A DNA stretch of 64,000 bases. It comes from Pseudokineococcus lusitanus. GTDB taxonomy: Bacteria > Actinomycetota > Actinomycetes > Actinomycetales > Quadrisphaeraceae. Position 1 is the stretch's first letter; the number at the start of each line of letters is the position of its first letter. The notes beneath the pieces were generated by a model. That model did not search any database. It was given only the letters and a program-made list of their open reading frames with translations, and had not been told where the DNA came from. Location of the stretch: NCBI RefSeq assembly GCF_003751265.1, contig NZ_RJKN01000006.1, forward strand, positions 1 through 64,000, written 5' to 3'. The translations under genes were made by a program, and so were the position numbers. This document shows positions 1-64,000 of the stretch, in pieces.

Positions 1-284
1 GAGGCGGCCGTCTCGTCGACGAGGTCGGCCACCAGGCCCAGCATCGCGGCGTGCTGGGCCGACGCCGCGGCGTGGGCGTCGCGGAGCTGGTCCAGAACAG
101 CCCGGCCCGCGCGGCGGGAGACCGGGAGGTCACCCAGCGGCACGTCGGCCGGACCGGCCGACGCAGAGGCGCCGGCCGACGCGCCGGACGTGGCGCCGGA
201 CGTGTCGAGGCCGTCGTCGCCCCACCGCGCCGCGTGGTCGCGCGGCTGGTCGTCGCCGGGCTCCTGCAGCGCCACTGCGACCAC
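1..284 (-). CDS. Partial protein, DUF222/HNH (13E12-like) N-terminus
   Basis: Reading leftward from a GTG at 284, an open frame runs off the window edge (about 94 codons). The product starts with an acidic, Ala/Gly/Ser-rich stretch and then turns alpha-helical (RAVLDQLRDAHAAASA, then AAMLGLVADLVDETAA), as in the helical N-terminus of actinobacterial DUF222 HNH endonuclease-like proteins. A GGAG about 8 bases before the GTG supports the start. A near-consensus LexA box lies just upstream. Mycobacterial 13E12/DUF222 genes are known SOS targets, which is the main reason for the family guess. The HNH domain would be outside the window, so the family is an inference. Confidence 0.5.
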   Translation of the reverse strand, partial: MVAVALQEPGDDQPRDHAARWGDDGLDTSGATSGASAGASASAGPADVPLGDLPVSRRAGRAVLDQLRDAHAAASAQHAAMLGLVADLVDETAA

Positions 285-301
285 CCCCGCGTCTCCGTCA
301 T

Positions 302-317
302 CCGAACGTGTGTTCGA
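302..317 (-). promoter_or_regulatory. SOS box (LexA operator)
   Basis: CCGAACGTGTGTTCGA matches the actinobacterial LexA consensus TCGAAC-N4-GTTCGA at 11 of 12 fixed positions. It ends 18 bases before the GTG at 284, where it would cover the promoter of the leftward gene. It suggests DNA-damage control of that gene. Confidence 0.75.
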
Positions 318-402
318 ATGGTAGTCGACGGAGCCGACAGCCGCCACGGTTGTCCACCGTCCTCGGCGACGGACGTCGACCCCGAGCGCGCCACTCCTCG
401 AC

Positions 403-446
403 GCTCTGCACGGGCGGCGGGATACATCCCGCCGCCCGTGCAGAGC
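403..446. repeat. Perfect 21-bp inverted repeat, 2-base loop
   Basis: Arms 403-423 and 426-446 are exact reverse complements (core GCACGGGCGGCGGGAT) around the dinucleotide AC. There is no T-tract. Since both flanking genes point away from it, it is not placed as an ordinary terminator. It could be a regulator-binding or 5'-UTR structure of the gene at 764, or a cruciform. Confidence 0.7.
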
Positions 447-660
447 CTCGGGACGACGGTGGGACACGGCCGGCCGCACACACGGGCACCGCGCGGGGCG
501 CCCCTCGCCAGAGCACCGGCCCCGCGACCGGCTCGGTCTCCTGCGCAGTGCGACGACGCCCCGGTGAGCCAGGGGCACCACCCGGGGCGCAGGACGTCAG
601 CTCCACCCGGTGGCCCCGCGGACGTGCGCGCCCACGCCGGGGAGCCCTCGCTCGTCGGAC

Positions 661-710
661 CCGACCCGCCCCGCCCCGCCCCGCCCCGACCCGCCCCGCC
701 CCGCCCCGCC
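661..710. repeat. CCGCC pentanucleotide repeat tract
   Basis: Ten pentamer units, mostly CCGCC with occasional CCGAC, lie about 50-100 bases before the start at 764. The minus strand is a run of GG pairs that could form a two-layer G-quadruplex. The tract would be prone to slippage. Confidence 0.75.
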
Positions 711-763
711 AATCCGGTCTCCGACGCCTCAAGGTCTCGCCCGTTCCGTCCGACAACGCCCCC

Positions 764-1978
764 ATGAGCCCCGCCCACCCCTCGACGGCGACGCCGACGG
801 CGTCCGTCCTCGGTCGTGCGCGCGGGTGCTCCTTCGCGCCGCTCCTCGTGGCCGAGCCCGCGCGCGAGGACGGCTACGTCCTGCCGCCGGTGGGCCATCC
901 GGCTCCCACCGTCCCCGCCCAGCGCCTCGCCGACCTCGCCGAGCACCTCACCGAGGTCGTCGCCGCCGCCACGGCCGTCGCCCCCGAGCCGCCGCGCGCG
1001 GCCGCACCCGAGGTCCCCGCCCCCCGCACCCCCCGGGACGACGAGCCGGCCCCGCCGCGCGTCCCCGCCCAGCAGCCGGGCCCGGAGCAGCGCCGCGACC
1101 CCGAGCTCCGCCGCGCCTTCGGCGCCCTCCTGCGCGACCTCACCGGCTCCGAGGTGCTCACCCAGCAGGCCGTCGCGCTGCTGCGCGGCGTCGTCGACCG
1201 GTCCCGCCCGACCACCGGGGGCACGCCCCCGGTCGCCGGCACCGAGGCCGACACCGAGGCCGTCGCCGCGCTGCTCGACGACGTCGGCCGCGACCTCGCC
1301 GCCGCCCGCGAGCGCCTGGCCGAGGCCGAGGCCGCCCACGCCGAGGAGCAGCTCGAGCGCGCCCTCGCCGAGCAGGCCCGCGGCGAGGCCGAGCGCCGGC
1401 TGCGCGACCTGCAGCGCCTCGTCCAGCGCCGCGGCGTCGACCTCGACGTCTGGTCCGAGCCCCCCGCCGACCGCGCCGAGGACGTCCCGTCGTCGATGGC
1501 CGAGCTCGTCGCCCGGCTCCGCCTGCCGCAGCTGGACCGCGTCGTCTTCACCGGCGACGCCGGCCCCGCGCTCGAGCTCGACGAGCTCGTCCACACCGGC
1601 CTGCACGTGCAGCGCACGTGGGAGGCGCTGCTCGCCCTGCGCGACTACGCCGCCGCCAAGGCCGACGGCCGCGTCGACTCCGACCTCCAGGGCTACCTCG
1701 AGCGGACGCCGGACGGCCTCTGCACGTGGCCGGCCCAGCGCCACGCGCGCGGCGAGAGCCTCACCGTCCAGTCCGACCCGCGCCTGCGCGGCAGCCGCCT
1801 CCTGCCCGTGCCGACGGAGGTCGACCCCTCCGGCCGCGTCCCCATGTGGGCCCACCTCAAGCTGCTGACCTACGGGCAGACCAGCCCGCGGCTGCACTAC
1901 TACGACGACACCCGCCGCTCCGGCTGCGTCTACGTCGGCTACGTCGGCCGGCACCTGCGCAACACGCAGACGAGCTGA
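764..1978 (+). CDS. Unknown coiled-coil protein with conserved-looking C-terminus
   Basis: The product is 404 residues and I do not recognise it. Residues 1-125 are Pro/Ala-rich and probably disordered. Residues about 163-222 are a long charged helix (LAAARERLAEAEAAHAEEQ), a likely coiled coil. The last 180 residues look globular, ending with LHYYDDT and VYVGYVGRHLRNTQTS, a style of ending I associate with conserved actinobacterial hypothetical proteins but cannot name. The ATG at 764 is chosen because readable protein composition begins there; the upstream frame is low-complexity Arg/Pro sequence. No strong ribosome-binding site is seen. The next gene is convergent across an 18-bp palindrome. 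Confidence 0.7.
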   Translation: MSPAHPSTATPTASVLGRARGCSFAPLLVAEPAREDGYVLPPVGHPAPTVPAQRLADLAEHLTEVVAAATAVAPEPPRAAAPEVPAPRTPRDDEPAPPRVPAQQPGPEQRRDPELRRAFGALLRDLTGSEVLTQQAVALLRGVVDRSRPTTGGTPPVAGTEADTEAVAALLDDVGRDLAAARERLAEAEAAHAEEQLERALAEQARGEAERRLRDLQRLVQRRGVDLDVWSEPPADRAEDVPSSMAELVARLRLPQLDRVVFTGDAGPALELDELVHTGLHVQRTWEALLALRDYAAAKADGRVDSDLQGYLERTPDGLCTWPAQRHARGESLTVQSDPRLRGSRLLPVPTEVDPSGRVPMWAHLKLLTYGQTSPRLHYYDDTRRSGCVYVGYVGRHLRNTQTS

Positions 1979-1982
1979 CGCC

Positions 1983-2000
1983 TCCCCTCCGCGGAGGGGA
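1983..2000. terminator. Bidirectional terminator-like palindrome
   Basis: TCCCCTCCGCGGAGGGGA is a perfect 18-bp palindrome in the 26-base gap between the convergent genes ending at 1978 and 2005. There is no T-run, as is common in high-GC Actinobacteria. Confidence 0.55.
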
Positions 2001-2004
2001 CCCG

Positions 2005-2622
2005 TCAGCCGGCCGTCCCGCCCGGGACGGCCCGCGCCGCGCCGGCCTCCTCGCCGTCGCCGTGCCGGGACCGCGCCCGGGCGACGACCCGCAGCACCAG
2101 CCCGACGACGACCGCCGCGGACACCGCCAGCACCGTCCCCAGCAGCGGCGTCCCCGCGACCCGTCCGCCGAGGGCGCCGAGCGTCACGTACAGCCCGGCC
2201 CACAGGGCGCACGCGACGACGTCGGCCGCGAGGAACCGCGAGAGCGGGTGGCGGCCGCTGGCCAGGGCGACGACGACGGGCGCCCGTCCGCCCGGCAGGA
2301 GGCGACCCGTGACGACGGCCTGCCCCGCGTGCGCCGCGATGCCCGCCCGCGCGCTGCGCACGGCCGGGAAGAAGCGCCGCGCGACGAGCCACCGCTGCGT
2401 CCGCGCCGGCAGGTGGTGCGCGGCCACGCGCGACCCGACGAAGAGCGCGCCGTCCCCCAGCACCGACGCGCCGACGCACACCCCGTAGACGAGGAGCAGC
2501 GTCGACCACGAGCCGGACGCCAGCGCCGCCGCCCCGCTGAGCACCTGGCCGGTCGGCACGAAGGGGATGCTCGACCCGAGGAGGACGACCAGCCCGACGA
2601 GCAGGACGTGCCAGGTGTCCAC
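2005..2622 (-). CDS. DedA-family membrane protein (VTT domain)
   Basis: This 205-residue polytopic inner-membrane protein belongs to the DedA/VTT family, implicated in lipid scrambling and membrane homeostasis. The family sits near SSIPFVPTGQVL in the first re-entrant region, and TGRLLPGGRAPVVVALASG corresponds to the family motif GR.xP.xR.xxxxxAG. Hydrophobic segments fall near residues 8-35, 40-60, 130-150 and 155-180. The tail after residue 185 is charged and cytoplasmic. The GTG at 2622 follows a GAGGGAG ribosome-binding site. A TAGCGT -10-like box lies at 2715-2720 on the minus strand. Its substrate cannot be told from sequence. Confidence 0.85.
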   Translation of the reverse strand: MDTWHVLLVGLVVLLGSSIPFVPTGQVLSGAAALASGSWSTLLLVYGVCVGASVLGDGALFVGSRVAAHHLPARTQRWLVARRFFPAVRSARAGIAAHAGQAVVTGRLLPGGRAPVVVALASGRHPLSRFLAADVVACALWAGLYVTLGALGGRVAGTPLLGTVLAVSAAVVVGLVLRVVARARSRHGDGEEAGAARAVPGGTAG

Positions 2623-2752
2623 ACCGGCTCCCTCGGCTCGTCGGTGGCCGCCCCGGTCGGTCGGCCGGGTGGTCGGCGGGTCAGCGGCCGGCGGCGCCCG
2701 GTCGGTCGCGCCGGACGCTACCCGCGGGCGGGGCGTCGCCCGCCCGCCGCGC

Positions 2753-4243
2753 CTACGCCGCGTCGACGTCGGTGATCCCGGCCTCGCGCGCCACCTGGCG
2801 ACGACGGCGCACGGACGGCGCGGCGAGCGCCGCCGCGAGCGCGAGGGCGCCCACCCCCGCGCAGGCCCAGAAGCCGGCGGTGAAGGAGGAGTCCGCCGGC
2901 AGCCCCTGCGGCGTCGCGCCCCCCGCGAGCAGCGCGGCCACGACCGCGGTGCCGATGCTGCTGCCGACGGTGCGCACCACGGTGTTGGCGCTGACGGCCT
3001 CGCCGGTCTGGTCGGCCGGCACGCTCTCGATGATGGCGTTGGAGGTCGCCGCGAGGGCCATGCCGATCCCGATGCCGGTCAGGACGCCGGAGACGACGAC
3101 CTGCCCGATCTCCGCGTGCGAGACCGCCGGCACGACGAAGGCGGCGGTGACGGAGACGCTCCCGAGCAGCATCGGCACCTTGGGCCCGACCCGGCGCACG
3201 AGCATCCCGGCGACCGGCCCCGCCACGACCATCATCACGACCGTCGGCAGGAGGAAGAGCCCGGCCTCGCTGACGCTCTTGCCGAAGCCGTACCCGACCT
3301 GGGAAGGCAGCTGGAGCAGCGTCGGGACGAGCACGAAGGTGCCGAACATCGCGAAGCCGAAGGCGAGCGCGACGAGGTGCGCCGTCCACACGCCGCGGAC
3401 GGCGAAGAGCCGGACGTCGACGAGCGGCTCGGCCGTCCGCAGCTCGACCTGCACGAAGGCCACGAGCGCGAGCGCGCCGAGGACGAGCAGCCCGAGCGTG
3501 CGCGGGTCGCCCCAGCCCCACGTCTGCCCCTCGGTCACGGCCAGGAGCACGGACACCAGCCCGACGGCGAGGACGACCGTCCCCGGCAGGTCCAGCCGGC
3601 CCGCCTTCCGCACCGGCGACTCGGGGATGCCCACGGCCGTCCCGACGAGCGCGACGACGACGAGCACCGCGGGCAGCCAGAAGAGCCAGTGCCACGACAG
3701 GTGCTCGACCACCGGGCCGGCGGCGACGATGCCGACGCCCGCGCCGATCCCGAAGATGGCCGACAGCAGGCCGATCGTCACGCTGACCTTCTCGCGCGGC
3801 AGCGTGTCCCGGACGATCCCGATGGACAGCGGCATGACCGCGCCCGCCGCGCCCTGGAGGACGCGGCCGACGACGAGGACGCCGAGGCTCGGCGCGAGCG
3901 CGGCCAGCACCGTCCCCGCGAGCAGCAGCGCGAGGACGACGAGCATCACGCGGCGCTTGCCGACCATGTCGCCCAGCCGCCCGAGGACCGGCGTGAGCAC
4001 CGCCGCGGACAGCAGGTACGCCGTCAGCACCCAGCTCGCCTGGCCCGTCGCCACGCCGAGGTCGGCGCCGATGGTGGGCAGCGCGGGCGCCACGAGCGAC
4101 TGCAGGACGGCGAAGGACAGGCCGCCGAGCGAGAGGTAGAGGACGACGGCGGTGCTGCTGACGGGTCGCCGGGCGGCGTGCCGCGCACGGCCGGGGGCAG
4201 CGGGGGCCGGGCCGCCGGGCGCCGCCGTGGTGGTCGAGGACAT
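2753..4243 (-). CDS. MFS drug/proton antiporter, DHA2-like
   Basis: The product is 496 residues with about 14 predicted membrane segments, as in the DHA2 (EmrB/QacA-like) exporters. The loop 2-3 signature reads GRLGDMVGKRRVM and the motif C-like segment is GIGAGVGIVAAGPVVEHLSW. The first 35 residues are a cytoplasmic Ala/Pro/Arg lead. The ATG at 4243 (MSSTTTAAPG) is preferred to longer frames that run through the divergent regulator. It is divergent from the TetR gene at 4361 and its promoter (-10 TAGCGT at 4282-4287, minus) is framed by two operators. It is probably an efflux pump repressed by that TetR protein; the exported compound is unknown. Confidence 0.9.
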   Translation of the reverse strand: MSSTTTAAPGGPAPAAPGRARHAARRPVSSTAVVLYLSLGGLSFAVLQSLVAPALPTIGADLGVATGQASWVLTAYLLSAAVLTPVLGRLGDMVGKRRVMLVVLALLLAGTVLAALAPSLGVLVVGRVLQGAAGAVMPLSIGIVRDTLPREKVSVTIGLLSAIFGIGAGVGIVAAGPVVEHLSWHWLFWLPAVLVVVALVGTAVGIPESPVRKAGRLDLPGTVVLAVGLVSVLLAVTEGQTWGWGDPRTLGLLVLGALALVAFVQVELRTAEPLVDVRLFAVRGVWTAHLVALAFGFAMFGTFVLVPTLLQLPSQVGYGFGKSVSEAGLFLLPTVVMMVVAGPVAGMLVRRVGPKVPMLLGSVSVTAAFVVPAVSHAEIGQVVVSGVLTGIGIGMALAATSNAIIESVPADQTGEAVSANTVVRTVGSSIGTAVVAALLAGGATPQGLPADSSFTAGFWACAGVGALALAAALAAPSVRRRRQVAREAGITDVDAA

Positions 4244-4259
4244 GGGGCTCCGCCCGGAT

Positions 4260-4275
4260 GTAAACCGACGTTGAC
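4260..4275. promoter_or_regulatory. TetR operator 2 (at the MFS transcription start)
   Basis: GTAAACCGACGTTGAC is an imperfect dyad sharing GTTGAC and overall layout with the core of the larger palindrome 46 bases away. It lies just downstream of the MFS -10 box (4282-4287, minus), so occupancy would block MFS transcription. Confidence 0.5.
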
Positions 4276-4300
4276 GTGAGGACGCTACGCCCCCTCGACG

Positions 4301-4326
4301 CCGATGTCGACGCGCGTTGACATCGG
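4301..4326. promoter_or_regulatory. TetR operator 1 (26-bp palindrome)
   Basis: The 26 bases are a palindrome with one mismatched pair: outer arms CCGATGTC and GACATCGG around core GTCGACGCGCGTTGAC (4306-4321). The site overlaps the likely -35 of the MFS gene (TCGACA, 4305-4310 minus) and lies 22 bases before the tetR -10, so it should serve both divergent promoters. Confidence 0.7.
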
Positions 4327-4360
4327 CGGCGCCCGACGGGGTGACGGCTACCGTCGCCGC

Positions 4361-4960
4361 ATGAGCGCCGCGCCCTCCGAGCCGCGCCGTCGGGACGCGG
4401 CCGAGACCCGCCGCCTCCTCGTCGCCGCGGCCCGGCGCCGCTTCGCGCAGGACGGGTACCAGGGCACGACCGTGCGCGACGTCGCCGCGGACGCCGGCGT
4501 CAACGTCGCCCTCATCAACCGCTACTTCACGTCGAAGGAGGGCCTCTTCGAGGCCTGCCTCCCCCGCACCCTGGCCGCGCTCGACGCGCACCCCGACGAC
4601 CTGGGCGCCGCCGTCGACCGCGTCGTGCGACGGCTCGTCGCCGCGACGACGGACGAGGAGGTCCGCGTGCCGCTCCTGCTGCTGCTGCGCAGCTCCGGGG
4701 ACGCGCGCGCCGACGAGCTGCGGCGCACGACGCTGCGCGGCTTCGCCGAGCGCCTGGCCGCCGCGGCCGCGCGGGAGGGGGGCCGGCCCGCCGACGAGGG
4801 CCTGCTCCTCCGGGCGGAGATGGCCCTCGGCGTCCTGCTCGGCACCGTCGTGCTGCGGACGTCCGTGGCGGTCGAGCCGCTGGCCTCGACCGACGCGGGG
4901 CTGCTCGAGGAGCCGCTGCGCGCCGCGGTCCTCTCCCTGCTCCGGCCGACGGCGGACTAG
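4361..4960 (+). CDS. TetR/AcrR-family repressor
   Basis: The product is 199 residues. The N-terminal helix-turn-helix is clear (TRRLLVAAARRRFAQDGY, then TTVRDVAADAGVN and LINRYFTSKEGLFEACL); the C-terminal ligand domain is family-variable. I chose the ATG at 4361 because a -10 hexamer TACCGT (4349-4354) ends six bases before it, the leaderless arrangement; an upstream frame start at 4304 would lie inside operator 1. It is divergent from the MFS exporter and very likely represses it and itself through the two dyads. The inducer is unknown. Confidence 0.9.
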   Translation: MSAAPSEPRRRDAAETRRLLVAAARRRFAQDGYQGTTVRDVAADAGVNVALINRYFTSKEGLFEACLPRTLAALDAHPDDLGAAVDRVVRRLVAATTDEEVRVPLLLLLRSSGDARADELRRTTLRGFAERLAAAAAREGGRPADEGLLLRAEMALGVLLGTVVLRTSVAVEPLASTDAGLLEEPLRAAVLSLLRPTAD

Positions 4961-4991
4961 GAGCCCGCGCGCGACGACGTCGCCGCGCACG

Positions 4992-5027
4992 CCGCCGCCC
5001 GGTGCCGGGGCGGGCACCGGGCGGCGG
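4992..5027. terminator. Bidirectional terminator hairpin
   Basis: Arms 4992-5006 and 5013-5027 are exact 15-base reverse complements (CCGCCGCCCGGTGCC) with a 6-base loop, between the convergent tetR (end 4960) and lsr2 (end 5073) genes. There is no T-tract. Confidence 0.7.
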
Positions 5028-5072
5028 GTCGGCTCACGGAGCCACGGGCGGTGTGGTCGGTGCGCGGTGGGG

Positions 5073-5426
5073 TCAGTGCGCGGCGTCGTACGCCTCGAGG
5101 ACCTTGTTCGAGACGCGGCCCCGGTCGGAGACGGTGTGGCCGTTGTCGCGCGCCCACGCGCGGACGGCGTCGAGGTCGGTCCGCTTGGGGGCGGACGACG
5201 CCCGGCTGCTGCCCGAGGACGACGACGAGGACGAGCCCGACGACGAGCCGCGGCCGGTCCGGCGCGCCGCGCCGATCCACTCGGCGAAGGACTCCTCGAG
5301 CGACGCGGCGTGCTCGTCGTTGAGGTCGATCTCGTAGGTCGCCCCCTGGAACGCGAAGGTCAGCGTCTGGGTGGCCTCGGAGCCGTCGAGGTCGTCGACG
5401 AGGAAGGTCTGCGTGGTCTGCGCCAT
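5073..5426 (-). CDS. lsr2: Nucleoid-associated protein Lsr2
   Basis: The product is 117 residues, the usual Lsr2 length. The N-terminal beta-sheet dimerisation domain (TQTFLVDDLDGSEA, then TYEIDLNDEHAASLEESF) is joined by a Ser/Gly linker (about residues 60-80) to the C-terminal AT-hook-like DNA-binding domain, with AVRAWARDNGHTVSDRGRV containing the RGR minor-groove motif. Lsr2 bridges DNA, silences AT-rich and foreign genes, and is the functional analogue of H-NS. It stands alone between convergent and co-oriented neighbours. It is the clearest taxonomic marker in the window. Confidence 0.97.
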   Translation of the reverse strand: MAQTTQTFLVDDLDGSEATQTLTFAFQGATYEIDLNDEHAASLEESFAEWIGAARRTGRGSSSGSSSSSSSGSSRASSAPKRTDLDAVRAWARDNGHTVSDRGRVSNKVLEAYDAAH

Positions 5427-5504
5427 GGCGCGCAGTGTCCACCACCGGGGCGGGGCGCGGGACCGACGTCGCCGTCGGCCCCGCGCCCGCCGGCGGACGA
5501 CGGG

Positions 5505-6416
5505 TCAGCGCGCGCCCGGCACGCGCCACGGGAGGGCGCCGGGACGGACGCGCTCGACGTCCTCCCACGTGGCCCAGCCGAGGCGCCGCGCGGCCTCGTG
5601 GACGAGGGGCTCCGAGCGGTGCGGCAGGTGGGCGGCGAGGGTCTCCGGCCGCTGCGTGTAGGACGCGTGGAGGTGGCCGTAGAGGCGCGAGGCCGGGTCG
5701 TCGCGGAAGACCTCCGGCGTCAGCAGCAGCACGCAGGTGCGGTCGGGGCGGCGGTGCCGCAGCGAGTCCTGGGCCAGCGCGGGGTGCGCGTCGAGGGTGA
5801 CGTCGACGAGCCGGGCGAGCTGGTTGCGGCGGACGTCGTACGTCGTGGACGTTGAGAGGTCGGACCGGACCTTGGCCTCGACGACGACGGCCACGCCCGT
5901 GCTCGGGCTGACGACGACGGCGTCGACCCTGGTGGCCCCCTCCAGCTTGACCTTCGCCCGGCCGGCGCGGACCTCGGCCCACGACAGGACGTGGCGGGGC
6001 AGCTCGCCCCGCAGGTGGTGCTGGTAGCTCGACGGCGACGGCATGCCCACCTCGAGCCACAGCTCGGGGTCGGTGCCCAGCGCCTCGGCCCAGGAGGCGA
6101 AGCCCGCGAAGGGGGGCACCTCGCCGTAGGCGCGGGTCAGCACCGCCGCGAGGTCCTCCACCGGCGAGGGCCCGTGGAGGACGGACAGGAGCGCCGTCGC
6201 CGTCCAGAAGCGCTCGTCGTGCGCGATGGCCGCGGGCGGCGCCGCGACGTCCCGCTGCCGCGGCAGCGACGCCACCGCGGTCGCCCGCCGGTGCGCCTCG
6301 AGCGCCTTCTCGAAGTGCGCGAGGTAGGCGCGGGGGTCCGCGGGTCCGCCGCCGGTGACGGCGGCGACGTGCGCGAGGACCTGCTCCTCCGTGAAGGGCA
6401 GGTAGGTCGGGTGCAT
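5505..6416 (-). CDS. Putative PD-(D/E)XK nuclease-like protein
   Basis: The product is 303 residues and has no family I can name with certainty. Around residues 170-195 it reads RVDAVVVSPSTGVAVVVEAK, a D-(x14)-ExK arrangement typical of the PD-(D/E)XK nuclease core, followed by NQLARLVDVTLD and a Leu-rich strand ending CVLLLTPEVF, as in restriction-like or recombination nucleases that carry a DUF-type shell. I prefer the ATG at 6416 (GGAGA lies 8 bases upstream) over an ATG at 6431, whose ribosome-binding region is inside a hairpin. It might act in defence or repair; no partner methyltransferase or helicase is adjacent. Confidence 0.55.
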   Translation of the reverse strand: MHPTYLPFTEEQVLAHVAAVTGGGPADPRAYLAHFEKALEAHRRATAVASLPRQRDVAAPPAAIAHDERFWTATALLSVLHGPSPVEDLAAVLTRAYGEVPPFAGFASWAEALGTDPELWLEVGMPSPSSYQHHLRGELPRHVLSWAEVRAGRAKVKLEGATRVDAVVVSPSTGVAVVVEAKVRSDLSTSTTYDVRRNQLARLVDVTLDAHPALAQDSLRHRRPDRTCVLLLTPEVFRDDPASRLYGHLHASYTQRPETLAAHLPHRSEPLVHEAARRLGWATWEDVERVRPGALPWRVPGAR

Positions 6417-6431
6417 GAGCGTGGTCTCCAT

Positions 6432-6453
6432 GGCCGCCGCATCGGCGGCGGCC
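6432..6453. repeat. 9-bp hairpin upstream of the nuclease-like gene
   Basis: Arms GGCCGCCGC (6432-6440) and GCGGCGGCC (6445-6453) flank loop ATCG. It would lie in the leader of the leftward gene. The rest of the 450-base gap 6417-6868 holds no convincing gene; its right end carries the nagZ promoter. Confidence 0.5.
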
Positions 6454-6694
6454 GGTTCCCGCCTGACGCCGGCTCCCCCGCCCGGCCCCGCGCCGACGTG
6501 GCGGGGGCGTGACGTCGCGCGCGAGCGGGTGACGCACCGCCGGGACCGGTCAGCCGACGGCGCCCCGGGCCGGTCACCGTCCGCGACGGCCGCGGACGGA
6601 GCGCGCACGCCCGGCACGCCGGGAGCCCGCGTGGGGCGGACGGCCGCCGCCTGCGTCCCGTCCCGTCCTTCCTGACCGGGTTCGTCACATCCCC

Positions 6695-6723
6695 TTGACC
6701 CGGGCGGCGGGGACTCGCATAGT
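6695..6723 (+). promoter_or_regulatory. Promoter of the nagZ operon
   Basis: TTGACC (6695-6700), a 17-base spacer and CATAGT (6718-6723) form a sigma70/SigA-type promoter. The predicted start falls about 140 bases before the nagZ GTG, leaving a long leader. Confidence 0.6.
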
Positions 6724-6725
6724 CC

Positions 6726-6741
6726 ATTGGTACACACCTGG
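6726..6741 (+). promoter_or_regulatory. DasR/NagR-like GntR operator
   Basis: ATTGGTACACACCTGG begins two bases after the -10 box. It matches the DasR-responsive element ACTGGTCTAGACCAGT at 10 of 16 positions, including TGGT and ACC in dyad positions. GlcNAc-responsive GntR regulators of this type control amino-sugar genes in Streptomyces. The site fits the function of the operon, but no GntR gene is in the window. Confidence 0.45.
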
Positions 6742-6868
6742 TGACCCGCCGGGGCGGTGGACGTCGGCGCGACGGCGCGCCGGGCCCTGCGCCCCGCCCG
6801 GCACCGCCCGGCGCCGCGGCCGACCCCCGCGGCGGCGCGGCGGGGCCCCGACGCTCGAGGAGACCTCC

Positions 6869-8833
6869 GTGGCAGCCCTTCCCGCGACCCCCCGGTCCTG
6901 CGACCACCCCTCCCGACGGCGGGGACGCGTCCTGCTCGCCGGCGCGGTCGCCGGCCTCCTGCTCGCCCCGGTGGCGCCCGCGGTGGCCGCCCCCGCCGCG
7001 GCCCCCGCGCGCGACGGCGCCGCGCCGGCGGCCGGCCCGCACACGAGCCGCGAGGACGTCTGGGTGAAGGCGACGATGCGCCGGATGACGGTGGCGCAGA
7101 AGGTCGGCCAGATGATGACGGGCTACGTCTACGGCACCGACGCCCACACCCCCGACGCCCGGAACACCGCGCTCTACGGCGTCGCCACCCCCGCCGAGGT
7201 CGTCGAGGAGTTCGCGCTCGGCGGCGTCGTCCACTTCGTGTGGACCGACAGCTACTCGAAGGGCCCCGAGCAGCTGGCGCGCCTCAACAACGGCCTGCAG
7301 GACGCCGCGCGGTCGTCGAACCGCCGGGTGCCGCTGATGATCTCGACCGACCAGGAGACGGGGCTCGTCGCCCGCCTCGGCACGCCCGCCACCGCCTTCC
7401 CGGGCGCGATGGCGCTGGGCGCGAGCCGCGACGCCGAGGGCGCCCGCCGCGCGGCCGCCGTCACCGGCTCCGAGCTGCTGAGCGTGGGCATCAACCAGAA
7501 CTACGCGCCGGTGGCCGACGTCAACGTCGACCCGGCCAACCCCGTCATCGGCGTCCGCTCCTTCGGCTCCGACCCCGCGCTCGTCGGCGACATGGTCACC
7601 GCGCAGGTCGCGGGCTACCAGGAGGACAGCGGCGTCGCGACGTCCGCCAAGCACTTCCCCGGCCACGGCGACACGGCGACGGACAGCCACGTCGGCCTGC
7701 CCGTCATCGACCACACCCGCGAGGAGTGGGAGGAGCTCGACGCGCCGCCCTTCCGCGCGGCCGTCGAGGCCGGCGTCGACTCGATCATGACGGCGCACAT
7801 CGTCGTGCCGTCGCTCGACCCGACGGGCGTCCCCGCGACGCTCTCCGAGCCGATCATGACCGGCGTCCTGCGCGAGGAGCTCGGCTACGACGGCGTCATC
7901 ACCACCGACTCCCTCGAGATGGAGGGAGTCCGGACGATGTTCGACGACGGCGAGGTGGCCGTCCGCGCCGTCGAGGCCGGCTCGGACGTGCTGCTCATGC
8001 CGGCGCAGCCGAAGGTCGCCGTCGACGCCCTGCTCGCGGCCGTCGACTCCGGCCGGATCACCGAGGAGCGCCTCGACGAGAGCGTCGAGCGCATCCTTCG
8101 CCTCAAGTGGGAGCGCGGGGTCGTCGCCGACAGCTCCGCCGACGTCGACGCCGTGCTGACGACCCTCGGGAACGCCGACCACCAGGCCGTCGCCCGCGAG
8201 GTCACCGACCGCACGACGACCCTGCTGAAGGACGACGCCGGTCTCCTCCCGCTCGCCGACGGCGAGGACCGCGACGTCCTCGTCACCGGCTGGGGCGCCG
8301 CCCCCGCCGCGGCGCTCGGCGCCGCGCTCACCGAGCACGGCGACACCGTCGAGGTGAAGGAGATCGGTGCCTCGGCGCCCGACCCGACCGACCCGCCGGA
8401 CCCCGCCGACCCGGGCGGCGGCCCCGCGGACCCGGCGCTCGACGAGGCGGTCGCGGCCGCCGAGGACGCCGACGTCGTCGTCGTCCTCACGAACAAGGCG
8501 TGGGACACCGCCGTCACCGACAAGCCCGGCCGCCAGCGCCAGGCCGTCGCCGAGCTCGTCGCCACCGGCACGCCCGTCGTCCACGTGGCCGTCCGCGACC
8601 CCTACGACGTCGCGCACCTGCCGACGGTGACGACGTCGCTCACCACCTACTCGACGACCCCCGTCGCCCTGCAGTCGCTCGCCCGGGTGCTGCACGGCGA
8701 CGTCGCCCCCGCCGGCCGCCTGCCCGTCGACGTCCCCACGGCCGACGGCTCCGGCGTCCTCCTGCCCTTCGGCACCGGGCTCACCTGGGACGCCGACGGC
8801 ACCACCACGACTCTCCCCGAGGAGCAGCGATGA
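6869..8833 (+). CDS. nagZ: Secreted beta-N-acetylglucosaminidase NagZ (GH3)
   Basis: The product is 654 residues, close to the two-domain exported NagZ of Gram-positives (about 640). An Arg-rich start and hydrophobic core (VLLAGAVAGLLLAP) form a signal peptide cleaved near AVAAPAAAP. The GH3 domain follows, with KHFPGHGDTATDSH carrying the Asp-His acid/base dyad of NagZ and ITTDSLEMEGV carrying the nucleophile Asp. The C-terminal half is the second GH3 domain. NagZ removes terminal GlcNAc from MurNAc(-peptides). The GTG at 6869 is preceded by GAGGAG. The stop overlaps the namZ start (ATGA), so the two are translationally coupled. Confidence 0.93.
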   Translation: MAALPATPRSCDHPSRRRGRVLLAGAVAGLLLAPVAPAVAAPAAAPARDGAAPAAGPHTSREDVWVKATMRRMTVAQKVGQMMTGYVYGTDAHTPDARNTALYGVATPAEVVEEFALGGVVHFVWTDSYSKGPEQLARLNNGLQDAARSSNRRVPLMISTDQETGLVARLGTPATAFPGAMALGASRDAEGARRAAAVTGSELLSVGINQNYAPVADVNVDPANPVIGVRSFGSDPALVGDMVTAQVAGYQEDSGVATSAKHFPGHGDTATDSHVGLPVIDHTREEWEELDAPPFRAAVEAGVDSIMTAHIVVPSLDPTGVPATLSEPIMTGVLREELGYDGVITTDSLEMEGVRTMFDDGEVAVRAVEAGSDVLLMPAQPKVAVDALLAAVDSGRITEERLDESVERILRLKWERGVVADSSADVDAVLTTLGNADHQAVAREVTDRTTTLLKDDAGLLPLADGEDRDVLVTGWGAAPAAALGAALTEHGDTVEVKEIGASAPDPTDPPDPADPGGGPADPALDEAVAAAEDADVVVVLTNKAWDTAVTDKPGRQRQAVAELVATGTPVVHVAVRDPYDVAHLPTVTTSLTTYSTTPVALQSLARVLHGDVAPAGRLPVDVPTADGSGVLLPFGTGLTWDADGTTTTLPEEQR

Positions 8834-10185
8834 GCGAGCAGCAGCACGGCGCGGCCAGCCGCCGAGGGTTCCTCGGGGCGCTCGGCCTCGGCGCGGCGGC
8901 CGTCCCGGCCGGCGTGCTCGCCGGCGCCCTGCCCGCGGGCGCGACGGCGGCCGACCGCCCGACCCGCACCGGCACGGCCCGGCGCCGCCCCCGCGTGACG
9001 ACGGGCGCGGACCGCCTGGCCGCCGACGGCTTCGCGGCCCTCGCCGGGCAGCGGGTCGGCGTCGTCACCAACCCCACGGGCGTGCTCGCGGACCTGCGGC
9101 ACGAGGTCGACGTCATGGCGGCGAGCGGCGCCGTCGACCTACGCGCCGTCTTCGGCCCCGAGCACGGCTTCCGGGGCGCGGCGCAGGCCGGCGAGTCGGA
9201 GGACACCTACGTCGACGAGCGCACCGGCGTGACCATCTACGACGCCTACGGCGCGAAGGCCGCCGACTTCGTCCGGCTCTACGACGAGGCCGACGTCGAG
9301 ACGGTCGTCTTCGACATCCAGGACGCGGGCGCCCGCTTCTACACCTACGTCTGGACGATGTACGACGCGATGGTCGCGGCGGCGCTGTCCGGTCGGCGCT
9401 TCGTCGTCCTCGACCGCCCCAACCCCGTCGGCGGCCGCGCGCGCGGGCCGATGATGACCGACGAGTTCCGCACCTTCGTCGGCAACCAGCGCATCGCCCA
9501 GCAGCACGGCATGACGGTCGGCGAGCTCGCCGCCTTCCTCGACGGCGAGCTCATCACCGAGGAGACCGGCGGGCCGCGGCTCGGCGACGCCCTCGAGGTC
9601 GTGCCGATGCGCGGGTGGCGCGGCGACCTGGCCTTCGAGGACACGGGCCTGCCGTGGGTGTCGCCGAGCCCCAACATGCCGACGCCCGACGTCGCCCTCG
9701 TCTACGCGGGCACGTGCTGGTTCGAGGGCACGTCGCTGTCCGAGGGCCGCGGGACGACGACGCCCTTCCAGTCGGTCGGCTCGCCCGGCGCGGACTGGCG
9801 CTGGGCGGAGGCCGTCGCCGGGTACGAGCCCTGGGGGCTCGGCGTGCGCGAGGCGTACTTCACGCCCAGCTTCTCCAAGCACGTCGGGACGGTCTGCGCC
9901 GGCCTGCAGCTGCACGTCACCGACCCCACGCGGGTCGACGCGCTGACCGCCGCGACGGCGATGCTCGTCGAGGGCAGGCGGGTCGTCGAGGACTTCGCGT
10001 GGCGGGTGGACGCCGACCCGGCGCGGCCCTACTGGGTCGACAAGCTCTCGGGCTCGACGCGCCTGCGGGAGATGGTCGACGCCGGCGCGTCCGTCGCCGA
10101 CATCACCGCGGCGTGGGCGCCCGAGCTGGCCGCCTTCGAGGAGCAGCGCCGGCCGTACCTCCGCTACGGCGGGGGACGCTCGTGA
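8830..10185 (+). CDS. namZ: Exo-beta-N-acetylmuramidase NamZ (DUF1343)
   Basis: The product is 451 residues. The N-terminus has a twin-arginine signal (SRRGFLGALGLG) and cleavage near AGATA, so export is probably folded via Tat. The DUF1343/NamZ domain is unmistakable: GVVTNPTGV, VFGPEHGFRG, GVTIYDAYG, FDIQDAGARFYTYVWTM and LDRPNP. In Bacillus subtilis NamZ (YbbC) releases terminal MurNAc from peptide-free glycan chains and works with NagZ in sequential exo-lysis of murein. It starts within the nagZ stop codon and its own stop overlaps the next GTG, making a tight three-gene operon. Confidence 0.92.
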   Translation: MSEQQHGAASRRGFLGALGLGAAAVPAGVLAGALPAGATAADRPTRTGTARRRPRVTTGADRLAADGFAALAGQRVGVVTNPTGVLADLRHEVDVMAASGAVDLRAVFGPEHGFRGAAQAGESEDTYVDERTGVTIYDAYGAKAADFVRLYDEADVETVVFDIQDAGARFYTYVWTMYDAMVAAALSGRRFVVLDRPNPVGGRARGPMMTDEFRTFVGNQRIAQQHGMTVGELAAFLDGELITEETGGPRLGDALEVVPMRGWRGDLAFEDTGLPWVSPSPNMPTPDVALVYAGTCWFEGTSLSEGRGTTTPFQSVGSPGADWRWAEAVAGYEPWGLGVREAYFTPSFSKHVGTVCAGLQLHVTDPTRVDALTAATAMLVEGRRVVEDFAWRVDADPARPYWVDKLSGSTRLREMVDAGASVADITAAWAPELAAFEEQRRPYLRYGGGRS

Positions 10186-11993
10186 GGCGGGCCGGCGTGG
10201 TGGCGGTCGGGACCGCCGTGGCGCTCGCCCTGGGGGGCGCGCCCTCGGCCGGCGCGGCCGACGCGCCCGACCCCGGACGTGCCGCGGAGGAGGCCCCGAC
10301 GGGCCGCTTCGACGTCCCGCTGCCGGGCTTCTCCGCCCCGACGGCGCTGCGGCCCGGCACGCCCGAGGAGGTCGGGCTCGACCCGGCGCCGCTGCGGGCC
10401 GCGCTCGACGCCGTCGCCGAGCGCTCGACCGAGGGCCCCGCCGACCGCCGCCTCTACCCGGGCGCGGTCGCCGTCGTGGGCCACCGGGGCGTCGTCGTCG
10501 CCGAGGAGGCGCACGGCCTCGCCGTGCAGTACGCCGGGGCGCCGGGCGCGCAGGTGGCGACCGAGCTGCCCGCCGACGAGCAGGTCCCGATGACGACGTC
10601 GACGGTCTTCGACCTCGCGTCCGTCTCCAAGCTCTTCACCTCCGTCGCCGTCCTCCAGGAGGTGGAGGCGGGTCGCGTCGACCTCGACGCCCGCGTCGTG
10701 GAGTACCTGCCCGAGTTCGCCGTCGGCGGCGAGGCCAAGAGCCGTGTCACCGTGCGGCAGCTGCTGACGCACACGGCGGGCTTCACGCCCTTCGTCCCGC
10801 TGTGGAGCCTCTACCCGGACCGGGAGCAGCGGGTCCTCGGGGCGCTGCAGCAGCCGCTGCAGACCGAGCCGGGCACGGCGTACGTCTACAGCGACCTCTC
10901 GATGATCTCGCTCGGCGCGATCGTCGAGCGGGTCACCGGCGAGCGGCTCGACGTCGTCGTCCGCGACGGCCTCACCGCGCCGCTCGGCATGGGCAGCACG
11001 GGCTACTCGACGCCGGACGCCCCCGTCGAGGGCGCCGCCGCGACCGAGCTCCAGGTCACCCCGCCCCGCGGCGTCGTCCGCGGCGAGGTGCACGACGAGA
11101 ACGCGTGGGGCCTCGACGGCGTCGCCGGCCACGCCGGCGTCTTCTCGACGGCGGACGACCTCGCCGTCCTCGCCCAGACGCTGCTCGCGGGCGGCGTCGC
11201 GGCGGACGGCACGCGCGTGCTGTCCGAGCGCTCGGTGCGGCAGCTGATCACCGACGAGAACACCGAGTTCCCGGGCGACGCCCACGGCCTCGGCTTCGAG
11301 CTGGACCAGCGCTGGTACATGGACGGGCTCTCGGGGCCGCGGACGGCGGGGCACACCGGCTTCACCGGCACGTCCTTCGTCCTCGACTTCGCGTCCGGCT
11401 CCTTCGCGGTCCTCCTCACCAACCGGGTCCACCCGGCGCGGACCGGCCCGACGATCAACCCGGCGCGGCGCGCGCTCGCCCGCGGTCTCGCGCAGGCGCT
11501 GCAGGTGCCCGCGCGCGTCGGCGACGACGCCTGGTCCACGCAGGCGCTCGACGGCTCGACGCAGACCCTCGAGGGCACGGTCGACGCCCCGGCCCGCGGT
11601 GCGGAGCTGTCCTTCGCGGCCCTCGTCGACGTCGCGGAGAGCGACCCGCTCGTCGTCGAGACGTCCGCCGACGGCGGCACGACGTGGGCGCCGGTCCCGC
11701 TGCGCGCCCGCACGGTGCCGGACGCCCCGCGCGGCACGGGCCCCGCCGCCGTCGTCCGGGCGCCCGACGGCGTCCTCGCGGCGCACGGCCACCGCACGTG
11801 GTGGCAGGTGACCGGGCGGCTGCCCGCGGGCGAGCAGCTCGTGCGGTGGCGCTACACGACCGACGCCACCGAGCTGGGCCGCGGCGTCGTCGTCGACGGC
11901 GTGGCGGCCCGCGCCCGCGGCCGGACGCTGCTCGACGCCGAGGCGGACCCCTCGGCGCTCACGGCGGACGGGTGGGTGCGGACGACGGGCTGA
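10182..11993 (+). CDS. Secreted serine beta-lactamase-fold hydrolase (YbbE/AmiE-like)
   Basis: The product is 603 residues with a signal peptide (VVAVGTAVALALGG, cleavage near AGAADA). The penicillin-binding/class C beta-lactamase fold is shown by LASVSKLFTSV (SxxK, nucleophile Ser), YSDLSM (YxN-like) and HTGFTG (KTG-like). In B. subtilis the equivalent third gene of the ybbE-ybbD-ybbC block is an N-acetylmuramyl-L-alanine amidase, so I infer removal of stem peptides before NagZ and NamZ act. About 150 extra residues at the C-terminus (from about 440) form a beta-rich module, perhaps wall- or sugar-binding. The GTG at 10182 overlaps the namZ stop. Confidence 0.8.
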   Translation: MRRAGVVAVGTAVALALGGAPSAGAADAPDPGRAAEEAPTGRFDVPLPGFSAPTALRPGTPEEVGLDPAPLRAALDAVAERSTEGPADRRLYPGAVAVVGHRGVVVAEEAHGLAVQYAGAPGAQVATELPADEQVPMTTSTVFDLASVSKLFTSVAVLQEVEAGRVDLDARVVEYLPEFAVGGEAKSRVTVRQLLTHTAGFTPFVPLWSLYPDREQRVLGALQQPLQTEPGTAYVYSDLSMISLGAIVERVTGERLDVVVRDGLTAPLGMGSTGYSTPDAPVEGAAATELQVTPPRGVVRGEVHDENAWGLDGVAGHAGVFSTADDLAVLAQTLLAGGVAADGTRVLSERSVRQLITDENTEFPGDAHGLGFELDQRWYMDGLSGPRTAGHTGFTGTSFVLDFASGSFAVLLTNRVHPARTGPTINPARRALARGLAQALQVPARVGDDAWSTQALDGSTQTLEGTVDAPARGAELSFAALVDVAESDPLVVETSADGGTTWAPVPLRARTVPDAPRGTGPAAVVRAPDGVLAAHGHRTWWQVTGRLPAGEQLVRWRYTTDATELGRGVVVDGVAARARGRTLLDAEADPSALTADGWVRTTG

Positions 11994-12007
11994 CCCGTCG
12001 CGCCGCC

Positions 12008-12041
12008 GCGGCCCGCGTCCCCGCCCGGGGGCGCGGGCCGC
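12008..12041. terminator. Bidirectional terminator hairpin
   Basis: GCGGCCCGCG (12008-12017) pairs exactly with CGCGGGCCGC (12032-12041), between the convergent murein-salvage operon and the DUF4190 gene. Confidence 0.65.
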
Positions 12042-12047
12042 GTCGTC

Positions 12048-12335
12048 TCAGAAGCCGGACGCGCCGCCCAGCACCACGAGGACGACGAAGAACAGGACGT
12101 AGAGGACGACGAGGACCGCCCACAGCAGCCCCAGGACGATGCCCGTCGTCGCGAAGCCGCTGCCGCCCTCGCCCGTCCGCGCCATCTCGCGACGCGCGAG
12201 GATCCCGAAGACGAGCGCCAGCGGGGGCAGCGAGAAGGCCGTGCACAGCGCGACGACGGCCTTCGTGTTGGTGGCGGCCAGGGACGTCGGGGCGCCGGCA
12301 GGGCGCGGGGCGACGGGCGGGTAGACGTAGCTCAT
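12048..12335 (-). CDS. Small DUF4190 membrane protein
   Basis: The product is 95 residues: a short Pro-rich cytoplasmic head (YVYPPVAPRPAGAP), then two hydrophobic segments (about 25-45 and 65-90) linked by LARREMARTGEGGSGFAT. The pattern of a small residue-rich helix, GILAR-E and GFATTGIVLG is that of DUF4190 proteins, common in Actinobacteria and of unknown function. GAGGAG sits 6 bases before the ATG. A perfect 14-bp palindrome GACCGGCGCCGGTC (12351-12364) lies 15 bases upstream and may be an operator. Confidence 0.8.
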   Translation of the reverse strand: MSYVYPPVAPRPAGAPTSLAATNTKAVVALCTAFSLPPLALVFGILARREMARTGEGGSGFATTGIVLGLLWAVLVVLYVLFFVVLVVLGGASGF

Positions 12336-12567
12336 CGGCTCTCCTCGGTGGACCGGCGCCGGTCGGCGCCGCACCCGCCCGGTCGGCCGGGCCGTCCCGC
12401 GGATGACCCGTCGTGACGCCGCGTCCCGCCGTCGGCGTACCTGCACCGCCCGTCCGGCGTACGCGGACGAGGTCGGGTGCCGCGACGTGGTCGCCGACTG
12501 CCTCGAAGTGGTGGTCCGAGACCTCTCCGCACGACCACGACGTGGCACTCGAGGGGCGGCCCCTCCG

Positions 12568-13551
12568 TCAGCGCGCCGCGGGGACCCGCCCGACGCCGCG
12601 CACCGGCTCCCAGACGGCGACGCCGTGCGTCCGCGAGACCCACGTCGTCAGCGCCGCGGTGAGCCCGAGCGTCAGGGGCAGGGAGAAGAGCAGCGCCGAC
12701 GGGTCGACCTCGCCCTGCTGCAGCGACGACGGGCTCAGCGGGGCGGCGAGGAACAGCGGCAGGTTGTTGGCCACGTGCAGGACGACGGCCAGCTCGAGCC
12801 CGCCGCTCTTCCACACGAGGAAGCCCGTGGCGAGCGCGAACACGGCGATGTCCACCTGGCCGACCCAGTCGTAGCCGTGCCCGACCATGAACAGCGGCAC
12901 CGGCAGCACGACGCCCCACACCGGCCGGCGCAGCCACGTCCCGAGCACCTGCTGCGGCAGCCCGCGGAAGGCGTACTCCTCCGCCGCGCACTGCAGCGGG
13001 GTCATGACGAGCACGACGAGGACGACGAGCAGCAGCCGCCCGTCGAGCGGCGGCACCGACGTGTCCGGCGCCGGCCACAGCGCCGTCAGCCCCCACTGCA
13101 CCGCGGCGTACAGGGGCAGGACGACGGCGGCCGCGCGCAGCGCCATCCCCCAGCGGAACCGCCCGACGACGGAGTGGACGGTCCCCCGCTGCCCGCCGCC
13201 CCACCGGAGCGCGAGGACGACGACGGGGAGGAGCACCGCGATCGAGCCGAGCATGAGCAGCAGGTCGAGCGGGTTGCGGGGGTCGTCGAGCTCCGGCGAG
13301 ACGGCGGGCAGGACGCCCGGCGCCGCCAGGGAGACGACGGCCGCGACCAGCACCGCCACGAGCCCGACGGCCGCGACCCCGAGCAGCAGCCCGGCCCCGA
13401 CGCCCAGCGTCGCGAGCGGCCGCCACCACCGCGCCGTCCGCGGGTCCAGGTGGGCCACCCGGTGGTACGGCTGCGGCCCCACGGCGACCGGCACGGGCGG
13501 GGCGGGCGGCGGGCCGCCGGCGTACGCGGCGGGGACGGTCGGCGAGGTCAT
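12568..13551 (-). CDS. CPBP-family intramembrane metalloprotease
   Basis: The product is 327 residues. The Pro-rich cytoplasmic N-terminus (about 55 residues) is followed by about 8 membrane segments. The CPBP/Abi (CAAX-processing-like) motifs are AEEYAFRGL (EExxxR), FMVGHGYD (His) and HVANNLPLF (HxxxN). Members are glutamate-type intramembrane proteases; bacterial ones handle prenyl-like or bacteriocin-related substrates, mostly unknown. The start at 13551 (MTSPTVPAAY) is the first ATG after readable composition. It is divergent from the histidine kinase at 13724 across 172 bases. Confidence 0.85.
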   Translation of the reverse strand: MTSPTVPAAYAGGPPPAPPVPVAVGPQPYHRVAHLDPRTARWWRPLATLGVGAGLLLGVAAVGLVAVLVAAVVSLAAPGVLPAVSPELDDPRNPLDLLLMLGSIAVLLPVVVLALRWGGGQRGTVHSVVGRFRWGMALRAAAVVLPLYAAVQWGLTALWPAPDTSVPPLDGRLLLVVLVVLVMTPLQCAAEEYAFRGLPQQVLGTWLRRPVWGVVLPVPLFMVGHGYDWVGQVDIAVFALATGFLVWKSGGLELAVVLHVANNLPLFLAAPLSPSSLQQGEVDPSALLFSLPLTLGLTAALTTWVSRTHGVAVWEPVRGVGRVPAAR

Positions 13552-13723
13552 GCCGGAAGGCTCGCCCACGTCCGCCGCGTCGCGCGTCCTCCTCGCGGTC
13601 CGCTCCCCCGTCCGGGCGCGGACCGGTCGGACGACGTCCCTCCGCCGAGGGGCCACGCCCCCGGCGGCGGAGGTCGTCCCGGAGGAGGACCCGCCCGCGG
13701 CGGCGCCTTCCTACGCTGCCGTG

Positions 13724-15013
13724 GTGCCCGCTGCCCCGGCGTCCCCGACGCACCCACCCTCCCTGCCCGCCGCGGCCGAGCCGTCGGCGCCGCCGTCGGC
13801 ACCCGGGACGTCGTTCGCCGAGCGCCGGCCGCGGACGTGGGCCGTCACGGTCTCCGTCGTCTGCTCGGTGGTCGGGCCGCTGCTCTTCGTCGTGACCTTC
13901 GGGTCGACGCTCGAGGCGGACCCGCCCGTGCCGCGGCCGTGGCTGTGGGCGCCGCTCGTCGCCGTCGACGTGTGCGTCGGGCTCGTGGCGTGCGCGCTCG
14001 TCGGGCTGGGCCGGGGTTCGCGGACGGGCGCGCTGCTGCTCGCCGCGTCGATGACCGTGAGCTCCTGGGCGGGCCCGGCCGCGGTCGTGGGCGTCGTGCG
14101 CCTCGGCACGCGGCGTTCGCTCCCGCTCGACGTCGGCGTCGTGGCGCTGGTGGTCGCCGGGGGTGCGGCCCAGGCCTACGCCCTCGAGCTGGCCACCGGG
14201 GTGCCCGCCGAGCTCCCGCTGCTCGTGCCGCTGCTCGCGGCCGTCGTCGTCGCCCTCCTCCTCTGGGGCCGGGTCCGCGGTACCCGCGCCGCCCTCGTCA
14301 CCTCGCTCCGGCAGCAGGCCCTCACCGCGGAGCGGGAGCGCGCCGCCCTGGCCCGCGGCCGGGACGCCGACGTCGCCCGCACCCGTGCCGAGGAGCGCAG
14401 CGCCATCGCCCGCGACATGCACGACACGCTCTCCCACCAGCTCTCGGTCGTCGCCCTCCACGCCGGGGCCCTCGCCCACCGCGACGACCTGCCGCCCGAG
14501 CGCGTCCGCGAGGCCGCCCGCACGGTCCGCGACGCCGCGGCCGAGGCCAACGGCGTCCTCCGCGAGGTCCTCACGGCCCTGCGCAGCACGGACCCGGGGC
14601 AGCGGCTCGGCCACCACGGCGGCGCCGAGCCGCCGACCTCCGTCGCGGCGGCGGCGGCCCGCGCCCGGGAGCGGGGCCAGGACGTCGTCGTGCGCTGGGA
14701 GGGCCTGTCCGCGAGCGAGGTCGACGAGCGGTCGCCCGCCACGGCGGTCTCGCTGGCGCAGGTGACGGGCGAGCTGCTCGTCAACGCCGGCAAGCACGCG
14801 CCGGGGGCGCCGGTCGACGTCGCCCTCGCGCACGAGGACGACGACCTCGTCCTCCGCGTCACCAACCCCCTCGTCCGCGCCGCGCCGGCGCTGGGCACGG
14901 GGCTCGGCCTCGTCGGCGTCGCCGAGCGCGCCCGCCTCCTCGGCGGGACGGCGCGGCACGCCGTCGCGGACGGCCGCTTCCGGGTGGAGGTGCGGCTCCC
15001 GTGGACCCCGTGA
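13724..15013 (+). CDS. Sensor histidine kinase (HPK7, NarX/DesK-like)
   Basis: The product is about 429 residues. Residues about 40-200 hold five hydrophobic segments with no large extracellular domain, so it probably senses a membrane event. The dimerisation/phosphoacceptor box is ARDMHDTLSHQLSVVALHAG (His in MHDT). The ATPase has ELLVNAGKHAPG (N box) and GTGLGLVGVAERARLLGG (G box). A -10 TACGCT (13712-13717) ends six bases before this GTG, suggesting a leaderless start; the GTG at 13721 is an equal in-frame alternative. It is coupled by GTGA overlap to its response regulator. Confidence 0.88.
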   Translation: MPAAPASPTHPPSLPAAAEPSAPPSAPGTSFAERRPRTWAVTVSVVCSVVGPLLFVVTFGSTLEADPPVPRPWLWAPLVAVDVCVGLVACALVGLGRGSRTGALLLAASMTVSSWAGPAAVVGVVRLGTRRSLPLDVGVVALVVAGGAAQAYALELATGVPAELPLLVPLLAAVVVALLLWGRVRGTRAALVTSLRQQALTAERERAALARGRDADVARTRAEERSAIARDMHDTLSHQLSVVALHAGALAHRDDLPPERVREAARTVRDAAAEANGVLREVLTALRSTDPGQRLGHHGGAEPPTSVAAAAARARERGQDVVVRWEGLSASEVDERSPATAVSLAQVTGELLVNAGKHAPGAPVDVALAHEDDDLVLRVTNPLVRAAPALGTGLGLVGVAERARLLGGTARHAVADGRFRVEVRLPWTP

Positions 15014-15717
15014 CGCCCGAGACGTCCCCGCCGTCCGAGGCTGCCGACCGCGTCCGCGTGCTCCTCGTCGACGACGAGCGCCTCATGCGCGCCGGCCTGC
15101 GCCTCCTCGTCGACGGCACCGCCGGCATCACCGTCGTCGGCGAGGCGGGCGACGGGGCCGAGGCGCTGGTCCAGGTGGCCGCCCTCGACCCGGACGTCGT
15201 GCTCATGGACGTCCGCATGCCCGGCACCGACGGTCTGGAGGCGACGCGGCGCCTGCAGGAGAGCGGCGCCCGGGCACGCGTCGTCGTCCTCACCGCCTTC
15301 GACACCGACGACCACCTGCTCGACGCCCTGCGCGCCGGCGCCGTGTCCTTCCTCCTCAAGGACGCCCCGCCCGAGGCGGTCGTCGCCGCCGTCCACGACG
15401 CCGCACGGGGGCGGGCGACCTTCTCGCCGGCGGTGCTGGCGCGCCTCGTCCGGCTCGCCGCCGAGCCCGGCCGCCCCGACGACGTCGACCTCCCGGTGCC
15501 GGGAGGACCGGCCGACCCGCCCGACGGCATCACGCCCCGGGAGTGGGAGGTCGGCCGCTTCGTCGCGCAGGGCCTCACCAACGGCGAGATCGCCGAGACG
15601 CTCTTCGTCAGCACGACGACGGTGAAGACCCACGTCGCGCGGCTCTTCGACAAGCTCGCGGTGACCAACCGCGTGCAGCTCGCCATCCGCGTCCTCGAGC
15701 ACGACGCCGCGGGCTGA
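15010..15717 (+). CDS. NarL/FixJ-family response regulator
   Basis: The product is 235 residues: a receiver domain (VRVLLVDDERLMRAGL acidic pocket, VVLMDVRMPGTDG with phosphoacceptor Asp, VVVLTAF and FLLKDAPPE with conserved Thr and Lys) followed by a LuxR-type helix-turn-helix (TPREWEVGRFVAQGLTNGEI and VSTTTVKTHVARLFDKL). The GTG at 15010 overlaps the kinase stop; a GTG at 15001 is possible. It is the partner of the kinase at 13724. The secreted GH43 gene 106 bases downstream has a separate promoter-like region, so co-regulation is possible but not shown. Confidence 0.92.
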   Translation: MTPETSPPSEAADRVRVLLVDDERLMRAGLRLLVDGTAGITVVGEAGDGAEALVQVAALDPDVVLMDVRMPGTDGLEATRRLQESGARARVVVLTAFDTDDHLLDALRAGAVSFLLKDAPPEAVVAAVHDAARGRATFSPAVLARLVRLAAEPGRPDDVDLPVPGGPADPPDGITPREWEVGRFVAQGLTNGEIAETLFVSTTTVKTHVARLFDKLAVTNRVQLAIRVLEHDAAG

Positions 15718-15759
15718 CCTCCCGACCGGGTCCGCACGTCCGCCACCGCTCGACCGGTC

Positions 15760-15773
15760 GGACACTAATGTCC
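15760..15773. promoter_or_regulatory. Palindrome over the likely GH43 promoter
   Basis: GGACACTAATGTCC has 5-base perfect arms around CTAA, 51 bases before the GH43 GTG. It contains TAATGT (15766-15771), a good -10 hexamer, so a bound regulator would cover the promoter. Its AT content is unusual for the region. Confidence 0.5.
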
Positions 15774-15823
15774 CTTTCGCCACAAAAGAGTGGCGCATCG
15801 GTCGACGGAGATCGGGGACGGTC

Positions 15824-17668
15824 GTGGCAGCAGGTCGGGCAGCAGGTCGGGCAGCAGGGCTCCTGAGGGGCGGCGGTGCGGCGGTCGTCGCCGGCGCGGC
15901 GCTGGTCGCGGGGGCGCTGCTCCCGCCGGGCGCGGCACCGCCGCCGGACGTGGAGGTCGCCGCCGCGACCCCCGGGCCGGCGGCCACCGCCGCCGCGGCC
16001 GGGCCTGAGGACCTCCTCACGGCGCCGGCCGGCAACCCCTTCGTCGACGGCTGGTACGCCGACCCCGACGTGCTCCTCGACGACGGCACGTACTGGGTCT
16101 TCCCGACGACGTCGGCGCCCTACGACGACCAGACGGTGCTCGACGCCTTCTCCTCGACGGACCTCGTCCACTGGACGAAGCACCCCGGCGTGCTCGACCT
16201 CGACGACGTCTCGTGGGGACGCCGGGCGCTGTGGGCGCCGTCGCCGGTCGAGCGGGACGGCCGCTACTACCTGTACTTCGCGGCCAACGACATCCAGTCC
16301 GACGACGAGGTCGGCGGCATCGGCGTGGCCGTGGCGGACCGTCCGGAGGGCCCGTACTCCGACGCCCTCGGCGAGCCGCTCGTCGACGCCTTCCACAACG
16401 GCGCCCAGCCGATCGACCAGGACGTCTTCGTCGACGACGACGGCGAGGCGTACATGTACTACGGCGGCCACGGGCACGCGAACGTCGTCCGGCTCGGCCG
16501 CGACATGACGAGCGTCGTCCCGTTCGACGACGGGACGACCTACCGCGAGATCACGCCGTCCGAGGACTACGTCGAGGGCTCGCAGATGGTGAAGCGGGGC
16601 GACACCTACTACTACATGTGGTCCGAGGGCGGCTGGACCGGTCCGGACTACGCGGTGGCGTACGCGACGTCGGACTCCGCGCTCGGCCCCTTCGGCGAGC
16701 CGACCCGCGTGCTGCAGCAGGACCCGGCCGTCGCCCGGGGCGCCGGCCACAACGGGGTCGTCAACGTGCCGGGCACGGACACCTGGTTCCTCTTCTACCA
16801 CCGCCGCCCGCTCGGGGAGACGGACCAGAACGCCCGGGTGCTCGCCTACGACCGCCTCACCTTCGACGCCGACGGGCGCATGGAGCCCGTGACGATGCGG
16901 GTGCAGGACGACTTCTCGGACGGCAACACCCTCGGCTGGGACACCGAGGGGGGCCTGTGGGCGGCGCAGCGCGGCCGGCTCGAGGCGACGGCCCCGGACG
17001 GCGGCCGGGCGGTGCTCGACACGCGCTTCTCCGAGGTGGTCGCCGAGGCGCGCGTCCGGGTCCGCTCCCGCGACGGCGACGCCGGGCTGCTCGTCCGCGT
17101 CACCCGCCAGGGCAGCCAGGTCCTCGACGGCTACTACGCCGGCGTCAGCGGCGCGGGGCAGGTCTTCCTGCGCTCCTCGGAGGGCGGCGAGTGGACCGAG
17201 CTGGCGTCGGCGCGGCTGCGCGGCGCCCTCGCCCGCGACCACCGGCTGCGGGTCGAGGCCGTCGGCAGCTCCGTCCGCGTCTTCGTCGGCGACGGCACCA
17301 CGCCCGTCCTCGAGGTGGACGACGACCGGCACCGATCGGGCGCCACCGGTCTGCGGGCCGTCGGGCGGGCGGACCTCGACGACGTCGTCGTCGCCGCCGC
17401 CCCGCCGTCGACGACGGAGGTGTCCGTCTACGGCGACTGCGAGATGGGTGCCCTGCTCGACACCTACGGGCCCGGCGACCACACCGCCGTGCCCGACGAC
17501 GAGATCTCCTCGCTGCGCGTCCCCGAGGGTTACCGGATCACCCTCTTCGACGGCCCGGACCAGACCGGTGAGTCCCTCGTCAAGACCGAGGACGACCCCT
17601 GCCTCGTCGACGACGGGTGGAACGACCGGACGAGCTCCTTCCGCGTCGAGGGCCCCGCGGGCCGCTGA
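15824..17668 (+). CDS. Secreted GH43 glycosidase with beta/gamma-crystallin-like tail
   Basis: The product is 614 residues. The N-terminal signal region (GLLRGGGAAVVAGAALVAGA) is followed by an Ala/Pro linker. The GH43 five-blade propeller spans about 68-360: NPFVDGWYADPDV (catalytic base Asp), LWAPSPVERDGRYYLYF, QPIDQDVFVDDDGEAYMYYGG and EGSQMVKRGDTYYYM. It most resembles beta-xylosidase/arabinofuranosidase or galactan-acting members. A concanavalin-like domain covers about 365-530. The last 75 residues (VSVYGDCEMG, ISSLRVPEGYRITLFDG, GWNDRTSSFRV) look like a beta/gamma-crystallin calcium-binding motif, possibly a carbohydrate-anchoring module. The GTG at 15824 lacks a clear ribosome-binding site. 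Confidence 0.85.
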   Translation: MAAGRAAGRAAGLLRGGGAAVVAGAALVAGALLPPGAAPPPDVEVAAATPGPAATAAAAGPEDLLTAPAGNPFVDGWYADPDVLLDDGTYWVFPTTSAPYDDQTVLDAFSSTDLVHWTKHPGVLDLDDVSWGRRALWAPSPVERDGRYYLYFAANDIQSDDEVGGIGVAVADRPEGPYSDALGEPLVDAFHNGAQPIDQDVFVDDDGEAYMYYGGHGHANVVRLGRDMTSVVPFDDGTTYREITPSEDYVEGSQMVKRGDTYYYMWSEGGWTGPDYAVAYATSDSALGPFGEPTRVLQQDPAVARGAGHNGVVNVPGTDTWFLFYHRRPLGETDQNARVLAYDRLTFDADGRMEPVTMRVQDDFSDGNTLGWDTEGGLWAAQRGRLEATAPDGGRAVLDTRFSEVVAEARVRVRSRDGDAGLLVRVTRQGSQVLDGYYAGVSGAGQVFLRSSEGGEWTELASARLRGALARDHRLRVEAVGSSVRVFVGDGTTPVLEVDDDRHRSGATGLRAVGRADLDDVVVAAAPPSTTEVSVYGDCEMGALLDTYGPGDHTAVPDDEISSLRVPEGYRITLFDGPDQTGESLVKTEDDPCLVDDGWNDRTSSFRVEGPAGR

Positions 17669-17705
17669 CGGCGCACCCGGGCGGTCCCGCCGGCGGGCGC
17701 GGGGG

Positions 17706-18497
17706 TCAGGTCGCGACGACGACCTCGACCCCCGCGTCCGAGAGCGCCCGCCCCAGCGGGCCGGCGGGCGGGGCGTCGGTGACGAGGACGTCCACCTGCT
17801 CGAGGCGCAGCAGCCGCTGGGGCCCGGCCTCGCCGTGCTTGGAGGCGTCGGCCACGACGACGACGCGGCGCGCGGCGTCGGCGAGCGCCCGGCCCACCTC
17901 TGCCTCGCCGGCGTCGGCGGTCGTGCAGCCGAAGCGGGCGTCGACGCCGTCGACCCCGAGCACGGCGACGTCGAGCACGACCTCGGCGAGCGAGGCCCGG
18001 GCCGCGGGGCCGCTCAGCTCGAAGGACCGCGGCCGCACCGTCCCGCCCGAGAGCTCGACGCGGACGTGCGGGCGCACGGCCAGCTCGTAGGCGACGTCGA
18101 GCGCGTTGGTGACGAGCGTGAAGCCGCGGCGCCGCCCGTCGGCGGGGACGAGGTGGTCGGCGCGGGCGAGGGCGCGGGCGACCTCGCTCGTCGTCGTCCC
18201 GCCGTTGAGGCCGACGACGTCGCCGAGCGCCACGAGCGCGGCGGCGGCACGGCCCACGGCGGCCTTGGCCTCGGGGTGCAGCCCGGCCTTCTCGACGAGG
18301 GGCCGCTCCGGCCCGCCCCCCACGAGCGCCGACGCCCCGCCGTGGGTGCGGACGACGAGCCGCTGCTCGGCGAGGGCGTCGAGGTCGCGCCGCGCCGTCG
18401 CGAGCGACGTGCCCACCTCGGCGCAGACGTCGTTGACGCTGACGTGGCCGCTCGCCATGACGAGGTCGAGCACCCGTGCGAGGCGCTGCTGCCTCAC
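17706..18497 (-). CDS. DeoR-family repressor of the amino-sugar operon
   Basis: The product is 263 residues. The N-terminal winged helix (VRQQRLARVLDLVMASGHVS, then SLATARRDLDALAEQRLVVRTHGGA) is the DeoR signature. The C-terminal DeoRC sugar-phosphate sensor has GLNGGTTTSEVAR, TLVTNALDVA, LSGGTVR and VVVADASKHG. It is the last gene of the nag operon and its GTG overlaps the kinase stop, so it is probably an autoregulated repressor responding to a phosphosugar such as GlcN6P or GlcNAc6P. That ligand is an inference. Confidence 0.9.
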   Translation of the reverse strand: MRQQRLARVLDLVMASGHVSVNDVCAEVGTSLATARRDLDALAEQRLVVRTHGGASALVGGGPERPLVEKAGLHPEAKAAVGRAAAALVALGDVVGLNGGTTTSEVARALARADHLVPADGRRRGFTLVTNALDVAYELAVRPHVRVELSGGTVRPRSFELSGPAARASLAEVVLDVAVLGVDGVDARFGCTTADAGEAEVGRALADAARRVVVVADASKHGEAGPQRLLRLEQVDVLVTDAPPAGPLGRALSDAGVEVVVAT

Positions 18498-19555
18498 GAC
18501 GCCGCCCTCCCGGCGCCGCTCCCGTGTCCGGCGTCGGGGCGCCGCGCGGCCACCGTGCGGTGCAGCCGCTCGACGACGTCGGCCGGGAGCTGCTCGCCCG
18601 CAGGGCCGACCGCGGCCAGCGCCGCGACCGCCGCCCCCACCGCGCCGTCCCGGGCGGCCCGCACGTCCGCGCCCGCGAGCGACTCCTCGAGCAGCGGCGT
18701 CCGTGCGCGGCCGGGGGCCAGGAGCCCGCGGTGCAGCGTGCTGCCGCCGAGCACGAGCGGGGCCCCGGCCGGCGTCCCCGCGCGGGCGGCGGTGACGAGG
18801 CGCGCGAGGTCGTCCTGCGCGACGGCGACCAGCCGGGCCGCCACCGCGTCGTGGGCCACCTCGGGGCGGAAGGCGAGCGGCGCGTGCCGCGCCAGCGCCA
18901 CGGGGCGGTCGGCGTAGCAGACCTCCATGAGCCGCTCGAGGACCGCCGGTCGCCAGACCTCCGAAGGGACCCCGGCGTCCGCGGGGTCGAGGCCGACCGC
19001 GGCGAGCAGCAGCGGCGTGAGCGCCGTCCGCGGCCCGGTGCCCTCGAGCTCGGCGACGACGCCCCGCACGACGGCGTGCCCGACGGCGAAGCCGGAGCCG
19101 CCGTCGCCGAGCAGCCAGCCGGTGCCGCCGATGGCCCGGGCGACCCGTCCACCCTCGACCACCGCGGCCACCGAGCCGGTGCCGGCGACGACGGCGGACC
19201 CCGCGGGCTCGGCGGCGCCGGAGAAGTACATGGCGAGGATGTCGGGCCCGGTGCGGACCTGCGCCGGGTCGCCGACGTAGCCGAGCGAGCGGGCCAGGTC
19301 GGCCGGCGTCATGAGGCTCCGCAGGCCCGCCATGGCGACGAGCACGGAGCCGAGCTCCTCGGGCCCGCGGCCCGCGTCGGCCAGCGCAGCGGCCGACGTC
19401 GCCGTGATCGCGGCCAGCGCGGCGTCCCGCCCGGCCGACGTCGGGTTGCCCGCGGCGCCCGCCGCCCAGCCGAGGCACTCGCCCTCGGCGGTCGTGACGA
19501 CGGCGCGCGTGCTCGTCCCCCCGGCGTCGACGCCGAGGTGCAGCGGCCCGCTCAC
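18494..19555 (-). CDS. nagK: N-acetylglucosamine kinase (BadF/BadG family)
   Basis: The product is 353 residues. It has the ASKHA nucleotide-binding motifs LGVDAGGTSTRAVV (phosphate 1), VAGTGSVAAVVEGG (phosphate 2) and APLVLGGSTLHRGLLAP (adenosine). It belongs to the BadF/BadG/BcrA/BcrD group that includes eukaryotic-type GlcNAc kinases, rather than ROK kinases. It should phosphorylate imported GlcNAc (or MurNAc) to the 6-phosphate for NagA. ABC import leaves the sugar unphosphorylated, so a kinase is needed. The start codon overlaps the nagA stop (GTGA) and its stop overlaps the DeoR start. Confidence 0.85.
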   Translation of the reverse strand: MSGPLHLGVDAGGTSTRAVVTTAEGECLGWAAGAAGNPTSAGRDAALAAITATSAAALADAGRGPEELGSVLVAMAGLRSLMTPADLARSLGYVGDPAQVRTGPDILAMYFSGAAEPAGSAVVAGTGSVAAVVEGGRVARAIGGTGWLLGDGGSGFAVGHAVVRGVVAELEGTGPRTALTPLLLAAVGLDPADAGVPSEVWRPAVLERLMEVCYADRPVALARHAPLAFRPEVAHDAVAARLVAVAQDDLARLVTAARAGTPAGAPLVLGGSTLHRGLLAPGRARTPLLEESLAGADVRAARDGAVGAAVAALAAVGPAGEQLPADVVERLHRTVAARRPDAGHGSGAGRAAS

Positions 19556-20775
19556 CCGGCCCTCGCCACCGGGGCGGCGCCGCGCTCCCGGGCCCGCGCG
19601 GGCGACGTCCGCACGAGCCGCACGGAGAGGTCGTCGTCGAGGAGCACGAGATCCGCGACGGCTCCCGGGACGAGAGCGCCGAGACGCCCGTCCTGCCCGA
19701 GCACGCGGGCGGGCACCGCGGTCGCGGCGTCGACGAGGGCGGGCAGCGGCAGGCCCGCGGCGACGCCGACGGCGAGCGCGCGGTCCGTCGTCAGCGTCGA
19801 GCCGGCCAGGGTGTCGGTGCCCTCGAGCACGGCGCGGCCGTCGGCGACGACGACGTCGAGCGCCCCGAGGGGGTAGCGGCCCCCGGCGCAGTCCGCGGCC
19901 GCCATGGCGTCGGTGACGAGCGCGACGCGGCCGGGCGCGGCGGCCAGCAGCACGGCGGCGACGGCCGGGTGCACGTGCTCGCCGTCGAGGATGAGCTCGA
20001 GGACGACGCGGTCGTCGGCCAGCGCGGCGGCCACCGGCCCGGGGGCGCGGTGGTGCAGGCCGGGCATGGCGTTGAAGGCGTGCGTCAGCAGGCGCGCCCC
20101 GCGGTCGAACGCGGCGGCGGCCTCGTCGTACGTGGCCTCGGTGTGCCCGACGGCGACGACGACGCCCGCCGCGGCGAAGGTCCGGGCGGCCTCGGAGGCC
20201 CCCTCGCGCCGCGGGTCGAGGGTGACCTGGCGCAGCGTGCCGCGGGCGGCGTCGAGCAGCCGCCGGACGGCGGACGGCGTCGGGTCGACGAGCGCGTCGG
20301 CGCTGTGGGCGCCCTTGCGCTCGACGGCGAGGAAGGGCCCCTCGAGGTGGCTGCCGAGGACGCCGGGGTGCTCGTCGACGAGGTCGGCGACCCCGGCGAG
20401 GCGCCCGGCCAGCACGTCGACGTCGTCCGCGACGAAGCTGACGACGGACCGGGTCGTCCCGTGGGCGCGGTGGGCGGCCGCCGAGCCGAGCACGGCCGCG
20501 GGGCCGTCCTCGTGCGCGTGGCCGCCGCCGCCGTGGTGGTGGAGCTCGACGAAGCCCGCGGTGAGCAGGGCGCCCTCGGCGTCGAGCACCTCCGCGCCGG
20601 CGGGGACCGACGGGGCGTCGCCGGTCCCCCGCGCGACCACCTCGCCGTCGCGGGCCAGCACCCACGTGCCGTCGTGGACGCCGGCCGCGTCGACGAGCCG
20701 GGCGCCCGTCACGAGGAGGTCGCCGACGGGCGGCCCGACCGGCCCCCTGCCGTCCCCCGGCGCGGGGGCGCTCAC
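19552..20775 (-). CDS. nagA: N-acetylglucosamine-6-phosphate deacetylase
   Basis: The product is 407 residues, slightly longer than E. coli NagA (382). Amidohydrolase motifs are FVELHHHGGGGHAHEDG, LGSHLEGPFLA (metal-binding Glu), VAVGHTEATYDEA (His), LLTHAFNAMPGLHHR (His) and ALVTDAMAA (catalytic Asp). It removes the acetyl group from GlcNAc6P to give GlcN6P, the substrate of the NagB encoded just upstream. GTGA overlaps join it to nagB and nagK. The FVELHHHG segment is typical of actinobacterial NagA. Confidence 0.95.
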   Translation of the reverse strand: MSAPAPGDGRGPVGPPVGDLLVTGARLVDAAGVHDGTWVLARDGEVVARGTGDAPSVPAGAEVLDAEGALLTAGFVELHHHGGGGHAHEDGPAAVLGSAAAHRAHGTTRSVVSFVADDVDVLAGRLAGVADLVDEHPGVLGSHLEGPFLAVERKGAHSADALVDPTPSAVRRLLDAARGTLRQVTLDPRREGASEAARTFAAAGVVVAVGHTEATYDEAAAAFDRGARLLTHAFNAMPGLHHRAPGPVAAALADDRVVLELILDGEHVHPAVAAVLLAAAPGRVALVTDAMAAADCAGGRYPLGALDVVVADGRAVLEGTDTLAGSTLTTDRALAVGVAAGLPLPALVDAATAVPARVLGQDGRLGALVPGAVADLVLLDDDLSVRLVRTSPARARERGAAPVARAG

Positions 20776-21566
20776 GCGGCGGGCCCCGCGCCCACGGGCA
20801 CCCGCGTGAGCCGGGAGGCGGCCGCGGGGTCGAGGAGCACGAGGACGTCGGCGAAGGTCCGCACCGCCGAGGCGGGGCACGCCGGCGAGACGGGCCCCTC
20901 GAGCGCGGCCCGCACCGCCTCGGCCTTGTGCTCGCCGCGGGCGATGAGCACGTGCCGGCGCGCGGTCGCGATGGTCGCGACCCCCTGCGTCACGGCGCGC
21001 CGCGGCACGTCCTCGGGGCGCGCGAAGAAGCGCGCGTTGTCGGCGACGGTCGTCGCGGCGAGCTCGACGACGCGGGTCCGCGAGGACAGCGGCGACCCGG
21101 GCTCGTTGAAGCCGATGTGGCCCGTCGCGCCGATGCCGAGCAGCTGGACGTCGGCGCCCCCGCGGGCGGTCAGCGCCGCCTCGTACGCCGCGCAGGCCGC
21201 CGCCAGCCCGGCCTCCGTCGTCGCCGTCCCGTCGGGGACGTGGACGCGCGCCGGGTCGAGCCCGAGCGGCGCGCGCACCTCCTCCTCGACGACGGCGGCG
21301 TAGCTGCGGGGGTCGCCCGCCGGCAGGCCGACGTACTCGTCGAGCGCGAAGACCTCGACCGCGTCCCAGCCCGGCAGCCGCCGGGCGGCGAGGTCGGCGT
21401 ACACCTGCAGCGGCGAGGAGCCGGTGGCGACGCCGAAGGTGGCGAGCCGGCCCGCGGCCAGCTCCTCGGCGACGACGTCGGCGGCCCGGCGGCCGATGCC
21501 CTCGGCCCCGTCGGCCTCGTCGACGACCTCCACCCGCAGCGTCGTCCCGCCCCGGCCCGGCGTCAC
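20772..21566 (-). CDS. nagB: Glucosamine-6-phosphate deaminase
   Basis: The product is 264 residues, typical for NagB (about 260). The motifs are LATFGVATGSSPLQVYADL, VEVFALDEYVGL (catalytic Asp), LGIGATGHIGFNEPGSP and TQGVATIATARRHVLIARG. It converts GlcN6P to fructose-6-phosphate and ammonia, feeding glycolysis. The GTG at 21566 overlaps the permease stop. With nagK and nagA it completes GlcNAc catabolism in the order import, phosphorylation, deacetylation, deamination. Confidence 0.95.
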   Translation of the reverse strand: MTPGRGGTTLRVEVVDEADGAEGIGRRAADVVAEELAAGRLATFGVATGSSPLQVYADLAARRLPGWDAVEVFALDEYVGLPAGDPRSYAAVVEEEVRAPLGLDPARVHVPDGTATTEAGLAAACAAYEAALTARGGADVQLLGIGATGHIGFNEPGSPLSSRTRVVELAATTVADNARFFARPEDVPRRAVTQGVATIATARRHVLIARGEHKAEAVRAALEGPVSPACPASAVRTFADVLVLLDPAAASRLTRVPVGAGPAA

Positions 21567-22486
21567 TTGACGCTCCCGGCCGACACCGAGCCCTGCAGGC
21601 GCCGCTGGAAGACGAGGTAGACGACGAGGACGGGGACGATCGTCGTCACGGCGCCGGCGAAGAGGGCGCCGAAGTCGACGGCGTACCCGGCCTGGGAGGC
21701 GAAGGACGCCATCCCCTGCGTGAGGACGTAGCTGTCCTGGTCGGAGTTGAGGACCACGGGCAGGAGGAACTGGTTCCACAGGCCGACGAAGTTGAGGATC
21801 GCCACGGCCGCCATGCCCGGGCGGGCCATCGGCAGCATGACCTGGAAGAAGGTCCGCCACTCGCCCGCGCCGTCGATCGACGCGGCCTCGGCCACCTCGT
21901 GCGGCAGGTCCTCGAAGAAGCTGACGAGGAAGAAGACGGTGAAGGGGTACGCGTAGGCGGTGTACGCGGCCACGAGGCCCGGCAGCGTGTTGAGCAGCCC
22001 CGCCTGCTGGAGGATGAAGAACAGCGGCACGACGGCGAGGAAGACCGGGAAGGTCAGCCCCGCGACGATCAGCGTGCGCACCGCGCCGCGCCCCGGGAAG
22101 GGGAAGCGGGCCAGCACGTACGCCGACATCGAGCCCAGCACCATCGTGAGGACGAGCGCGCACGTGACGACGACGACGGAGTTGGCGAAGTAGCGGCCGA
22201 TGCCCGCGAGCGTCCACGCGTTGACGTAGTTCTCGAGGTGCAGGGAGGTCGGCAGCGAGAACGGCGACGCGAAGATCTCCTGCGTCGTCTTGAAGGACGA
22301 CATGAGCGTCCACAGCAGCGGCGCGATGACGAGGACGGTCCACAGGACGAGGACGCCCTGCGACGCCGCCCCGACGGCGCGGTCGGCGCCGGAGCCCTTC
22401 GGGCCGCCGGTCGGCTGACGGCGACGGGGGCCGGAGGGGCCGCCCTCGACGGCGGGCGGGGCCCCGGTCTGGAGATGAGTGCTCAT
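21563..22486 (-). CDS. Sugar ABC permease, MalG/NgcG type
   Basis: The product is 307 residues with six predicted membrane segments. The cytoplasmic EAA loop reads EVAEAASIDGAGEWRTFFQVMLP, which contacts the ATPase. The N-terminal 40 residues are a Pro/Gly/Arg-rich cytoplasmic lead. It is the second permease of the NgcEFG-like importer; the ATG at 22486 overlaps the stop of the first permease. No ATPase gene is present, as in Streptomyces systems energised by the shared ATPase MsiK. Confidence 0.92.
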   Translation of the reverse strand: MSTHLQTGAPPAVEGGPSGPRRRQPTGGPKGSGADRAVGAASQGVLVLWTVLVIAPLLWTLMSSFKTTQEIFASPFSLPTSLHLENYVNAWTLAGIGRYFANSVVVVTCALVLTMVLGSMSAYVLARFPFPGRGAVRTLIVAGLTFPVFLAVVPLFFILQQAGLLNTLPGLVAAYTAYAYPFTVFFLVSFFEDLPHEVAEAASIDGAGEWRTFFQVMLPMARPGMAAVAILNFVGLWNQFLLPVVLNSDQDSYVLTQGMASFASQAGYAVDFGALFAGAVTTIVPVLVVYLVFQRRLQGSVSAGSVK

Positions 22487-23502
22487 GCCCGCGCACCCCC
22501 TCGGACGCCGAGCAGCCGGGCGACGCCGAACACCAGCCCGACGAAGACCAGCGTGACGACCGCGAGGACGACGCCCATGGCGCAGGCGATGCCGAACTGG
22601 CCCTGCGCGAAGGCCGTCGTGAAGACCTGCTGCGTGACGACGAGCGTCGAGCTCTCGGGGCCACCGGTGGGGTTGAGCGCCTGCATGTAGACGAAGGCGT
22701 CCAGGGCGAGGATCCCCATGTAGACGTACGCGGTGCGGACGCTGCCCGCGATGCCCGGCAGCGCGATGGACAGCGCGGTGCGGACGCGGCCGGCGCCGTC
22801 GAGCCGGGCGGCCTCGAAGAGCTCGGGGTCGATGTTCTGGATCGCCGCGACGAACAGCACCATGTAGAAGCCGACGAAGGCCCAGACGATGACCGCGATC
22901 GTCGCCGCCATCGCCGTGCTGGCCTGGCCGAGCCACGCAAAGTCGGTGAAGCCGTCGAGCCCGACGCCCACGAGCAGCCCGTTGAGCAGGCCGTTCGAGG
23001 GGTTGTAGACCTGGCTCCAGATGATGCCGATGACGATCGCGGGCACGACGTACGGGAAGAAGGAGACGACCCGGTAGAAGGCCGTGCCCCGCAGGCCGCG
23101 GACGGCGCCCGCCGTCGACCCGCCGAAGGTGAGGACGCACGCCAGCGCGAAGCTGAGGACGAGCGTCACCGCCGGGACGACGACGAGCAGCGTCAGGCTG
23201 TTGCCGAGCGAGTTGAGGAACTGCGCGTCCCCCGCGAGCCGGACGTAGTTGTCGAGCCCGACGAAGGGCTGCTCGGGGCTGAAGCCCGTCCACGCGGTGA
23301 CGGAGTAGTAGGTCGCCTGCGTGAAGGGGTACAGCACCATGACGACGTAGAAGGCGAACGGCAGCCCCAGGAAGACGACCATGAGGCTGACGCGGTCGAA
23401 GGACAGGCGCCGCCCCCGGGCGCCGGGCCGTGACGGCGCGGGCGACGGGGTCGACGACGACGCGCCGCGCCGCCGTCGACCGGCCGCCACGGCCCCCGCC
23501 AT
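22483..23502 (-). CDS. Sugar ABC permease, MalF/NgcF type
   Basis: The product is 339 residues: a basic cytoplasmic N-terminus, then six membrane segments and the EAA loop PELFEAARLDGAGRVRTALSIALPG. It pairs with the permease at 21563. Its ATG shares one base with the stop codon of the binding-protein gene (TGATG), a reinitiation arrangement. Confidence 0.92.
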   Translation of the reverse strand: MAGAVAAGRRRRGASSSTPSPAPSRPGARGRRLSFDRVSLMVVFLGLPFAFYVVMVLYPFTQATYYSVTAWTGFSPEQPFVGLDNYVRLAGDAQFLNSLGNSLTLLVVVPAVTLVLSFALACVLTFGGSTAGAVRGLRGTAFYRVVSFFPYVVPAIVIGIIWSQVYNPSNGLLNGLLVGVGLDGFTDFAWLGQASTAMAATIAVIVWAFVGFYMVLFVAAIQNIDPELFEAARLDGAGRVRTALSIALPGIAGSVRTAYVYMGILALDAFVYMQALNPTGGPESSTLVVTQQVFTTAFAQGQFGIACAMGVVLAVVTLVFVGLVFGVARLLGVRGGARA

Positions 23503-24929
23503 CAGCTGACCTCGACCTTCTCGACGGAGTCGTCCTCGCGGATGCGGTCGAAGAGCGCCTGCATGCCCTCGGCCAGCGCCGCGGCGTCGGAGTCGCCCGA
23601 CAGGAAGCTGTTCCACAGGACGTTGACGTCGGCCGTCATGCCGTAGGTGGCGACGAAGTTGTAGTTGAAGGTGTCCGTGCCGGCGGCCTCGAGCATCGAG
23701 ACCTGGGCGGCGAGCGCCGTCGAGCCGAAGGCGTCCTCGGGGATGGTGCCCGCGACGATCGTCGAGGCGAGCTTGGTGCGCGCGAACTCCGTCGCCGTCT
23801 CCGGCGAGAGCATGACGCGGAGCATCTCCTTGCCGCCCGCGGCGTTGGCGCCCTGGCTCGGGACGGCGAACGGCTCGTTCGGCGTGTTGTTGATCGCCGC
23901 GTAGGGCAGCGCGGCGTCGGCCGTGACGGTCGGCGCGGGGGCGCCCGTCATCTGGAAGTCGTCCGCCGTGGCGTCGGCCATCTCGTTCTCGATCCACGAG
24001 CCCGAGGGGTAGAGCAGCGCCTCCTGCGCCTGGCTCCACTGCGCCTGCGCCTGCGTGAACTGGGTGCCGGCGCCACCGGGACGCATGTACCCGTTGGCGA
24101 CGACCTGCTCCATCGCCGCGAGGACGCCGGTGATGGCCTCGCCGCTCCACGCGTCGGCCTGGAGGTTGGCCATCTGCAGGCGGACCTCGTCGCCGCCCTC
24201 CTTGATGGCCGAGTCGAGCGCCATCGTGAGGAAGTACGACGCCGCCTCGCGGCCCCACGTGAAGAGGTACTTGCCCTGCTCCTGCGCGGCCGCGCCGAGC
24301 GCGAGCGCGTCGTCCCACGTCTGCGGCGCGGTCCAGCCGTTGGCGTCGAAGAGCGTCTGGGAGTACCAGAGCGCGTACACGGTGAGGACGTAGTTGATCG
24401 CGACGAGCCTGCCGTCGAACTGGCCGACGCCGAGGACGTTCGGGTAGAGCGTGTCCGCGATGGGCGTGCCCTCGGTGTTGACGGCGTCGATGACCTCCTG
24501 GAGGTCCTCGAGCTGCGCGGCGATCGTCGAGATCCCGATGGCGTTGGCGCCGGAGTTGTCGAGCAGGTCGGGCGGGTTGCCGCCGACGAAGCGCGGCTGC
24601 ATCTGCTGCGCGATCTGGGTGGAGCCGGTGACGTCGACCGTCACGCCGTCCTGGTTCTCCTGCAGCAGGTTGGCCGCGAAGGACGCGTAGTCGGTGCCGT
24701 ACCCGCCGTCGAAGATGATCGCCTCGACGGTCGAGTCGGCCGCGACGCCGAAGGGGTTGGTGTCGGTGACGGCGCCCGTCGCGCCGCCGCCCCCGCCGCC
24801 CTCGCTCGGGCCGCTGCCGCCGGCGGCGCACGAGGCGAGCGACAGGCCGAAGGGCGTCACGACGGCGCCCGCGGTGAGGGCCTTGAGGAAGTTGCGGCGC
24901 TGGACGGTCCTGCGGGTGGTTCCGGTCAC
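23502..24929 (-). CDS. NgcE-like amino-sugar binding lipoprotein
   Basis: The product is 475 residues. The leader RRNFLKALTAGAVVTPFG is twin-arginine type and ends in lipobox LASC, so it is a Tat-exported lipoprotein. The solute-binding family 1 fold is shown by DGRLVAINYVLTVYALWYSQ, LFTWGREAASYFL and LLYPSGSWIENEM. Length and Tat leader agree with NgcE, the GlcNAc/chitobiose-binding protein of Streptomyces; I infer GlcNAc or GlcNAc-containing disaccharide uptake. The GTG at 24929 has AGAGGA upstream. A gap of 102 bases separates it from the SIS gene. Confidence 0.85.
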   Translation of the reverse strand: MTGTTRRTVQRRNFLKALTAGAVVTPFGLSLASCAAGGSGPSEGGGGGGATGAVTDTNPFGVAADSTVEAIIFDGGYGTDYASFAANLLQENQDGVTVDVTGSTQIAQQMQPRFVGGNPPDLLDNSGANAIGISTIAAQLEDLQEVIDAVNTEGTPIADTLYPNVLGVGQFDGRLVAINYVLTVYALWYSQTLFDANGWTAPQTWDDALALGAAAQEQGKYLFTWGREAASYFLTMALDSAIKEGGDEVRLQMANLQADAWSGEAITGVLAAMEQVVANGYMRPGGAGTQFTQAQAQWSQAQEALLYPSGSWIENEMADATADDFQMTGAPAPTVTADAALPYAAINNTPNEPFAVPSQGANAAGGKEMLRVMLSPETATEFARTKLASTIVAGTIPEDAFGSTALAAQVSMLEAAGTDTFNYNFVATYGMTADVNVLWNSFLSGDSDAAALAEGMQALFDRIREDDSVEKVEVS

Positions 24930-25031
24930 GGGGTGTCCTCTCGGGGCGGTGACGCCGGCCGGCGGCGGTGCCGGGCGGTCTGGCCGGTCTGGCGGGCGGC
25001 GGGAGCCGCGGGTCGTGCGGTGCGGCGGCGC

Positions 25032-25847
25032 TCAGGCGCCGCGGCGGATCCGGCCCTCGTAGCGGGCCTCGAGGACGCGGTTGTGCTCGTCGCCGCCGGG
25101 GATGTTGGCGGAGAGGTACAGGGGCGCCTCCTGGCCGCGCTCGGCGAGCAGGGCGGTGACGCCGAGGGTGATGAGCTGCGCGACGTACGCGCTCGTGAGC
25201 GAGGAGACGGCGCCGACGTCCGGCCCGCCCTCGACCGACGTCGTGGCGTCGCCGTAGGGGGCGAGGTTGTCGACGACGACGTCCGCGACCTCCGAGAGGC
25301 GCTTGCCGCTCGGGTGCTTGGGCTGGACGCGGGCGGTGTGCTCGAGGCTCGTCACCGCGATGACCGGGTGGCCGTGCTCCTTGGCGAGCAGGGCCACGCC
25401 GACGATCGAGCCGTTGACGCCGCTGTTGGAGGCGATGACGAAGACGTCGCCGTCGCGCCGCGGCACGGTGGCGAAGACGTCGTCGGCGATGGCCGGGTCC
25501 CGCTCGAGCGGCGGTGTGCCGTAGAGCTCCTCGATGGCGTGGTCGCCGAGCAGCACCGCGTCGCGCAGGGCGACGCGGTTGGTGGGGATGAGGCCGCCGG
25601 CCCGGCCGGCGACCTCCATGGCGAAGGCCTCGGAGTGGCCGGTGCCGAAGGCGTGGACGACACCGCCGGAGGCGATGCAGTCGGCGACGAGACGGACGGC
25701 CTCGTCGAGGCCGCCGTCCGAGGCCAGTCGCGAGATTTTCTGCAGCCGGCTGACGACCTCGTGCTCGAAGGCCGGCACGAAGCCGTGGGGGACGGCGGTG
25801 GTGCCGGCGGCGGGGGGCCCGTCGGTGGTCTCGGCGGTCGGCGGCAC
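25032..25847 (-). CDS. SIS-domain sugar isomerase-like protein (UPF0309)
   Basis: The product is 271 residues. The SIS phosphosugar-binding motifs are GGVVHAFGTGHSEAFAMEV, VFVIASNSGVNGSIV and HPVIAVTSLEHTARV. It belongs to the UPF0309 group (Streptomyces SCO4393-like) and not to MurQ, as the MurQ-type GTSGRL motif is absent. Members sit in GlcNAc operons; an activity on GlcNAc6P has been reported for the Streptomyces protein, a recollection I cannot check. It is the first gene of the nag operon. The GTG at 25847 has GAGAGGA upstream. Lipid-type or lactyl-ether substrates cannot be excluded. Confidence 0.75.
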   Translation of the reverse strand: MPPTAETTDGPPAAGTTAVPHGFVPAFEHEVVSRLQKISRLASDGGLDEAVRLVADCIASGGVVHAFGTGHSEAFAMEVAGRAGGLIPTNRVALRDAVLLGDHAIEELYGTPPLERDPAIADDVFATVPRRDGDVFVIASNSGVNGSIVGVALLAKEHGHPVIAVTSLEHTARVQPKHPSGKRLSEVADVVVDNLAPYGDATTSVEGGPDVGAVSSLTSAYVAQLITLGVTALLAERGQEAPLYLSANIPGGDEHNRVLEARYEGRIRRGA

Positions 25848-25929
25848 GGTGGTCCTCTCGTCCGGCGCGGCCGCCTGAGCGGTCGTGCACCCTGGATGAG
25901 CGGACGTGACGCGTGCCGCTCGGGGCGTG

Positions 25930-25956
25930 ACGCTAGACCAGTTGTCTGCCCGGCAA
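25930..25956 (-). promoter_or_regulatory. Promoter and operator of the nag operon
   Basis: On the minus strand TTGCCG (25951-25956) and TAGCGT (25930-25935) are separated by 15 bases. The spacer is filled by the dyad AGACCAGTTGTCT (25935-25947). The same stretch reads ACTGGTCTAG on the minus strand, exactly the left 10 bases of the 16-base DasR element, but the right half is not conserved. Either the DeoR protein or a DasR-type regulator could bind here. The remaining part of the 25848-26166 gap shows only the terminator at 26077-26112. Confidence 0.45.
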
Positions 25957-26076
25957 CAGGGGGTCGACGAGATTGCGTCCGCCGCGTGTCCCGCCGGTCC
26001 TCCCCGGCGCCCGCTCCGTCCCGCTTCGCCCGCCCCACGTCCCCGACGTGCGACCTCGCCGGGGGGCGAGGACGCA

Positions 26077-26112
26077 CGCAGGCCCCGATGTGGTCACACA
26101 TCGGGGCCTGCG
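26077..26112 (-). terminator. Strong terminator of the PHP operon
   Basis: Arms 26077-26092 and 26097-26112 are exact 16-base reverse complements (CGCAGGCCCCGATGTG) with loop GTCA, 55 bases past the end of the leftward gene at 26167. It also insulates the nag promoter from read-through. Confidence 0.75.
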
Positions 26113-26166
26113 GCCGCGCGGGTCCTGAGGAGGAGCGGTCGAGGGGGGGCGGGACGCCCCGTGAGG

Positions 26167-26751
26167 TCAGTGCGCGCTGCAGCAGGCGCGGTGCACCGGG
26201 GACTCGAAGGGCACCCAGCGGCCGTCGCGGGCGGGCTGGACGTCGAGCACCAGCTGCCCGCCGGCGAGGCGGGGACGCACGTGGCCGCGGGTGTCGACGA
26301 CGGCGTCGTCCGGGACGACGAGGCCGCCGAGACCGACGACCACGTCGAGGGCGCTGCGGCGCAGCAGCTCTCCGACGTCGAGGACGCCGACGAGGTGCTC
26401 GGCGCCCGGCAGGACGACGACGCGGTCGGCGTCGCCCCCGGCCGCCCGGGCGGCGACGGCGTCGTCCGGGCCCGTCGCCCCCGCCGCCGCGAGGAGGTCG
26501 GCCACGAGCGCGTCCGGCAGCGAGGTGCCGGACGGCGCCAGGACCACCAGCGCCAGGTGCCGCGGCGGCCCGACGACCCAGGTCGTGGCCACGAGCGTGC
26601 CGGCGGGGACCCCGGGCACGGCGGCGAGCCGGGCGGCGGTCGCGTCGGCGTCCGCCGTCGTCCGCAGGTGCGGCGTCGAGAGGCCGAGCACGCGGCCCGG
26701 GCCCGCCCCCGCGGGGACGGGCCCGGGCCGGGCCGTGAGGTCGGTGCTCAC
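26167..26751 (-). CDS. Unknown 194-residue protein coupled to the PHP protein
   Basis: I do not recognise this protein. It is soluble, with an Ala/Val-rich alternating pattern (GTLVATTWVVGPPRHLALVVLAP, VVVLPGAEHLVGVLDVGELL) and no signal peptide. It ends in ESPVHRACCSAH, a His, Cys-Cys and His cluster that could bind a metal. The GTG overlaps the PHP gene stop (GTGA), so both are made together. Given the His-rich N-terminus of its partner and the cobalt/nickel transporter next door, a role in metal handling is a reasonable inference but unproven. Confidence 0.6.
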   Translation of the reverse strand: MSTDLTARPGPVPAGAGPGRVLGLSTPHLRTTADADATAARLAAVPGVPAGTLVATTWVVGPPRHLALVVLAPSGTSLPDALVADLLAAAGATGPDDAVAARAAGGDADRVVVLPGAEHLVGVLDVGELLRRSALDVVVGLGGLVVPDDAVVDTRGHVRPRLAGGQLVLDVQPARDGRWVPFESPVHRACCSAH

Positions 26752-28541
26752 CCGCGGCCGCGGGCCTCGGGCACGACGAACACCGGGTTCGTGTACATCC
26801 ACAGGTCCTCCCACGGGTCGGCGTCGCCGACGACGTCGAGCGCCGGGCCCTCGGCGTCCACGGCCGCGCCGTAGAGGCCGACCTGCGAGCGCTTGCCGTC
26901 GGTGCCGCGCAGCCGCACGTAGAAGGGGCCCTCCACGGCGTCGACCACGTACCGGAACGTCGCCGTCCCGCCGCGCGCCCGGACGCCCGTCGTGTCGAAG
27001 GACTCGACGACGCGCGTGCCCGGCGTCGTGAAGGTGTCGCGGTCGGCGACGCCGCCCGTCACCTGTCCCACGATGACGTCGAGCCGCGCGAGCTCCGGGC
27101 GGAAGGTCGCGTAGTTCGCCCGCGAGGCGAGCGTCACGGTGACCTCCACCTCGACGTCGTCGCCCTGCCGCACGCGCAGCGAGCCGCCGAGCGTCGACTC
27201 CCGCGCCGGCGTCCGGACGGAGCGCACGCGCACGTCGACGGCGTCGACGAGCCCGCCGTGGTCGACCCAGACGCGCCCGGCGCGCAGGGCCGCCATGAGC
27301 GGGCGGTACCCGCCCCGCGTGACGCCGACGTGGGTGCGGCTGTAGTAGCCGGGCCAGAAGTCGCCGCGGTCGGTCTGGACGCCGCCGCCGTACACGGGGT
27401 CGCTGTAGAGGCCGTCGACGTCGAAGACGCGCCCGTCGGGCCCGACGGCGGAGCGGTCGTTGCCGACCGGGTTGACCGACCAGTCGCCGTAGATGGAGTG
27501 GCTGTCGGAGTTCGCGGTGACCCACCAGGGCAGGCCCTCGGCGAGGAGGCTGTCCCAGAGGCCGCCGACCGTCGACGTCATCCAGTCGAAGCCGCCCCAG
27601 GTGCGGTAGCTCTCGAGCGGGTAGCCGGGGAAGCTATTCGCCCCCGGGGCGTTGCCGTAGTACCCGCGGGCGTCGCCCGGGCCGAGGGCGTCGGTGCTGA
27701 TGCCGGCCGCCTGGTGGCCGGGTGCGCCCTCCATGCCGATGGCGATGCGGCCCGGGGCGTCGCGCCAGCCCCGGATCTCGTGCGGGGAGTCGACGCCGTT
27801 GCGGGCGGGGTGGTTGGCGAGCATGAGCGCGTCGGGGGTCCGCCCCGACGAGACCTGCTCGGAGAGGAAGGTCAGGCCGGCGACGGCGAGCGCCTCGTTG
27901 GCCGGTGAGCTGCTGCTCGCCCCGCGCACGCTGCCGTCGTAGCCCTGCTCGAACTGCTGGAGGACGGCCACCTCGTTCGGCCCCGGCGCGACGAAGACCG
28001 TGCCGTGCTCCGCGGCGGGGATGTTCCACTCGAGCCCCTGGAACACGAGCATGTCCGGGTTCTCGCGGCGCGCCTCGCGGACGTCCGGGTTGGTCTTCTC
28101 GACGCCGATGCGGGCGTGCGTGGCCCCGCCGTGGTCGGTGATGACCATCCAGTCGAGCCCGTAGCGGCCGGCCGCGTGCACCTGGTCGCTGACGCGGTAC
28201 ATGGCGTCGGGGCTGTACTGCGTGTGGATGTGGTGGTCGCCCGCGAGCCACGAGTACTGCTGGCCGCGGCGGTCGCCGCCGGGCCGCGTCACGGCGGCGG
28301 CCGGCGACGCGGCCGCCCCGGCGAGGCCGAGGCCCGCGCCGAGCAGGCCGGCGCCGCGCAGGACGCCGCGCCGGGACAGGGCGGCCGGGCTGAGGCCCTC
28401 GTCGGGGACGGAGAGGTCGACGGCCTCGCCGAGGACGCCGTCGGTGCCGACCTCCGTCGCGCCGTGGGTGTGCGGGTGCGCGTGGTCGTGGGGGTGCTCG
28501 TGGTCGTGCGGGTGGGGGTGCGCGTGGTGGTGACCGGACAC
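26748..28541 (-). CDS. Exported PHP-domain phosphoesterase-like protein, His-rich N-terminus
   Basis: The product is 597 residues. Residues 4-26 are a His-rich tract (HHHAHPHPHDHEHPHDHAHP) that should bind metal ions. A Tat-like motif SRRGVLRGAGLLGAG follows at about 56, unusually far from the N-terminus. The PHP domain starts at about 98 with GDHHIHTQYSPD; further metal ligands are in VITDHGGATHA, ANHPARNGVDS and TANSDSHSIYGD. The C-terminal 180 residues are beta-rich (YATFRPELARLDVIVGQ). PHP enzymes use two or three metals for phosphoester or related hydrolysis. The GTG at 28541 has GGGAG upstream. The substrate is unknown. Confidence 0.8.
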   Translation of the reverse strand: MSGHHHAHPHPHDHEHPHDHAHPHTHGATEVGTDGVLGEAVDLSVPDEGLSPAALSRRGVLRGAGLLGAGLGLAGAAASPAAAVTRPGGDRRGQQYSWLAGDHHIHTQYSPDAMYRVSDQVHAAGRYGLDWMVITDHGGATHARIGVEKTNPDVREARRENPDMLVFQGLEWNIPAAEHGTVFVAPGPNEVAVLQQFEQGYDGSVRGASSSSPANEALAVAGLTFLSEQVSSGRTPDALMLANHPARNGVDSPHEIRGWRDAPGRIAIGMEGAPGHQAAGISTDALGPGDARGYYGNAPGANSFPGYPLESYRTWGGFDWMTSTVGGLWDSLLAEGLPWWVTANSDSHSIYGDWSVNPVGNDRSAVGPDGRVFDVDGLYSDPVYGGGVQTDRGDFWPGYYSRTHVGVTRGGYRPLMAALRAGRVWVDHGGLVDAVDVRVRSVRTPARESTLGGSLRVRQGDDVEVEVTVTLASRANYATFRPELARLDVIVGQVTGGVADRDTFTTPGTRVVESFDTTGVRARGGTATFRYVVDAVEGPFYVRLRGTDGKRSQVGLYGAAVDAEGPALDVVGDADPWEDLWMYTNPVFVVPEARGRG

Positions 28542-28705
28542 GGGGGTGCTCCCTGCTGCTGCCTGGTGCGCGAGGGCCGGCCCGGCGACGTCGGGCCGGT
28601 GGTGCCGCCACCCCGGCCGGCGGCGTCGGGGGCGTCGTGCGCGGGTGGCCCGGCCAGCCTGCTCCGGGCCAGGTGGCCGGAGCGTGCCCTGCGGGCGTCG
28701 GGCGC

Positions 28706-28744
28706 GTGAACATCGGCGCGGGCGGGAACTTCCGCGATGTTCAC
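28706..28744. promoter_or_regulatory. Spaced 10-bp inverted repeat between PHP and cbiM
   Basis: GTGAACATCG (28706-28715) and CGATGTTCAC (28735-28744) are perfect reverse complements separated by 19 bases, in the 250-base divergent region. Lower GC than its surroundings makes it stand out. It is placed 48 bases before cbiM and 165 before the PHP gene, fitting a metal- or cobalamin-responsive regulator of both. I see no cobalamin riboswitch B12-box. Confidence 0.5.
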
Positions 28745-28791
28745 CTCCCCGTCGCTCTCCCCGACGCCGCCCGCGGGCGCATGATCCGGAG

Positions 28792-29817
28792 GTGCACGTC
28801 CCCGACGGCTTCCTCGACCTCAGCACCTCCGTCGCGACCGCCGGCGTCAGCGCCGCGGCCGTGGCGACGGCGCTCCGCCGCTCCCGCACCGAGCTCGACG
28901 TCGTCGGGCCCGCCGTGCCGGGGCTCGTCTCCGCGTTCGTCTTCGCCGTGCAGATGGTCAACTTCCCCGTCGGCGCCGGCACGAGCGGCCACCTCATGGG
29001 CGGGGCGCTGGCGGCCGCGCTCGTCGGCCCCGCGACGGCGATGGTGTGCCTCACGGTCGTCCTCGTCGTCCAAGCCCTGCTCTTCGCCGACGGCGGGCTG
29101 ACGGCGCTGGGCACCAACGTCCTGCTCATCGCGGTCGTCACGGTGCTCGTGGGGCACGTCGTCACCCGTGGCGCCCTGCGGGTGCTGCCCCGGCGGCCGG
29201 GCTCCGTGGCCGTCGCCGCCGCGCTCGGCGGGCTCGTGTCCGTGCCCGCCGCGGCGCTCGTCTTCGTCGGCCTCTACGCCGTCGGGGGCGCCGTCCCCGT
29301 CGACCTCGGGACGCTCGCCACGGCGATGCTCGGCTGGCACGTGCTGATCGGGGTGGGCGAGGCCCTCATCACCGGCGCCGTCGTGTCCGCCGTCGTCGCG
29401 AGCCGGCCGGACCTCGTCCGCTCGCTGCGGGGCACCCGGCGCGACCTGGTCGTCGTGGACGCCGACGGACGCCGGACGACGGTCCCGGCGACCGTCGACG
29501 AGCCCGCCGCCCCGGCCCGCGCCGGTATGCGGCGCCCCCTCGCCGTGGCGCTGGCCGCGTGCGCCGTCGTCGCCGGCGGGGTGAGCCTGCTCGCGAGCGG
29601 GCACCCGGACGGCCTCGAGCACGTCGCCGGGGTCGTCGGCTTCGGCGACGCCGCCCGCGACTCCGCCGTCGCCGCCTCCCCGCTCGCCGACTACGCCGTC
29701 GCCGGCGTCGGCTCCCCCGTCGCGGTGACGGTCGCCGGGCTCGTCGGGGTGGCCGTCACCGCGCTGCTCGCCGCCGGGGCCGTGCGGGCCGTGGGCCGCC
29801 GCCGCGTGGGGGCCTGA
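28792..29817 (+). CDS. cbiM: CbiM-type cobalt/nickel ECF substrate component with fused PDGLE domain
   Basis: The product is 341 residues. It starts VHVPDGFLDLSTSV, the classic CbiM/NikM N-terminus whose His2 coordinates the metal, so the GTG at 28792 (GGAGG 4 bases upstream) is certain. It has about six membrane segments in CbiM with SGHLMGGALAAAL. After residue 245 the PDGLE domain is present (GHPDGLEHVAG and a last membrane helix), a CbiN/NikN-like element normally separate. It is the substrate-binding membrane subunit of an ECF-type Co2+/Ni2+ importer; which metal cannot be told. Confidence 0.92.
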   Translation: MHVPDGFLDLSTSVATAGVSAAAVATALRRSRTELDVVGPAVPGLVSAFVFAVQMVNFPVGAGTSGHLMGGALAAALVGPATAMVCLTVVLVVQALLFADGGLTALGTNVLLIAVVTVLVGHVVTRGALRVLPRRPGSVAVAAALGGLVSVPAAALVFVGLYAVGGAVPVDLGTLATAMLGWHVLIGVGEALITGAVVSAVVASRPDLVRSLRGTRRDLVVVDADGRRTTVPATVDEPAAPARAGMRRPLAVALAACAVVAGGVSLLASGHPDGLEHVAGVVGFGDAARDSAVAASPLADYAVAGVGSPVAVTVAGLVGVAVTALLAAGAVRAVGRRRVGA

Positions 29818-29822
29818 CCGGC

Positions 29823-30719
29823 GTGCGGGTCACCGGCGCGCCGCGCGCCCCCGGCCGCCCCGCCCGCCGGGCCCGGGTGGCGGGCGCCGCCTCGGCCGGC
29901 CGGTCCTCGGGGACGCCGCCGCTCGCGCCGGGCGCTCCCGTGCTCCTGCCCGCGTCCCGCGGTCCCCGCCGCGACGGGCTGCACGTCCTCGTCGCCTCCC
30001 CGGTCCACCGGCTCCCGGCGCACACCAAGGTCGTCGCGCTGACGGCGCTCGCGGCCGGGGTCGTCGCGGTCCCGGCCGGCGCCTGGGCCGCGCTCGCCGT
30101 CTGCGCGCTGCTCGTCCTCGGCGTCGTCGCGGCGTCCCGGCTGCCGGTGGGGCTCGTCGCGCGCCGGATGGTCGTCGAGATGCCCGTCGTCGTCTTCTGC
30201 CTGCTGCTGCCGCTCGTCGCCACGGGTCCCCGCGTCGACGTGCTGGGGCTCGAGCTCGCGCGCGACGGGCTCGTCGGCGGGGCGACGCTCCTCGTCAAGG
30301 CGACGCTCGGCGTCCTCGCGGCGGTCGTCCTCGCCGGGACGACGTCGGCGCGCGACCTCCTCGCCGGGCTCGACCGGCTGCGGGTGCCCCGCCCGATGGT
30401 CGCGGTGCTGACCTTCGCCGTCCGCTACGCCGCCGTCCTCGCCGAGGAGGTGCGCCGCCTGCAGGTGGCGCGGGCCGTGCGCGGCGGCGAGGACGGGCGC
30501 CTGCGGCAGCTCGCCGCCGTCGCCGCCGGGGCCGGCGCCCTCTTCGTCCGCGGCTACGAGCGCGGGGAGCGCGTGCAGCGCTCGATGGTCGTCCGCGGCT
30601 GGACGGGCACGACACCGGCACTCGCCTCGGCGCCCGCGACGGCGCGGCAGTGGGCGCTCGCCCTCGTCGTCCCCGCGGCGGCCGTGGCGGTCGCCGTCGT
30701 CGCGCGGGCCGCCGCGTGA
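29823..30719 (+). CDS. cbiQ: CbiQ-type ECF transmembrane component
   Basis: The product is 298 residues. The N-terminal 50 residues are basic and Pro-rich, probably cytoplasmic; about five membrane segments follow. The EcfT coupling helices are seen as RLRVPRPMVAVLTFAVRYAAVLAEEVRRLQVARAVRGG and RGYERGERVQRSMVVRGW, matching the Ala-Arg-Gly family motifs that contact the ATPase. It begins six bases after cbiM and overlaps cbiO. A shorter start is possible, as the N-terminal extension is unusual. Confidence 0.9.
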   Translation: MRVTGAPRAPGRPARRARVAGAASAGRSSGTPPLAPGAPVLLPASRGPRRDGLHVLVASPVHRLPAHTKVVALTALAAGVVAVPAGAWAALAVCALLVLGVVAASRLPVGLVARRMVVEMPVVVFCLLLPLVATGPRVDVLGLELARDGLVGGATLLVKATLGVLAAVVLAGTTSARDLLAGLDRLRVPRPMVAVLTFAVRYAAVLAEEVRRLQVARAVRGGEDGRLRQLAAVAAGAGALFVRGYERGERVQRSMVVRGWTGTTPALASAPATARQWALALVVPAAAVAVAVVARAAA

Positions 30720-31495
30720 GCGAGCCGGTCCTGCAGGTCGAGCAGCTCGCCTTCGCCTACCCCGACGGCCGGCAGGCGCTCTTCGGCGTCGACCTCGAGG
30801 TCCGGGCGGGCGAGCGCGTGGCGCTGCTCGGCCGCAACGGCGCCGGCAAGACGACGCTGGCGCTGCACCTCGTCGGTGTCGCCGGCGCACCGGCGGGCGG
30901 CACCGGGGCCGGTCGGGTCGTCGTCGGCGGCGTGGCGCTGACCCGCGCGACCCTCGCCGAGGTGCGCCGTCGCGTCGGCATCGTCTTCCAGGACACCGAC
31001 GACCAGCTCTTCATGCCGACCGTCCGCGACGACGTCGCCTTCGGCCCCGCCAACCTCGGCCTCTCGGGCGACGCGCTCCGGGCGCGGGTGGACCGGACGC
31101 TCGACGTCGTCGGGCTCCGCGACCTCGCGGACCGTGCGCCGCACCACCTCTCGCTCGGCCAGCGCCGCCGCGCCGCCCTGGCGACGACGCTGGCCATGGA
31201 GCCCGACGTGCTGGTGCTCGACGAGCCGACCGGCGACCTCGATCCGGCGGGCCGCCGCGAGCTCGCCGACGTCCTCGCGGCGCTGCCCGTCACGCTGCTC
31301 GTCATCACGCACGACCTGCCCTACGCGCTGCAGCTCTGCGAGCGGTCGGTGCTCATGGACGCGGGCCGCGTCGTCGCCGACGGCCCGACCCGCGAGCTCC
31401 TCGCCGACGACGCCCTCCTGCGCGCCCACGGCCTCGAGCTGCCCTACGGGTTCGACCCGCTCGCGGTGCCGGGGCCGGAGGCGCCGCGGCGCTGA
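30716..31495 (+). CDS. cbiO: Cobalt/nickel ECF ATPase CbiO
   Basis: The product is 259 residues. ABC ATPase motifs: Walker A LLGRNGAGKTT, Q-loop VFQDTDDQLFMPTV (the DDQLF extension is typical for ECF ATPases), signature HHLSLGQRRRAAL, Walker B VLVLDEPTGDLDP and switch His in VITHDLPYAL. It energises the CbiM-CbiQ transporter. The GTG overlaps the cbiQ stop. This is the only ABC ATPase in the window and belongs to the metal system, not to the sugar importers. Confidence 0.95.
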   Translation: MSEPVLQVEQLAFAYPDGRQALFGVDLEVRAGERVALLGRNGAGKTTLALHLVGVAGAPAGGTGAGRVVVGGVALTRATLAEVRRRVGIVFQDTDDQLFMPTVRDDVAFGPANLGLSGDALRARVDRTLDVVGLRDLADRAPHHLSLGQRRRAALATTLAMEPDVLVLDEPTGDLDPAGRRELADVLAALPVTLLVITHDLPYALQLCERSVLMDAGRVVADGPTRELLADDALLRAHGLELPYGFDPLAVPGPEAPRR

Positions 31496-31597
31496 GCCGC
31501 CGGGCGGCAGGAGATGGTCGCCCCCGCCGACGGGCCCGGTCCGCCGACCTGCGATGACGCGGCGTGACGCCGACCAAGTCCTGTCGCCCGGCGCCGA

Positions 31598-31681
31598 CCG
31601 ACCTGCACAACCAGCGGCCGGCACGAGGCGCAGGCCCCTCACCTGCGGCGACGCCTCGAACCATGACGTTGTGCAGGTCGG
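31598..31681. repeat. Nested inverted repeat between convergent genes
   Basis: Outer arms CCGACCTGCACAAC (31598-31611) and its exact complement (31668-31681) enclose CGAGGCG/CGCCTCG (31624-31630 and 31652-31658), which in turn enclose CAGG/CCTG (31631-31634 and 31642-31645). It lies between cbiO (end 31495) and an SDR (end 31694). It could be a complex terminator, a structured RNA or the remains of a small mobile element. Confidence 0.6.
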
Positions 31682-31693
31682 CCGGCGGCCGCC

Positions 31694-32470
31694 TCAGAGC
31701 ACCTGCCCCCCGCTGAGCTCGATCCGCGTGCCGTTGGCCCAGCCGAAGCCGTCCTCGAGGAGCAGCGCGACGGCCGCGCCGATGTCGTCGGCCACCCCGA
31801 CCCGCCCGAGCGCGATGGTCTGCGCCACCTGGTCCTGCACGTCGGGGTTGTCGCGCACCATCCCGCCGGAGAAGTCGGTGGCGATGGCGCCCGGCACGAC
31901 GGTGTTGACGCGGATGCCGCGCCCGCCGAGCTCGACGGCCTGGTAGCGCGAGAGCGCCTCGACGCCCGCCTTCATGATCGCGTAGGCCGACGACCCGGGG
32001 AACGTGAAACGCGCCAGCCCGCTGGAGACGTTGAGGACCCGCCCGCCGTCGGCGAGGAGCGGGAGGAAGGCCTGCGTGAGGAAGTACGGCGGCCGCAGGT
32101 GGACGGCGACCATGGCGTCGAACTGCTCGACGGTCGTGTCGGCGAAGGCCTCGTGCAGCCCGGTGCCGGCGTTGTTGACGAGGGCGTCGACCCGGTCGCG
32201 GCCCCACGCGCCGACGACGCCGCGGACGGCCTCGACGAAGGCGGGGTAGTCCTCGGTGCGCGTGACGTCGAGCGGCAGGACGGCGACCCGGTCCTCGCCG
32301 TACGCCTCGACGAGGGAGCGGGCCGAGGCCTCGTCGCTGCGGTAGGTCCCGACGACGCGGGCCCCGCGGCGCAGCAGGTGCTCGGCGGCGCTGCGGCCGA
32401 GCCCGCGGCCCGCGCCGGTGATGACGACGACGCGGCCCGCGTCGGTGGTGCTGCCGGTGGTGGCGCTCAC
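31694..32470 (-). CDS. SDR-family oxidoreductase
   Basis: The product is 258 residues. Classical SDR motifs: VVITGAGRGLGRSAAEHLL (cofactor), LPLDVTRTEDYP, LVNNAGTGLHEAF, VSSGLARFTFPGSSAYAIMKAG (Ser, YxxxK) and VNTVVPGAIATDF. The Arg after the Gly-rich loop suggests NADPH. The GTG at 32470 has GAGGAGAGGGGAG upstream. It is divergent from the MmyB-type regulator, a common pairing, with a perfect dyad between them; the regulator probably controls it. The substrate is unknown. Confidence 0.88.
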   Translation of the reverse strand: MSATTGSTTDAGRVVVITGAGRGLGRSAAEHLLRRGARVVGTYRSDEASARSLVEAYGEDRVAVLPLDVTRTEDYPAFVEAVRGVVGAWGRDRVDALVNNAGTGLHEAFADTTVEQFDAMVAVHLRPPYFLTQAFLPLLADGGRVLNVSSGLARFTFPGSSAYAIMKAGVEALSRYQAVELGGRGIRVNTVVPGAIATDFSGGMVRDNPDVQDQVAQTIALGRVGVADDIGAAVALLLEDGFGWANGTRIELSGGQVL

Positions 32471-32585
32471 GGCGCTCCCCTCTCCTCGGCCCGTCCGGGC
32501 CGGCTCGGTGGCCGCCGCGCTGCCGCGGCGGCCGGACGACGTCGAGCCTGCGCGCCCCGCCGCGGCCGCGGAAGGGAGCGCTCGT

Positions 32586-32606
32586 CCAGGGACCGGCGGT
32601 CCCTGG
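32586..32606. promoter_or_regulatory. Operator for the XRE/MmyB regulator
   Basis: CCAGGGACC (32586-32594) and GGTCCCTGG (32598-32606) are perfect arms around GGC, in the 179-base region between the divergent SDR and regulator genes, 44 bases before the regulator start. Confidence 0.6.
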
Positions 32607-32649
32607 CTGGGCCCTGGCCGCGGGTCGCGGCCCGGGCGATGCTGGCGCC

Positions 32650-33501
32650 GTGCGTCGTGACGAGATGGCCGACTTCCTCCGCCGCCGCCGGGAGGCGCTG
32701 CAGCCGCGCGACGTCGGCCTGTCCGTCCCGGCCCGCCGCCGCGCCCCGGGCCTGCGGCGCGAGGACGTCGCCGGGCTGGCCGGCATCTCCGCCGACTACT
32801 GGGCACGGCTCGAGCAGCAGCGCGGCCCGCAGCCGTCGCCGCAGGTGCTCACCGCCGTCGCCCGGGCCCTGCGTCTCACGCTCGACGAGCGCGACCACCT
32901 CTTCCGGCTCGCCGGCCACCCGGCGCCGGAGCGCCACACCGGCACCGAGCACGTGCACCCGGCGCTGCTGCGCGTCCTCGACCGGCTCGACGACACCCCC
33001 GCCCAGGTCGTCAGCGACCTCAAGGAGACGCTCGTCCAGAACGACGGCGCCCGCGCGCTGCTCGGCGAGCAGACCCGCTTCACCGGGCGGGACCGTTACG
33101 GGTTGTGGCGCTGGTTCACCGGCGGGCCGGCCGAGCGGGACCTCTACCCGGAGGACCGGCACGCCGAGATGAGCCGCCTGTGGACGGCCGACCTGCGGGC
33201 GGCGATCGGCCGCGACGACGCCCCGCACCGCCGCCGGCTCGTCGAGGACCTGCTCGGCGCGAGCCCGGAGTTCGCGGGGCTGTGGGCGCGGCACGAGGTG
33301 GGCGGCGTGCGGGACCAGCGGAAGGTGCTGCGGCACCGCGAGCTCGGCGAGATCGAGGTCGACTGCCAGGTCCTCCACACCGAGGACCTCGGCCAGTCCC
33401 TGCTGGTCTTCACGGCCACCCCCGGCACGCCCGACGACGAGAGGCTGCGGCTGCTGTCCGTCGTCGGCACCCAGCTGGCCGAGGACGTCCGCGCGCGCTG
33501 A
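32650..33501 (+). CDS. XRE-family regulator with MmyB-like ligand domain
   Basis: The product is 283 residues. The N-terminal helix-turn-helix (LRREDVAGLAGISADYWARLEQQRG, QPSPQVLTAVARAL) is followed by an MmyB-like domain with DTPAQVVSDLKETLVQND, RYGLWRWFTG, LLGASPEFAGLWARHEV and LLVFTATPGTPDDERL. These one-component regulators, very common in Actinobacteria, usually control an adjacent divergent oxidoreductase. The GTG at 32650 lies six bases after GATGCT (32638-32643), a leaderless-type -10. Confidence 0.9.
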   Translation: MRRDEMADFLRRRREALQPRDVGLSVPARRRAPGLRREDVAGLAGISADYWARLEQQRGPQPSPQVLTAVARALRLTLDERDHLFRLAGHPAPERHTGTEHVHPALLRVLDRLDDTPAQVVSDLKETLVQNDGARALLGEQTRFTGRDRYGLWRWFTGGPAERDLYPEDRHAEMSRLWTADLRAAIGRDDAPHRRRLVEDLLGASPEFAGLWARHEVGGVRDQRKVLRHRELGEIEVDCQVLHTEDLGQSLLVFTATPGTPDDERLRLLSVVGTQLAEDVRAR

Positions 33502-33514
33502 GCGGGAGGTCGGT

Positions 33515-33548
33515 GCGTCGAGGTGGCGGCGGACCGTCACCTCGACGC
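33515..33548. terminator. Bidirectional terminator hairpin
   Basis: GCGTCGAGGTG (33515-33525) pairs exactly with CACCTCGACGC (33538-33548) in the gap between the convergent regulator and Gfo/Idh genes. Confidence 0.65.
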
Positions 33549-33555
33549 CCCCACC

Positions 33556-34647
33556 TCACCCGGCGAGGGCCGCCCGCACCGACGACCACCCGGCGAGCGC
33601 CGCGCGGACGTCGTCGTGCCGCTCGTCCGCGACGGCGGTCGCGTGCGCCCGGGCCAGCAGCTCGTCGACGTCGACCCGCTGCCCCGTCGCGGCCGACGCC
33701 ACCGCGGCCTCGACCGTCGCGAGGCTGAGGACGTTGGCGTGCACCTCGCCCCACGGGCGGGCGCCCGTCCGCAGGGCGTCGCAGAAGGCGGCGAGCGCGC
33801 CCCGCACCTCGCGCGGCCCGTCGACGACGTCGACCACCTCGGGCTCGGCGTCGCCCAGCGCCAGGACCGGTGCGGCGTCGCCGTCCCACAGCGCGGTGCC
33901 GTGCTCGCCGCTGACCCGCCAGGCGCCGTTCCAGGACGTCTCGGCGCCGGGCGCGCACCACGAGCCCGTGTAGACGAGCCGTGCGCCGCGGTCCGTCCCG
34001 ACGACGACGGTCGCCTCGGCGTCGCCGGCGTACCAGCTCCACGGCGGGTTGCCCGACGTGCACCACACCGTCACGGGCTCGGCGTCGAGGACGAAGCGCG
34101 CGCAGTCCAGCGCGTGGATGGCCATGTCGACGAGCAGCGGGTGCGCCATCTCCTCGCGGAAGCCGCCGAAGTGCGGCGCCTTGGCGAAGTGGACGGTCGC
34201 GGTGCCGAGCGCGCCCAGCCGGCCGACCGCCGCGCGCAGCGCGTCCACCTCGGGCAGCCACCGGCGCGACTGGCTGACCATGAACAGCCGTCCGGTGACG
34301 TCGGCGGTCGCCGCGAGCGAGAGCGCCTGCGGCAGCGTGGCCGCCACCGGCTTCTCCCCCAGGACCGGCAGTCCTGCGCGCAGCGCCGTCTGCGTGACGA
34401 CGTGGTGCGCGGCGGGCACGGTGACGTCGACGACGCCGGCCGCCCCCGTCCGCCCGGCCACCTCGAGGAGGTCGGCCCCGACCGGCAGGTCCGGCCGGCC
34501 GAGGTCGGCGGCGGCCCGGCGTGCGGCGTCGACGTCGAGGTCGACGACGCCCACGAGCTCGGCGGCGGCGGACCCCTCGAGCGCGGCGGCCCACGTCCGT
34601 CCCATCGCCCCCGCACCGACGAGGAGCAGCGGCAGCCGTCCGCTCAC
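33556..34647 (-). CDS. Gfo/Idh/MocA-family dehydrogenase (ThuB-like)
   Basis: The product is 363 residues. The Rossmann motif is [17 protein letters not shown] and the family core is [16 protein letters not shown] (EKP), followed by a C-terminal substrate domain with [17 protein letters not shown] (catalytic His). These enzymes oxidise sugar hydroxyls with NAD(P). Its neighbours ThuA, two permeases and a binding protein recall the thuEFGK-thuAB locus of Sinorhizobium, where ThuB oxidises trehalose-type disaccharides to 3-keto forms, so a 3-keto-glycoside step is inferred. The GTG overlaps the thuA stop. Confidence 0.85.
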
Positions 34648-35411
34648 GCGGGCTGCTCGACGGCGTCGGCCGCGTCGTCGACCTGCACGGCCACGAGCCG
34701 CGGCACCTCGCGGGCCACCGTCGGCGCGACGTACCCGACGGCGTTCGCGACCACCCGCCGCACGCCGGCGTGGTGGTAGACGGGGAAGTCCTGGTCGCCG
34801 GGCGAGAAGAAGAAGATCGTCCCGCGGCCGCGCCGGAAGGTGCAGGCGGAGCGGAAGACCTCTCCGCCGGAGAAGGACGAGATGGCGACCAGCTCGTCCG
34901 GCGCCGGGATGTCGAAGGGCTCGCCGTACATCTCCTGCGCGTCGATGACGAGCGGCTGGGGCACCCCCCGCATGACCGGGTGGGTCGGGTCGACGGCCCA
35001 GACGAGCTCGCGGTCGGCGCCGCTGCGCCAGCGCAGGGTGCACGTCGTCCCCATGAGCCGCTGGAAGACCTTGGAGAGGTGGCCGGAGTGGAGGACGACG
35101 AGGCCCATCCCGGCGAGGACGTGCCGCTGCACCCGGTCGACGACTGCGTCGGCGACCTCCTCGTGCGCGGCGTGCCCCCACCACGTGAGGACGTCGGTGC
35201 CGGCGAGCACCTCCTCGGTGAGCCCGTGCTCCGGGTCGTCGAGGGTCGCCGTCCGGACGACGGCCCCCTCGCCGAGGTGCTCGCGGACCGCCGCCGCGAC
35301 GGCGCCGTGCATGCCCTCGGGGTAGCGCGCGGCCACCTCGGGCTCGCGCTGCTCGTGCCGGTTCTCGCCCCAGACGGTGACGCGCAACGGCTCTCCTGCG
35401 GAGGTGCTCAC
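34644..35411 (-). CDS. thuA: ThuA-domain protein
   Basis: The product is 255 residues. The ThuA fold (a class I glutamine-amidotransferase-like fold) is shown by [73 protein letters not shown] and [27 protein letters not shown]. ThuA proteins act with a Gfo/Idh dehydrogenase in trehalose/sucrose 3-keto catabolism. It is linked to both the permease (upstream) and the dehydrogenase (downstream) by GTGA overlaps. Confidence 0.88.
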
Positions 35412-36295
35412 TTGACCGCACCCCCCGTGACGCCGGCCGCGACGTACCGCTGGGCGACCAGCAGCAGGACGACGGCGGGCAGGGAGGCCATGACGGCGGT
35501 GGCCATGACGGTGCTCCAATCGCTGACGTAGGTGCCGATGTACTGGTACAGCCCGAGCGTCACCGGCCGCACCTCGGGCGTCGTCGTGAGGGTGAGGGCG
35601 AAGAGGAAGTCGCCCCACGCGAAGAGGAAGGTGAAGAGCCCCGCCGTGATCAGGGCGTTGCGGCTCACCGGGAGGACGACGGAGACGAAGGCGCGCACCG
35701 GCCCGGCGCCGTCCACCTTGGCCGCCTCGACGAGCGAGGGCTCGAGCCCCTGCATGAACGCCCGCATGACGAGGATGGCGAAGGGGATGCCGGCGCTCGC
35801 GTTGGCGACCACGAGGCCCACGACGGAGTTGAGCAGGCCGAGGTCGTTGTAGGCGCTGTAGAGCGCGTTGGCCACGATGATGCCCGGCACCATCTGGCTG
35901 ATGAGGATGCCGAAGAGCACGACGCCGGCGCCGCGGATCCTGAACTGCGCGAGGGCGTACGCGGCCGGCGCCGCGATGGCCAGGCTGACGACGACGCTGC
36001 CGAGCGAGACGACGAGGCTCGTGACGAGGTTGTCCCGCTGCTGCGCGAAGGCCGTGGCGTAGCCCTCCAGGCTCGGCTCCAGCGGGAACCAGGCGGTGCC
36101 GACGGCCGAGCCCGCGGACTGCAGCGAGACGTTGACCATCCAGTAGAGCGGGAAGAGCAGGACGCCGAGGACGACGACGCCCGCGACGGTCGAGCCCCAG
36201 CCGCGGCGGGGACGGCGGCGGGCCTGCCGGCCTTCCGCGCCGCGCGGGGGCACCGGCGTGGCGTCGGGCACGGGGACGGTGGCGCTGAGGGACAT
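35408..36295 (-). CDS. Sugar ABC permease, MalG/ThuG type
   Basis: The product is 295 residues: a basic N-terminal tail, six membrane segments and an EAA loop [25 protein letters not shown]. It lies seven bases downstream of the other permease and overlaps thuA. It should import an oligosaccharide for the ThuA/dehydrogenase pair or the divergent alpha-xylosidase. Confidence 0.92.
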
Positions 36296-36302
36296 GGCTG
36301 CC

Positions 36303-37313
36303 TCACTCGTCCACGGCGCGGCGGTTGGCGCGCAGGTAGACGACCGCGAAGACCAGCGAGACGACGATGAGGAGGTTGCCGACGGCGGCGCCCTGCCCGA
36401 AGTCGAACTGCTGGAAGGACAGGTTGTAGGACTGCGTGGCGAGCGTCTGCGTCGAGTTCGCCGGCCCGCCCTGGGTGAGGCCGAGGATGACGTCGAGCAC
36501 CTTGAGCGTGTAGACGACGCCGAGCACGAGCACGACCGTCACGACGGGGCGCAGCAGCGGCCAGGTGATGTGCCGGAAGGCCCGCCAGCGGGTAGCGCCG
36601 TCGAGAGCGCCTGCCTCGTAGAGCTCCTCGGGGATGCTCTGCAGACCGCCGTAGAGGATCGTCGTGTTGAACGGGATGCCGATCCACACGTTGACGGCGA
36701 TGACGGCCAGGAGCGCGAGCGACGTGCTCGTCAGCCAGCCCGGGCTGCCCGGCACGCCGAGGGCCCCCAGCACCTGGTTGAGCACGCCGTTGTCCTGGTC
36801 GAGGATCCAGCGCCAGACCGCGCTCGCGGCGATGAGCGGGATGAGCCACGGCAGGAGCAGCAGCGAGCGCAGCACCCCGTTGAGGGGGAAGCGACGCCGC
36901 AGGAAGACGGCGATGGCGAGCCCGAGGACGAACTGGCCCGCGATCGACCCGACGGTGAACAGGACGGTGTTGAGCACGGCCTGCGGGAAGACCGCGGACG
37001 AGACGACCGCGCGGTAGTTGTCGAGCCCCACCCACGGCGCCTCGCCCGTGATGAAGGTGCGGGTCGTGTACTCCTGGAACCCCATGAGCAGGTTCTGCAC
37101 GACGGGGTAGCCGAAGAACAGCAGCATGTAGACGACGGCCGGCACGAGGAAGCCCAGCTCGACGAGCCGCGCCCGCGCCCGGGGCCCGCGCCACCGGGAC
37201 CGCCGTGCGGCCGCCGGGGCGGGCGGCGCCGCGTGCGCGCCGCCGCCCTGCCCCGGCCGGGACACGGCGGGCCGGGCGCCGCCCGGCGCCGCCTCGTCCG
37301 TCGCCTGCGGCAC
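36303..37313 (-). CDS. Sugar ABC permease, MalF/ThuF type
   Basis: The product is 336 residues. A 45-residue Pro/Gly/Ala-rich cytoplasmic head precedes six membrane segments; the EAA loop is EELYEAGALDGATRWRAFRHITWPLL. The start GTG lies one base past the stop of the binding-protein gene. It is the partner of the permease at 35408. Confidence 0.92.
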   Translation of the reverse strand: MPQATDEAAPGGARPAVSRPGQGGGAHAAPPAPAAARRSRWRGPRARARLVELGFLVPAVVYMLLFFGYPVVQNLLMGFQEYTTRTFITGEAPWVGLDNYRAVVSSAVFPQAVLNTVLFTVGSIAGQFVLGLAIAVFLRRRFPLNGVLRSLLLLPWLIPLIAASAVWRWILDQDNGVLNQVLGALGVPGSPGWLTSTSLALLAVIAVNVWIGIPFNTTILYGGLQSIPEELYEAGALDGATRWRAFRHITWPLLRPVVTVVLVLGVVYTLKVLDVILGLTQGGPANSTQTLATQSYNLSFQQFDFGQGAAVGNLLIVVSLVFAVVYLRANRRAVDE

Positions 37314-37314
37314 G

Positions 37315-38565
37315 TCAGCGCCCCTGGGCCTGCTCGAGCGCCTGCTCGGGCGCCGCGCCGCCGGTCAGCGAGGTCTGCACGGCCGTGTAGATCGCCGTCG
37401 CCGCGTCGGTCCAGTCCGCGCCCAGCTCACCGGTGCGCGAGCGGAGCGTCGGGACGGCGTCGACGAAGGCCTGCATGCGCGGGTCCGCCTCGGCGATCTG
37501 GTCGCCGAGCGCGGCCTTCGTGGGCACCGTGCTGTTGGTCAGCGCGTCCTCGACGACCCGCTCGTCCTCGTTGAGGCAGGACACGAGGTCGGCGGCCACC
37601 TGCTGGCGGGCGGCGTCGCCCGTCTCCGGGACCGTCCACGTGGCGCCGCCGAGCGGGGCGACGACGTCCTCGCCGGCCGCGGGCACGGGCAGCGGCGCCA
37701 CCTCGTACTCGACGTCGGGGTTCTCGGCGAGGACGGGGAACTGCCACGGCCCGTTGATCATCATCGCCGCGTTGCCGGCGATGAACTGGTCGTTGACGTC
37801 CTCCTGCCCCCAGGACACGACGGACGCGGAGGCGGAGCCCTCCTCGACGATGTCGGTCCACAGCTGGAGCGCCTCGGCGACCTCGGGCGTCGCGATGTCC
37901 GCCTCGTCGCCGCCGTTGCTCCACATGAAGGGCAGGAACTGCCACGTGCCCTCGTAGCTCGGCGGCGCGGAGAAGGCCAGGCCGTAGCGGCTTCCCTCCG
38001 TGAGGGCGGCCGAGGCGGTGCGCAGCTCGTCCCACGTCGTCGGCACCTCGACGCCGGCCGCCTCGAGGGCGGCGGGGTCGTAGAAGAGGGCCAGGGTGTT
38101 CGTCGTCGGCTGGAGCCCGTAGAGCGAGCCCTCGTAGCTGTTGGCCGCGACGACGCCCTCGCTGTAGCCCTCGGCCGAGACGCCGAGGTCGTCGAGCGGC
38201 GCGAGCGCGCCGGCCGCCGCGAGCTGCTGCACGTCGGGGTTGTCGATGCTCAGCACGTCCGGCAGCGTCTGCGACGACGCCTGCTGCAGGACACGGGAGA
38301 TGATGCTGTCGCCCGGCACGGACTGCCGGTCGACGGTGATGCCGAGCTCCTCGCCGCACGCGTCGAGCTGCTCGCCGTAGAAGGTCGCCCCCGGGTCGGT
38401 CACGAACGTGTCCTGCACGACGAGGCTCGTCACCTCGCCCCCGTCGCCGCCGGCGTCGTCCCCGCCGCCGCAGGCCGCCAGGCCCGTCGTCAGCAGCGCC
38501 ACCGACGCCACGGCCACCCCGCGTCGACGCGCCCGCGCGCCGTCCGCCACTCGTCCTCGAGCCAT
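37315..38565 (-). CDS. Sugar-binding lipoprotein (SBP family 1)
   Basis: The product is 416 residues. A signal peptide (RRRGVAVASVALLTTG) ends in the lipobox LAAC, followed by a Gly/Asp linker. The binding-protein fold has LPDVLSIDNPDVQQLAAAG, YGLQPTTNTLALFYD, PTTWDELRTA, AAMMINGPWQFPVL and APLGGATWTVPETG. It is the first gene of the ThuEFG-like operon. The promoter is TTGCCG-N18-TAGCGT (38620-38649, minus) and the LacI operator at 38597-38610 lies just past the transcription start. The substrate is probably an alpha-linked di- or oligosaccharide. Confidence 0.92.
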   Translation of the reverse strand: MARGRVADGARARRRGVAVASVALLTTGLAACGGGDDAGGDGGEVTSLVVQDTFVTDPGATFYGEQLDACGEELGITVDRQSVPGDSIISRVLQQASSQTLPDVLSIDNPDVQQLAAAGALAPLDDLGVSAEGYSEGVVAANSYEGSLYGLQPTTNTLALFYDPAALEAAGVEVPTTWDELRTASAALTEGSRYGLAFSAPPSYEGTWQFLPFMWSNGGDEADIATPEVAEALQLWTDIVEEGSASASVVSWGQEDVNDQFIAGNAAMMINGPWQFPVLAENPDVEYEVAPLPVPAAGEDVVAPLGGATWTVPETGDAARQQVAADLVSCLNEDERVVEDALTNSTVPTKAALGDQIAEADPRMQAFVDAVPTLRSRTGELGADWTDAATAIYTAVQTSLTGGAAPEQALEQAQGR

Positions 38566-38596
38566 TGCGGTTCTCCCGTCCTGTCCACGATCTCCA

Positions 38597-38610
38597 TCGA
38601 TACGCTTCGA
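38597..38610. promoter_or_regulatory. LacI operator A (ABC operon)
   Basis: TCGATACGCTTCGA, a 14-bp near-palindrome with CG at its centre, begins about 9 bases downstream of the -10 box TAGCGT (38620-38625, minus) of the binding-protein gene. The -35 is TTGCCG at 38644-38649. Confidence 0.75.
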
Positions 38611-38686
38611 CTGGTCGGGACGCTAGCAAGCCCTCGTCGGGGTCGGCAAGGGCCCGGCAAGGTCTGCCGGCCTCCTCGTCGACGCC

Positions 38687-38717
38687 TTGACGCCGCCCCG
38701 TCGGCGTCCTCTACCGT
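38687..38717 (+). promoter_or_regulatory. Promoter of the alpha-xylosidase gene
   Basis: TTGACG (38687-38692) and TACCGT (38712-38717) with a 19-base spacer. The predicted start, about 38724, precedes operator B by roughly 12 bases. Confidence 0.5.
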
Positions 38718-38735
38718 CGCCGCCGCGGGTCGACG

Positions 38736-38749
38736 TCGATCCGCATCGA
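38736..38749. promoter_or_regulatory. LacI operator B (alpha-xylosidase)
   Basis: TCGATCCGCATCGA matches operator A at 12 of 14 positions and sits between the promoter and the AAGGAG ribosome-binding site (38753-38758) of the GH31 gene, a roadblock position. Confidence 0.75.
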
Positions 38750-38764
38750 CGCAAGGAGCGAGAC

Positions 38765-41056
38765 GTGAAGTTCACCGACGGCTACTGGCAGGACCGCCCC
38801 GGCGTCCACGTGCTGCGGGCCCGGGAGGCGCGGTCGGTCACCGCCGTCGGCGACAGCCTCGTCGTCCTCGCCCCCACGACCGTCGTGCGCGGCCGCGGCG
38901 ACACCCTCAACCGACCGGCGCTGACCGTGACGCTCACCGCGCCGGCGCCGGGCGTCGTCGGCGTGCGCGTCGAGCACTGGGCCGGCCGCGTCCCGGGCCG
39001 CCCCTCCTTCGAGCTCCGGACCGACCCCGACCACCGCGGCACCGTCACGGTCGACGACGGCGGCGGAGTCCTGCAGTCCGGCCCGCTGTCCGCCCACGTG
39101 CGCCGCGGCCCGGGCTGGTCGGTCGAGTTCCGCTCCGGCGGACGGCTGCTGACCGCGAGCCGGGAGCGCTCCGTCGGCGCCGTCACGACCGACGACGGCG
39201 GCGAGTTCGTCCACGAGCAGCTCACCCTGTCCGTCGACGAGCACCTCTACGGGCTCGGGGAGCGCTTCACGCCGTTCGTCCGCAACGGCCAGGTGGTCGA
39301 CGTGTGGAACGCCGACGGCGGGACGTCGAGCGAGCAGGCGTACAAGAACGTGCCCTTCTACCTGTCCGACCGCGGGTACGGCGTCTTCGTCGACCACCCC
39401 GAGCACGTCTCGTTCGAGGTCGCCTCGGAGGTCGTGTCCCGCAGCCAGCTCAGCGTCCCCGGTCAGACGCTGCAGTACTACGTCGTCGACGGCCCGACGC
39501 CGAAGGACGTCCTCGCGCGCTACACCGCGCTCACGGGCCGCGCCCCGCAGGTGCCGGCCTGGTCCTACGGCCTGTGGCTGTCGACGTCCTTCACCACCGA
39601 CTACGACGAGGCGACGGTGACGTCGTTCGTCGACGGCATGGCCGAGCGGGACCTGCCGCTGTCCGTCGTCCACTTCGACTGCTTCTGGATGCGCGAGTTC
39701 CGCTGGTGCGACTTCGAGTGGGACCCGGAGGTCTTCCCCGACCCGGAGGGCATGCTCGCCCGGCTGCACGAGCGGGGGCTGCGGACCTGCGTCTGGATCA
39801 ACCCCTACGTCGCGCAGGCCTCGCCGCTCTTCGCCGAGGGCGCCCGCGAGGGCTACCTCGTCCGGCGTCCCGACGGCGGCGTGTGGCAGTGGGACATGTG
39901 GCAGGCGGGCATGGGCCTCGTCGACGTGACGAACCCCGCGGCCGTCGCCTGGTACCAGGGACACCTGCGGCGGCTGCTCGCCATGGGCGTCGACGCCTTC
40001 AAGACCGACTTCGGCGAGCGCATCCCCACCGACGTCGTGTGGCACGACGGCTCCGACCCGCAGCGCATGCACAACTACTACGCGCAGGCCTACAACCGGC
40101 TCGTCTTCGACGTCCTCCGCGAGCACCACGGCGAGGGGGGCGCCGTCGTCTTCGCCCGGGCGGCCACGGCCGGCGGCCAGCAGATGCCCGTCCACTGGGG
40201 CGGGGACTGCTTCTCCACCTTCGAGGCGATGGCGGAGTCGCTGCGCGGCGGGCTCAGCCTCGGGCTGTCGGGCTTCGGCTACTGGAGCCACGACATCGGC
40301 GGCTTCGAGGGCACCCCGGACCCGGAGGTCTTCAAGCGCTGGGTGGCCTTCGGCCTGCTGTCCTCCCACAGCCGGCTCCACGGCTCCAGCTCGTACCGGG
40401 TGCCCTGGGCCTTCGACGAGGAGGCGGTCGAGGTCACGCGGCTCTTCACCCGGTTGAAGATGCGGCTCATGCCGTACCTCGCCGGGGTCGCCCGCGAGGT
40501 CACCGACGCCGGGCTCCCGGTGGCGCGCGCGATGGTCCTCGAGCACCCCGAGGACCCGGGCGCCGCGCACCTCGACCGCCAGTACATGCTCGGCGGCGCG
40601 CTGCTCGTGGCGCCGGTGATGTCCGCCGAGGGGGACGTCACCTACTACGTGCCCGCCGGCCGGTGGACGTCGCTGCTCACCGACGAGGTGGTCGAGGGGC
40701 CGCGGTGGGTCCGCGAGCGGCACGCGGCGACGAGCCTGCCCCTGCTCGTCCGGCCCGGCACCGTGCTCCCCGTCGGGGACCGCGACGACCGGCCCGACGT
40801 CGACTGGGCCGACGGCGTCGTCCTGCGCTGCTACGAGCTGCCCGAGGGCCACCGCTCGACGGTCGTCGTCCCGGGCCTCGACGCGGCCGGCGCGATCACC
40901 GCGGGCACGACCTTCACCGTCCTCCGGGACGGCGACTCCGTCGTCGTGGAGGCCGACGGCGACGCGCGGGGTGGCTGGGGCGTCCAGGTGGGCGGCGACG
41001 CGGCCACGCTCGTCCGCGCCGACGCCGTGGCGCGGACGGTGCGGCTGGCGCTCTGA
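38765..41056 (+). CDS. yicI: Alpha-xylosidase YicI-type (GH31)
   Basis: The product is 763 residues, close to E. coli YicI (772). It begins KFTDGYWQDRPGV, the characteristic YicI start. GH31 motifs: VVHFDCFWMREFRWCDFEWD, AFKTDFGERIPTD (catalytic nucleophile Asp), HWGGDCFSTFEAM and GLSGFGYWSHDIGGF. YicI enzymes cut alpha-1,6-xylose from xyloglucan oligosaccharides or isoprimeverose; other alpha-glucoside roles are possible. There is no signal peptide, so it acts on imported sugars. The GTG at 38765 has AAGGAG seven bases upstream. It is divergent from the ABC operon and shares its LacI operator type. Confidence 0.93.
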   Translation: MKFTDGYWQDRPGVHVLRAREARSVTAVGDSLVVLAPTTVVRGRGDTLNRPALTVTLTAPAPGVVGVRVEHWAGRVPGRPSFELRTDPDHRGTVTVDDGGGVLQSGPLSAHVRRGPGWSVEFRSGGRLLTASRERSVGAVTTDDGGEFVHEQLTLSVDEHLYGLGERFTPFVRNGQVVDVWNADGGTSSEQAYKNVPFYLSDRGYGVFVDHPEHVSFEVASEVVSRSQLSVPGQTLQYYVVDGPTPKDVLARYTALTGRAPQVPAWSYGLWLSTSFTTDYDEATVTSFVDGMAERDLPLSVVHFDCFWMREFRWCDFEWDPEVFPDPEGMLARLHERGLRTCVWINPYVAQASPLFAEGAREGYLVRRPDGGVWQWDMWQAGMGLVDVTNPAAVAWYQGHLRRLLAMGVDAFKTDFGERIPTDVVWHDGSDPQRMHNYYAQAYNRLVFDVLREHHGEGGAVVFARAATAGGQQMPVHWGGDCFSTFEAMAESLRGGLSLGLSGFGYWSHDIGGFEGTPDPEVFKRWVAFGLLSSHSRLHGSSSYRVPWAFDEEAVEVTRLFTRLKMRLMPYLAGVAREVTDAGLPVARAMVLEHPEDPGAAHLDRQYMLGGALLVAPVMSAEGDVTYYVPAGRWTSLLTDEVVEGPRWVRERHAATSLPLLVRPGTVLPVGDRDDRPDVDWADGVVLRCYELPEGHRSTVVVPGLDAAGAITAGTTFTVLRDGDSVVVEADGDARGGWGVQVGGDAATLVRADAVARTVRLAL

Positions 41057-41066
41057 CGCCGGGCGG

Positions 41067-42122
41067 TCAGCCCGGCGGGCCCCACGTCGCCGTCGTCCGG
41101 CGGTGGGTCAGCCGCGGGGGCACGAGGTGGACCGTCGTGCCCCCGCCCTCGTCGTCGTCCTCGCCCGGGCCGTCGAGGAGCCGGAAGAGCTCGCGGACGG
41201 CGCGGCGCGAGACGTCGCGGCTCTCGGTCGAGACGTTGCTGACGGGCGGCTGCATCGCCGCGGCGGAGGCGTCGGGGAGCATCGCGACGACCGAGACGTC
41301 CCGCCCCGGCACGAGGCCCCGCTCGCCCAGCGCCGACAGGACGAGCGGGACGGCGCCGCCGCTCGCGACGACAAGGCCGAGCCCGCCGCCCGCGGCGAGG
41401 GTGGGCGCGGCAGCGGTGAGGACCCGCCCGACGGCCTCCCGCGCCGCGTCCGCCGTGTGCTCGACCGGGGCGACGACCTCGCACGGCACGCCCGCCTCCC
41501 GCGCCGCCGCCAGCGCGGCACCGGTGAAGCGACGGACGTAGCCGATGTCGCGCTCGACGGCCCCGGCCGGGTAGCCGAGGACCCCGAGGTGGGAGTGCCC
41601 GCGCTCCACGAGCCCCTCGACGGCGAGCCGGGCGGCCGCGGCGAAGTCGAGGTCGACGCACGTGAGCCCGCGGGGGTCGTCGGGGACGCCGACGAGGAGG
41701 ACGGGGACGCGGAGGCCGGCCGCGACGGCGATGCGCGGGTCGTCCGCCTCGACCTCCATGAGGACGATGGCGTCGCACAGCCGGCGGCCCTCGAGCCGCG
41801 TCAGCGCGCTCGGCCCCTCGTCGGCGGTGACGAGGAGGACGTCGTGGTCGTGCTCGCGCGTCCCGCTCGTGATGGTCTCGATGAAGGGCAGCAGGCCGGC
41901 CGGGTCCGCGGACGCCCCGAAGGGCACGACGAGCCCGACGACGTGCGTCCGGCTGCCCGCGAGCGCCCGCGCCCCGGCGTTGGGGTGGTACGTCAGCTGC
42001 TCGATCGCGGCCTCGACCCGGCGGCGGACCGGGTCGGAGATGGGCCGCTTGCCGGACAGGACGTAGGAGACGGTGCTCTGCGAGACGCCCGCGAGCCGGG
42101 CGACGTCCTTGCTGGTCGGCAC
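41067..42122 (-). CDS. LacI-family repressor of the xylosidase/ABC regulon
   Basis: The product is 351 residues. The helix-turn-helix and hinge are clear (TSKDVARLAGVSQSTVSYVLSGKRPISDPVRRRVEAAIEQL, then NAGARALAG). The periplasmic-binding-like core follows with LVVPFGASADPAGLL and LLVGVPDDPRG. The GTG at 42122 has GAGGAGGT upstream. Its own leader carries a copy of the palindrome TCGATNCGNNTCGA, also present at both divergent promoters at 38.6-38.75 kb, so this protein is the probable repressor of all three. It is convergent with the xylosidase gene at a distance of 10 bases. Confidence 0.9.
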   Translation of the reverse strand: MPTSKDVARLAGVSQSTVSYVLSGKRPISDPVRRRVEAAIEQLTYHPNAGARALAGSRTHVVGLVVPFGASADPAGLLPFIETITSGTREHDHDVLLVTADEGPSALTRLEGRRLCDAIVLMEVEADDPRIAVAAGLRVPVLLVGVPDDPRGLTCVDLDFAAAARLAVEGLVERGHSHLGVLGYPAGAVERDIGYVRRFTGAALAAAREAGVPCEVVAPVEHTADAAREAVGRVLTAAAPTLAAGGGLGLVVASGGAVPLVLSALGERGLVPGRDVSVVAMLPDASAAAMQPPVSNVSTESRDVSRRAVRELFRLLDGPGEDDDEGGGTTVHLVPPRLTHRRTTATWGPPG

Positions 42123-42142
42123 GGGACCTCCTCGCGCGCTGG

Positions 42143-42156
42143 TCGATACGCGTCGA
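42143..42156. promoter_or_regulatory. LacI operator C (autoregulation)
   Basis: TCGATACGCGTCGA differs from operator A at one position. It lies 12 bases past TAGCCT (42169-42174, minus), the probable -10; TTGCGA (42192-42197) is the -35. The position relative to the promoter matches operators A and B. Confidence 0.75.
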
Positions 42157-42182
42157 CGGCGCCCGCGCAGGCTAGGGCGACC

Positions 42183-42215
42183 CCGTGGCCGTCGCAAGCA
42201 TCGCGACGGCCACGG
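42183..42215 (-). terminator. Terminator of the GH42 operon
   Basis: CCGTGGCCGTCGC (42183-42195) pairs exactly with 42203-42215 around a 7-base loop, 29 bases past the GH42 stop. It overlaps the likely -35 of the lacI gene downstream. Confidence 0.7.
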
Positions 42216-42243
42216 CCCGGCCCCGCGGTCTGGAGCCGGACGG

Positions 42244-44475
42244 TCAGGGGCCGACGAGCACCCGCACGTCCCAGGCGCCCAGCTCGAGGGCCTCGCCGGC
42301 GGCGAGCGCGTCGCCGCCGAGCAGGTCGGTCACGGCGGCCGGGACGACGGCGCGCCCCGGCTCCCACGACCAGTTGTGCACGACGTGGACCCGGCGCCCG
42401 TCGCGCGCGGTCGCCGCCGTGACGGTGACCGACGGGCTGCCGTGCCAGCGCCGCTCGTCCCTCGGCGCGACGCCCGCGGCGACGGCGACCCGGTCCAGCA
42501 GCGCGGCCCCCGTGGCGGCGTCCGGCACGGTGCCGACCGTCGTCACGCGGCCCCGGCCGTGCTCCCGGCTCACCACGGCCGGCCACCGGCCGAGCTGCGG
42601 GTGCTCGTAGCGCGCGAGCACCTCGGCGCCGTCGGCAACGAGCGCGTCCGCCCACGTCGTCGCGCACCCCGCGACGGGCCACGACGCCGGCTCGGTGCCG
42701 CCGACCCACCGCAGCGGCACGGGCGCCGAGAGGTTGGTGAACTCCTGGTACGAGACGCCCGCGGCCGCAGCGAGACGCGCGGGCTTCACCTCGAGCCGGG
42801 CCCGGGCGAGCGGGTCGGCGTACCCGGTGCGCGGGCCGAGGACGAGCGAGCCGCCCGCCTCGGCGTAGGCCGCGAGCCAGTCGAGCAGTGCGTCCTCCGC
42901 GACGTAGAGCGCCGGGACGACGAGCACGGGCAGCTCCGCGGCGACCTCCCGCGGGTCGCGGGCCGGCCCGTCCGGCGGCACGAGCCACCGGTCGTGGACC
43001 ACACGGACGCCCAGCCCGGCGTCGAACGCCGCCTGCGCCCACGTCCCGGTGAGCCGCTCGTAGGCGGCCTCGTCCGGCGGCGAGTGCCCCGGCCCGCGCG
43101 GCCCCTCGTGCGGCTGGAAGGCCAGGCCCCACTTCGACGGCACGGAGAAGAGCAGGCCGACCTGGGCGTCCGGGCGCATCCCGGCGACGACGTCGCCCGC
43201 CGTCCCGAGCTCGGCGCCCAGGCGGGCGAGCTGCTCGAAGACGCGGCCGGGCCGCTGGTCGTGCGGGAGGACGCCGCCCCAGTAGGTCTCGGTGCCGGCG
43301 TGGAGCGTGTGCCAGTGCCAGTACTCGACCATCCGGGCGCCGCGGGCCACGAGCAGCCACGCGACCTGGCGCCACTGCCCGTCCCACGCGGGGAAGTTCG
43401 TCGACGAGCCGCCGATGGGGCCGGCGTTCGTCTCCGTGACGAGGAAGGGCGCCTGCTTCGAGGCGTACATGCGGTCGGCGCTGTGGACGACGCTCCAGGT
43501 GCCCGTCGTCGTCCACCCCTGCGGGACGGGGTCCGCGGGGGTCGGGACGGCCAGCGCGTCCTGCATCGCGTAGTAGGGGTTGCCGGCCGCGACGTCGAGG
43601 GCCCGGTCGACCTCCCACTCGTCGACGGCGGGCCGCGAGTAGGAGACGCACGTCGTCACCCACTGCTCGGGCCGGGCCATCTCCCGGACGATGCCCGCCT
43701 GCCACGCGATGAAGTCCGTCGTGAGGCGCGCCTGGTACGCGCGCCACGCCAGGTCGTACTGCGGCTGCGCGTTCCCGCGCGGCTCCCACAGGTCCGCCCA
43801 GGTGGACAGCCGGTGGGACCAGTACGTCAGCCCCCACGCCTCGTTGAGCGCGTCGACGGTGCCGTACGTGCGGCGCAGCTCGTCGACGAAGCCCTCGACG
43901 ACGGAGCGGTTGTGGAAGAGGTGCAGCCCCGGCTCGTTGTCGACCTGGAACCCGACGACGGCGGGGTGCTCGGCGTAGCGCCCGACGACCGCGCGGATGA
44001 TCCGCTCGGCGTGGTGGCGGAAGGCCGGGTGCGTGTAGTCGACCTCCTGGCGCGAGCCCCACGGCCGCCGGTGGCCGGTCTCGTCGACGGCGGCGATCTC
44101 GGGGTGCTTGCGCGCCAGCCACATCGGCACGGCGTACGTCGGCGTCCCGAGGACGACGGACAGGCCGCGCTCGTGGGCGCCGTCGAGCGCCTCCTCGAGC
44201 CAGTCGAGGTCGAGGACGCCGTCCTCCGGCTCCCACGTCGACCACACCGACTCGCCGACCCGGACCACCGTGAAGCCCGCCTCGACCATGAGGTCGAGGT
44301 CGGTCTTCACCCGCGGCTGCGGCGTGTACTCGGGGTAGTAGGCCGCCCCGAAGAGCACCCGGTCGGGCAGGGGCAGCACCTCGGCCGGCCGCTCCGGCGG
44401 CGGCACCGCCTGCCGGTCGAGGACGGTGCGGCGCCGGTCGTGCGGTCCCGCCCCCGGCAGCTCCTGCGCGGTCAT
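42244..44475 (-). CDS. Beta-galactosidase (GH42)
   Basis: The product is 743 residues. GH42 signature segments: VLFGAAYYPEYTP, VVRVGESVWSTWEPEDG, VVGFQVDNEPGLHLFHN (acid/base Glu in NEP) and APFLVTETNAGPIGG (nucleophile Glu in TET), then the trimerisation and beta domains, ending with an all-beta domain. It is cytoplasmic and hydrolyses beta-1,4/1,3 galactosides. The ATG at 44475 overlaps the permease stop (ATGA). It is the last gene of a LacI-regulated ABC operon that should import galacto-oligosaccharides from plant galactans or lactose-like sugars. Confidence 0.92.
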   Translation of the reverse strand: MTAQELPGAGPHDRRRTVLDRQAVPPPERPAEVLPLPDRVLFGAAYYPEYTPQPRVKTDLDLMVEAGFTVVRVGESVWSTWEPEDGVLDLDWLEEALDGAHERGLSVVLGTPTYAVPMWLARKHPEIAAVDETGHRRPWGSRQEVDYTHPAFRHHAERIIRAVVGRYAEHPAVVGFQVDNEPGLHLFHNRSVVEGFVDELRRTYGTVDALNEAWGLTYWSHRLSTWADLWEPRGNAQPQYDLAWRAYQARLTTDFIAWQAGIVREMARPEQWVTTCVSYSRPAVDEWEVDRALDVAAGNPYYAMQDALAVPTPADPVPQGWTTTGTWSVVHSADRMYASKQAPFLVTETNAGPIGGSSTNFPAWDGQWRQVAWLLVARGARMVEYWHWHTLHAGTETYWGGVLPHDQRPGRVFEQLARLGAELGTAGDVVAGMRPDAQVGLLFSVPSKWGLAFQPHEGPRGPGHSPPDEAAYERLTGTWAQAAFDAGLGVRVVHDRWLVPPDGPARDPREVAAELPVLVVPALYVAEDALLDWLAAYAEAGGSLVLGPRTGYADPLARARLEVKPARLAAAAGVSYQEFTNLSAPVPLRWVGGTEPASWPVAGCATTWADALVADGAEVLARYEHPQLGRWPAVVSREHGRGRVTTVGTVPDAATGAALLDRVAVAAGVAPRDERRWHGSPSVTVTAATARDGRRVHVVHNWSWEPGRAVVPAAVTDLLGGDALAAGEALELGAWDVRVLVGP

Positions 44476-45392
44476 CCCTTGACACCTCCGGTGGCGAGCC
44501 CTGCCTGCCAGTACTTCTGGAGGTAGAGGAACGCGATGACGAGCGGCACGACGGACACGAGCGAGCCCGTGATGACGCTCGAGAACAGGGCCTGCGCGCC
44601 CGACCCGCCGGCGGCCGTGGACTGCCACTGGGCCAGCCCGACCGTGAGGGGGAACTTGCTCGGGGTGCTGAGCATGATGAGCGGCAGGAAGTAGTTGTTC
44701 CAGGTCGCGACGAGCTGGAACAGCAGGACGGTGATGAAGCCCGGCGCGAGCAACCGCAGCGCGACGGTGAAGAAGATGCGCAGCTCGCCGGCGCCGTCGA
44801 CCCGCGCCGCCTCCATGAGCTCGCTCGGGACGGCGTCGGCCGCGTAGACCCGCATGAGGTAGACGCCGAAGGGGCTCACGAGGCTCGGCAGGATGACGGC
44901 CCACCGGGTGTTCGTGAGGTCGACCTCGGCGAAGAGCAGGTACGTCGGGATGGCCAGCGCCGTCGTCGGCACCATGATCGCGCCGAGCACCACGGAGAAC
45001 ATCGCGGTGCCCGCCGGGAACGAGTACTTGGCGAAGGCGTACCCCGCCGCCGTGGCGAGGAAGGCGGCCCCCACGCCGGCGACCCCGGCGTAGAGGACGG
45101 TGTTGCCGATCCACGACCAGAAGACGCCGCCCTGCGCCGTGAAGACGTCCTGCAGGTTGTTCAGCAGGTTGAAGTCGGCGAACCACAGCCCGAAGGACGT
45201 GAAGAGGTCGGCGTTGTCCTTCGTCGAGGCGACGACGAGCCAGAACAGCGGCAGGAGGAAGTAGGGCAGCGTCAGGAGGACGAGGACCGTCAGCAGCGGG
45301 CTGCGGCGGCCGGTCGAGCCGCGGCCGCGACGCCGGGGCGCCGGGTCGGCAGCCAGCGCGTCGACGGTGGGCGCCGGGGTCGTCGCGGTCAT
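44472..45392 (-). CDS. Sugar ABC permease, MalG type
   Basis: The product is 306 residues with six membrane segments and EAA loop SELMEAARVDGAGELRIFFTVALRLL. It forms the galactoside importer with the permease at 45389 and the lipoprotein at 46339. The start overlaps the stop of the preceding cistron. Confidence 0.92.
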   Translation of the reverse strand: MTATTPAPTVDALAADPAPRRRGRGSTGRRSPLLTVLVLLTLPYFLLPLFWLVVASTKDNADLFTSFGLWFADFNLLNNLQDVFTAQGGVFWSWIGNTVLYAGVAGVGAAFLATAAGYAFAKYSFPAGTAMFSVVLGAIMVPTTALAIPTYLLFAEVDLTNTRWAVILPSLVSPFGVYLMRVYAADAVPSELMEAARVDGAGELRIFFTVALRLLAPGFITVLLFQLVATWNNYFLPLIMLSTPSKFPLTVGLAQWQSTAAGGSGAQALFSSVITGSLVSVVPLVIAFLYLQKYWQAGLATGGVKG

Positions 45393-46342
45393 GAGCGGGC
45401 CCTCCGCTGGCTCGTGAGCTGGACGACGTACGACACGACGGCGATCCCCGCGGCGAGCAGGAAGGCGACGGCGGCCGAGTAGTTGAGGTCCTGGCTCGTG
45501 AACGCGAGGTTGTAGGCGTAGAGGTTCGGCGTGTAGGCGCTGTCGATGACGTTGGGCGCCACCGTCTGCAGCAGGTTGGGCTCGTTGAAGAGCTGGTAGC
45601 TGCCGATGACGGAGAAGATGACGGTGAGGAGGATCGCCGAGCGGATGGCGGGGATCTTGATCGACCAGGCGATGCGGAACTCACCGGCGCCGTCCATGCG
45701 AGCCGCCTCGTAGAGGTCGGCCGGGACGGCGCGCAGCGCCGCGTACATGATGATCATGTTGTAGCCGATGAACTCCCACGTGAGGATGTTCATCAACGAG
45801 CCGAGCATCCAGCCCGAGGACAGGAAGGGCGGCGCCGGCAGCCCGACCATCTCGGCCACCTGCGTGAACGGCCCGAAGTCGGGGCCGTAGAGGTAGCCCC
45901 ACATGAGCGTCGCGACGACGCTCGGGACGGCGTACGGCAGGAAGATCGACAGCCGCACGAAGCGCTGCGCGTAGAGCCGGCCGGAGTCGAGCGCGAGCGC
46001 GAAGAGCAGCGCCAGCCCGAGCATGATCGGCACCTGGATGACGAGGAAGAGCGTGACCCGCACGACGCCGGAGCCGAAGGCCGCGTCGCCGAGCGCCCGC
46101 GCGTAGTTCTCCAGGCCGACGAAGCTGTTGCCGCCGACGAGCTGCTCCCGGAAGAGGGAGAGGTACGCGGCGTAGACGAGCGGCACGACGAGCATCGCCG
46201 CGAAGACGAGCATGAAGGGCGCGACCAGGAGGTACGCCGCCCGGCGCTGGCGCCGGACCGACGGGCTGGGGCCCCGGCGGGGCCCGGCCCGGCCGGGGGC
46301 GGAGGCGCCCCCGGCCGGGCGGGCGGTGGTCGGCGCGCTCAC
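45389..46342 (-). CDS. Sugar ABC permease, MalF type
   Basis: The product is 317 residues. A 30-residue basic head precedes six membrane segments. The EAA loop is ADLYEAARMDGAGEFRIAWSIKIPAI, and segment 5 contains YNLAFTSQDLNYSAAVAFLL. GTG at 46342 overlaps the binding-protein stop. Confidence 0.92.
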   Translation of the reverse strand: MSAPTTARPAGGASAPGRAGPRRGPSPSVRRQRRAAYLLVAPFMLVFAAMLVVPLVYAAYLSLFREQLVGGNSFVGLENYARALGDAAFGSGVVRVTLFLVIQVPIMLGLALLFALALDSGRLYAQRFVRLSIFLPYAVPSVVATLMWGYLYGPDFGPFTQVAEMVGLPAPPFLSSGWMLGSLMNILTWEFIGYNMIIMYAALRAVPADLYEAARMDGAGEFRIAWSIKIPAIRSAILLTVIFSVIGSYQLFNEPNLLQTVAPNVIDSAYTPNLYAYNLAFTSQDLNYSAAVAFLLAAGIAVVSYVVQLTSQRRARS

Positions 46343-47721
46343 TGGACCGTGAAGCCCTGCTGCTCGGCGTAGGAGGTGATGTCCTCCTCCCACGCCTGGA
46401 GCCCGGCCTCCATGTCGCCGCCCTCGTCGATCGCCGTGCCGAGGGTGTCGTTGAAGGAGTTGTAGACGTAGTCCATGAACGGCAGCCAGCCGAAGTCGGT
46501 GTCGACCTCCTCGGACAGGTCCGTGTAGAGCTGGTTGACCTGCTGGCCGCCGAAGAACTCCGGCGCGGCCTCGAGGAAGGTCGGGTCCTCGAGCACGACG
46601 TCGCTGGGGACGAAGAGGAACTGCTCGGTCGCCATCGTCAGCGCCGACTCGGGGTCGGTGTTGATGAACTTGGCGAGCTGCGCGGCGGCGATGGGGTTCT
46701 CGGTCGAGGACAGGACGGCGTCGGTCGAGCCGCCCCAGTTGCCGGTGGCGGTGTCGCCCTCCTCCCACGCCGGCAGCGGGGCCGCGCGCCAGAGGCCCGA
46801 GGTGTTGGCCGCCGTGCCCTGGAGGAAGACCGGGCCCCAGGCCGCCGTCTGCCAGGACGCGTACTTGCCGTTCGAGAGGCCCTGGTACCACTGGTCGTTG
46901 AAGTCGGCGTCGGTCGAGACCGCGTCCTCCTGGATGAGGCCCTGCCAGTAGTCGACGACCTCGGTGACCTCCGGGGTGTCGAGGTCGATGGTGACCGTCT
47001 GGTCGCCGTCGAAGCCGAAGGGCTTGGCGCCGTTCTGCCACAGCAGGCCGACGAACTGGCCGGGGTCGTTGCCCGGCATGTTCGTGAGGTAGGTGTCCGG
47101 CTTGGCCTGGCGCATCGTCCGGGCCGCCTCGGCGAACTCGTCCCACGTCGTCGGGGCCGTGATGCCGACCTCGTCGAGGATGTCCTGGCGGTAGAGCGAG
47201 CCCATGGGGCCGATGTCCTGCGGGATGCCGTAGACGCCCTCGCCCTGGGTGATCTGCTCCCAGACCCACTCCGGGTAGGTGTCCTCGAGCTCCGCGGCGC
47301 CGTAGGGGCCGAGGTCGAGCAGGTCGCCGCCGAGGGTGAAGGACGGCAGGTACTGGTACTCGATCTGGACGACATCGGGGGCGCCCTCGCCGGCGCGGAT
47401 CGCGGTGCGCAGCTTCGTGTACTGGTCGAGGCCCTGGCCGGCGTTGACGAGCTCGACGTCGATGTCGGGGTACGCGGCCTCGAAGAGGTCGACCTCCTTC
47501 TGCGCGTCGGGCAGCCAGGTCCAGAAGGTGAGGGTCGTCGGCGTCGACATCGCCTCGTCGATCTCCTCCTGGGAGACCGGCTCGACGGACGAGCCGCCGT
47601 CGTCGCCGGAGCCGCCGGCGTCGTCCCCGCCGCCGCAGGCGGACAGGGCGAGCGCGGAGGCCGCCACGACCGCCGCGAGGGCGCGGCTGCGGGAGCGGAG
47701 GGGCTTGCGGGGTGCGGACAT
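46339..47721 (-). CDS. Sugar-binding lipoprotein (SBP family 1)
   Basis: The product is 460 residues. The signal peptide (SRALAAVVAASALAL) ends in lipobox LSAC and a Gly/Asp/Ser linker. The fold is shown by TLTFWTWLPDAQKEVDLFEA, PDVVQIEYQYLPSF, GIPQDIGPMGSLYRQ, PTTWDEFAEAARTM and LPAWEEGDTATGNWGGSTDAVL. The ATG at 47721 follows AAGGAG. A gap of 103 bases to the lacI stop may hold an internal promoter. The GH42 at the operon end indicates a beta-galactoside ligand. Confidence 0.92.
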   Translation of the reverse strand: MSAPRKPLRSRSRALAAVVAASALALSACGGGDDAGGSGDDGGSSVEPVSQEEIDEAMSTPTTLTFWTWLPDAQKEVDLFEAAYPDIDVELVNAGQGLDQYTKLRTAIRAGEGAPDVVQIEYQYLPSFTLGGDLLDLGPYGAAELEDTYPEWVWEQITQGEGVYGIPQDIGPMGSLYRQDILDEVGITAPTTWDEFAEAARTMRQAKPDTYLTNMPGNDPGQFVGLLWQNGAKPFGFDGDQTVTIDLDTPEVTEVVDYWQGLIQEDAVSTDADFNDQWYQGLSNGKYASWQTAAWGPVFLQGTAANTSGLWRAAPLPAWEEGDTATGNWGGSTDAVLSSTENPIAAAQLAKFINTDPESALTMATEQFLFVPSDVVLEDPTFLEAAPEFFGGQQVNQLYTDLSEEVDTDFGWLPFMDYVYNSFNDTLGTAIDEGGDMEAGLQAWEEDITSYAEQQGFTVQ

Positions 47722-47824
47722 CGGGACGACTCCTTCGTCGACGGTGGTGCGCGGGGAGCACTGCTGGTCCGGGAGGTGCGGGGCCGGCCGCCGGGGCGGT
47801 CGGGGTCGGTGGGGCGGCGCGGCG

Positions 47825-48931
47825 TCAGTCGCCGCGGCCGCCGCCCGGCGCGCGGCCGGTGCTGGCGCGGACCTCGAGGGTCACGGGGACCACGTGGACG
47901 CGGTCGTGGGCGCCCGGCCCGTCCTCGACGAGCTCGACGAGGGTCCGGAGCGCGAGCTCGCCGACGTGGGAGAGCGTCTGGCGCACCGTCGTCAGCGGGA
48001 CGGGGAGGAACTCGGCCTCCGGGACGTCGTCGAAGCCGACGAGGGAGACGTCGCCCGGGACGGACAGGCCCGCCTCGGCCAGCGCCCGCAGCGCGCCGAC
48101 GGCCATGTGGTCGTTGGCGGCGACGACCGCCGTGACGTCCTCGCGGGCCAGCAGCTCGCGGGCCGCCGCGTAGCCGGAGCGGGCCGTCCAGTCGCCGCGC
48201 GCCGGCTCGAGGACCGGGAGGCCGTGACGCCGCAGCGCCGCCGCCGTGGCCTGCTCGCGGACGAGGGCGCTGCGCCACGCCGTCGGGCCGGCGAGGTAGC
48301 CGACCCGCCGGTGCCCGAGGCCCACGAGGTGGTCGACGACGAGGTCGGCGCCGGCCTCCTGGTCGGCGTCGACGGCCGGGACGTGCCCGTCGTCGTGGAC
48401 CGAGCGGACGACGGTGACGAAGGGCGTCCGCGCGAAGGCGTCGAGGGCGGTCCGCGTGTCGAAGAAGGGCTCCGCGAGGACGACGCCCTCGGCCCCCAGC
48501 TCGAGCGCCCGCTCGACGGCCACGACGACCTCGGCCGGGTCGCCGGTCTCGGTCGAGACGACGACGACGCCGAAGCCGGCCTCCTTGGCGGCCCGCTCGA
48601 GGCTCATGACGTGCTGGGCGACGCCGTACAGCGCCGTCCGCAGGCCGACGACGCCGACGACGTGCGTGCGGCCGCGGACGAGGGCGCGGGCGGCGGCGTT
48701 GCGGCGGTACCCGAGCTCGTCGATGGCCCGCTGCACCCGCGCGGTGACCTCGGGGCGGACCTGCGACGAGCCGTTGACGACGCGGGAGACCGTCTTCTGG
48801 CTCACGCCGGCCGCCCGCGCGACGTCGACCATGACGACCCCGCCACCGCCGCGGCCGCGCGTCGACGGGGCCGGGCGCGCGGGGGCGCCGACGGGCTCCG
48901 TCGAAGTGGCGTCGCGGGCGGGGACGGACAC
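47825..48931 (-). CDS. LacI-family repressor of the galactoside operon
   Basis: The product is 368 residues from the GTG at 48931, preceded by GGAGGTCACC. An in-frame ATG at 48958 is rejected because it lies inside an operator. DNA-binding part: VDVARAAGVSQKTVSRVVNGSSQVRPEVTARVQRAIDELGYRRN after a 30-residue Pro/Arg lead. The effector domain has VVVAANDHMAVGALRAL and VPGDVSLVGFDDVPEAEFLPVPLTTVRQ. As the first gene of the operon it is autoregulated with the transporter and GH42 through the two dyads upstream. Confidence 0.9.
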   Translation of the reverse strand: MSVPARDATSTEPVGAPARPAPSTRGRGGGGVVMVDVARAAGVSQKTVSRVVNGSSQVRPEVTARVQRAIDELGYRRNAAARALVRGRTHVVGVVGLRTALYGVAQHVMSLERAAKEAGFGVVVVSTETGDPAEVVVAVERALELGAEGVVLAEPFFDTRTALDAFARTPFVTVVRSVHDDGHVPAVDADQEAGADLVVDHLVGLGHRRVGYLAGPTAWRSALVREQATAAALRRHGLPVLEPARGDWTARSGYAAARELLAREDVTAVVAANDHMAVGALRALAEAGLSVPGDVSLVGFDDVPEAEFLPVPLTTVRQTLSHVGELALRTLVELVEDGPGAHDRVHVVPVTLEVRASTGRAPGGGRGD

Positions 48932-48942
48932 GGTGACCTCCG

Positions 48943-48958
48943 ATGACTGCGCTGTCAT
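48943..48958. promoter_or_regulatory. LacI operator 1 (galactoside operon)
   Basis: ATGACTGCGCTGTCAT is a 16-bp dyad (arms ATGAC/GTCAT) just upstream of the GGAGG of the lacI gene. It shares TGACTGCGNNGTCA with the second site 45 bases upstream. Confidence 0.7.
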
Positions 48959-48973
48959 GTGGCGATGGCCGGG

Positions 48974-49004
48974 ACCGTAGGGCACGCGTGACTGCGTAGT
49001 CACG
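48974..49004 (-). promoter_or_regulatory. Promoter with LacI operator 2
   Basis: The dyad CGTGACTGCGTAGTCACG (48987-49004) has 7-base perfect arms. It contains GTGACT (48998-49003, minus), a -35-like hexamer, with TACGGT (48974-48979, minus) as -10 at an 18-base spacing. Bound repressor at both dyads could loop or sterically block the promoter. Confidence 0.6.
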
Positions 49005-49168
49005 ACTTTCCCCGGAGCCGTGACCGAGGCGTGACCTCGACCGGGACGAACCCGGACGGGCGGGTTGTGGGACGTCGAAACCTTCCGCACGATCGGTCCG
49101 ACACCTACCGTGGGACTGCGCCCAGCCACCCGCGCCCCTCCCCCACGACGCCGTCCTCGGAGGCCCCC

Positions 49169-50047
49169 GTGCGCCTGCCCGCCCTGCTCGTCACGCCGCT
49201 CGCCGCCCTGTCCCTGCTCGTCGGCGGTGCGGTCACCACCGCGGCCCCCGCCGCGGCCGCCGCCTGCTCCGACGTCGAGGTCGTCTTCGCCCGCGGCACC
49301 GGCGAGGCACCCGGCCTCGGCGTCGCGGGACGTCCTCTCGTCGAGGGCATCACGCGTGCCCTGCCCGACCTCACGGTGTCCTCGTACGCGGTCGACTACG
49401 CCGCGGCGACCAGCCAGACGAGCGCCGGCCCCGGCGCCACGGACATGAGCCGGCACGTCCGCGAGACCGCCGCGGCGTGCCCCGGCACCCGCTTCGTCCT
49501 CGGCGGCTACTCGCAGGGCGCGACCGTCACGGACATCGCCCTCGGCATCCGGACCGGGACGACGACGGGCACGCCGGTCGCGGCCCAGGACGAGCCCCGG
49601 GTCGCGGCGGTCGTCGTCTTCGGCAACCCGCTCGGCATCGGCGGCGGCCGGACGATCGCCACGGCCAGCAGCACCTACGGCGACCGCTCGCGCGACTACT
49701 GCAACTCCGGCGACAGCGTCTGCGGCGGCCAGCCGAAGACCGGCACCGGCGGCCACCTCTCGTACGTGAGCAACGGGTCGGTCGCCGCGGGCGCGACGTT
49801 CGCGGCCGACCTCGTCCGTCGCACCGCGCCGACGGACCCGACCCCGCCGCCCACGACCCCGCCGCCCGCGCCGACGTGCGTGGCCGCCAGCACCCGGGCC
49901 CACGTCGACGCGGGCCGCGCCACGGACGTCTTCGGCTACGCCTACGCCACGGGGAGCCGCGACTACCTCGGTCGGACGAGCGCATTCAACAGCGCGACGC
50001 TGCGCCAGGTCGACGCCGGCACGTGGGAGCGCGCTCTGCGCTGCTGA
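49169..50047 (+). CDS. Secreted cutinase-family esterase with C-terminal module
   Basis: The product is 292 residues. The signal peptide (LLVTPLAALSLLVGG, cleavage after APAAAAA) is followed by the cutinase fold: CSDVEVVFARGTGEAPG, FVLGGYSQGATV (catalytic Ser in GYSQG), and DSVCGGQ (Asp), GGHLSYV (His). A PTPPPTTPPPAP linker leads to a 56-residue Cys-bounded domain (HVDAGRATDVFGYAYATGS) resembling the small repeat found at the end of secreted PHB depolymerases and esterases. GGAGG precedes the GTG at 49169. It likely hydrolyses cutin-like polyesters or lipids. Confidence 0.9.
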   Translation: MRLPALLVTPLAALSLLVGGAVTTAAPAAAAACSDVEVVFARGTGEAPGLGVAGRPLVEGITRALPDLTVSSYAVDYAAATSQTSAGPGATDMSRHVRETAAACPGTRFVLGGYSQGATVTDIALGIRTGTTTGTPVAAQDEPRVAAVVVFGNPLGIGGGRTIATASSTYGDRSRDYCNSGDSVCGGQPKTGTGGHLSYVSNGSVAAGATFAADLVRRTAPTDPTPPPTTPPPAPTCVAASTRAHVDAGRATDVFGYAYATGSRDYLGRTSAFNSATLRQVDAGTWERALRC

Positions 50048-50057
50048 CGCCCGGCAC

Positions 50058-50101
50058 CCCGAGGGCCCCGGCGCGGACGTCACCGCGCCGGGGCCCTCGG
50101 G
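50058..50101 (+). terminator. Strong terminator of the cutinase gene
   Basis: Arms 50058-50076 and 50083-50101 are exact 19-base reverse complements (starting CCCGAGGGCCCCGG) with a 6-base loop, 11 bases past the stop. Confidence 0.85.
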
Positions 50102-50150
50102 CGTCGTGGACCGGCGCGCCGTCCGGCGGCCGCGTGGGGAGGATGGAGCC

Positions 50151-51161
50151 GTGACGACCGGCGCGGCAGGGCTCTTCGGGCAGGGGGCGCTCGAGCTCGA
50201 CCTCGAGGGGCAGCTGGAGCTCGGGCTCCCCGACGAGGACACGTCGCCGGCGTCCGTGGCCGAGCAGGCGCGGCAGTCGATCGACGACCTCGTCCGCGGC
50301 GCCCAGCGCTACCGGACGTCCGAGCAGTACCGCGCGCTGCTGCGCTTCGTCGGGTCGTTCCGGCGGTACGCGCCGTACAACGTCGTGCTCGTCGACGTGC
50401 AACGGCCGGGGTCGACGTACGTCCTCACCGCCGCACGGTGGCGCGAGGCCTACGGCCGCGCCGTGCGCGCCGACGCGCAGCCGCTCGTCGTCCTCCAGCC
50501 CCGCGGGCCGGTGATGTTCGTCTACGACGTCAGCGACACCGAGCCGCTCGAGGGCGCCCGCCCGCTGCCGCCCGAGGTCACCGACCCCTTCGCCGTCGCC
50601 GTCGGGAGCGAGGCCGACGTCCGTGCCCGCCTCGAGCGGCTGGAGGACAACCTCGTCGGCCTCGGCATCCGCGTCAGCACGGGCCGGCTCGGCTCGCAGC
50701 AGGCCGGGTCGGCGCGGACGGCGAGCGGGCGGACGCTGCGCCGCGAGCGGCGGGCCCGCGGCGGACGCCAGCAGACGGTCGTCGAGCAGGTGCCGCTGCG
50801 CTACGAGGTCGTCCTCGCCGAGCACCTCGACGTCCGGGCCCGCCTCGTGACGCTCGCGCACGAGGTCGCGCACGTCCTGTGCGGCCACCTCGGGACGCCG
50901 GACCCGCTGTGGTGGCCCGACCGCCGCGGCGTCGACCACGACGTCGAGGAGTGGGAGGCCGAGTCGGTCGCCTACCTCGTGGCCCGCCGCGTCGACTCGA
51001 GCGTGCAGATGCCGCCGTACCTGCACCACCACCTGCGCGACGGCCTCCAGCCGCCGGTCTTCAGCCTCGAGCGGGTGGCCAAGGCGACGGGCGACGTCGA
51101 GGCGTACTGCACGCGCCGCCTGCGCACCGCGGAGATCGGGAAGGCACGGACGACGTCCTGA
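50151..51161 (+). CDS. ArdC-like protein with zinc-metallopeptidase domain
   Basis: The product is 336 residues. Residues about 40-125 (SIDDLVRGAQRYRTSEQY, LLRFVGSFRRYAPYNVVLVD, AARWREAYGRAVRADAQP) resemble the ArdC-type N-terminal ssDNA-binding domain. A zinc peptidase motif LAHEVAHVLCGHLG (HExxH) at about 236 with DVEEWEAESVAYLVARR supplying the third ligand follows, as in ArdC C-terminal and ImmA/IrrE-like proteins. Plasmid ArdC proteins antagonise restriction; here the gene is chromosomal and alone. Acidic start LELDLEGQLELGLPDED is unusual. GTG at 50151 is preceded six bases away by GAGGAT. Confidence 0.7.
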   Translation: MTTGAAGLFGQGALELDLEGQLELGLPDEDTSPASVAEQARQSIDDLVRGAQRYRTSEQYRALLRFVGSFRRYAPYNVVLVDVQRPGSTYVLTAARWREAYGRAVRADAQPLVVLQPRGPVMFVYDVSDTEPLEGARPLPPEVTDPFAVAVGSEADVRARLERLEDNLVGLGIRVSTGRLGSQQAGSARTASGRTLRRERRARGGRQQTVVEQVPLRYEVVLAEHLDVRARLVTLAHEVAHVLCGHLGTPDPLWWPDRRGVDHDVEEWEAESVAYLVARRVDSSVQMPPYLHHHLRDGLQPPVFSLERVAKATGDVEAYCTRRLRTAEIGKARTTS

Positions 51162-51176
51162 CCCCGGCGGCTCCGG

Positions 51177-51926
51177 TCAGCCGCGTCCCGCAGGGCTGAT
51201 GACGAGCTCGTCGACCCGCACGTGCGCGGGCGCCGTGTGGACGAAGGCGACGGCGCGGGCGACGTCGTCCGCCGTGAGCATCCGGCGGCGCGCCGCGGCG
51301 TCGGGGACGGACGGGCGCTGCGCGAGGAAGTCGGTGTCGACGTCGCCGGGGCACAGGTGGCAGGCGCGCACGCCGTGCTCGCCCTCCTGGTCGTTGAGGG
51401 AGCGGCAGACCGACGCGAGCGCGGACTTGCTCGCGCTGTAGGCGACGCCCGCGTGCGGCGAGTGCTGCCAGCCGGCGTAGGAGGAGATCACCGTGACGGT
51501 GCCGCCGCCGGCCGCGCGCATCCCGGGCAGGACGGCCTGGACGGGTCGGACGACGCCGAGGAGGTTGGTGTCGACGACGGCCGTGACCTCGTCGAGGTGC
51601 TGGTCGCGCCAGTAGCGCTCGGGGACGTTGAGCCCCGCAGCCGCCACGAGGTCGGTGACGGGGCCGAGCGCGGCGACGACGCGCTCGTGGGCGGGTCCGA
51701 CGGCGTCGGCGTCCTGCACGTCGAGCGGGACGGCGACGGCGCGACCGCCCGCGGCCGTCACCTCGGCGACGAGCTGCTCGAGCAGCTCACGGCGCCGGCC
51801 CGAGACGGCCACCGCCAGACCCGCCCCCGCGAGGCGCAGCGCGCTCGCGCGGCCCATGCCGCTGCCGGCGCCGGTGACCCAGGCGACCCGTCCGTCGTAC
51901 CCGCTGGTGGTCTCGTCGGTCTGCAC
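51177..51926 (-). CDS. SDR-family oxidoreductase
   Basis: The product is 249 residues. SDR motifs: VAWVTGAGSGMGRASALRLA, VPLDVQDADAVG, LVAAAGLNVPERYW (an NNAG variant), VTVISSYAGWQHSPHAGVAYSASKSAL (Ser, YxxxK) and CPGDVDTDFL. SGRRRELLEQL suggests NADPH. TACGGT (51934-51939, minus) ends 7 bases before the GTG at 51926, so leaderless; a GTG at 51935 lies inside that promoter. It is divergent from another SDR at 52002. Confidence 0.88.
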   Translation of the reverse strand: MQTDETTSGYDGRVAWVTGAGSGMGRASALRLAGAGLAVAVSGRRRELLEQLVAEVTAAGGRAVAVPLDVQDADAVGPAHERVVAALGPVTDLVAAAGLNVPERYWRDQHLDEVTAVVDTNLLGVVRPVQAVLPGMRAAGGGTVTVISSYAGWQHSPHAGVAYSASKSALASVCRSLNDQEGEHGVRACHLCPGDVDTDFLAQRPSVPDAAARRRMLTADDVARAVAFVHTAPAHVRVDELVISPAGRG

Positions 51927-52001
51927 CCGCAGCACCGTAGGGGCGGCCGGGGCGCCTACGGTCGGGGCCCCGCCCCCGCCGTCGGCCCCCGAGGAGCACC
52001 C

Positions 52002-52769
52002 GTGATCGACCTGTCCGGCCGCGTCGTCCTCGTCACCGGCGCCGGGCGCGGCATCGGCCGCACCATCGCCGCCCGCTTCGCCGAGCAGGAGGCCCGCGTC
52101 GTCGGGCTGGACCTCGACGTCACCGACGTCGCCCCGGGGGTCGAGGGCGTCGCGGGCGACGTCACCGACGCCGCCGCCACGCGGGCCGTCGTCGACGACG
52201 TCGTCCGCCGCCACGGGAGGGTCGACGTCCTCGTCAACAACGCGGGCATCAACGTCGTCGGCGCGGTCGAGGACCTCACCGTCGAGGCGTGGGACCGCTG
52301 CTTCGCCGTCAACACCCGCGCGGTGATGACGACCTGCCAGGCGGTCATCCCGGCGATGAAGGCGCAGCGCGCGGGGCGGATCGTCAACGCGGCGTCGTTC
52401 GCGGCCGTCGTCCCGTCGGTGGGGTCCGCGGCGTACGCCGCGTCGAAGGCCGCCGTCGTCGCGCTGACCCGGGTGCTCGCCGGCGAGCTCGGCCCCTGGG
52501 GCGTCACCGTCAACGCGTACGCGCCGGGCATGGTCCCGAGCGCGATGAACGGCTTCGACGCCATGCCGCCGGAGCAGCAGGACGAGCTGCTCGACACGCT
52601 GACCCTGCGCCGGTGGGGCACGGCCGAGGAGGTCGCCGACACGGTCTGCTTCCTCGCCAGCGACCTCGCCCGGTACACGACCGGCACGGTGCTCGACTGC
52701 AGCGGCGGCAAGCTCGCGACCCAGCGGCCCCAGGTGGCGCACCGGGCGGCGCAGGTCGACGAGGGCTGA
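52002..52769 (+). CDS. SDR-family oxidoreductase, 3-oxoacyl/sugar-alcohol type
   Basis: The product is 255 residues. Motifs: VVLVTGAGRGIGRTIAARFA, VVGLDLDVTDV (Asp suggests NAD), LVNNAGINVVGAVED, IVNAASFAAVVPSVGSAAYAASKAAVVAL (Ser and YxxxK) and VNAYAPGMVPSAMN. It is close to the FabG-like sugar/polyol dehydrogenase group. GAGGAG lies before the GTG at 52002. It is divergent from a second SDR by 75 bases and ends in a very strong hairpin. Confidence 0.88.
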   Translation: MIDLSGRVVLVTGAGRGIGRTIAARFAEQEARVVGLDLDVTDVAPGVEGVAGDVTDAAATRAVVDDVVRRHGRVDVLVNNAGINVVGAVEDLTVEAWDRCFAVNTRAVMTTCQAVIPAMKAQRAGRIVNAASFAAVVPSVGSAAYAASKAAVVALTRVLAGELGPWGVTVNAYAPGMVPSAMNGFDAMPPEQQDELLDTLTLRRWGTAEEVADTVCFLASDLARYTTGTVLDCSGGKLATQRPQVAHRAAQVDEG

Positions 52770-52770
52770 G

Positions 52771-52831
52771 CGCGAGACCGACGAAGGGCCGGTTCCCGAC
52801 GCCGGGGAACCGGCCGTTCGTCGGTCTCGCG
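52771..52831. terminator. 27-bp bidirectional terminator hairpin
   Basis: Arms 52771-52797 and 52805-52831 are reverse complements with a single mismatch (start CGCGAGACCGACGAAG) and a 7-base loop, between the convergent SDR (end 52769) and the membrane protein (end 52840). Confidence 0.85.
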
Positions 52832-52839
52832 GAGCCAGC

Positions 52840-53190
52840 TCACGCCGCGCCCGCGACGACGCCGAGCGCCACCCACCCGAGCACCGTCGGCCCGCTCGGC
52901 ACGCACGTCAGCAGCAGAACACCCGCGACGACGGACCGCACCCGCCGCCGCCACGCCCGCACCACCGCGACGACCCCGGCCGCCGTCGCCGCGAGCGCAC
53001 CCGCCGCCACGAGCGGCCACGGCGTGGTCGTCCAGTGCCACGCCAGCGACGACGCCGTCGCGACGGCCGCCGACAGGAGCGCGAGGAGGGCGACGGACCA
53101 CGCGTCGTCGACCGCCCGCCCCTCGCGCCACGAGCGGCCGACCACCTCGTCCTCGTCCCACCCGACGTCCCACCGCGCCCGCACCGCCAT
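52840..53190 (-). CDS. Small membrane protein of unknown function
   Basis: The product is 116 residues: an acidic Trp-rich N-terminus (RARWDVGWDEDEVVGRSW) and three to four hydrophobic segments (about 30-50, 58-80, 85-112). No family recognised. A minus-strand TAGCGT -10 box (53242-53247) lies about 50 bases upstream of the ATG, supporting expression. Confidence 0.6.
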   Translation of the reverse strand: MAVRARWDVGWDEDEVVGRSWREGRAVDDAWSVALLALLSAAVATASSLAWHWTTTPWPLVAAGALAATAAGVVAVVRAWRRRVRSVVAGVLLLTCVPSGPTVLGWVALGVVAGAA

Positions 53191-53443
53191 GCCGTCCGCC
53201 TCCCCGACCGCCGGGCGGCACCACCGCCGCCGTCCGCGAGGACGCTAGGGACGGCGGACCTGCCGCGTCGGGCGTCGTCCACAGGCCCTCGTCGCCGAGC
53301 GTCTTGCCCACGGCGACAGCCACAACCGGCGTCCCCGGTTGACAGCCGGACGGCGCGGCACCAACGTCGCGCGGGGGCGCAGGGCGGCTCCTCCGTGCGT
53401 CGAGCACCCGGCGACCGGCGACGACGGCGGACGGATCCTCCCC

Positions 53444-55225
53444 ATGGCCGGGACATCGGCGGCAGAGGTCGACAGGGGGCTGCGGCGCACCGACGTCGAG
53501 CAGCTCCCGGCCGGCAAGCACGAGCAGCACGGCCCGGGGCACTTCGCCGGGCTCTACTCCGCGGAGAACATCGCCGGGACGGAGTTCGTCTTCGGCGCCA
53601 CCTTCGTCATCCTCGGCGCGTCCTTCGTCGACGTGCTCGTCGGCCTGGCGGTCGGCAACCTGCTCGCGGTCCTGACGTTCCGCTTCGTCACGGCGCCCAT
53701 CGCCGTGCGGACGCGGATGAGCGTCTACACGTACCTCAGCCGGGTGGCGGGCGGCCCGACGTCGAAGATCTACAACGGCGTCAACGCGCTGATCTTCGCC
53801 ATCATCTCGGCGGCCATGATCACCGTGTCGGCCACGGCCTTCCGCCTCGTCCTCGACTTCCCGGCGCAGGAGGAGGCGTACCCGACGAGCATCGGCTTCG
53901 TCGTCCTCGCGCTCGTCTTCGGCTCCGTCGCCGTGCTCGTCGCCGCCTTCGGCTTCACCGCCCTCGCGGAGTTCGCGAGCACCTGCGGGCCGTGGCTCGT
54001 CGTCATGTTCTTCACCGGCGGCCTCGCGCTGCTGCCCCTGGTGTCCGACACCGTGACCGGCTCGACGGTCGTCGACGGGTGGTCCGGCTTCCTCGCCCTC
54101 GGCCAGAGCGAGATCTTCACCGGCGAGACGCCCGACGGCACCGCCGGCATCACCCTGCTCGGGATCATCGGCTACTCGTGGGCGGCCAACAGCTTCGCCC
54201 ACGCGGGCCTCGTCGACATGTCCCTCCTGCGGTACGCCCGCAAGAGCTGGTACGGCTACATGTCGGCGTTCGGCATGTTCCTCGGGCACTACATGGCGTG
54301 GATCGCCGCCGGCGTCATGGGCGCGGCCGCCGCGGCCATCGTGCAGACGAGCATCACGGTCATCGAGCCCGGGCAGGTGGCCTTCGAGGCGCTCGGCTAC
54401 GCCGGCCTCGCCGTCGTCGTCATCGGCGGCTGGACGACGGCGAACGCCAACCTCTACCGCGCCGGCCTCGCGGGACAGGGCGCCTTCCCCCGCGTCGCTC
54501 GTAAGCCGATGACGCTGTACATCGGGATCGTCGTCCTCGTGGCGAGCGTCTTCCCGTTCGTCTACCGCGGGTACCTCGACCTCGTGACCTTCGCGGGCAT
54601 CGCCATCGTGCCGATCGGCGGCGTCCTCTTCGCCGAGCACTGGCTGCTGCCGCGCCTGGGCATGACGACGTCATGGGCCCGGTACCGCGGCGTCACGAAC
54701 GTGCCGTCGCTCGTCGCGTGGTTCGGGACGGTCGCCCTGGCGGCCGCCGCCGTCGCGACCGGCCTCATGCCCGTCTACATCGCCTTCGTGCCGGCCTTCC
54801 TCGTGAGCATGGGCCTCTACCTGCTGCTCGCCCGACGGATGGGTGCGGCCGAGCGGTACCCCGAGGGCGAGGCCGCCGACGCCCTGTGGCACGAGCGGGT
54901 CGACGCGCTCCACGCCGAGCAGGCCGCCGCGACGCCGGACGTCGACACGACCGACCGCCGCCCGCTCACCCGCGCGCTGCGCGTGCTGTGGATCGCCACG
55001 CTCGTCGCCATCACCGTCATGGCGCTCGTCGTGCTCCTCGGCAGCCCGGACCTCGCGACGTACGAGGACAACCGGTCGGCCTTCTGGACGGTGTCGGCGG
55101 TGGGCACGGTCGTCTACTTCGTCGCCGCCTACGCCGAGCTGCGGCTGCGGAAGGCCCACCGGCAGCGCGTGCTCGCGGAGCACGGCGCCCCGGCCGACGC
55201 GGCGGAGGGCGCGGCGCCGGCCTGA
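53444..55225 (+). CDS. NCS1-family permease (purine-cytosine permease-like)
   Basis: The product is 593 residues with about 12 membrane segments. The N-terminal part HFAGLYSAENIAGTEFVFGATF matches NCS1 transporters of the CodB/Fcy type, and GIIGYSWAANSFAHAGLVDMSLLRYARKSWYGYMSAFGMFLGHYMAW and GWTTANANLYRAGLA fit the substrate-binding repeat. These move purines, cytosine, hydantoins or related cations with H+ or Na+. An 85-residue loop near residues 470-530 (ERYPEGEAADALWHERVDAL) is longer than usual. No regulator lies next to it. The substrate is unresolved. Confidence 0.85.
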   Translation: MAGTSAAEVDRGLRRTDVEQLPAGKHEQHGPGHFAGLYSAENIAGTEFVFGATFVILGASFVDVLVGLAVGNLLAVLTFRFVTAPIAVRTRMSVYTYLSRVAGGPTSKIYNGVNALIFAIISAAMITVSATAFRLVLDFPAQEEAYPTSIGFVVLALVFGSVAVLVAAFGFTALAEFASTCGPWLVVMFFTGGLALLPLVSDTVTGSTVVDGWSGFLALGQSEIFTGETPDGTAGITLLGIIGYSWAANSFAHAGLVDMSLLRYARKSWYGYMSAFGMFLGHYMAWIAAGVMGAAAAAIVQTSITVIEPGQVAFEALGYAGLAVVVIGGWTTANANLYRAGLAGQGAFPRVARKPMTLYIGIVVLVASVFPFVYRGYLDLVTFAGIAIVPIGGVLFAEHWLLPRLGMTTSWARYRGVTNVPSLVAWFGTVALAAAAVATGLMPVYIAFVPAFLVSMGLYLLLARRMGAAERYPEGEAADALWHERVDALHAEQAAATPDVDTTDRRPLTRALRVLWIATLVAITVMALVVLLGSPDLATYEDNRSAFWTVSAVGTVVYFVAAYAELRLRKAHRQRVLAEHGAPADAAEGAAPA

Positions 55226-55238
55226 CCGGTGCATCCGT

Positions 55239-55275
55239 GGCGGCGCGGGTCCCCTTCGCGGGGGCCCGCGCCGCC
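55239..55275. terminator. Terminator hairpin
   Basis: GGCGGCGCGGG (55239-55249) pairs with 55265-55275, and CCCC/GGGG (55251-55254, 55261-55264) extends the stem, after the NCS1 stop and before the convergent aldo/keto reductase. Confidence 0.7.
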
Positions 55276-55282
55276 CACCGTC

Positions 55283-56254
55283 TCAGCGGGACCGGTGGTC
55301 GACCCACGCCTCCCGCGGCGGCACGAGGGCCTCGGCCTCGGCCCACAGCTCCTCGGGGACGTCGGCCGCCGCAGCGGCCAGCACCTGCTCGACCCGCTCG
55401 ACCCGCGTCATCCCGACGAGCGTCGTCGACACCCGCGGGTCGCGCAGCGAGTGCTGCAGCGCGACGGTCGGCAGGTCGGTGCCGTGCCGCGCGCACAGGG
55501 CGCGCAGGTCGCGGATCGCCCGCGCCGTCGCGGGGTGTGCCGGCTCGTAGGCGTAGTCCTCGGGCGACCCGTCGGCCGGCGCCTCCTGCCGCCCGAGCAC
55601 CCCGCCCCCGTAGATGGCCGCGTTGACGACGGCGAGGCCGCGGTCGACGGCGTCCTGGACCAGCTCCTCGGCGCTGCGGTCGACGAGCGTCAGCCGGTTG
55701 TGGACGAGGAGGACGTCGAAGACGCCGAGGTCGAGATAGCGGCGGATCTGGTGGACGTCGCCGCCGGCGAGGCCGATGCGCCCGACGGCGCCGCTCTCCT
55801 TCGCCGCGACGAGCGCCTCGACGGCGCCGCCCGGGCCGGACAGCTCGTCGAAGTCCCACCCCTCCGGGTCGTGGAGGTGGACGAGCGGCAGGTGGTCGAC
55901 GCCGAGCCGCTCGCGGCTCTCGGCGAGCGACGCGCGCACCCGGTCGCCGGAGTAGTCGTCGCCCAGCGGGTCGACCTTCGTGGCGAGCAGGACGTCGTCG
56001 GGCAGCCCGCCCTCCGCGGCGAGCGCGGCGCCGATGTGCCGCTCGCTGTCCCGGTAGCCGTTGCTCGTGTCGAGCAGCCGGATCGGGCTGCGGAGCACCG
56101 CGCGGACGAGGTCGACCGCGCCGACGCGCTCGTCGCCGGGACTGTAGGCGGCGGGCATGCCGCCGAGCGGTGAGGCGCCGAGACCGACCGCCGTGACGGT
56201 CAGGCCCGTGATGCCGAGCGGGCGGGTCCAGGCGGCGTCGTCGGGGGTGAGCAC
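55283..56254 (-). CDS. Aldo/keto reductase
   Basis: The product is 323 residues. The AKR barrel shows the catalytic tetrad in IRLLDTSNGYRDSE (Asp, Tyr), LLATKVDPLGDD (Lys) and LPLVHLHDPEGW (His). Its sequence GLGASPLGGMPAAYS and VSTTLVGMTRVERVEQ resembles the D-threo-aldose/L-fucose 1-dehydrogenase branch, so it may oxidise or reduce a sugar with NAD(P). The GTG start at 56254 has no strong ribosome-binding site. No linked pathway genes. Confidence 0.85.
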   Translation of the reverse strand: MLTPDDAAWTRPLGITGLTVTAVGLGASPLGGMPAAYSPGDERVGAVDLVRAVLRSPIRLLDTSNGYRDSERHIGAALAAEGGLPDDVLLATKVDPLGDDYSGDRVRASLAESRERLGVDHLPLVHLHDPEGWDFDELSGPGGAVEALVAAKESGAVGRIGLAGGDVHQIRRYLDLGVFDVLLVHNRLTLVDRSAEELVQDAVDRGLAVVNAAIYGGGVLGRQEAPADGSPEDYAYEPAHPATARAIRDLRALCARHGTDLPTVALQHSLRDPRVSTTLVGMTRVERVEQVLAAAAADVPEELWAEAEALVPPREAWVDHRSR

Positions 56255-56314
56255 GGGGCGAGGCTGGCACGCGGGGACGCCTGCGGCGCGCCCGACGCCT
56301 CCCGCTGCGATCGG

Positions 56315-56719
56315 TCAGACGTCGCCCTCGAGGGCGGGGCGTAGGTCGGTGGCGGCGAAGTCACGGCCGGTGAAGAGCAGCGCCTCACCCGTCGCCGCAG
56401 CCAAGGCGTAGGTGAAGCAGTCGCCGAGGTTGAGCCCGGCCGGGTGGCCGCTGCCCTTGCCGTAGTCGCGGTAGGCCTGCCGCGCGAGGGCGGCCTGCTT
56501 CGAGGTGAGCGGCTCGACGACGACGCCGAGCAGGTCGAGCAGCTCGTCGAGACGACGGCTGAGCACCGGGTCGCGGCGCCCGTCGACGACGACCGACAGC
56601 TCGACCAACGTGGCGGCCGACAGCCGGAGGACCTCCGCGCCCTCCATCGCCGCGAGGTGCCGGTCGGCGTCCGGCTCGCCGCGGAGGACGGCGACGACGG
56701 CGGAGGTGTCGAGGATCAC
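56315..56719 (-). CDS. vapC: VapC-type PIN-domain toxin
   Basis: The product is 134 residues. PIN acidic residues are in MILDTSAVVAVL (Asp4), LSAATLVELSVVV (Glu), HPAGLNLGDCFTYALA (Asp) and FTGRDFAATDL (Asp). It is a predicted Mg2+-dependent RNase toxin. Its GTG overlaps the stop of the vapB antitoxin gene (GTGA), the standard operon. Confidence 0.92.
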   Translation of the reverse strand: MILDTSAVVAVLRGEPDADRHLAAMEGAEVLRLSAATLVELSVVVDGRRDPVLSRRLDELLDLLGVVVEPLTSKQAALARQAYRDYGKGSGHPAGLNLGDCFTYALAAATGEALLFTGRDFAATDLRPALEGDV

Positions 56720-56970
56720 CGCGGCAGACCCCCTTCGTCGTAGAGCTCGGCGGTCGGGTCGCCGGAGTCGTCGCCCCAGCGGGCCGCGGTGTCAGCAGTG
56801 AGCCGCCGCAACCGTTCGGCGCGCTGCTCCCGGGCGGCACTGGTGGTCCGCAGCGTCGCCAGCCGAGCGGCCAGGGCCGCCGTCACCGCCGTCGTCACCG
56901 GCTCTCCCGTCTCCCGCGCCAGCTCTCGCGCCAGCCGCTCGGTCTCCGCGTTCTTGATGCTGAGCGCCAT
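56716..56970 (-). CDS. vapB: VapB-type antitoxin
   Basis: The product is 84 residues. MALSIKNAETERLARELARETGEPVTTAVTAAL is the typical Rv0623/PSK-type VapB DNA-binding start; the C-terminal tail (WGDDSGDPTAELYDEGGLPR) should occupy the toxin active site. It is directly upstream of vapC and overlaps it by four bases; the pair should autorepress. Confidence 0.92.
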   Translation of the reverse strand: MALSIKNAETERLARELARETGEPVTTAVTAALAARLATLRTTSAAREQRAERLRRLTADTAARWGDDSGDPTAELYDEGGLPR

Positions 56971-57099
56971 GGCACCAAGGTACCCGCGTCGTCCACCCAG
57001 GTACCTCGAAGAAGGCGGTGTACTTCCGCTCCGAGCGCGGGCACCGGCGTCCTGGCCCGACGATGGTCACCTCACGTCAGCCCACGGACGGCTGTCCTG

Positions 57100-57558
57100 T
57101 CACAGCTGCTCGACGTACCGAGGGCGGCAGCACACCTCGCGGTCGAGCTCCCACGGCCACTGGCCGGCGTCGTCCTGCCACACGAGCTGGAGCAGCGGGA
57201 CGGGCGGCCCGTCGGCGGCGTACATGGCTTGGAGCACCACCATGAGCTCGGGACGGCTGACGGGCTCGAGCCGGACCGGCACCGGTCCGATGTCGTGCAG
57301 CTCGTCACCGGCCTGTAGACGTCTCCCGTCGAGAACCGCCTGCGTCGCCAGGCCGAGCAACGGGAAGGAGACCGCCATCTCGAGGCCGCTGACCACCAGC
57401 TCGGGTTGTTCCGGTCGCAGCGAGAGCCCCACGGTGTGGGTCAGCGCCGGGCCCACGGCGTCGCCGCGGACGTGGACCACCGACACCCCGTGCTCGTCGA
57501 CCAGCCGTCGGTGGTGCTCGACGAGAGTGTCGACGTCGACTTCGCCGTCCGTCGTCAT
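57100..57558 (-). CDS. DUF4262 protein
   Basis: The product is 152 residues. DUF4262-like composition: HGVSVVHVRGDAVGPALTHTVGLSLRPEQPELVVSGLEM, VLDGRRLQAGDELHDIGPVPVRLEPV and PLLQLVWQDDAGQWPWELD. The function is unknown; DUF4262 often appears near toxin-antitoxin, defence or mobile regions, and a VapBC pair lies 130 bases away. A TAGCGT -10 box (57604-57609, minus) lies about 50 bases upstream. Confidence 0.8.
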   Translation of the reverse strand: MTTDGEVDVDTLVEHHRRLVDEHGVSVVHVRGDAVGPALTHTVGLSLRPEQPELVVSGLEMAVSFPLLGLATQAVLDGRRLQAGDELHDIGPVPVRLEPVSRPELMVVLQAMYAADGPPVPLLQLVWQDDAGQWPWELDREVCCRPRYVEQL

Positions 57559-57775
57559 GCCGTCCCCCTCGCCTCGACGCCCGTCGTCGGGCGTGCGCTG
57601 GAGACGCTAGGGACGCGCGCTCCTCGACGTCCTGGGGCGCCGACGTCCTGTGGACACCGGAGGTGGTCCGACGACATGTGGACCACCACGCCGCCCGGTG
57701 CCGCCGACGACCGCTCGATCTGACGGCGAGCGGGCACCCCTGGGTGTGGACGGGTCGAGGACGACGGCCGCGCCG

Positions 57776-59281
57776 TCAGCCCCAGGGATCGGCGATGCCG
57801 GCGTACACGGTCTCGAGGTACTCCTCGATCCCCTCCTCGCCGCCCTCGCGGCCGATCCCCGACTGCTTGACGCCGCCGAAGGGCGCCGCCGGGTTGGAGA
57901 TGACGCCGGTGTTGATCCCGAGCATTCCCGTCTCCAGCCGCTCGACGAGGCGCAGCGCCCGCGCCGTCGACCCCGTGTAGGCGTACGCCACGAGCCCGTA
58001 CTCGGTGTCGTTGGCGAGCGCCACGGCCTCGTCCTCGGTGTCGAAGGTGGCGACCGGCGCGACGGGCCCGAAGATCTCCTCGGCCAGCAGGCGCGACCCG
58101 AGCGCGACGTCGGCCAGCACCGTGGGCGCGTAGAAGTAGCCCGGCCCCTCGACCCGCGAGCCCCCGGTGAGGACGCGCGCGCCGCGGGAGACGGCGTCGT
58201 CGACGAGGTCGGCGACCTTGGAGCGCCCCTTCTCGTTGATGAGCGGCCCCACCTGGGCGCCGTCCTCGGTGCCCCGCGAGACCTTCACCGCGGCGACCCG
58301 CTCGGCCAGCCGCCGCGAGAAGTCCTCCGCCACCGCGGAGTGCACGTAGAAGCGGTTGGCCGACGTGCAGGCCTCCCCGCCGTTGCGCAGCTTCGCGAGC
58401 ATCGCGCCCTCGACGGCGGCGTCGAGGTCGGCGTCCTCGAAGACGAGGAACGGCGCGTTGCCGCCGAGCTCCATCGACGTCCGCAGCACGCCGTCGGCGG
58501 CCTGCTTCAGCAACTGCTTGCCCACCGCCGTCGAGCCGGTGAAGGACAGCTTGCGCAGCCGCGGATCGGCGATGAGCGGCCCCGTGACGTCGCCGGCCCG
58601 GGTGCACGGCACGACGTTGACGACGCCGTCGGGCACGCCCGCCTCCTGCAGCACCTGCGCGAAGAGGAGGGCCGTCAGCGGGGTCTCCGCCGCGGGCTTG
58701 AGCACCACGGTGCAGCCGGCCGCGAGCGCCGGCGCGATCTTCCGGGTGGCCATGGCCAGCGGGAAGTTCCACGGCGTGATGAGCAGGCACGGGCCGGCGG
58801 GCTTCTTGGCCACGAGGACCCGCTGCTTGCCGTCCGGCGCGGGCAGGTAGCGCCCGGCCACGTGGGCCGCCTGCTCCGACGCCCACCGGAGGAACTCCGC
58901 GCCGTAGGTCACCTCGCCGCGCGACTCCGCGAGCGACTTGCCCATCTCCAGCGTCATGAGCAGCGCGAGGTCGTCCGTCCGGGCGACGACCGCGTCGAAG
59001 GCCCTCCGCAGCACCTCGGCCCGCTCGCGGGGCGCCGTCCTCCCCCACGTCGCCTGCGCCGCGACCGCGGCGTCGAGCGCGGCCGCTCCGTCCTCGACTC
59101 CTGCGTCGGCCACCGTCGTCAGCTCGAGTCCCGTCGCCGGGTCCTCGACGGCGAAGCGCTCTTCCGACGACGACGGCACCCACCGCCCGCCGACGAGGAG
59201 GTCGGTCGGCACGCCCGCGAGGAGCTTGCTCTCGCGGGCGGCCTGCTCGGACGTGACGGGCCCTCGCTCAACGGTGGTCAT
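57776..59281 (-). CDS. gabD: Succinate-semialdehyde-type aldehyde dehydrogenase
   Basis: The product is 501 residues. ALDH motifs: LITPWNFPLAMATRKIAPALAAG, VVLKPAAETPLTA, LSFTGSTAVGKQL, MELGGNAPFLVFEDADLDAAV (Glu) and NGGEACTSANRFYV (catalytic Cys). It is closest to GabD-type NAD(P)-dependent enzymes, which turn succinate semialdehyde into succinate. The ATG at 59281 overlaps the end of the alcohol dehydrogenase gene by 14 bases. In context it is the last step of gamma-hydroxybutyrate oxidation, equivalent to AttK/BlcA. Confidence 0.9.
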   Translation of the reverse strand: MTTVERGPVTSEQAARESKLLAGVPTDLLVGGRWVPSSSEERFAVEDPATGLELTTVADAGVEDGAAALDAAVAAQATWGRTAPRERAEVLRRAFDAVVARTDDLALLMTLEMGKSLAESRGEVTYGAEFLRWASEQAAHVAGRYLPAPDGKQRVLVAKKPAGPCLLITPWNFPLAMATRKIAPALAAGCTVVLKPAAETPLTALLFAQVLQEAGVPDGVVNVVPCTRAGDVTGPLIADPRLRKLSFTGSTAVGKQLLKQAADGVLRTSMELGGNAPFLVFEDADLDAAVEGAMLAKLRNGGEACTSANRFYVHSAVAEDFSRRLAERVAAVKVSRGTEDGAQVGPLINEKGRSKVADLVDDAVSRGARVLTGGSRVEGPGYFYAPTVLADVALGSRLLAEEIFGPVAPVATFDTEDEAVALANDTEYGLVAYAYTGSTARALRLVERLETGMLGINTGVISNPAAPFGGVKQSGIGREGGEEGIEEYLETVYAGIADPWG

Positions 59282-60464
59282 GCCCGGCCTCCTGGTCGTC
59301 GTCGGACGACGCGGCGTCGTCCTCCCCGAAGAGGATCACCTGACGGATGGCCGCGCCATCGGCGAGGGAGTCCATCGCGGCGTTGACGTCCTCGAGCCGC
59401 GTCCGCGAGGAGATGAGCGCCTCGACGGGCAGGCGTCCCTCGCGCCACATCTGCGCGTACGCCGGGATGTCGCGGGCGGGGACCGCGGACCCGAGGTAGC
59501 TCCCGACGATGGTCCGCGCCTCGGCGGTGATGCCGAGGGGCTTGATGGTCGCCTCGGCGGTCGGCGCGGGCAGCCCGACGGTGACGGTCGTCCCGCCGAC
59601 GCCGGTCAGCGCCACCGCCGTCTCGAAGGCCCGGACGTTGCCGGCGGCCTCGACGACGACGGGCGCCTTGAGCCCGGCCGCGAGCGCGTCGGCCGGCGAG
59701 AGCGCCTGCGACGCACCCAGCTCGAGCGCCCGCGCCAGCTTCTCGGGGACGGCGTCAACCCCGATGACCGGCCCCCGGCCGAGCGAGACGGCGGTGATCA
59801 GGGCCGCCATCCCGACGCCGCCGAGCCCCACGACGACGACGATGTCACCGTCCGCGGGCCTGCCGGCGTTGACCACGGCGCCGCCGCCCGTCAGCACGGC
59901 GCACCCGAGGACGGCCGCGACCTCCGGGGGGACGTCGTCGTCGACGGGGACGAGCGAGCGGCGGTCGACGACGGCGTGCGTCGCGAACCCGGAGACACCG
60001 AGGTGGTGGTGGACGTCGTCGCCCGCCCCGACGGCGTCGTCCCCGTCGCCGAGCGGGGCCACGGCGTGCAGCCGTCGTCCCCCGCCGAGCAGCTCGCCGG
60101 CGTTGTTGGACGCCGACCCCCGCGTGCACGGCAGGCGGCCGTCGGTCCGGCAGCCGTCGCACTCGCCGCAGCGGGGCAGGAAGGCCATGACGACCCGCTG
60201 GCCGACGGCGAGGTCGTCGACCTCGGCGCCGACGCGCTCCACCCGCCCCGCCGCCTCGTGGCCGAGCAGCATCGGCACGGGTCGCACCCGGTTGCCGTCG
60301 ACGACGGACAGGTCGGAGTGGCAGACGCCCGCTGCCTCGATCCGGACGAGCACCTCGGTGGGCCCCGGCTCGTCCAGCTCGAGCTCGACGACGGCGATCG
60401 GCCGCGAGGTCGCGTAGGGACGCTCGTCGCCGATCCGCTTCAGGACGGCGCCGCGGATCCTCAC
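59268..60464 (-). CDS. Zinc-dependent alcohol dehydrogenase
   Basis: The product is 398 residues. MDR family: AGVCHSDLSVVDG (catalytic Zn Cys), LLGHEAAGRVERVG (GHE), the structural zinc cluster CGECDGCRTDGRLPC, and the NAD fold VVVVGLGGVGMAALITAVSLG with VIGVDAVPEKL. Class III-like and gamma-hydroxybutyrate-type alcohol dehydrogenases have this form. In this operon it plausibly oxidises gamma-hydroxybutyrate to succinate semialdehyde, the AttL/BlcB role, although BlcB itself is often iron-dependent. The GTG at 60464 overlaps the upstream stop. Confidence 0.88.
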   Translation of the reverse strand: MRIRGAVLKRIGDERPYATSRPIAVVELELDEPGPTEVLVRIEAAGVCHSDLSVVDGNRVRPVPMLLGHEAAGRVERVGAEVDDLAVGQRVVMAFLPRCGECDGCRTDGRLPCTRGSASNNAGELLGGGRRLHAVAPLGDGDDAVGAGDDVHHHLGVSGFATHAVVDRRSLVPVDDDVPPEVAAVLGCAVLTGGGAVVNAGRPADGDIVVVVGLGGVGMAALITAVSLGRGPVIGVDAVPEKLARALELGASQALSPADALAAGLKAPVVVEAAGNVRAFETAVALTGVGGTTVTVGLPAPTAEATIKPLGITAEARTIVGSYLGSAVPARDIPAYAQMWREGRLPVEALISSRTRLEDVNAAMDSLADGAAIRQVILFGEDDAASSDDDQEAGHDHR

Positions 60465-60877
60465 GACGCCGCCCGGGCGGGCGCCGTCGCGGCTTCCGCC
60501 GCCTTCACCGACGCGACGACGGCGGCCGGGTCGTCCCCGGCGCGCAGCGGTCGGCTCGCGAAGACCCCTTCGTGCGCGAGGACCGGCCGCCGGTCGCCCG
60601 CCAGCTCGGGGTGCTTCTCCTCCAACCGCTCCCGGTCGGCGGCGACCCGGTGCCAGTGCGCGACGGTGTCGCGGTCGCCCCGGCCGACGGCCTCCCAGCT
60701 GCGCGGCATCTGCTCCCGCGCCACCCCGGTGGACGCCCGGCCGCCGATGTTGAGGCGGCTGGGACGCCGTCGCGACGCCGCCCCGCACACCGGGCAGGCG
60801 GGGTCGGCCGCCGCCATGGACGCGAGGCCGGCCTCGAAGCGGTGGCCCGTCCCGCAGACGAAGTCGTGGAGCACCAT
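60461..60877 (-). CDS. FmdB-like zinc ribbon protein
   Basis: The product is 138 residues. It starts VLHDFVCGTGHRFEAGL and has ACPVCGAASRRRPS, the FmdB-type zinc ribbon (CxxC plus Cys/His), then a Gly/Arg-rich charged tail with RDTVAHWHRVAADRERLEEKHPEL. Members are thought to be regulators or assembly factors near formamidase, amidase and transport genes. It lies between the lactonase (TGATG overlap) and the alcohol dehydrogenase (GTGA overlap), so it is part of the pathway operon. No counterpart exists in attKLM as I know it. Confidence 0.75.
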   Translation of the reverse strand: MVLHDFVCGTGHRFEAGLASMAAADPACPVCGAASRRRPSRLNIGGRASTGVAREQMPRSWEAVGRGDRDTVAHWHRVAADRERLEEKHPELAGDRRPVLAHEGVFASRPLRAGDDPAAVVASVKAAEAATAPARAAS

Positions 60878-61701
60878 CAGCGGTACACCCCGTCGGGCGC
60901 GTAGCGGAGCTGCTTCGCCTGCTCGCCGTCGTGGCCGAAGATGACCTCGGCACCGGTCCTCTCGGCGATGCCGCGCAGCTTCTCGACGCTCTCGAGCCAG
61001 CGCAGGTTGTCCCAGACGATGGCGGCACCGACGGCGGGCGGGCCCCAGGAGTCGCTGAGGTAGACCGCGTCCGAGGTGAAGATCTTCGTGCCCTCCTCGG
61101 GCAGGTCGACCTTCAGCGACATGGTTCCCCAGGTGTGCCCCGGGGTCTCGATGACGGAGATGCCGGGGAGGATCTCGACGTCGCCGCTGACGGTCTCGAA
61201 GGGCAGGCCCCGGTAGTCGCTGACGATGTGCGCGCCGGCGCTGTACCCCTCGATCGTGGAGGCGCCTTCCAGCTCCTTGTCGTTGACGACGATCCGCGTC
61301 CTCCCGTTGTCGAAGTCGCGGGCGTTGGCCGCGTGGTCGAAGTGGAGGTGGCTGAGCACGAGGATGTCGATGTCCTCGGGCCTCAGCTCGAGCGAGGCGA
61401 GCGAGGAGTCGAGGTAGCCGGGCCCGTCGACCGGCTCCTTGACGGGGAAGAAGTCGTGGAAGCCCGTCGGCGCCCACCGCTGCTCCCAGTCGCGCGGGAC
61501 ACCGGTGTCCCACAGCACCCGGCCCTCGGGATGCTCGATGAGCACCGCGTGGGTCGGGCAGTCGCCCCAGACGACGGGGTCGTCCTTGTGGTGGCGGTCC
61601 CGGATGGTGCGGCCGCCCTTGAGGAGCAGCCAGGTGAGGTCGGTCTCCATCACCCCGGTGGAGAGGACGTGCAGCGTCATGTCGGGGGCGTTGCCGGTCA
61701 T
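60877..61701 (-). CDS. N-acyl homoserine/gamma-butyrolactone lactonase (AttM/BlcC-like)
   Basis: The product is 274 residues. The metallo-beta-lactamase fold is shown by [16 protein letters not shown] (HxHxDH metal motif), [15 protein letters not shown] and [11 protein letters not shown], and a distal HD in [14 protein letters not shown]. Length and spacing fit AttM/AiiA lactonases. With the alcohol dehydrogenase and succinate-semialdehyde dehydrogenase downstream it forms the blcC-blcB-blcA logic: lactone to gamma-hydroxybutyrate to succinate semialdehyde to succinate. It may also quench acyl-homoserine lactones. ATG at 61701; the FmdB-like gene starts at its stop. Confidence 0.85.
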
Positions 61702-61808
61702 GTCGGACCCCTGTCTCGCGTTCTGCCCCGCGCCCTCGCGGGACGCGCCGCCCCGTCGCGGCGCGCGCCCAGACTGGGACGGCCGGGACGGTGACGACCA
61801 TGGGCGTC

Positions 61809-61846
61809 GCTGACACACTGCGGCCCCCCGGGTGTGGCTGACGCAC
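61809..61846. promoter_or_regulatory. Direct repeat in the lactonase/PucR divergent region
   Basis: GCTGACACAC (61809-61818) and GCTGACGCAC (61837-61846) are direct repeats 28 bases apart, in the 168-base gap between the lactonase start (61701) and the PucR regulator (61870). They may be regulator half-sites. Confidence 0.45.
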
Positions 61847-61869
61847 ACCCCGCCGACGGAGGTGAGGGC

Positions 61870-63633
61870 GTGCTCGACGACGTCGGCCCGGTGGTGGACG
61901 GGGGGCACCTGCGCGCCGCGGCCGTGGGCAGCTTCGGGGCGCCGACGCCGGAGGCGCTGCTGCGGGCGGTGCACGACGCCGCCACCGACCTCGCCAGCGT
62001 GCGCGACCGGGGCGTCATCCTCCAGGCGCTCGTCCGCCGGACCCGCGCGCTGCTCGGCGCCGACATGGCCTACCTGTCGCTCAACGACCTCGACGCGGGC
62101 GAGACGTGGATCCACGTCACCGACGGCGTGCGCACCGCCGCCTACGCCGGCATCCGGATGCCGCTGGGCACCGGCATCCTCGGCGCGGTCGCGGCCGGGG
62201 GGACGTCGGTGCACACGGACGACTACCTCGCCGACCGCGACCTCAACCACCTCACGCACATCGACGCCGTCGTCGCCGAGGAGGGCGTGCGCGCCATCAG
62301 CGGCGAGCCGCTCCGGGTCGACGGGCACCTCGTCGGGGCGCTGCTCGTCGCTCACCGCACGCCCGTCGCCATGCCGCCCGCCGGGCTGGCGGCGCTGCGG
62401 CTCATGGCGCTGCAGGCCGCCGTCGCGCTGGAGCAGACCCGACGGGCCGGGGAGATCGCCGAGCTGCGCGACGCCGCCCGGGCCGCGCGTGACGACGCCG
62501 CGCGGCTCGAGCAGAAGGCCGCAGAGGCCGAGGCGCTGCTGGCGCTGGACGCGCGGCTGCTCGCCGCGGTCGAGACCGGCAGCGGATGCCACGCCGTCCT
62601 CGAGGAGGTCGCCGCCGAGCTCGCGGCGCCCGTGGCGCTGCTCGACGCGCGGGGCGAGGTGCGGTCGGGGTCACCCACGGCCCTGCCCGACGATGCGCAG
62701 CCCCCGGGGAGCGAGTGCGCCGTCGAGGGCGGCCGCGGCTGCCTCGTCACCCCGGCGAGCGGGGCGCGGGCGGACGCCGTCTTGGGGCGCGGAGCGCTGG
62801 CCGTCGGCCTCGCGCTGCAGGTCGAGCACGAGCTGGCCGAGGCCGCGGACCGCTCGGCGTCGACGCTGCTCGACGATCTGCTCGGCGACCACCTCGACGA
62901 CGGGCCCGACGGCGACCGCGCCGCCCGCCGCGAGGTCGCCGAGGCCCGGGCGCTCAGCCACGGGGTCGACCTGCGCGCGCCGGCGTCGTCGCTCGTGGTG
63001 CTCGTGCCGGCGGCCGAGCGGCAGCGCGGCGTCGCCGCCCTGCGGCCGCTCGTGGCGCGGGGCGGCCTCGTCTCGGTGCACGCCGGCCACGTGTGCCTGC
63101 TGTGCCCGGCCGGCGGGTCCACCACCGACGCCGTCGGCGACCGCGTCGCGGAGGCGCTCGCGACGGCGGGCGTGCCCGGCCTCGTGGGCAGCGCGACCGC
63201 CGCCGGCCGCGGCGCCGGCCCGCTGCAGCGCGCGCACGCCGAGGCGGCCCAGGCCGCCCGCGCCGCGCAGGTCCTCGGCTGGCGGCGTGGCCACGCCGAC
63301 CGGGCCCGCCTCGGCCTCGCGGGCCTGCTGCTCGGCGGCCACGACGAGCAGGTCGTCGACGCGCTCGTCGAGCAGCAGCTCGGCCCCGCCCTGGCGTACG
63401 ACGCCGCCCACGGCACCCGGCTCGTGGAGACGGCGGCCGCCGTCCTCGAGGAGGGGTCGCGGACGGGCGCGGCGGCGCGGCTATTCGTGCACGTCAACAC
63501 GGTGCGGCAGCGCGCGGAGCGCCTCGGCGAGCTGCTCGGGCAGGGGTGGGACGTGCCGCCGCGGAGCCTCGACGTGCACGCGGCGCTGCGGCTGCAGGTG
63601 CTGAGGGCGGCGCGGGGCGGCACAGGCGGATGA
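61870..63633 (+). CDS. GAF-domain PucR/CdaR-family activator
   Basis: The product is 587 residues. A GAF domain (about 30-180: [38 protein letters not shown]) is followed by a coiled coil (about 185-215, [21 protein letters not shown]), a CdaR-like middle domain and the C-terminal PucR helix-turn-helix ([40 protein letters not shown]). PucR/CdaR proteins activate catabolic operons. GGAGG stands seven bases before the GTG at 61870, so the longer frame from 61834 is rejected. It is divergent from the lactone operon and probably its regulator; the GAF ligand may be the lactone or its products. Confidence 0.88.
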
Positions 63634-63665
63634 GCTGCCCGGCTCGCCTCGACCGACCTCGTTCG

Positions 63666-64000
63666 TCAGCCGACGACGAAGACCCTCGCGCCCAGCGCCT
63701 CGTAGGTGCTGCGGGCCCTGTCGTCCCGGGTGCCGAGCGGCACCCCGGCCTGGACGGCCGTCAGCGCGACCGCACCGTCGTAGGCCGCGCCCCCGACGAC
63801 GCCCGCGTCGGCCCGCACCTCCGGCAGCCGGGCGGAGACCGCCTCGGGGAGAGTGACGGGCGGCTCGAAGCGGGCGAGAAGTCGGACGGCGTCCGCCGCG
63901 TCGACACGCACGTCACCCGGGAGGCGCGTGAGGACGGAGAAGGTCTCGAGCGCCGCGTGCCCGCACAGGGGGAGGCGGCGCCCGCGGCACCACTCCGCGA
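63666..64000 (-). CDS. Partial VapC-like PIN-domain protein (runs off window)
   Basis: The frame is open to the right edge, with about 111 residues visible. It contains AEWCRGRRLPLCGHAALETFSVLTRLPG, VVGGAAYDGAVALTAVQAG (Asp), PLGTRDDRARSTYEALG (acidic pair) and ends ARVFVVG, the C-terminal half of a PIN domain. The start and any antitoxin gene lie beyond the window. Confidence 0.75.
   Translation of the reverse strand, partial: AEWCRGRRLPLCGHAALETFSVLTRLPGDVRVDAADAVRLLARFEPPVTLPEAVSARLPEVRADAGVVGGAAYDGAVALTAVQAGVPLGTRDDRARSTYEALGARVFVVG

Follow-up and report, generated by a model that had tools for sequence, protein, structure and literature searches.

The gene for a His-rich PHP protein and the partner gene that follows it form a conserved operon across many actinobacterial genera. 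The tightly linked pair is carried by many soil actinobacteria and probably encodes an exported, metal-using, phosphate-releasing enzyme together with a small helper. No paper on the pair was found in the open-licence PMC literature. The locus described here lies in the window, a stretch of 64,000 nucleotides from Pseudokineococcus lusitanus.

Organisation of the locus

The PHP gene (26748..28541, minus strand) starts with GTG at 28541 and encodes a Tat-type protein of 597 amino acids, as judged by translation and the Pfam profile PF02811. According to the translations, its stop overlaps the start of the partner gene (26167..26751, minus strand; 194 amino acids, start GTG) by four nucleotides, GTGA (26748..26751, minus strand), suggesting translational coupling. 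The pair is divergent from three plus-strand genes, as a preliminary description of this DNA had reported. These encode CbiM with PDGLE (28792-29817), CbiQ (29823-30719) and a CbiO-type ATPase (30716-31495), assigned by profile matches with starts chosen by eye. Together, they constitute a cbiM(PDGLE)-cbiQ-cbiO ECF importer (28792..31495, plus strand), a neighbour judged to lie outside the PHP/partner module.

Between the divergent genes, the perfect 10-bp inverted repeat noticed earlier is indeed present as GTGAACATCG-N19-CGATGTTCAC (28706..28744), with arms at 28706-28715 and 28735-28744 and a 19-nt spacer. Perfect 10-bp repeats with spacers of up to 30 nt give 85 overlapping hits in the 64-kb window, and as such repeats are common in DNA of ~77% GC, the repeat alone means little. 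The core TGAACAT...ATGTTCA occurs at one place in the genome and was matched in 2 of 40 loci, both containing this part of the window, while no such repeat was seen upstream of cbiM or the PHP gene in the congeners. With one genome site and no counterpart in the other loci examined, the repeat was rejected as a conserved operator. No Rfam RNA element matched the window at gathering thresholds.

The PHP protein and its signal peptide

By profile and fold, the window protein belongs to the PHP phosphoesterase superfamily. PF02811 matches with 35.8 bits (cut-off 26.4; E 1.3e-8), and the AF2 model (mean pLDDT 74) has the PHP phosphoesterase 3e38 as its best structural match (Z 17.3, rmsd 3.6, 246 aligned). 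The metal-ligand motifs of the superfamily are HxH, H, E, H and DxH, and this residue set is invariant in all 35 alignment rows. In the window protein, the catalytic region (27252..28250, minus strand) holds the invariant H104, H106, D112, H137, E171, H179, H244, D346 and H348, which are putative metal ligands, as in the PHP superfamily. The protein is predicted to be a metal-dependent phosphoesterase. While the fold and the His/Glu/Asp set are common to PHP-family phosphoesterases (PF02811; PDB 3e38, 2anu and 2yb1), the window protein adds a Tat signal with a His-rich n-region, a beta-rich C-terminal part and a dedicated partner gene. It shares the PHP region in part with CehA/McbA family metallohydrolases (NF038032), but this partial match scores 40.9 bits, below the curated cut-off of 80 bits. 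In one of 25 pair-bearing genomes (G044), the PHP gene is split over two frames.

The preliminary description had pointed to a His-rich N-terminus and a Tat-like motif, and both are borne out by translation. The n-region (residues 1-27; 28461..28541, minus strand) contains 13 His, located in residues 4-26, and a twin arginine stands at residues 57-58. The latter motif, SRRGVLRGAGLLGAG, is part of a Tat-type signal consisting of SRRGVLRGAG, a hydrophobic stretch judged by eye and an Ala-rich end (~residues 51-90; 28272..28391, minus strand; limits by eye). By this signal, the PHP protein is a putative Tat substrate and its export is predicted. Tat export is described in PMC8867077 as fixing the metal choice of MncA before export.

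The twin arginine is present in 80 of 80 PHP relatives, and all 80 have 6-15 His in the 25 residues before it, compared with 5 of 1065 control proteins with at least six. In 10 of the 80 loci, automatic start choice missed the His cluster by falling too far downstream; the His counts were made without start choice. Together with the CC tail of the partner, the His cluster is far beyond chance. In a class sample of 394 genomes, 24 of 50 distinct PHP copies have a partner and all 24 carry the His cluster (by eye; lowest 4 His, in L165), whereas 18 of the 26 copies without a partner have at most 4 His (by eye). Low-His paralogs lack a partner, save for an overlap at 4 His, seen in L165 with a partner and L174 without. 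Eight Jiangella-type copies in the class sample have a high His content but no partner beside them, although for one of the eight, L177, a contig end leaves adjacency unjudged.

The partner protein

The partner translation ends in RACCSAH, in agreement with the ACCSAH read previously. Within the terminal CCSAH (26170..26184, minus strand), C190 and C191 are invariant and H194 is nearly invariant in 46 rows, and CC followed by one or two residues and His near the C-terminus is found in 67 of 70 family members. This pattern suggests that the partner may bind metal. Exceptions among the 24 class-sample partners are four (f47) ending in CGGH, with one Cys, and L158, which ends early without the tail. 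In the pair-bearing genome G183, the partner frame (L149, L158) stops short of the tail.

Inspection by eye revealed no apparent signal peptide in this protein, no match was obtained in Pfam, NCBIfam or PHROG, and comparison with PDB sequences gave E 0.24 or worse. The AF2 model has a pLDDT of 88, and a Foldseek search with it returned no match at E 0.001. In structure comparison, the N-terminal half alone aligns, with a ferredoxin-like fold (best Z 7.1, rmsd 2.8, 77 aligned). The matches include MerP and other HMA-type domains (Z 5.9-6.9), but as these rank among SecDF, SPOR and S6, they lend no support to metal binding by the partner. A fold identity based on this half (Z ~7) was rejected, the fold being common and tied among unrelated proteins.

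Conservation of the pair

Genome contigs were searched with the PHP alignment, and the best 80 of 468 confirmed relatives were used for locus counts. These are close relatives, 49 of them from Streptomyces, and each locus spans up to 10 kb on either side of the PHP gene, some less. A partner is present in 75 of these 80 loci, and the four-nucleotide overlap recurs in 71 of 73 adjacent pairs. Any other gene family is near the PHP gene in at most 20 of the 80 loci. Five loci were scored without a partner: L053 and L061 lie at contig ends and carry short partner pieces, L074 (Jiangella) ends 42 nt past the PHP gene, too early to judge a partner, and L094 and L108 (Jiangella) have no partner nearby. 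In Jiangella-type genomes, the partner profile found no partner among the first seven candidates scored per genome. A genome-contig search with the partner alone gave no match.

In the class sample, the partner profile matched 38 of 394 genomes, of which 25 have an adjacent PHP gene, 10 have a tailless partner relative without PHP and three are weak matches (G146, G287 and G374; E 2e-5 to 1e-3) with no PHP match. The tailless relatives are from one genus, where none of the 10 genomes whose partner relative lacks the CCxxH tail gives a PHP match; one of these partners ends in a lone Cys, and two of the genomes are less than 90% complete. In a tree test of coupled gain and loss, partner state differed within 2-4 independent pairs, too few for significance. 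In this test, with a His threshold of 6, L036 (broken PHP frame) and L076 (partner 3.9 kb off) were labelled partner-present by hand, and L201 was dropped, its motif being missing.

The neighbouring cobalt/nickel importer

The region 28792-31495 has the make-up of a CbiMQO cobalt/nickel ECF importer: CbiM, a CbiN-like PDGLE part, CbiQ and an ATPase. PF01891, PF13190, PF02361 and TIGR02454 score above cut-off and the ATPase is recognised by PF00005, while the cobalt-type NCBIfam models of the ATPase, and also those of CbiM, fall under cut-off. The preliminary description had proposed that this importer serves the pair and had suggested co-occurrence with cbiMQO as the check. Beyond Pseudokineococcus, however, the linkage is absent in relatives, one of the two outcomes that it had named as refuting: among the best 80 of 468, CbiM/CbiQ is near the PHP gene in two loci, both Pseudokineococcus. 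By tblastn, cbiO of the congeners G001 and G002 lies on the opposite side of the pair, its end ~3 and ~4.5 kb away from the partner gene, and the congener G003, which has the pair, gives no CbiM match. For CbiM genes sharing the contig, the distance in the class sample is ~148 kb or more, the window's genome excepted (among the places listed; by eye), and 6 of 25 pair-bearing genomes lack CbiM.

A cobalt/nickel module fed by the divergent importer would account for the arrangement in the window and for the proximity in two congeners, and CbiM is found in 32 of 41 PHP genomes (strong match, >600 bits) compared with 138 of the 353 others (counted by hand, one of the underlying searches scoring three candidates per genome), an excess that lineage and genome size could cause. 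Set against the missing linkage, the pair-bearing genomes without CbiM and the unconserved inverted repeat, such a module appears very improbable, and its linkage aspect is largely refuted. As a general part of the pair, the importer was rejected on the congeners, the 80 loci and the 394-genome sample, none of which shows conserved linkage; it looks like a local neighbour only. Of the metal-linked pair first envisaged, the conserved operon and the metal-binding-type residues kept across many genera stand, while service by the importer is not supported, and the functional link drawn to cobalt/nickel uptake is corrected as likely false.

A PHO-box-like element upstream of PHP genes

The PHO box consists of 11-nt direct repeat units of the GTTCAYC type, as described in parts of PMC6283541 and PMC7244524. 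GTTCAY is found upstream of 69 of the 80 PHP genes, against 62 of 756 control genes with at least 100 nt of free upstream sequence. Of 14 genus groups, 10 have it in one locus or more; the four without it are Hamadaea, Planotetraspora and Micromonospora, each represented by a single locus, and Jiangella (0/3). Around 76 GTTCAY anchors, additional units peak at multiples of 11: -22 and -33 for the Streptomyces group, +11 for the remainder. PHP relatives thus carry PhoP-type 11-nt repeat units upstream, and PhoP binding is predicted. The upstream sequences of ten low-His paralogs have no GTTCAY, although one contains GTTCGC, and the motif is also missing upstream of L202, which is His-rich and has a partner.

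Two of three Pseudokineococcus loci have GTTCAY. For the window PHP gene, the best two-unit PHO score is 9/14, the commonest score among controls, with one GTTCAC at -170. This heptamer, GTTCACG (28705..28711, minus strand), reads toward the gene from 170 nt upstream, overlaps the inverted repeat at its first arm and is possibly a PhoP half-box, weak alone and backed by the family-wide element. A second heptamer, GTTCACC (28739..28745, plus strand), faces cbiM and overlaps the second arm; its significance is uncertain. The window's genome also has GTTCACCCGGCGTTCACC, a perfect PHO box that closely precedes a pstS-like gene. In 20 of the 80 loci, a divergent gene of the endonuclease/exonuclease/phosphatase family (one member Pfam-tested) shares the PHP intergenic region. 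The GTTCA-type repeats could instead serve another OmpR-family regulator, for which AfsR is a candidate.

We know of no His-rich n-region or CCxxH partner in PhoD, DUF839 or GlpQ. The Pho regulon members listed as activated in passages of PMC8269224 and PMC7866108 include these three actinobacterial phosphatases, which are phosphoesterases too but have other folds than PHP. With the PHP/partner module, the actinobacterial phosphate response gains a candidate enzyme family and a nameless protein family.

Proposed mechanism and alternatives

The reading that we tentatively put forward, as quite possible though short of probable, is a Tat-exported PHP phosphoesterase of phosphate starvation, loaded with metal before export with the help of the His-rich n-region and the CCxxH partner. 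It builds on the observed operon conservation, His cluster, tail, invariant residues, predicted PHP fold and upstream direct-repeat element; from these we infer PhoP binding, metal binding, the identity of the metal, its hand-over, export and the substrate. In the wider family, PhoP would switch on transcription of the pair in a phosphate-limited cell. The PHP protein would fold and take up metal in the cytosol, where the long n-region of its signal peptide would stay and its His could gather or hand over metal during folding, with Zn2+ or Fe2+ more likely than Ni or Co. The partner, made from the PHP mRNA through translational coupling, may be a cytosolic helper dedicated to this enzyme, folded in two parts, whose flexible C-terminal CCxxH tail would donate metal to the PHP protein or check its metal before export. 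The Tat system would then export the folded enzyme, the pair serving to scavenge phosphate. In a stronger form, which we consider doubtful, the poly-His n-region is itself a metallochaperone or export checkpoint, filled by the CCxxH donor and cut off once export is complete, which would let only enzyme with the correct metal out of the cell. If true, this would be a previously unrecognised route to metalate exported enzymes, widespread in actinobacteria.

It is rather unlikely that the partner is instead a structural or regulatory subunit or a co-exported passenger, its CCxxH tail being a disulfide or structural metal site without metal delivery. While the predicted folding of the partner, its lack of an apparent signal peptide and the strict coupling and co-loss of both genes fit such a role, it leaves the His cluster unexplained, as the cluster sits in the signal part to be removed, and Jiangella enzymes persist without a partner. 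The His cluster and CC tail may also serve metal sensing or sequestration, for example by stopping export at scarcity or excess of Zn, Ni or Cu, with the PHP domain secondary. For this there is a precedent in CutF-CutO, a metal-gated control of an exported cuproenzyme (PMC9973294, in part). However, CutF, which has a Sec signal and a stem-loop, acts from upstream, whereas the partner is downstream, has no apparent signal and goes with a PHO-like element. With the active-site residues of PHP also invariant across 35 rows, this explanation is improbable.

Relation to known systems

The metal-binding region of the chaperone SlyD is His-rich. As a nickel-binding chaperone that binds Tat signal peptides (PMC11198818, in part), SlyD likewise ties a metal-binding region to Tat signals, but there this region belongs to the chaperone, while in the PHP system the substrate would carry it within its signal peptide. 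CutFOG, an operon of a Tat multicopper oxidase with small metal-binding helper proteins according to PMC9973294, similarly pairs an exported metalloenzyme with small metal-binding proteins, a property predicted for the partner. It differs in using copper, in helpers with signal sequences and in CutF, which is upstream and acts by translational stalling. How exported metalloenzymes come by the correct metal is called unclear in a passage of PMC10550928. The module offers a natural test of metalation: its Tat enzyme has a His cluster that can be removed and close paralogs that lack one, its coupled partner ends in a defined tail, and some lineages miss one piece, the partner in Jiangella and the enzyme in one genus whose partner is tailless.

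Conservation and features of the PHP-partner pair

The PHP-domain protein (597 aa; 26748-28541, minus strand) and its partner (194 aa with the C-terminal end RACCSAH; 26167-26751, minus strand) are encoded by genes overlapping by 4 nt (GTGA), with the PHP gene first. The translated PHP N-terminus carries 13 His within 27 residues and, ~28 residues later, SRRGVLRGAGLLGAG, by its sequence a twin-arginine type signal, and export is predicted. Profile matches identify a cobalt/nickel-type ECF importer, consisting of CbiM with a PDGLE end, CbiQ and an ATPase, on the plus strand (28792-31495), divergent to the pair, and the inverted repeat GTGAACATCG-N19-CGATGTTCAC lies in between. The layout of the preliminary description, with a His-rich PHP protein, an ACCSAH partner, a divergent CbiM-CbiQ-ATPase and a 10-bp inverted repeat, is present in full, yet the repeat as such has little weight, as many perfect 10-bp inverted repeats occur in the GC-rich DNA of the window. 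A putative sugar ABC transporter operon with a SIS-domain-like protein, both named by eye, adjoins the pair (17706-25847, minus strand).

PHP and partner form a real unit. Among the 80 named loci, representing the best 80 of 468 PHP relatives, partner profile matches were found in 75, adjacent to PHP in 73 of these and with the identical 4-nt overlap in 71 of the 73. The two non-adjacent partners are 3.9 and 6.7 kb from PHP. The five loci without a match comprise three at contig ends (L053, L061, and L074), with short partner pieces detected in L053 and L061, and two from Jiangella with ample flanking sequence. No other gene family exceeds 20 of the 80 loci. The pair occurs in Streptomyces, Streptosporangiaceae, Micromonosporaceae, Amycolatopsis, Nocardioides, and Pseudokineococcus, among others, and within the class sample of 394 genomes even in one of 1.3 Mb (G317). 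In genome G044, the PHP gene (L036:8237-9873) is broken into two frames, through a mutation or an error in sequencing; the partner frame is open.

The PHP enzyme is a member of a known superfamily. Its model (mean pLDDT 74, below 50 in the n-region) best matched the PHP phosphoesterase 3e38 (Z 17.3, rmsd 3.6, 246 aligned), followed by 2anu (Z 16.9), and nine His/Asp/Glu residues fitting PHP motifs are invariant in 35 alignment rows. The partner model (pLDDT 88) displays a ferredoxin-like first half, a mixed second half, and a low-confidence tail; structure comparison found no clear relative, and the family has no name in Pfam, NCBIfam, or PHROGs as searched. Searches of open-licence papers gave no report of a His-rich Tat n-region combined with a dedicated CCxxH partner.

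Judged by sequence, the metal-type features are conserved in the family. All 80 named PHP proteins have 6-15 His in the 25 residues before the twin arginines, while at least 6 His in the first 110 residues were seen in 5 of 1065 other predicted proteins of the same loci. A tail of CC, one or two residues, and H near the C-terminus occurs in 67 of 70 partners of the cluster, the exceptions being L083 with CCxxxH, L110 at a contig end, and L050, whose different tail may reflect a frame shift. CC is present in 19 of the 24 partners next to PHP in the class sample; four (family f47) end in CGGH, and one (G183) ends early, its tail missing. Much of the family has Cys-Thr-His in the partner's first domain; the window's partner has none.

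Co-occurrence of partner, His cluster and tail

In the class sample, 50 distinct PHP copies were compared, with counts by eye after removal of 12 duplicate loci. All 24 copies with a partner have the His cluster (lowest 4 His, L165). Among the 26 partnerless copies, His number at most 4 in 18, and the other 8 are His-rich; the latter are Jiangella-type, one ending at a contig end. In the PHP tree, copies with partner and His cluster are basal and also spread over several clades, separated by clades that are partnerless and His-poor, as if both features were lost together, with too few independent changes for a test. Partner relatives lacking the CCxxH tail are found in ten genomes of one genus, none with a PHP match, which may reflect a single event. 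These loci (f36/g74; L147, L150, L151, L153, L154, and L220-L224) have, in at least three cases, a neighbour resembling a LytR-CpsA-Psr protein by eye.

The Jiangella-type loci L170, L176-L178, L180-L182, and L189 encode a His-rich PHP n-region, several starting MCHT, with no partner found, and three named Jiangella loci (L074, L094, and L108) lack the upstream GTTCAY element, a candidate PhoP half-box. In a second clade (L191-L201), the Tat PHP proteins have neither His cluster nor partner, and GTTCAY was not found upstream in the ten checked of its eleven loci; the clade constitutes a natural control set.

The importer is probably a local neighbour

The proposal that the importer serves the pair is not supported by linkage, and the importer is probably just a local neighbour. 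Within up to 10 kb either side of PHP, CbiM/CbiQ were found in just 2 of the 80 named loci (best 80 of 468 relatives), both Pseudokineococcus. Two congeners carry cbiMQO ~3 and 4.5 kb from the pair, on its other side, and in a third congener, G003, the pair is present and no CbiM match was found in the genome. A strong PHP relative is present in 41 genomes of the class sample and CbiM in 170; where one contig lists both, the window excepted, they are at least ~148 kb apart among the CbiM places listed, as judged by eye. CbiM is commoner in PHP genomes (32/41 vs 138/353 others), an excess that lineage and large genomes could cause, and 6 of 25 pair-bearing genomes have no CbiM match.

Upstream of cbiM, the two congeners have a perfect 7-1-7 palindrome, TGCGACG-T-CGTCGCA (L031:2950-2964 and L032:208-222), which is absent from the window and whose shape resembles that of Fur-family operators. 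Just upstream of their PHP gene are a putative ArsR regulator, an Acr3-like transporter, and an ArsC-like phosphatase, named by eye (L032:10019-12150).

A PHO box-type element and a possible role

In the 200 bp preceding the gene, GTTCAC/T is present for 69 of the 80 PHP genes (best 80 of 468 relatives) vs 62 of 756 control genes of the same loci; the figure for shuffled sequence is 4.5%. Kinship inflates these family-wide counts, 49 of the 80 loci being Streptomyces; the element occurs in at least one locus of 10 of 14 genus groups. Aligned on GTTC[AG][CT], the upstream sequences of 76 loci show peaks of further units, at -22 and -33 within the Streptomyces group and at +11 elsewhere, as in GTTCATGTCCG-GTTCAGCCGCT. 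The PhoP PHO box is described as 11-nt units with GTTCACC as the most conserved motif (PMC6283541, PMC7244524), and the family-wide element has this form. GTTCAY was absent upstream of ten low-His paralogs, one of which has GTTCGC, and was not found upstream of L202, a His-rich copy with partner. In 20 of the 80 loci, PHP shares its intergenic region with a divergent protein that Pfam, applied to one member, places in the endonuclease/exonuclease/phosphatase family with a lectin domain, and that has, by eye, a secretion-type N-terminus.

The simplest reading would be assisted metal loading before export of a phosphate-starvation enzyme, since the partner is coupled and retains its metal-type tail where the enzyme occurs. 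Tat transports proteins in the folded state, and the His cluster, ahead of the twin arginines, would be cytosolic during enzyme folding and be removed along with the signal. Metal choice can be fixed by cytosolic folding, as reported for MncA (PMC8867077). In this reading PhoP control is inferred, and so are the metal loading and its direction, the metal, and the substrate.

In the window, the inverted-repeat arms are GTTCAC heptamers, one facing PHP and one facing cbiM, and the two-unit PHO scores are an unremarkable 9 and 10 of 14. In the genome of the window, a perfect two-unit box precedes a pstS-like gene by ~106-124 nt, and three PHO-type units stand in a row by a putative CYTH/CHAD-like (polyphosphate-related) gene, named by eye (L240:2958-2986, equal to G000:C7:134157-134185).
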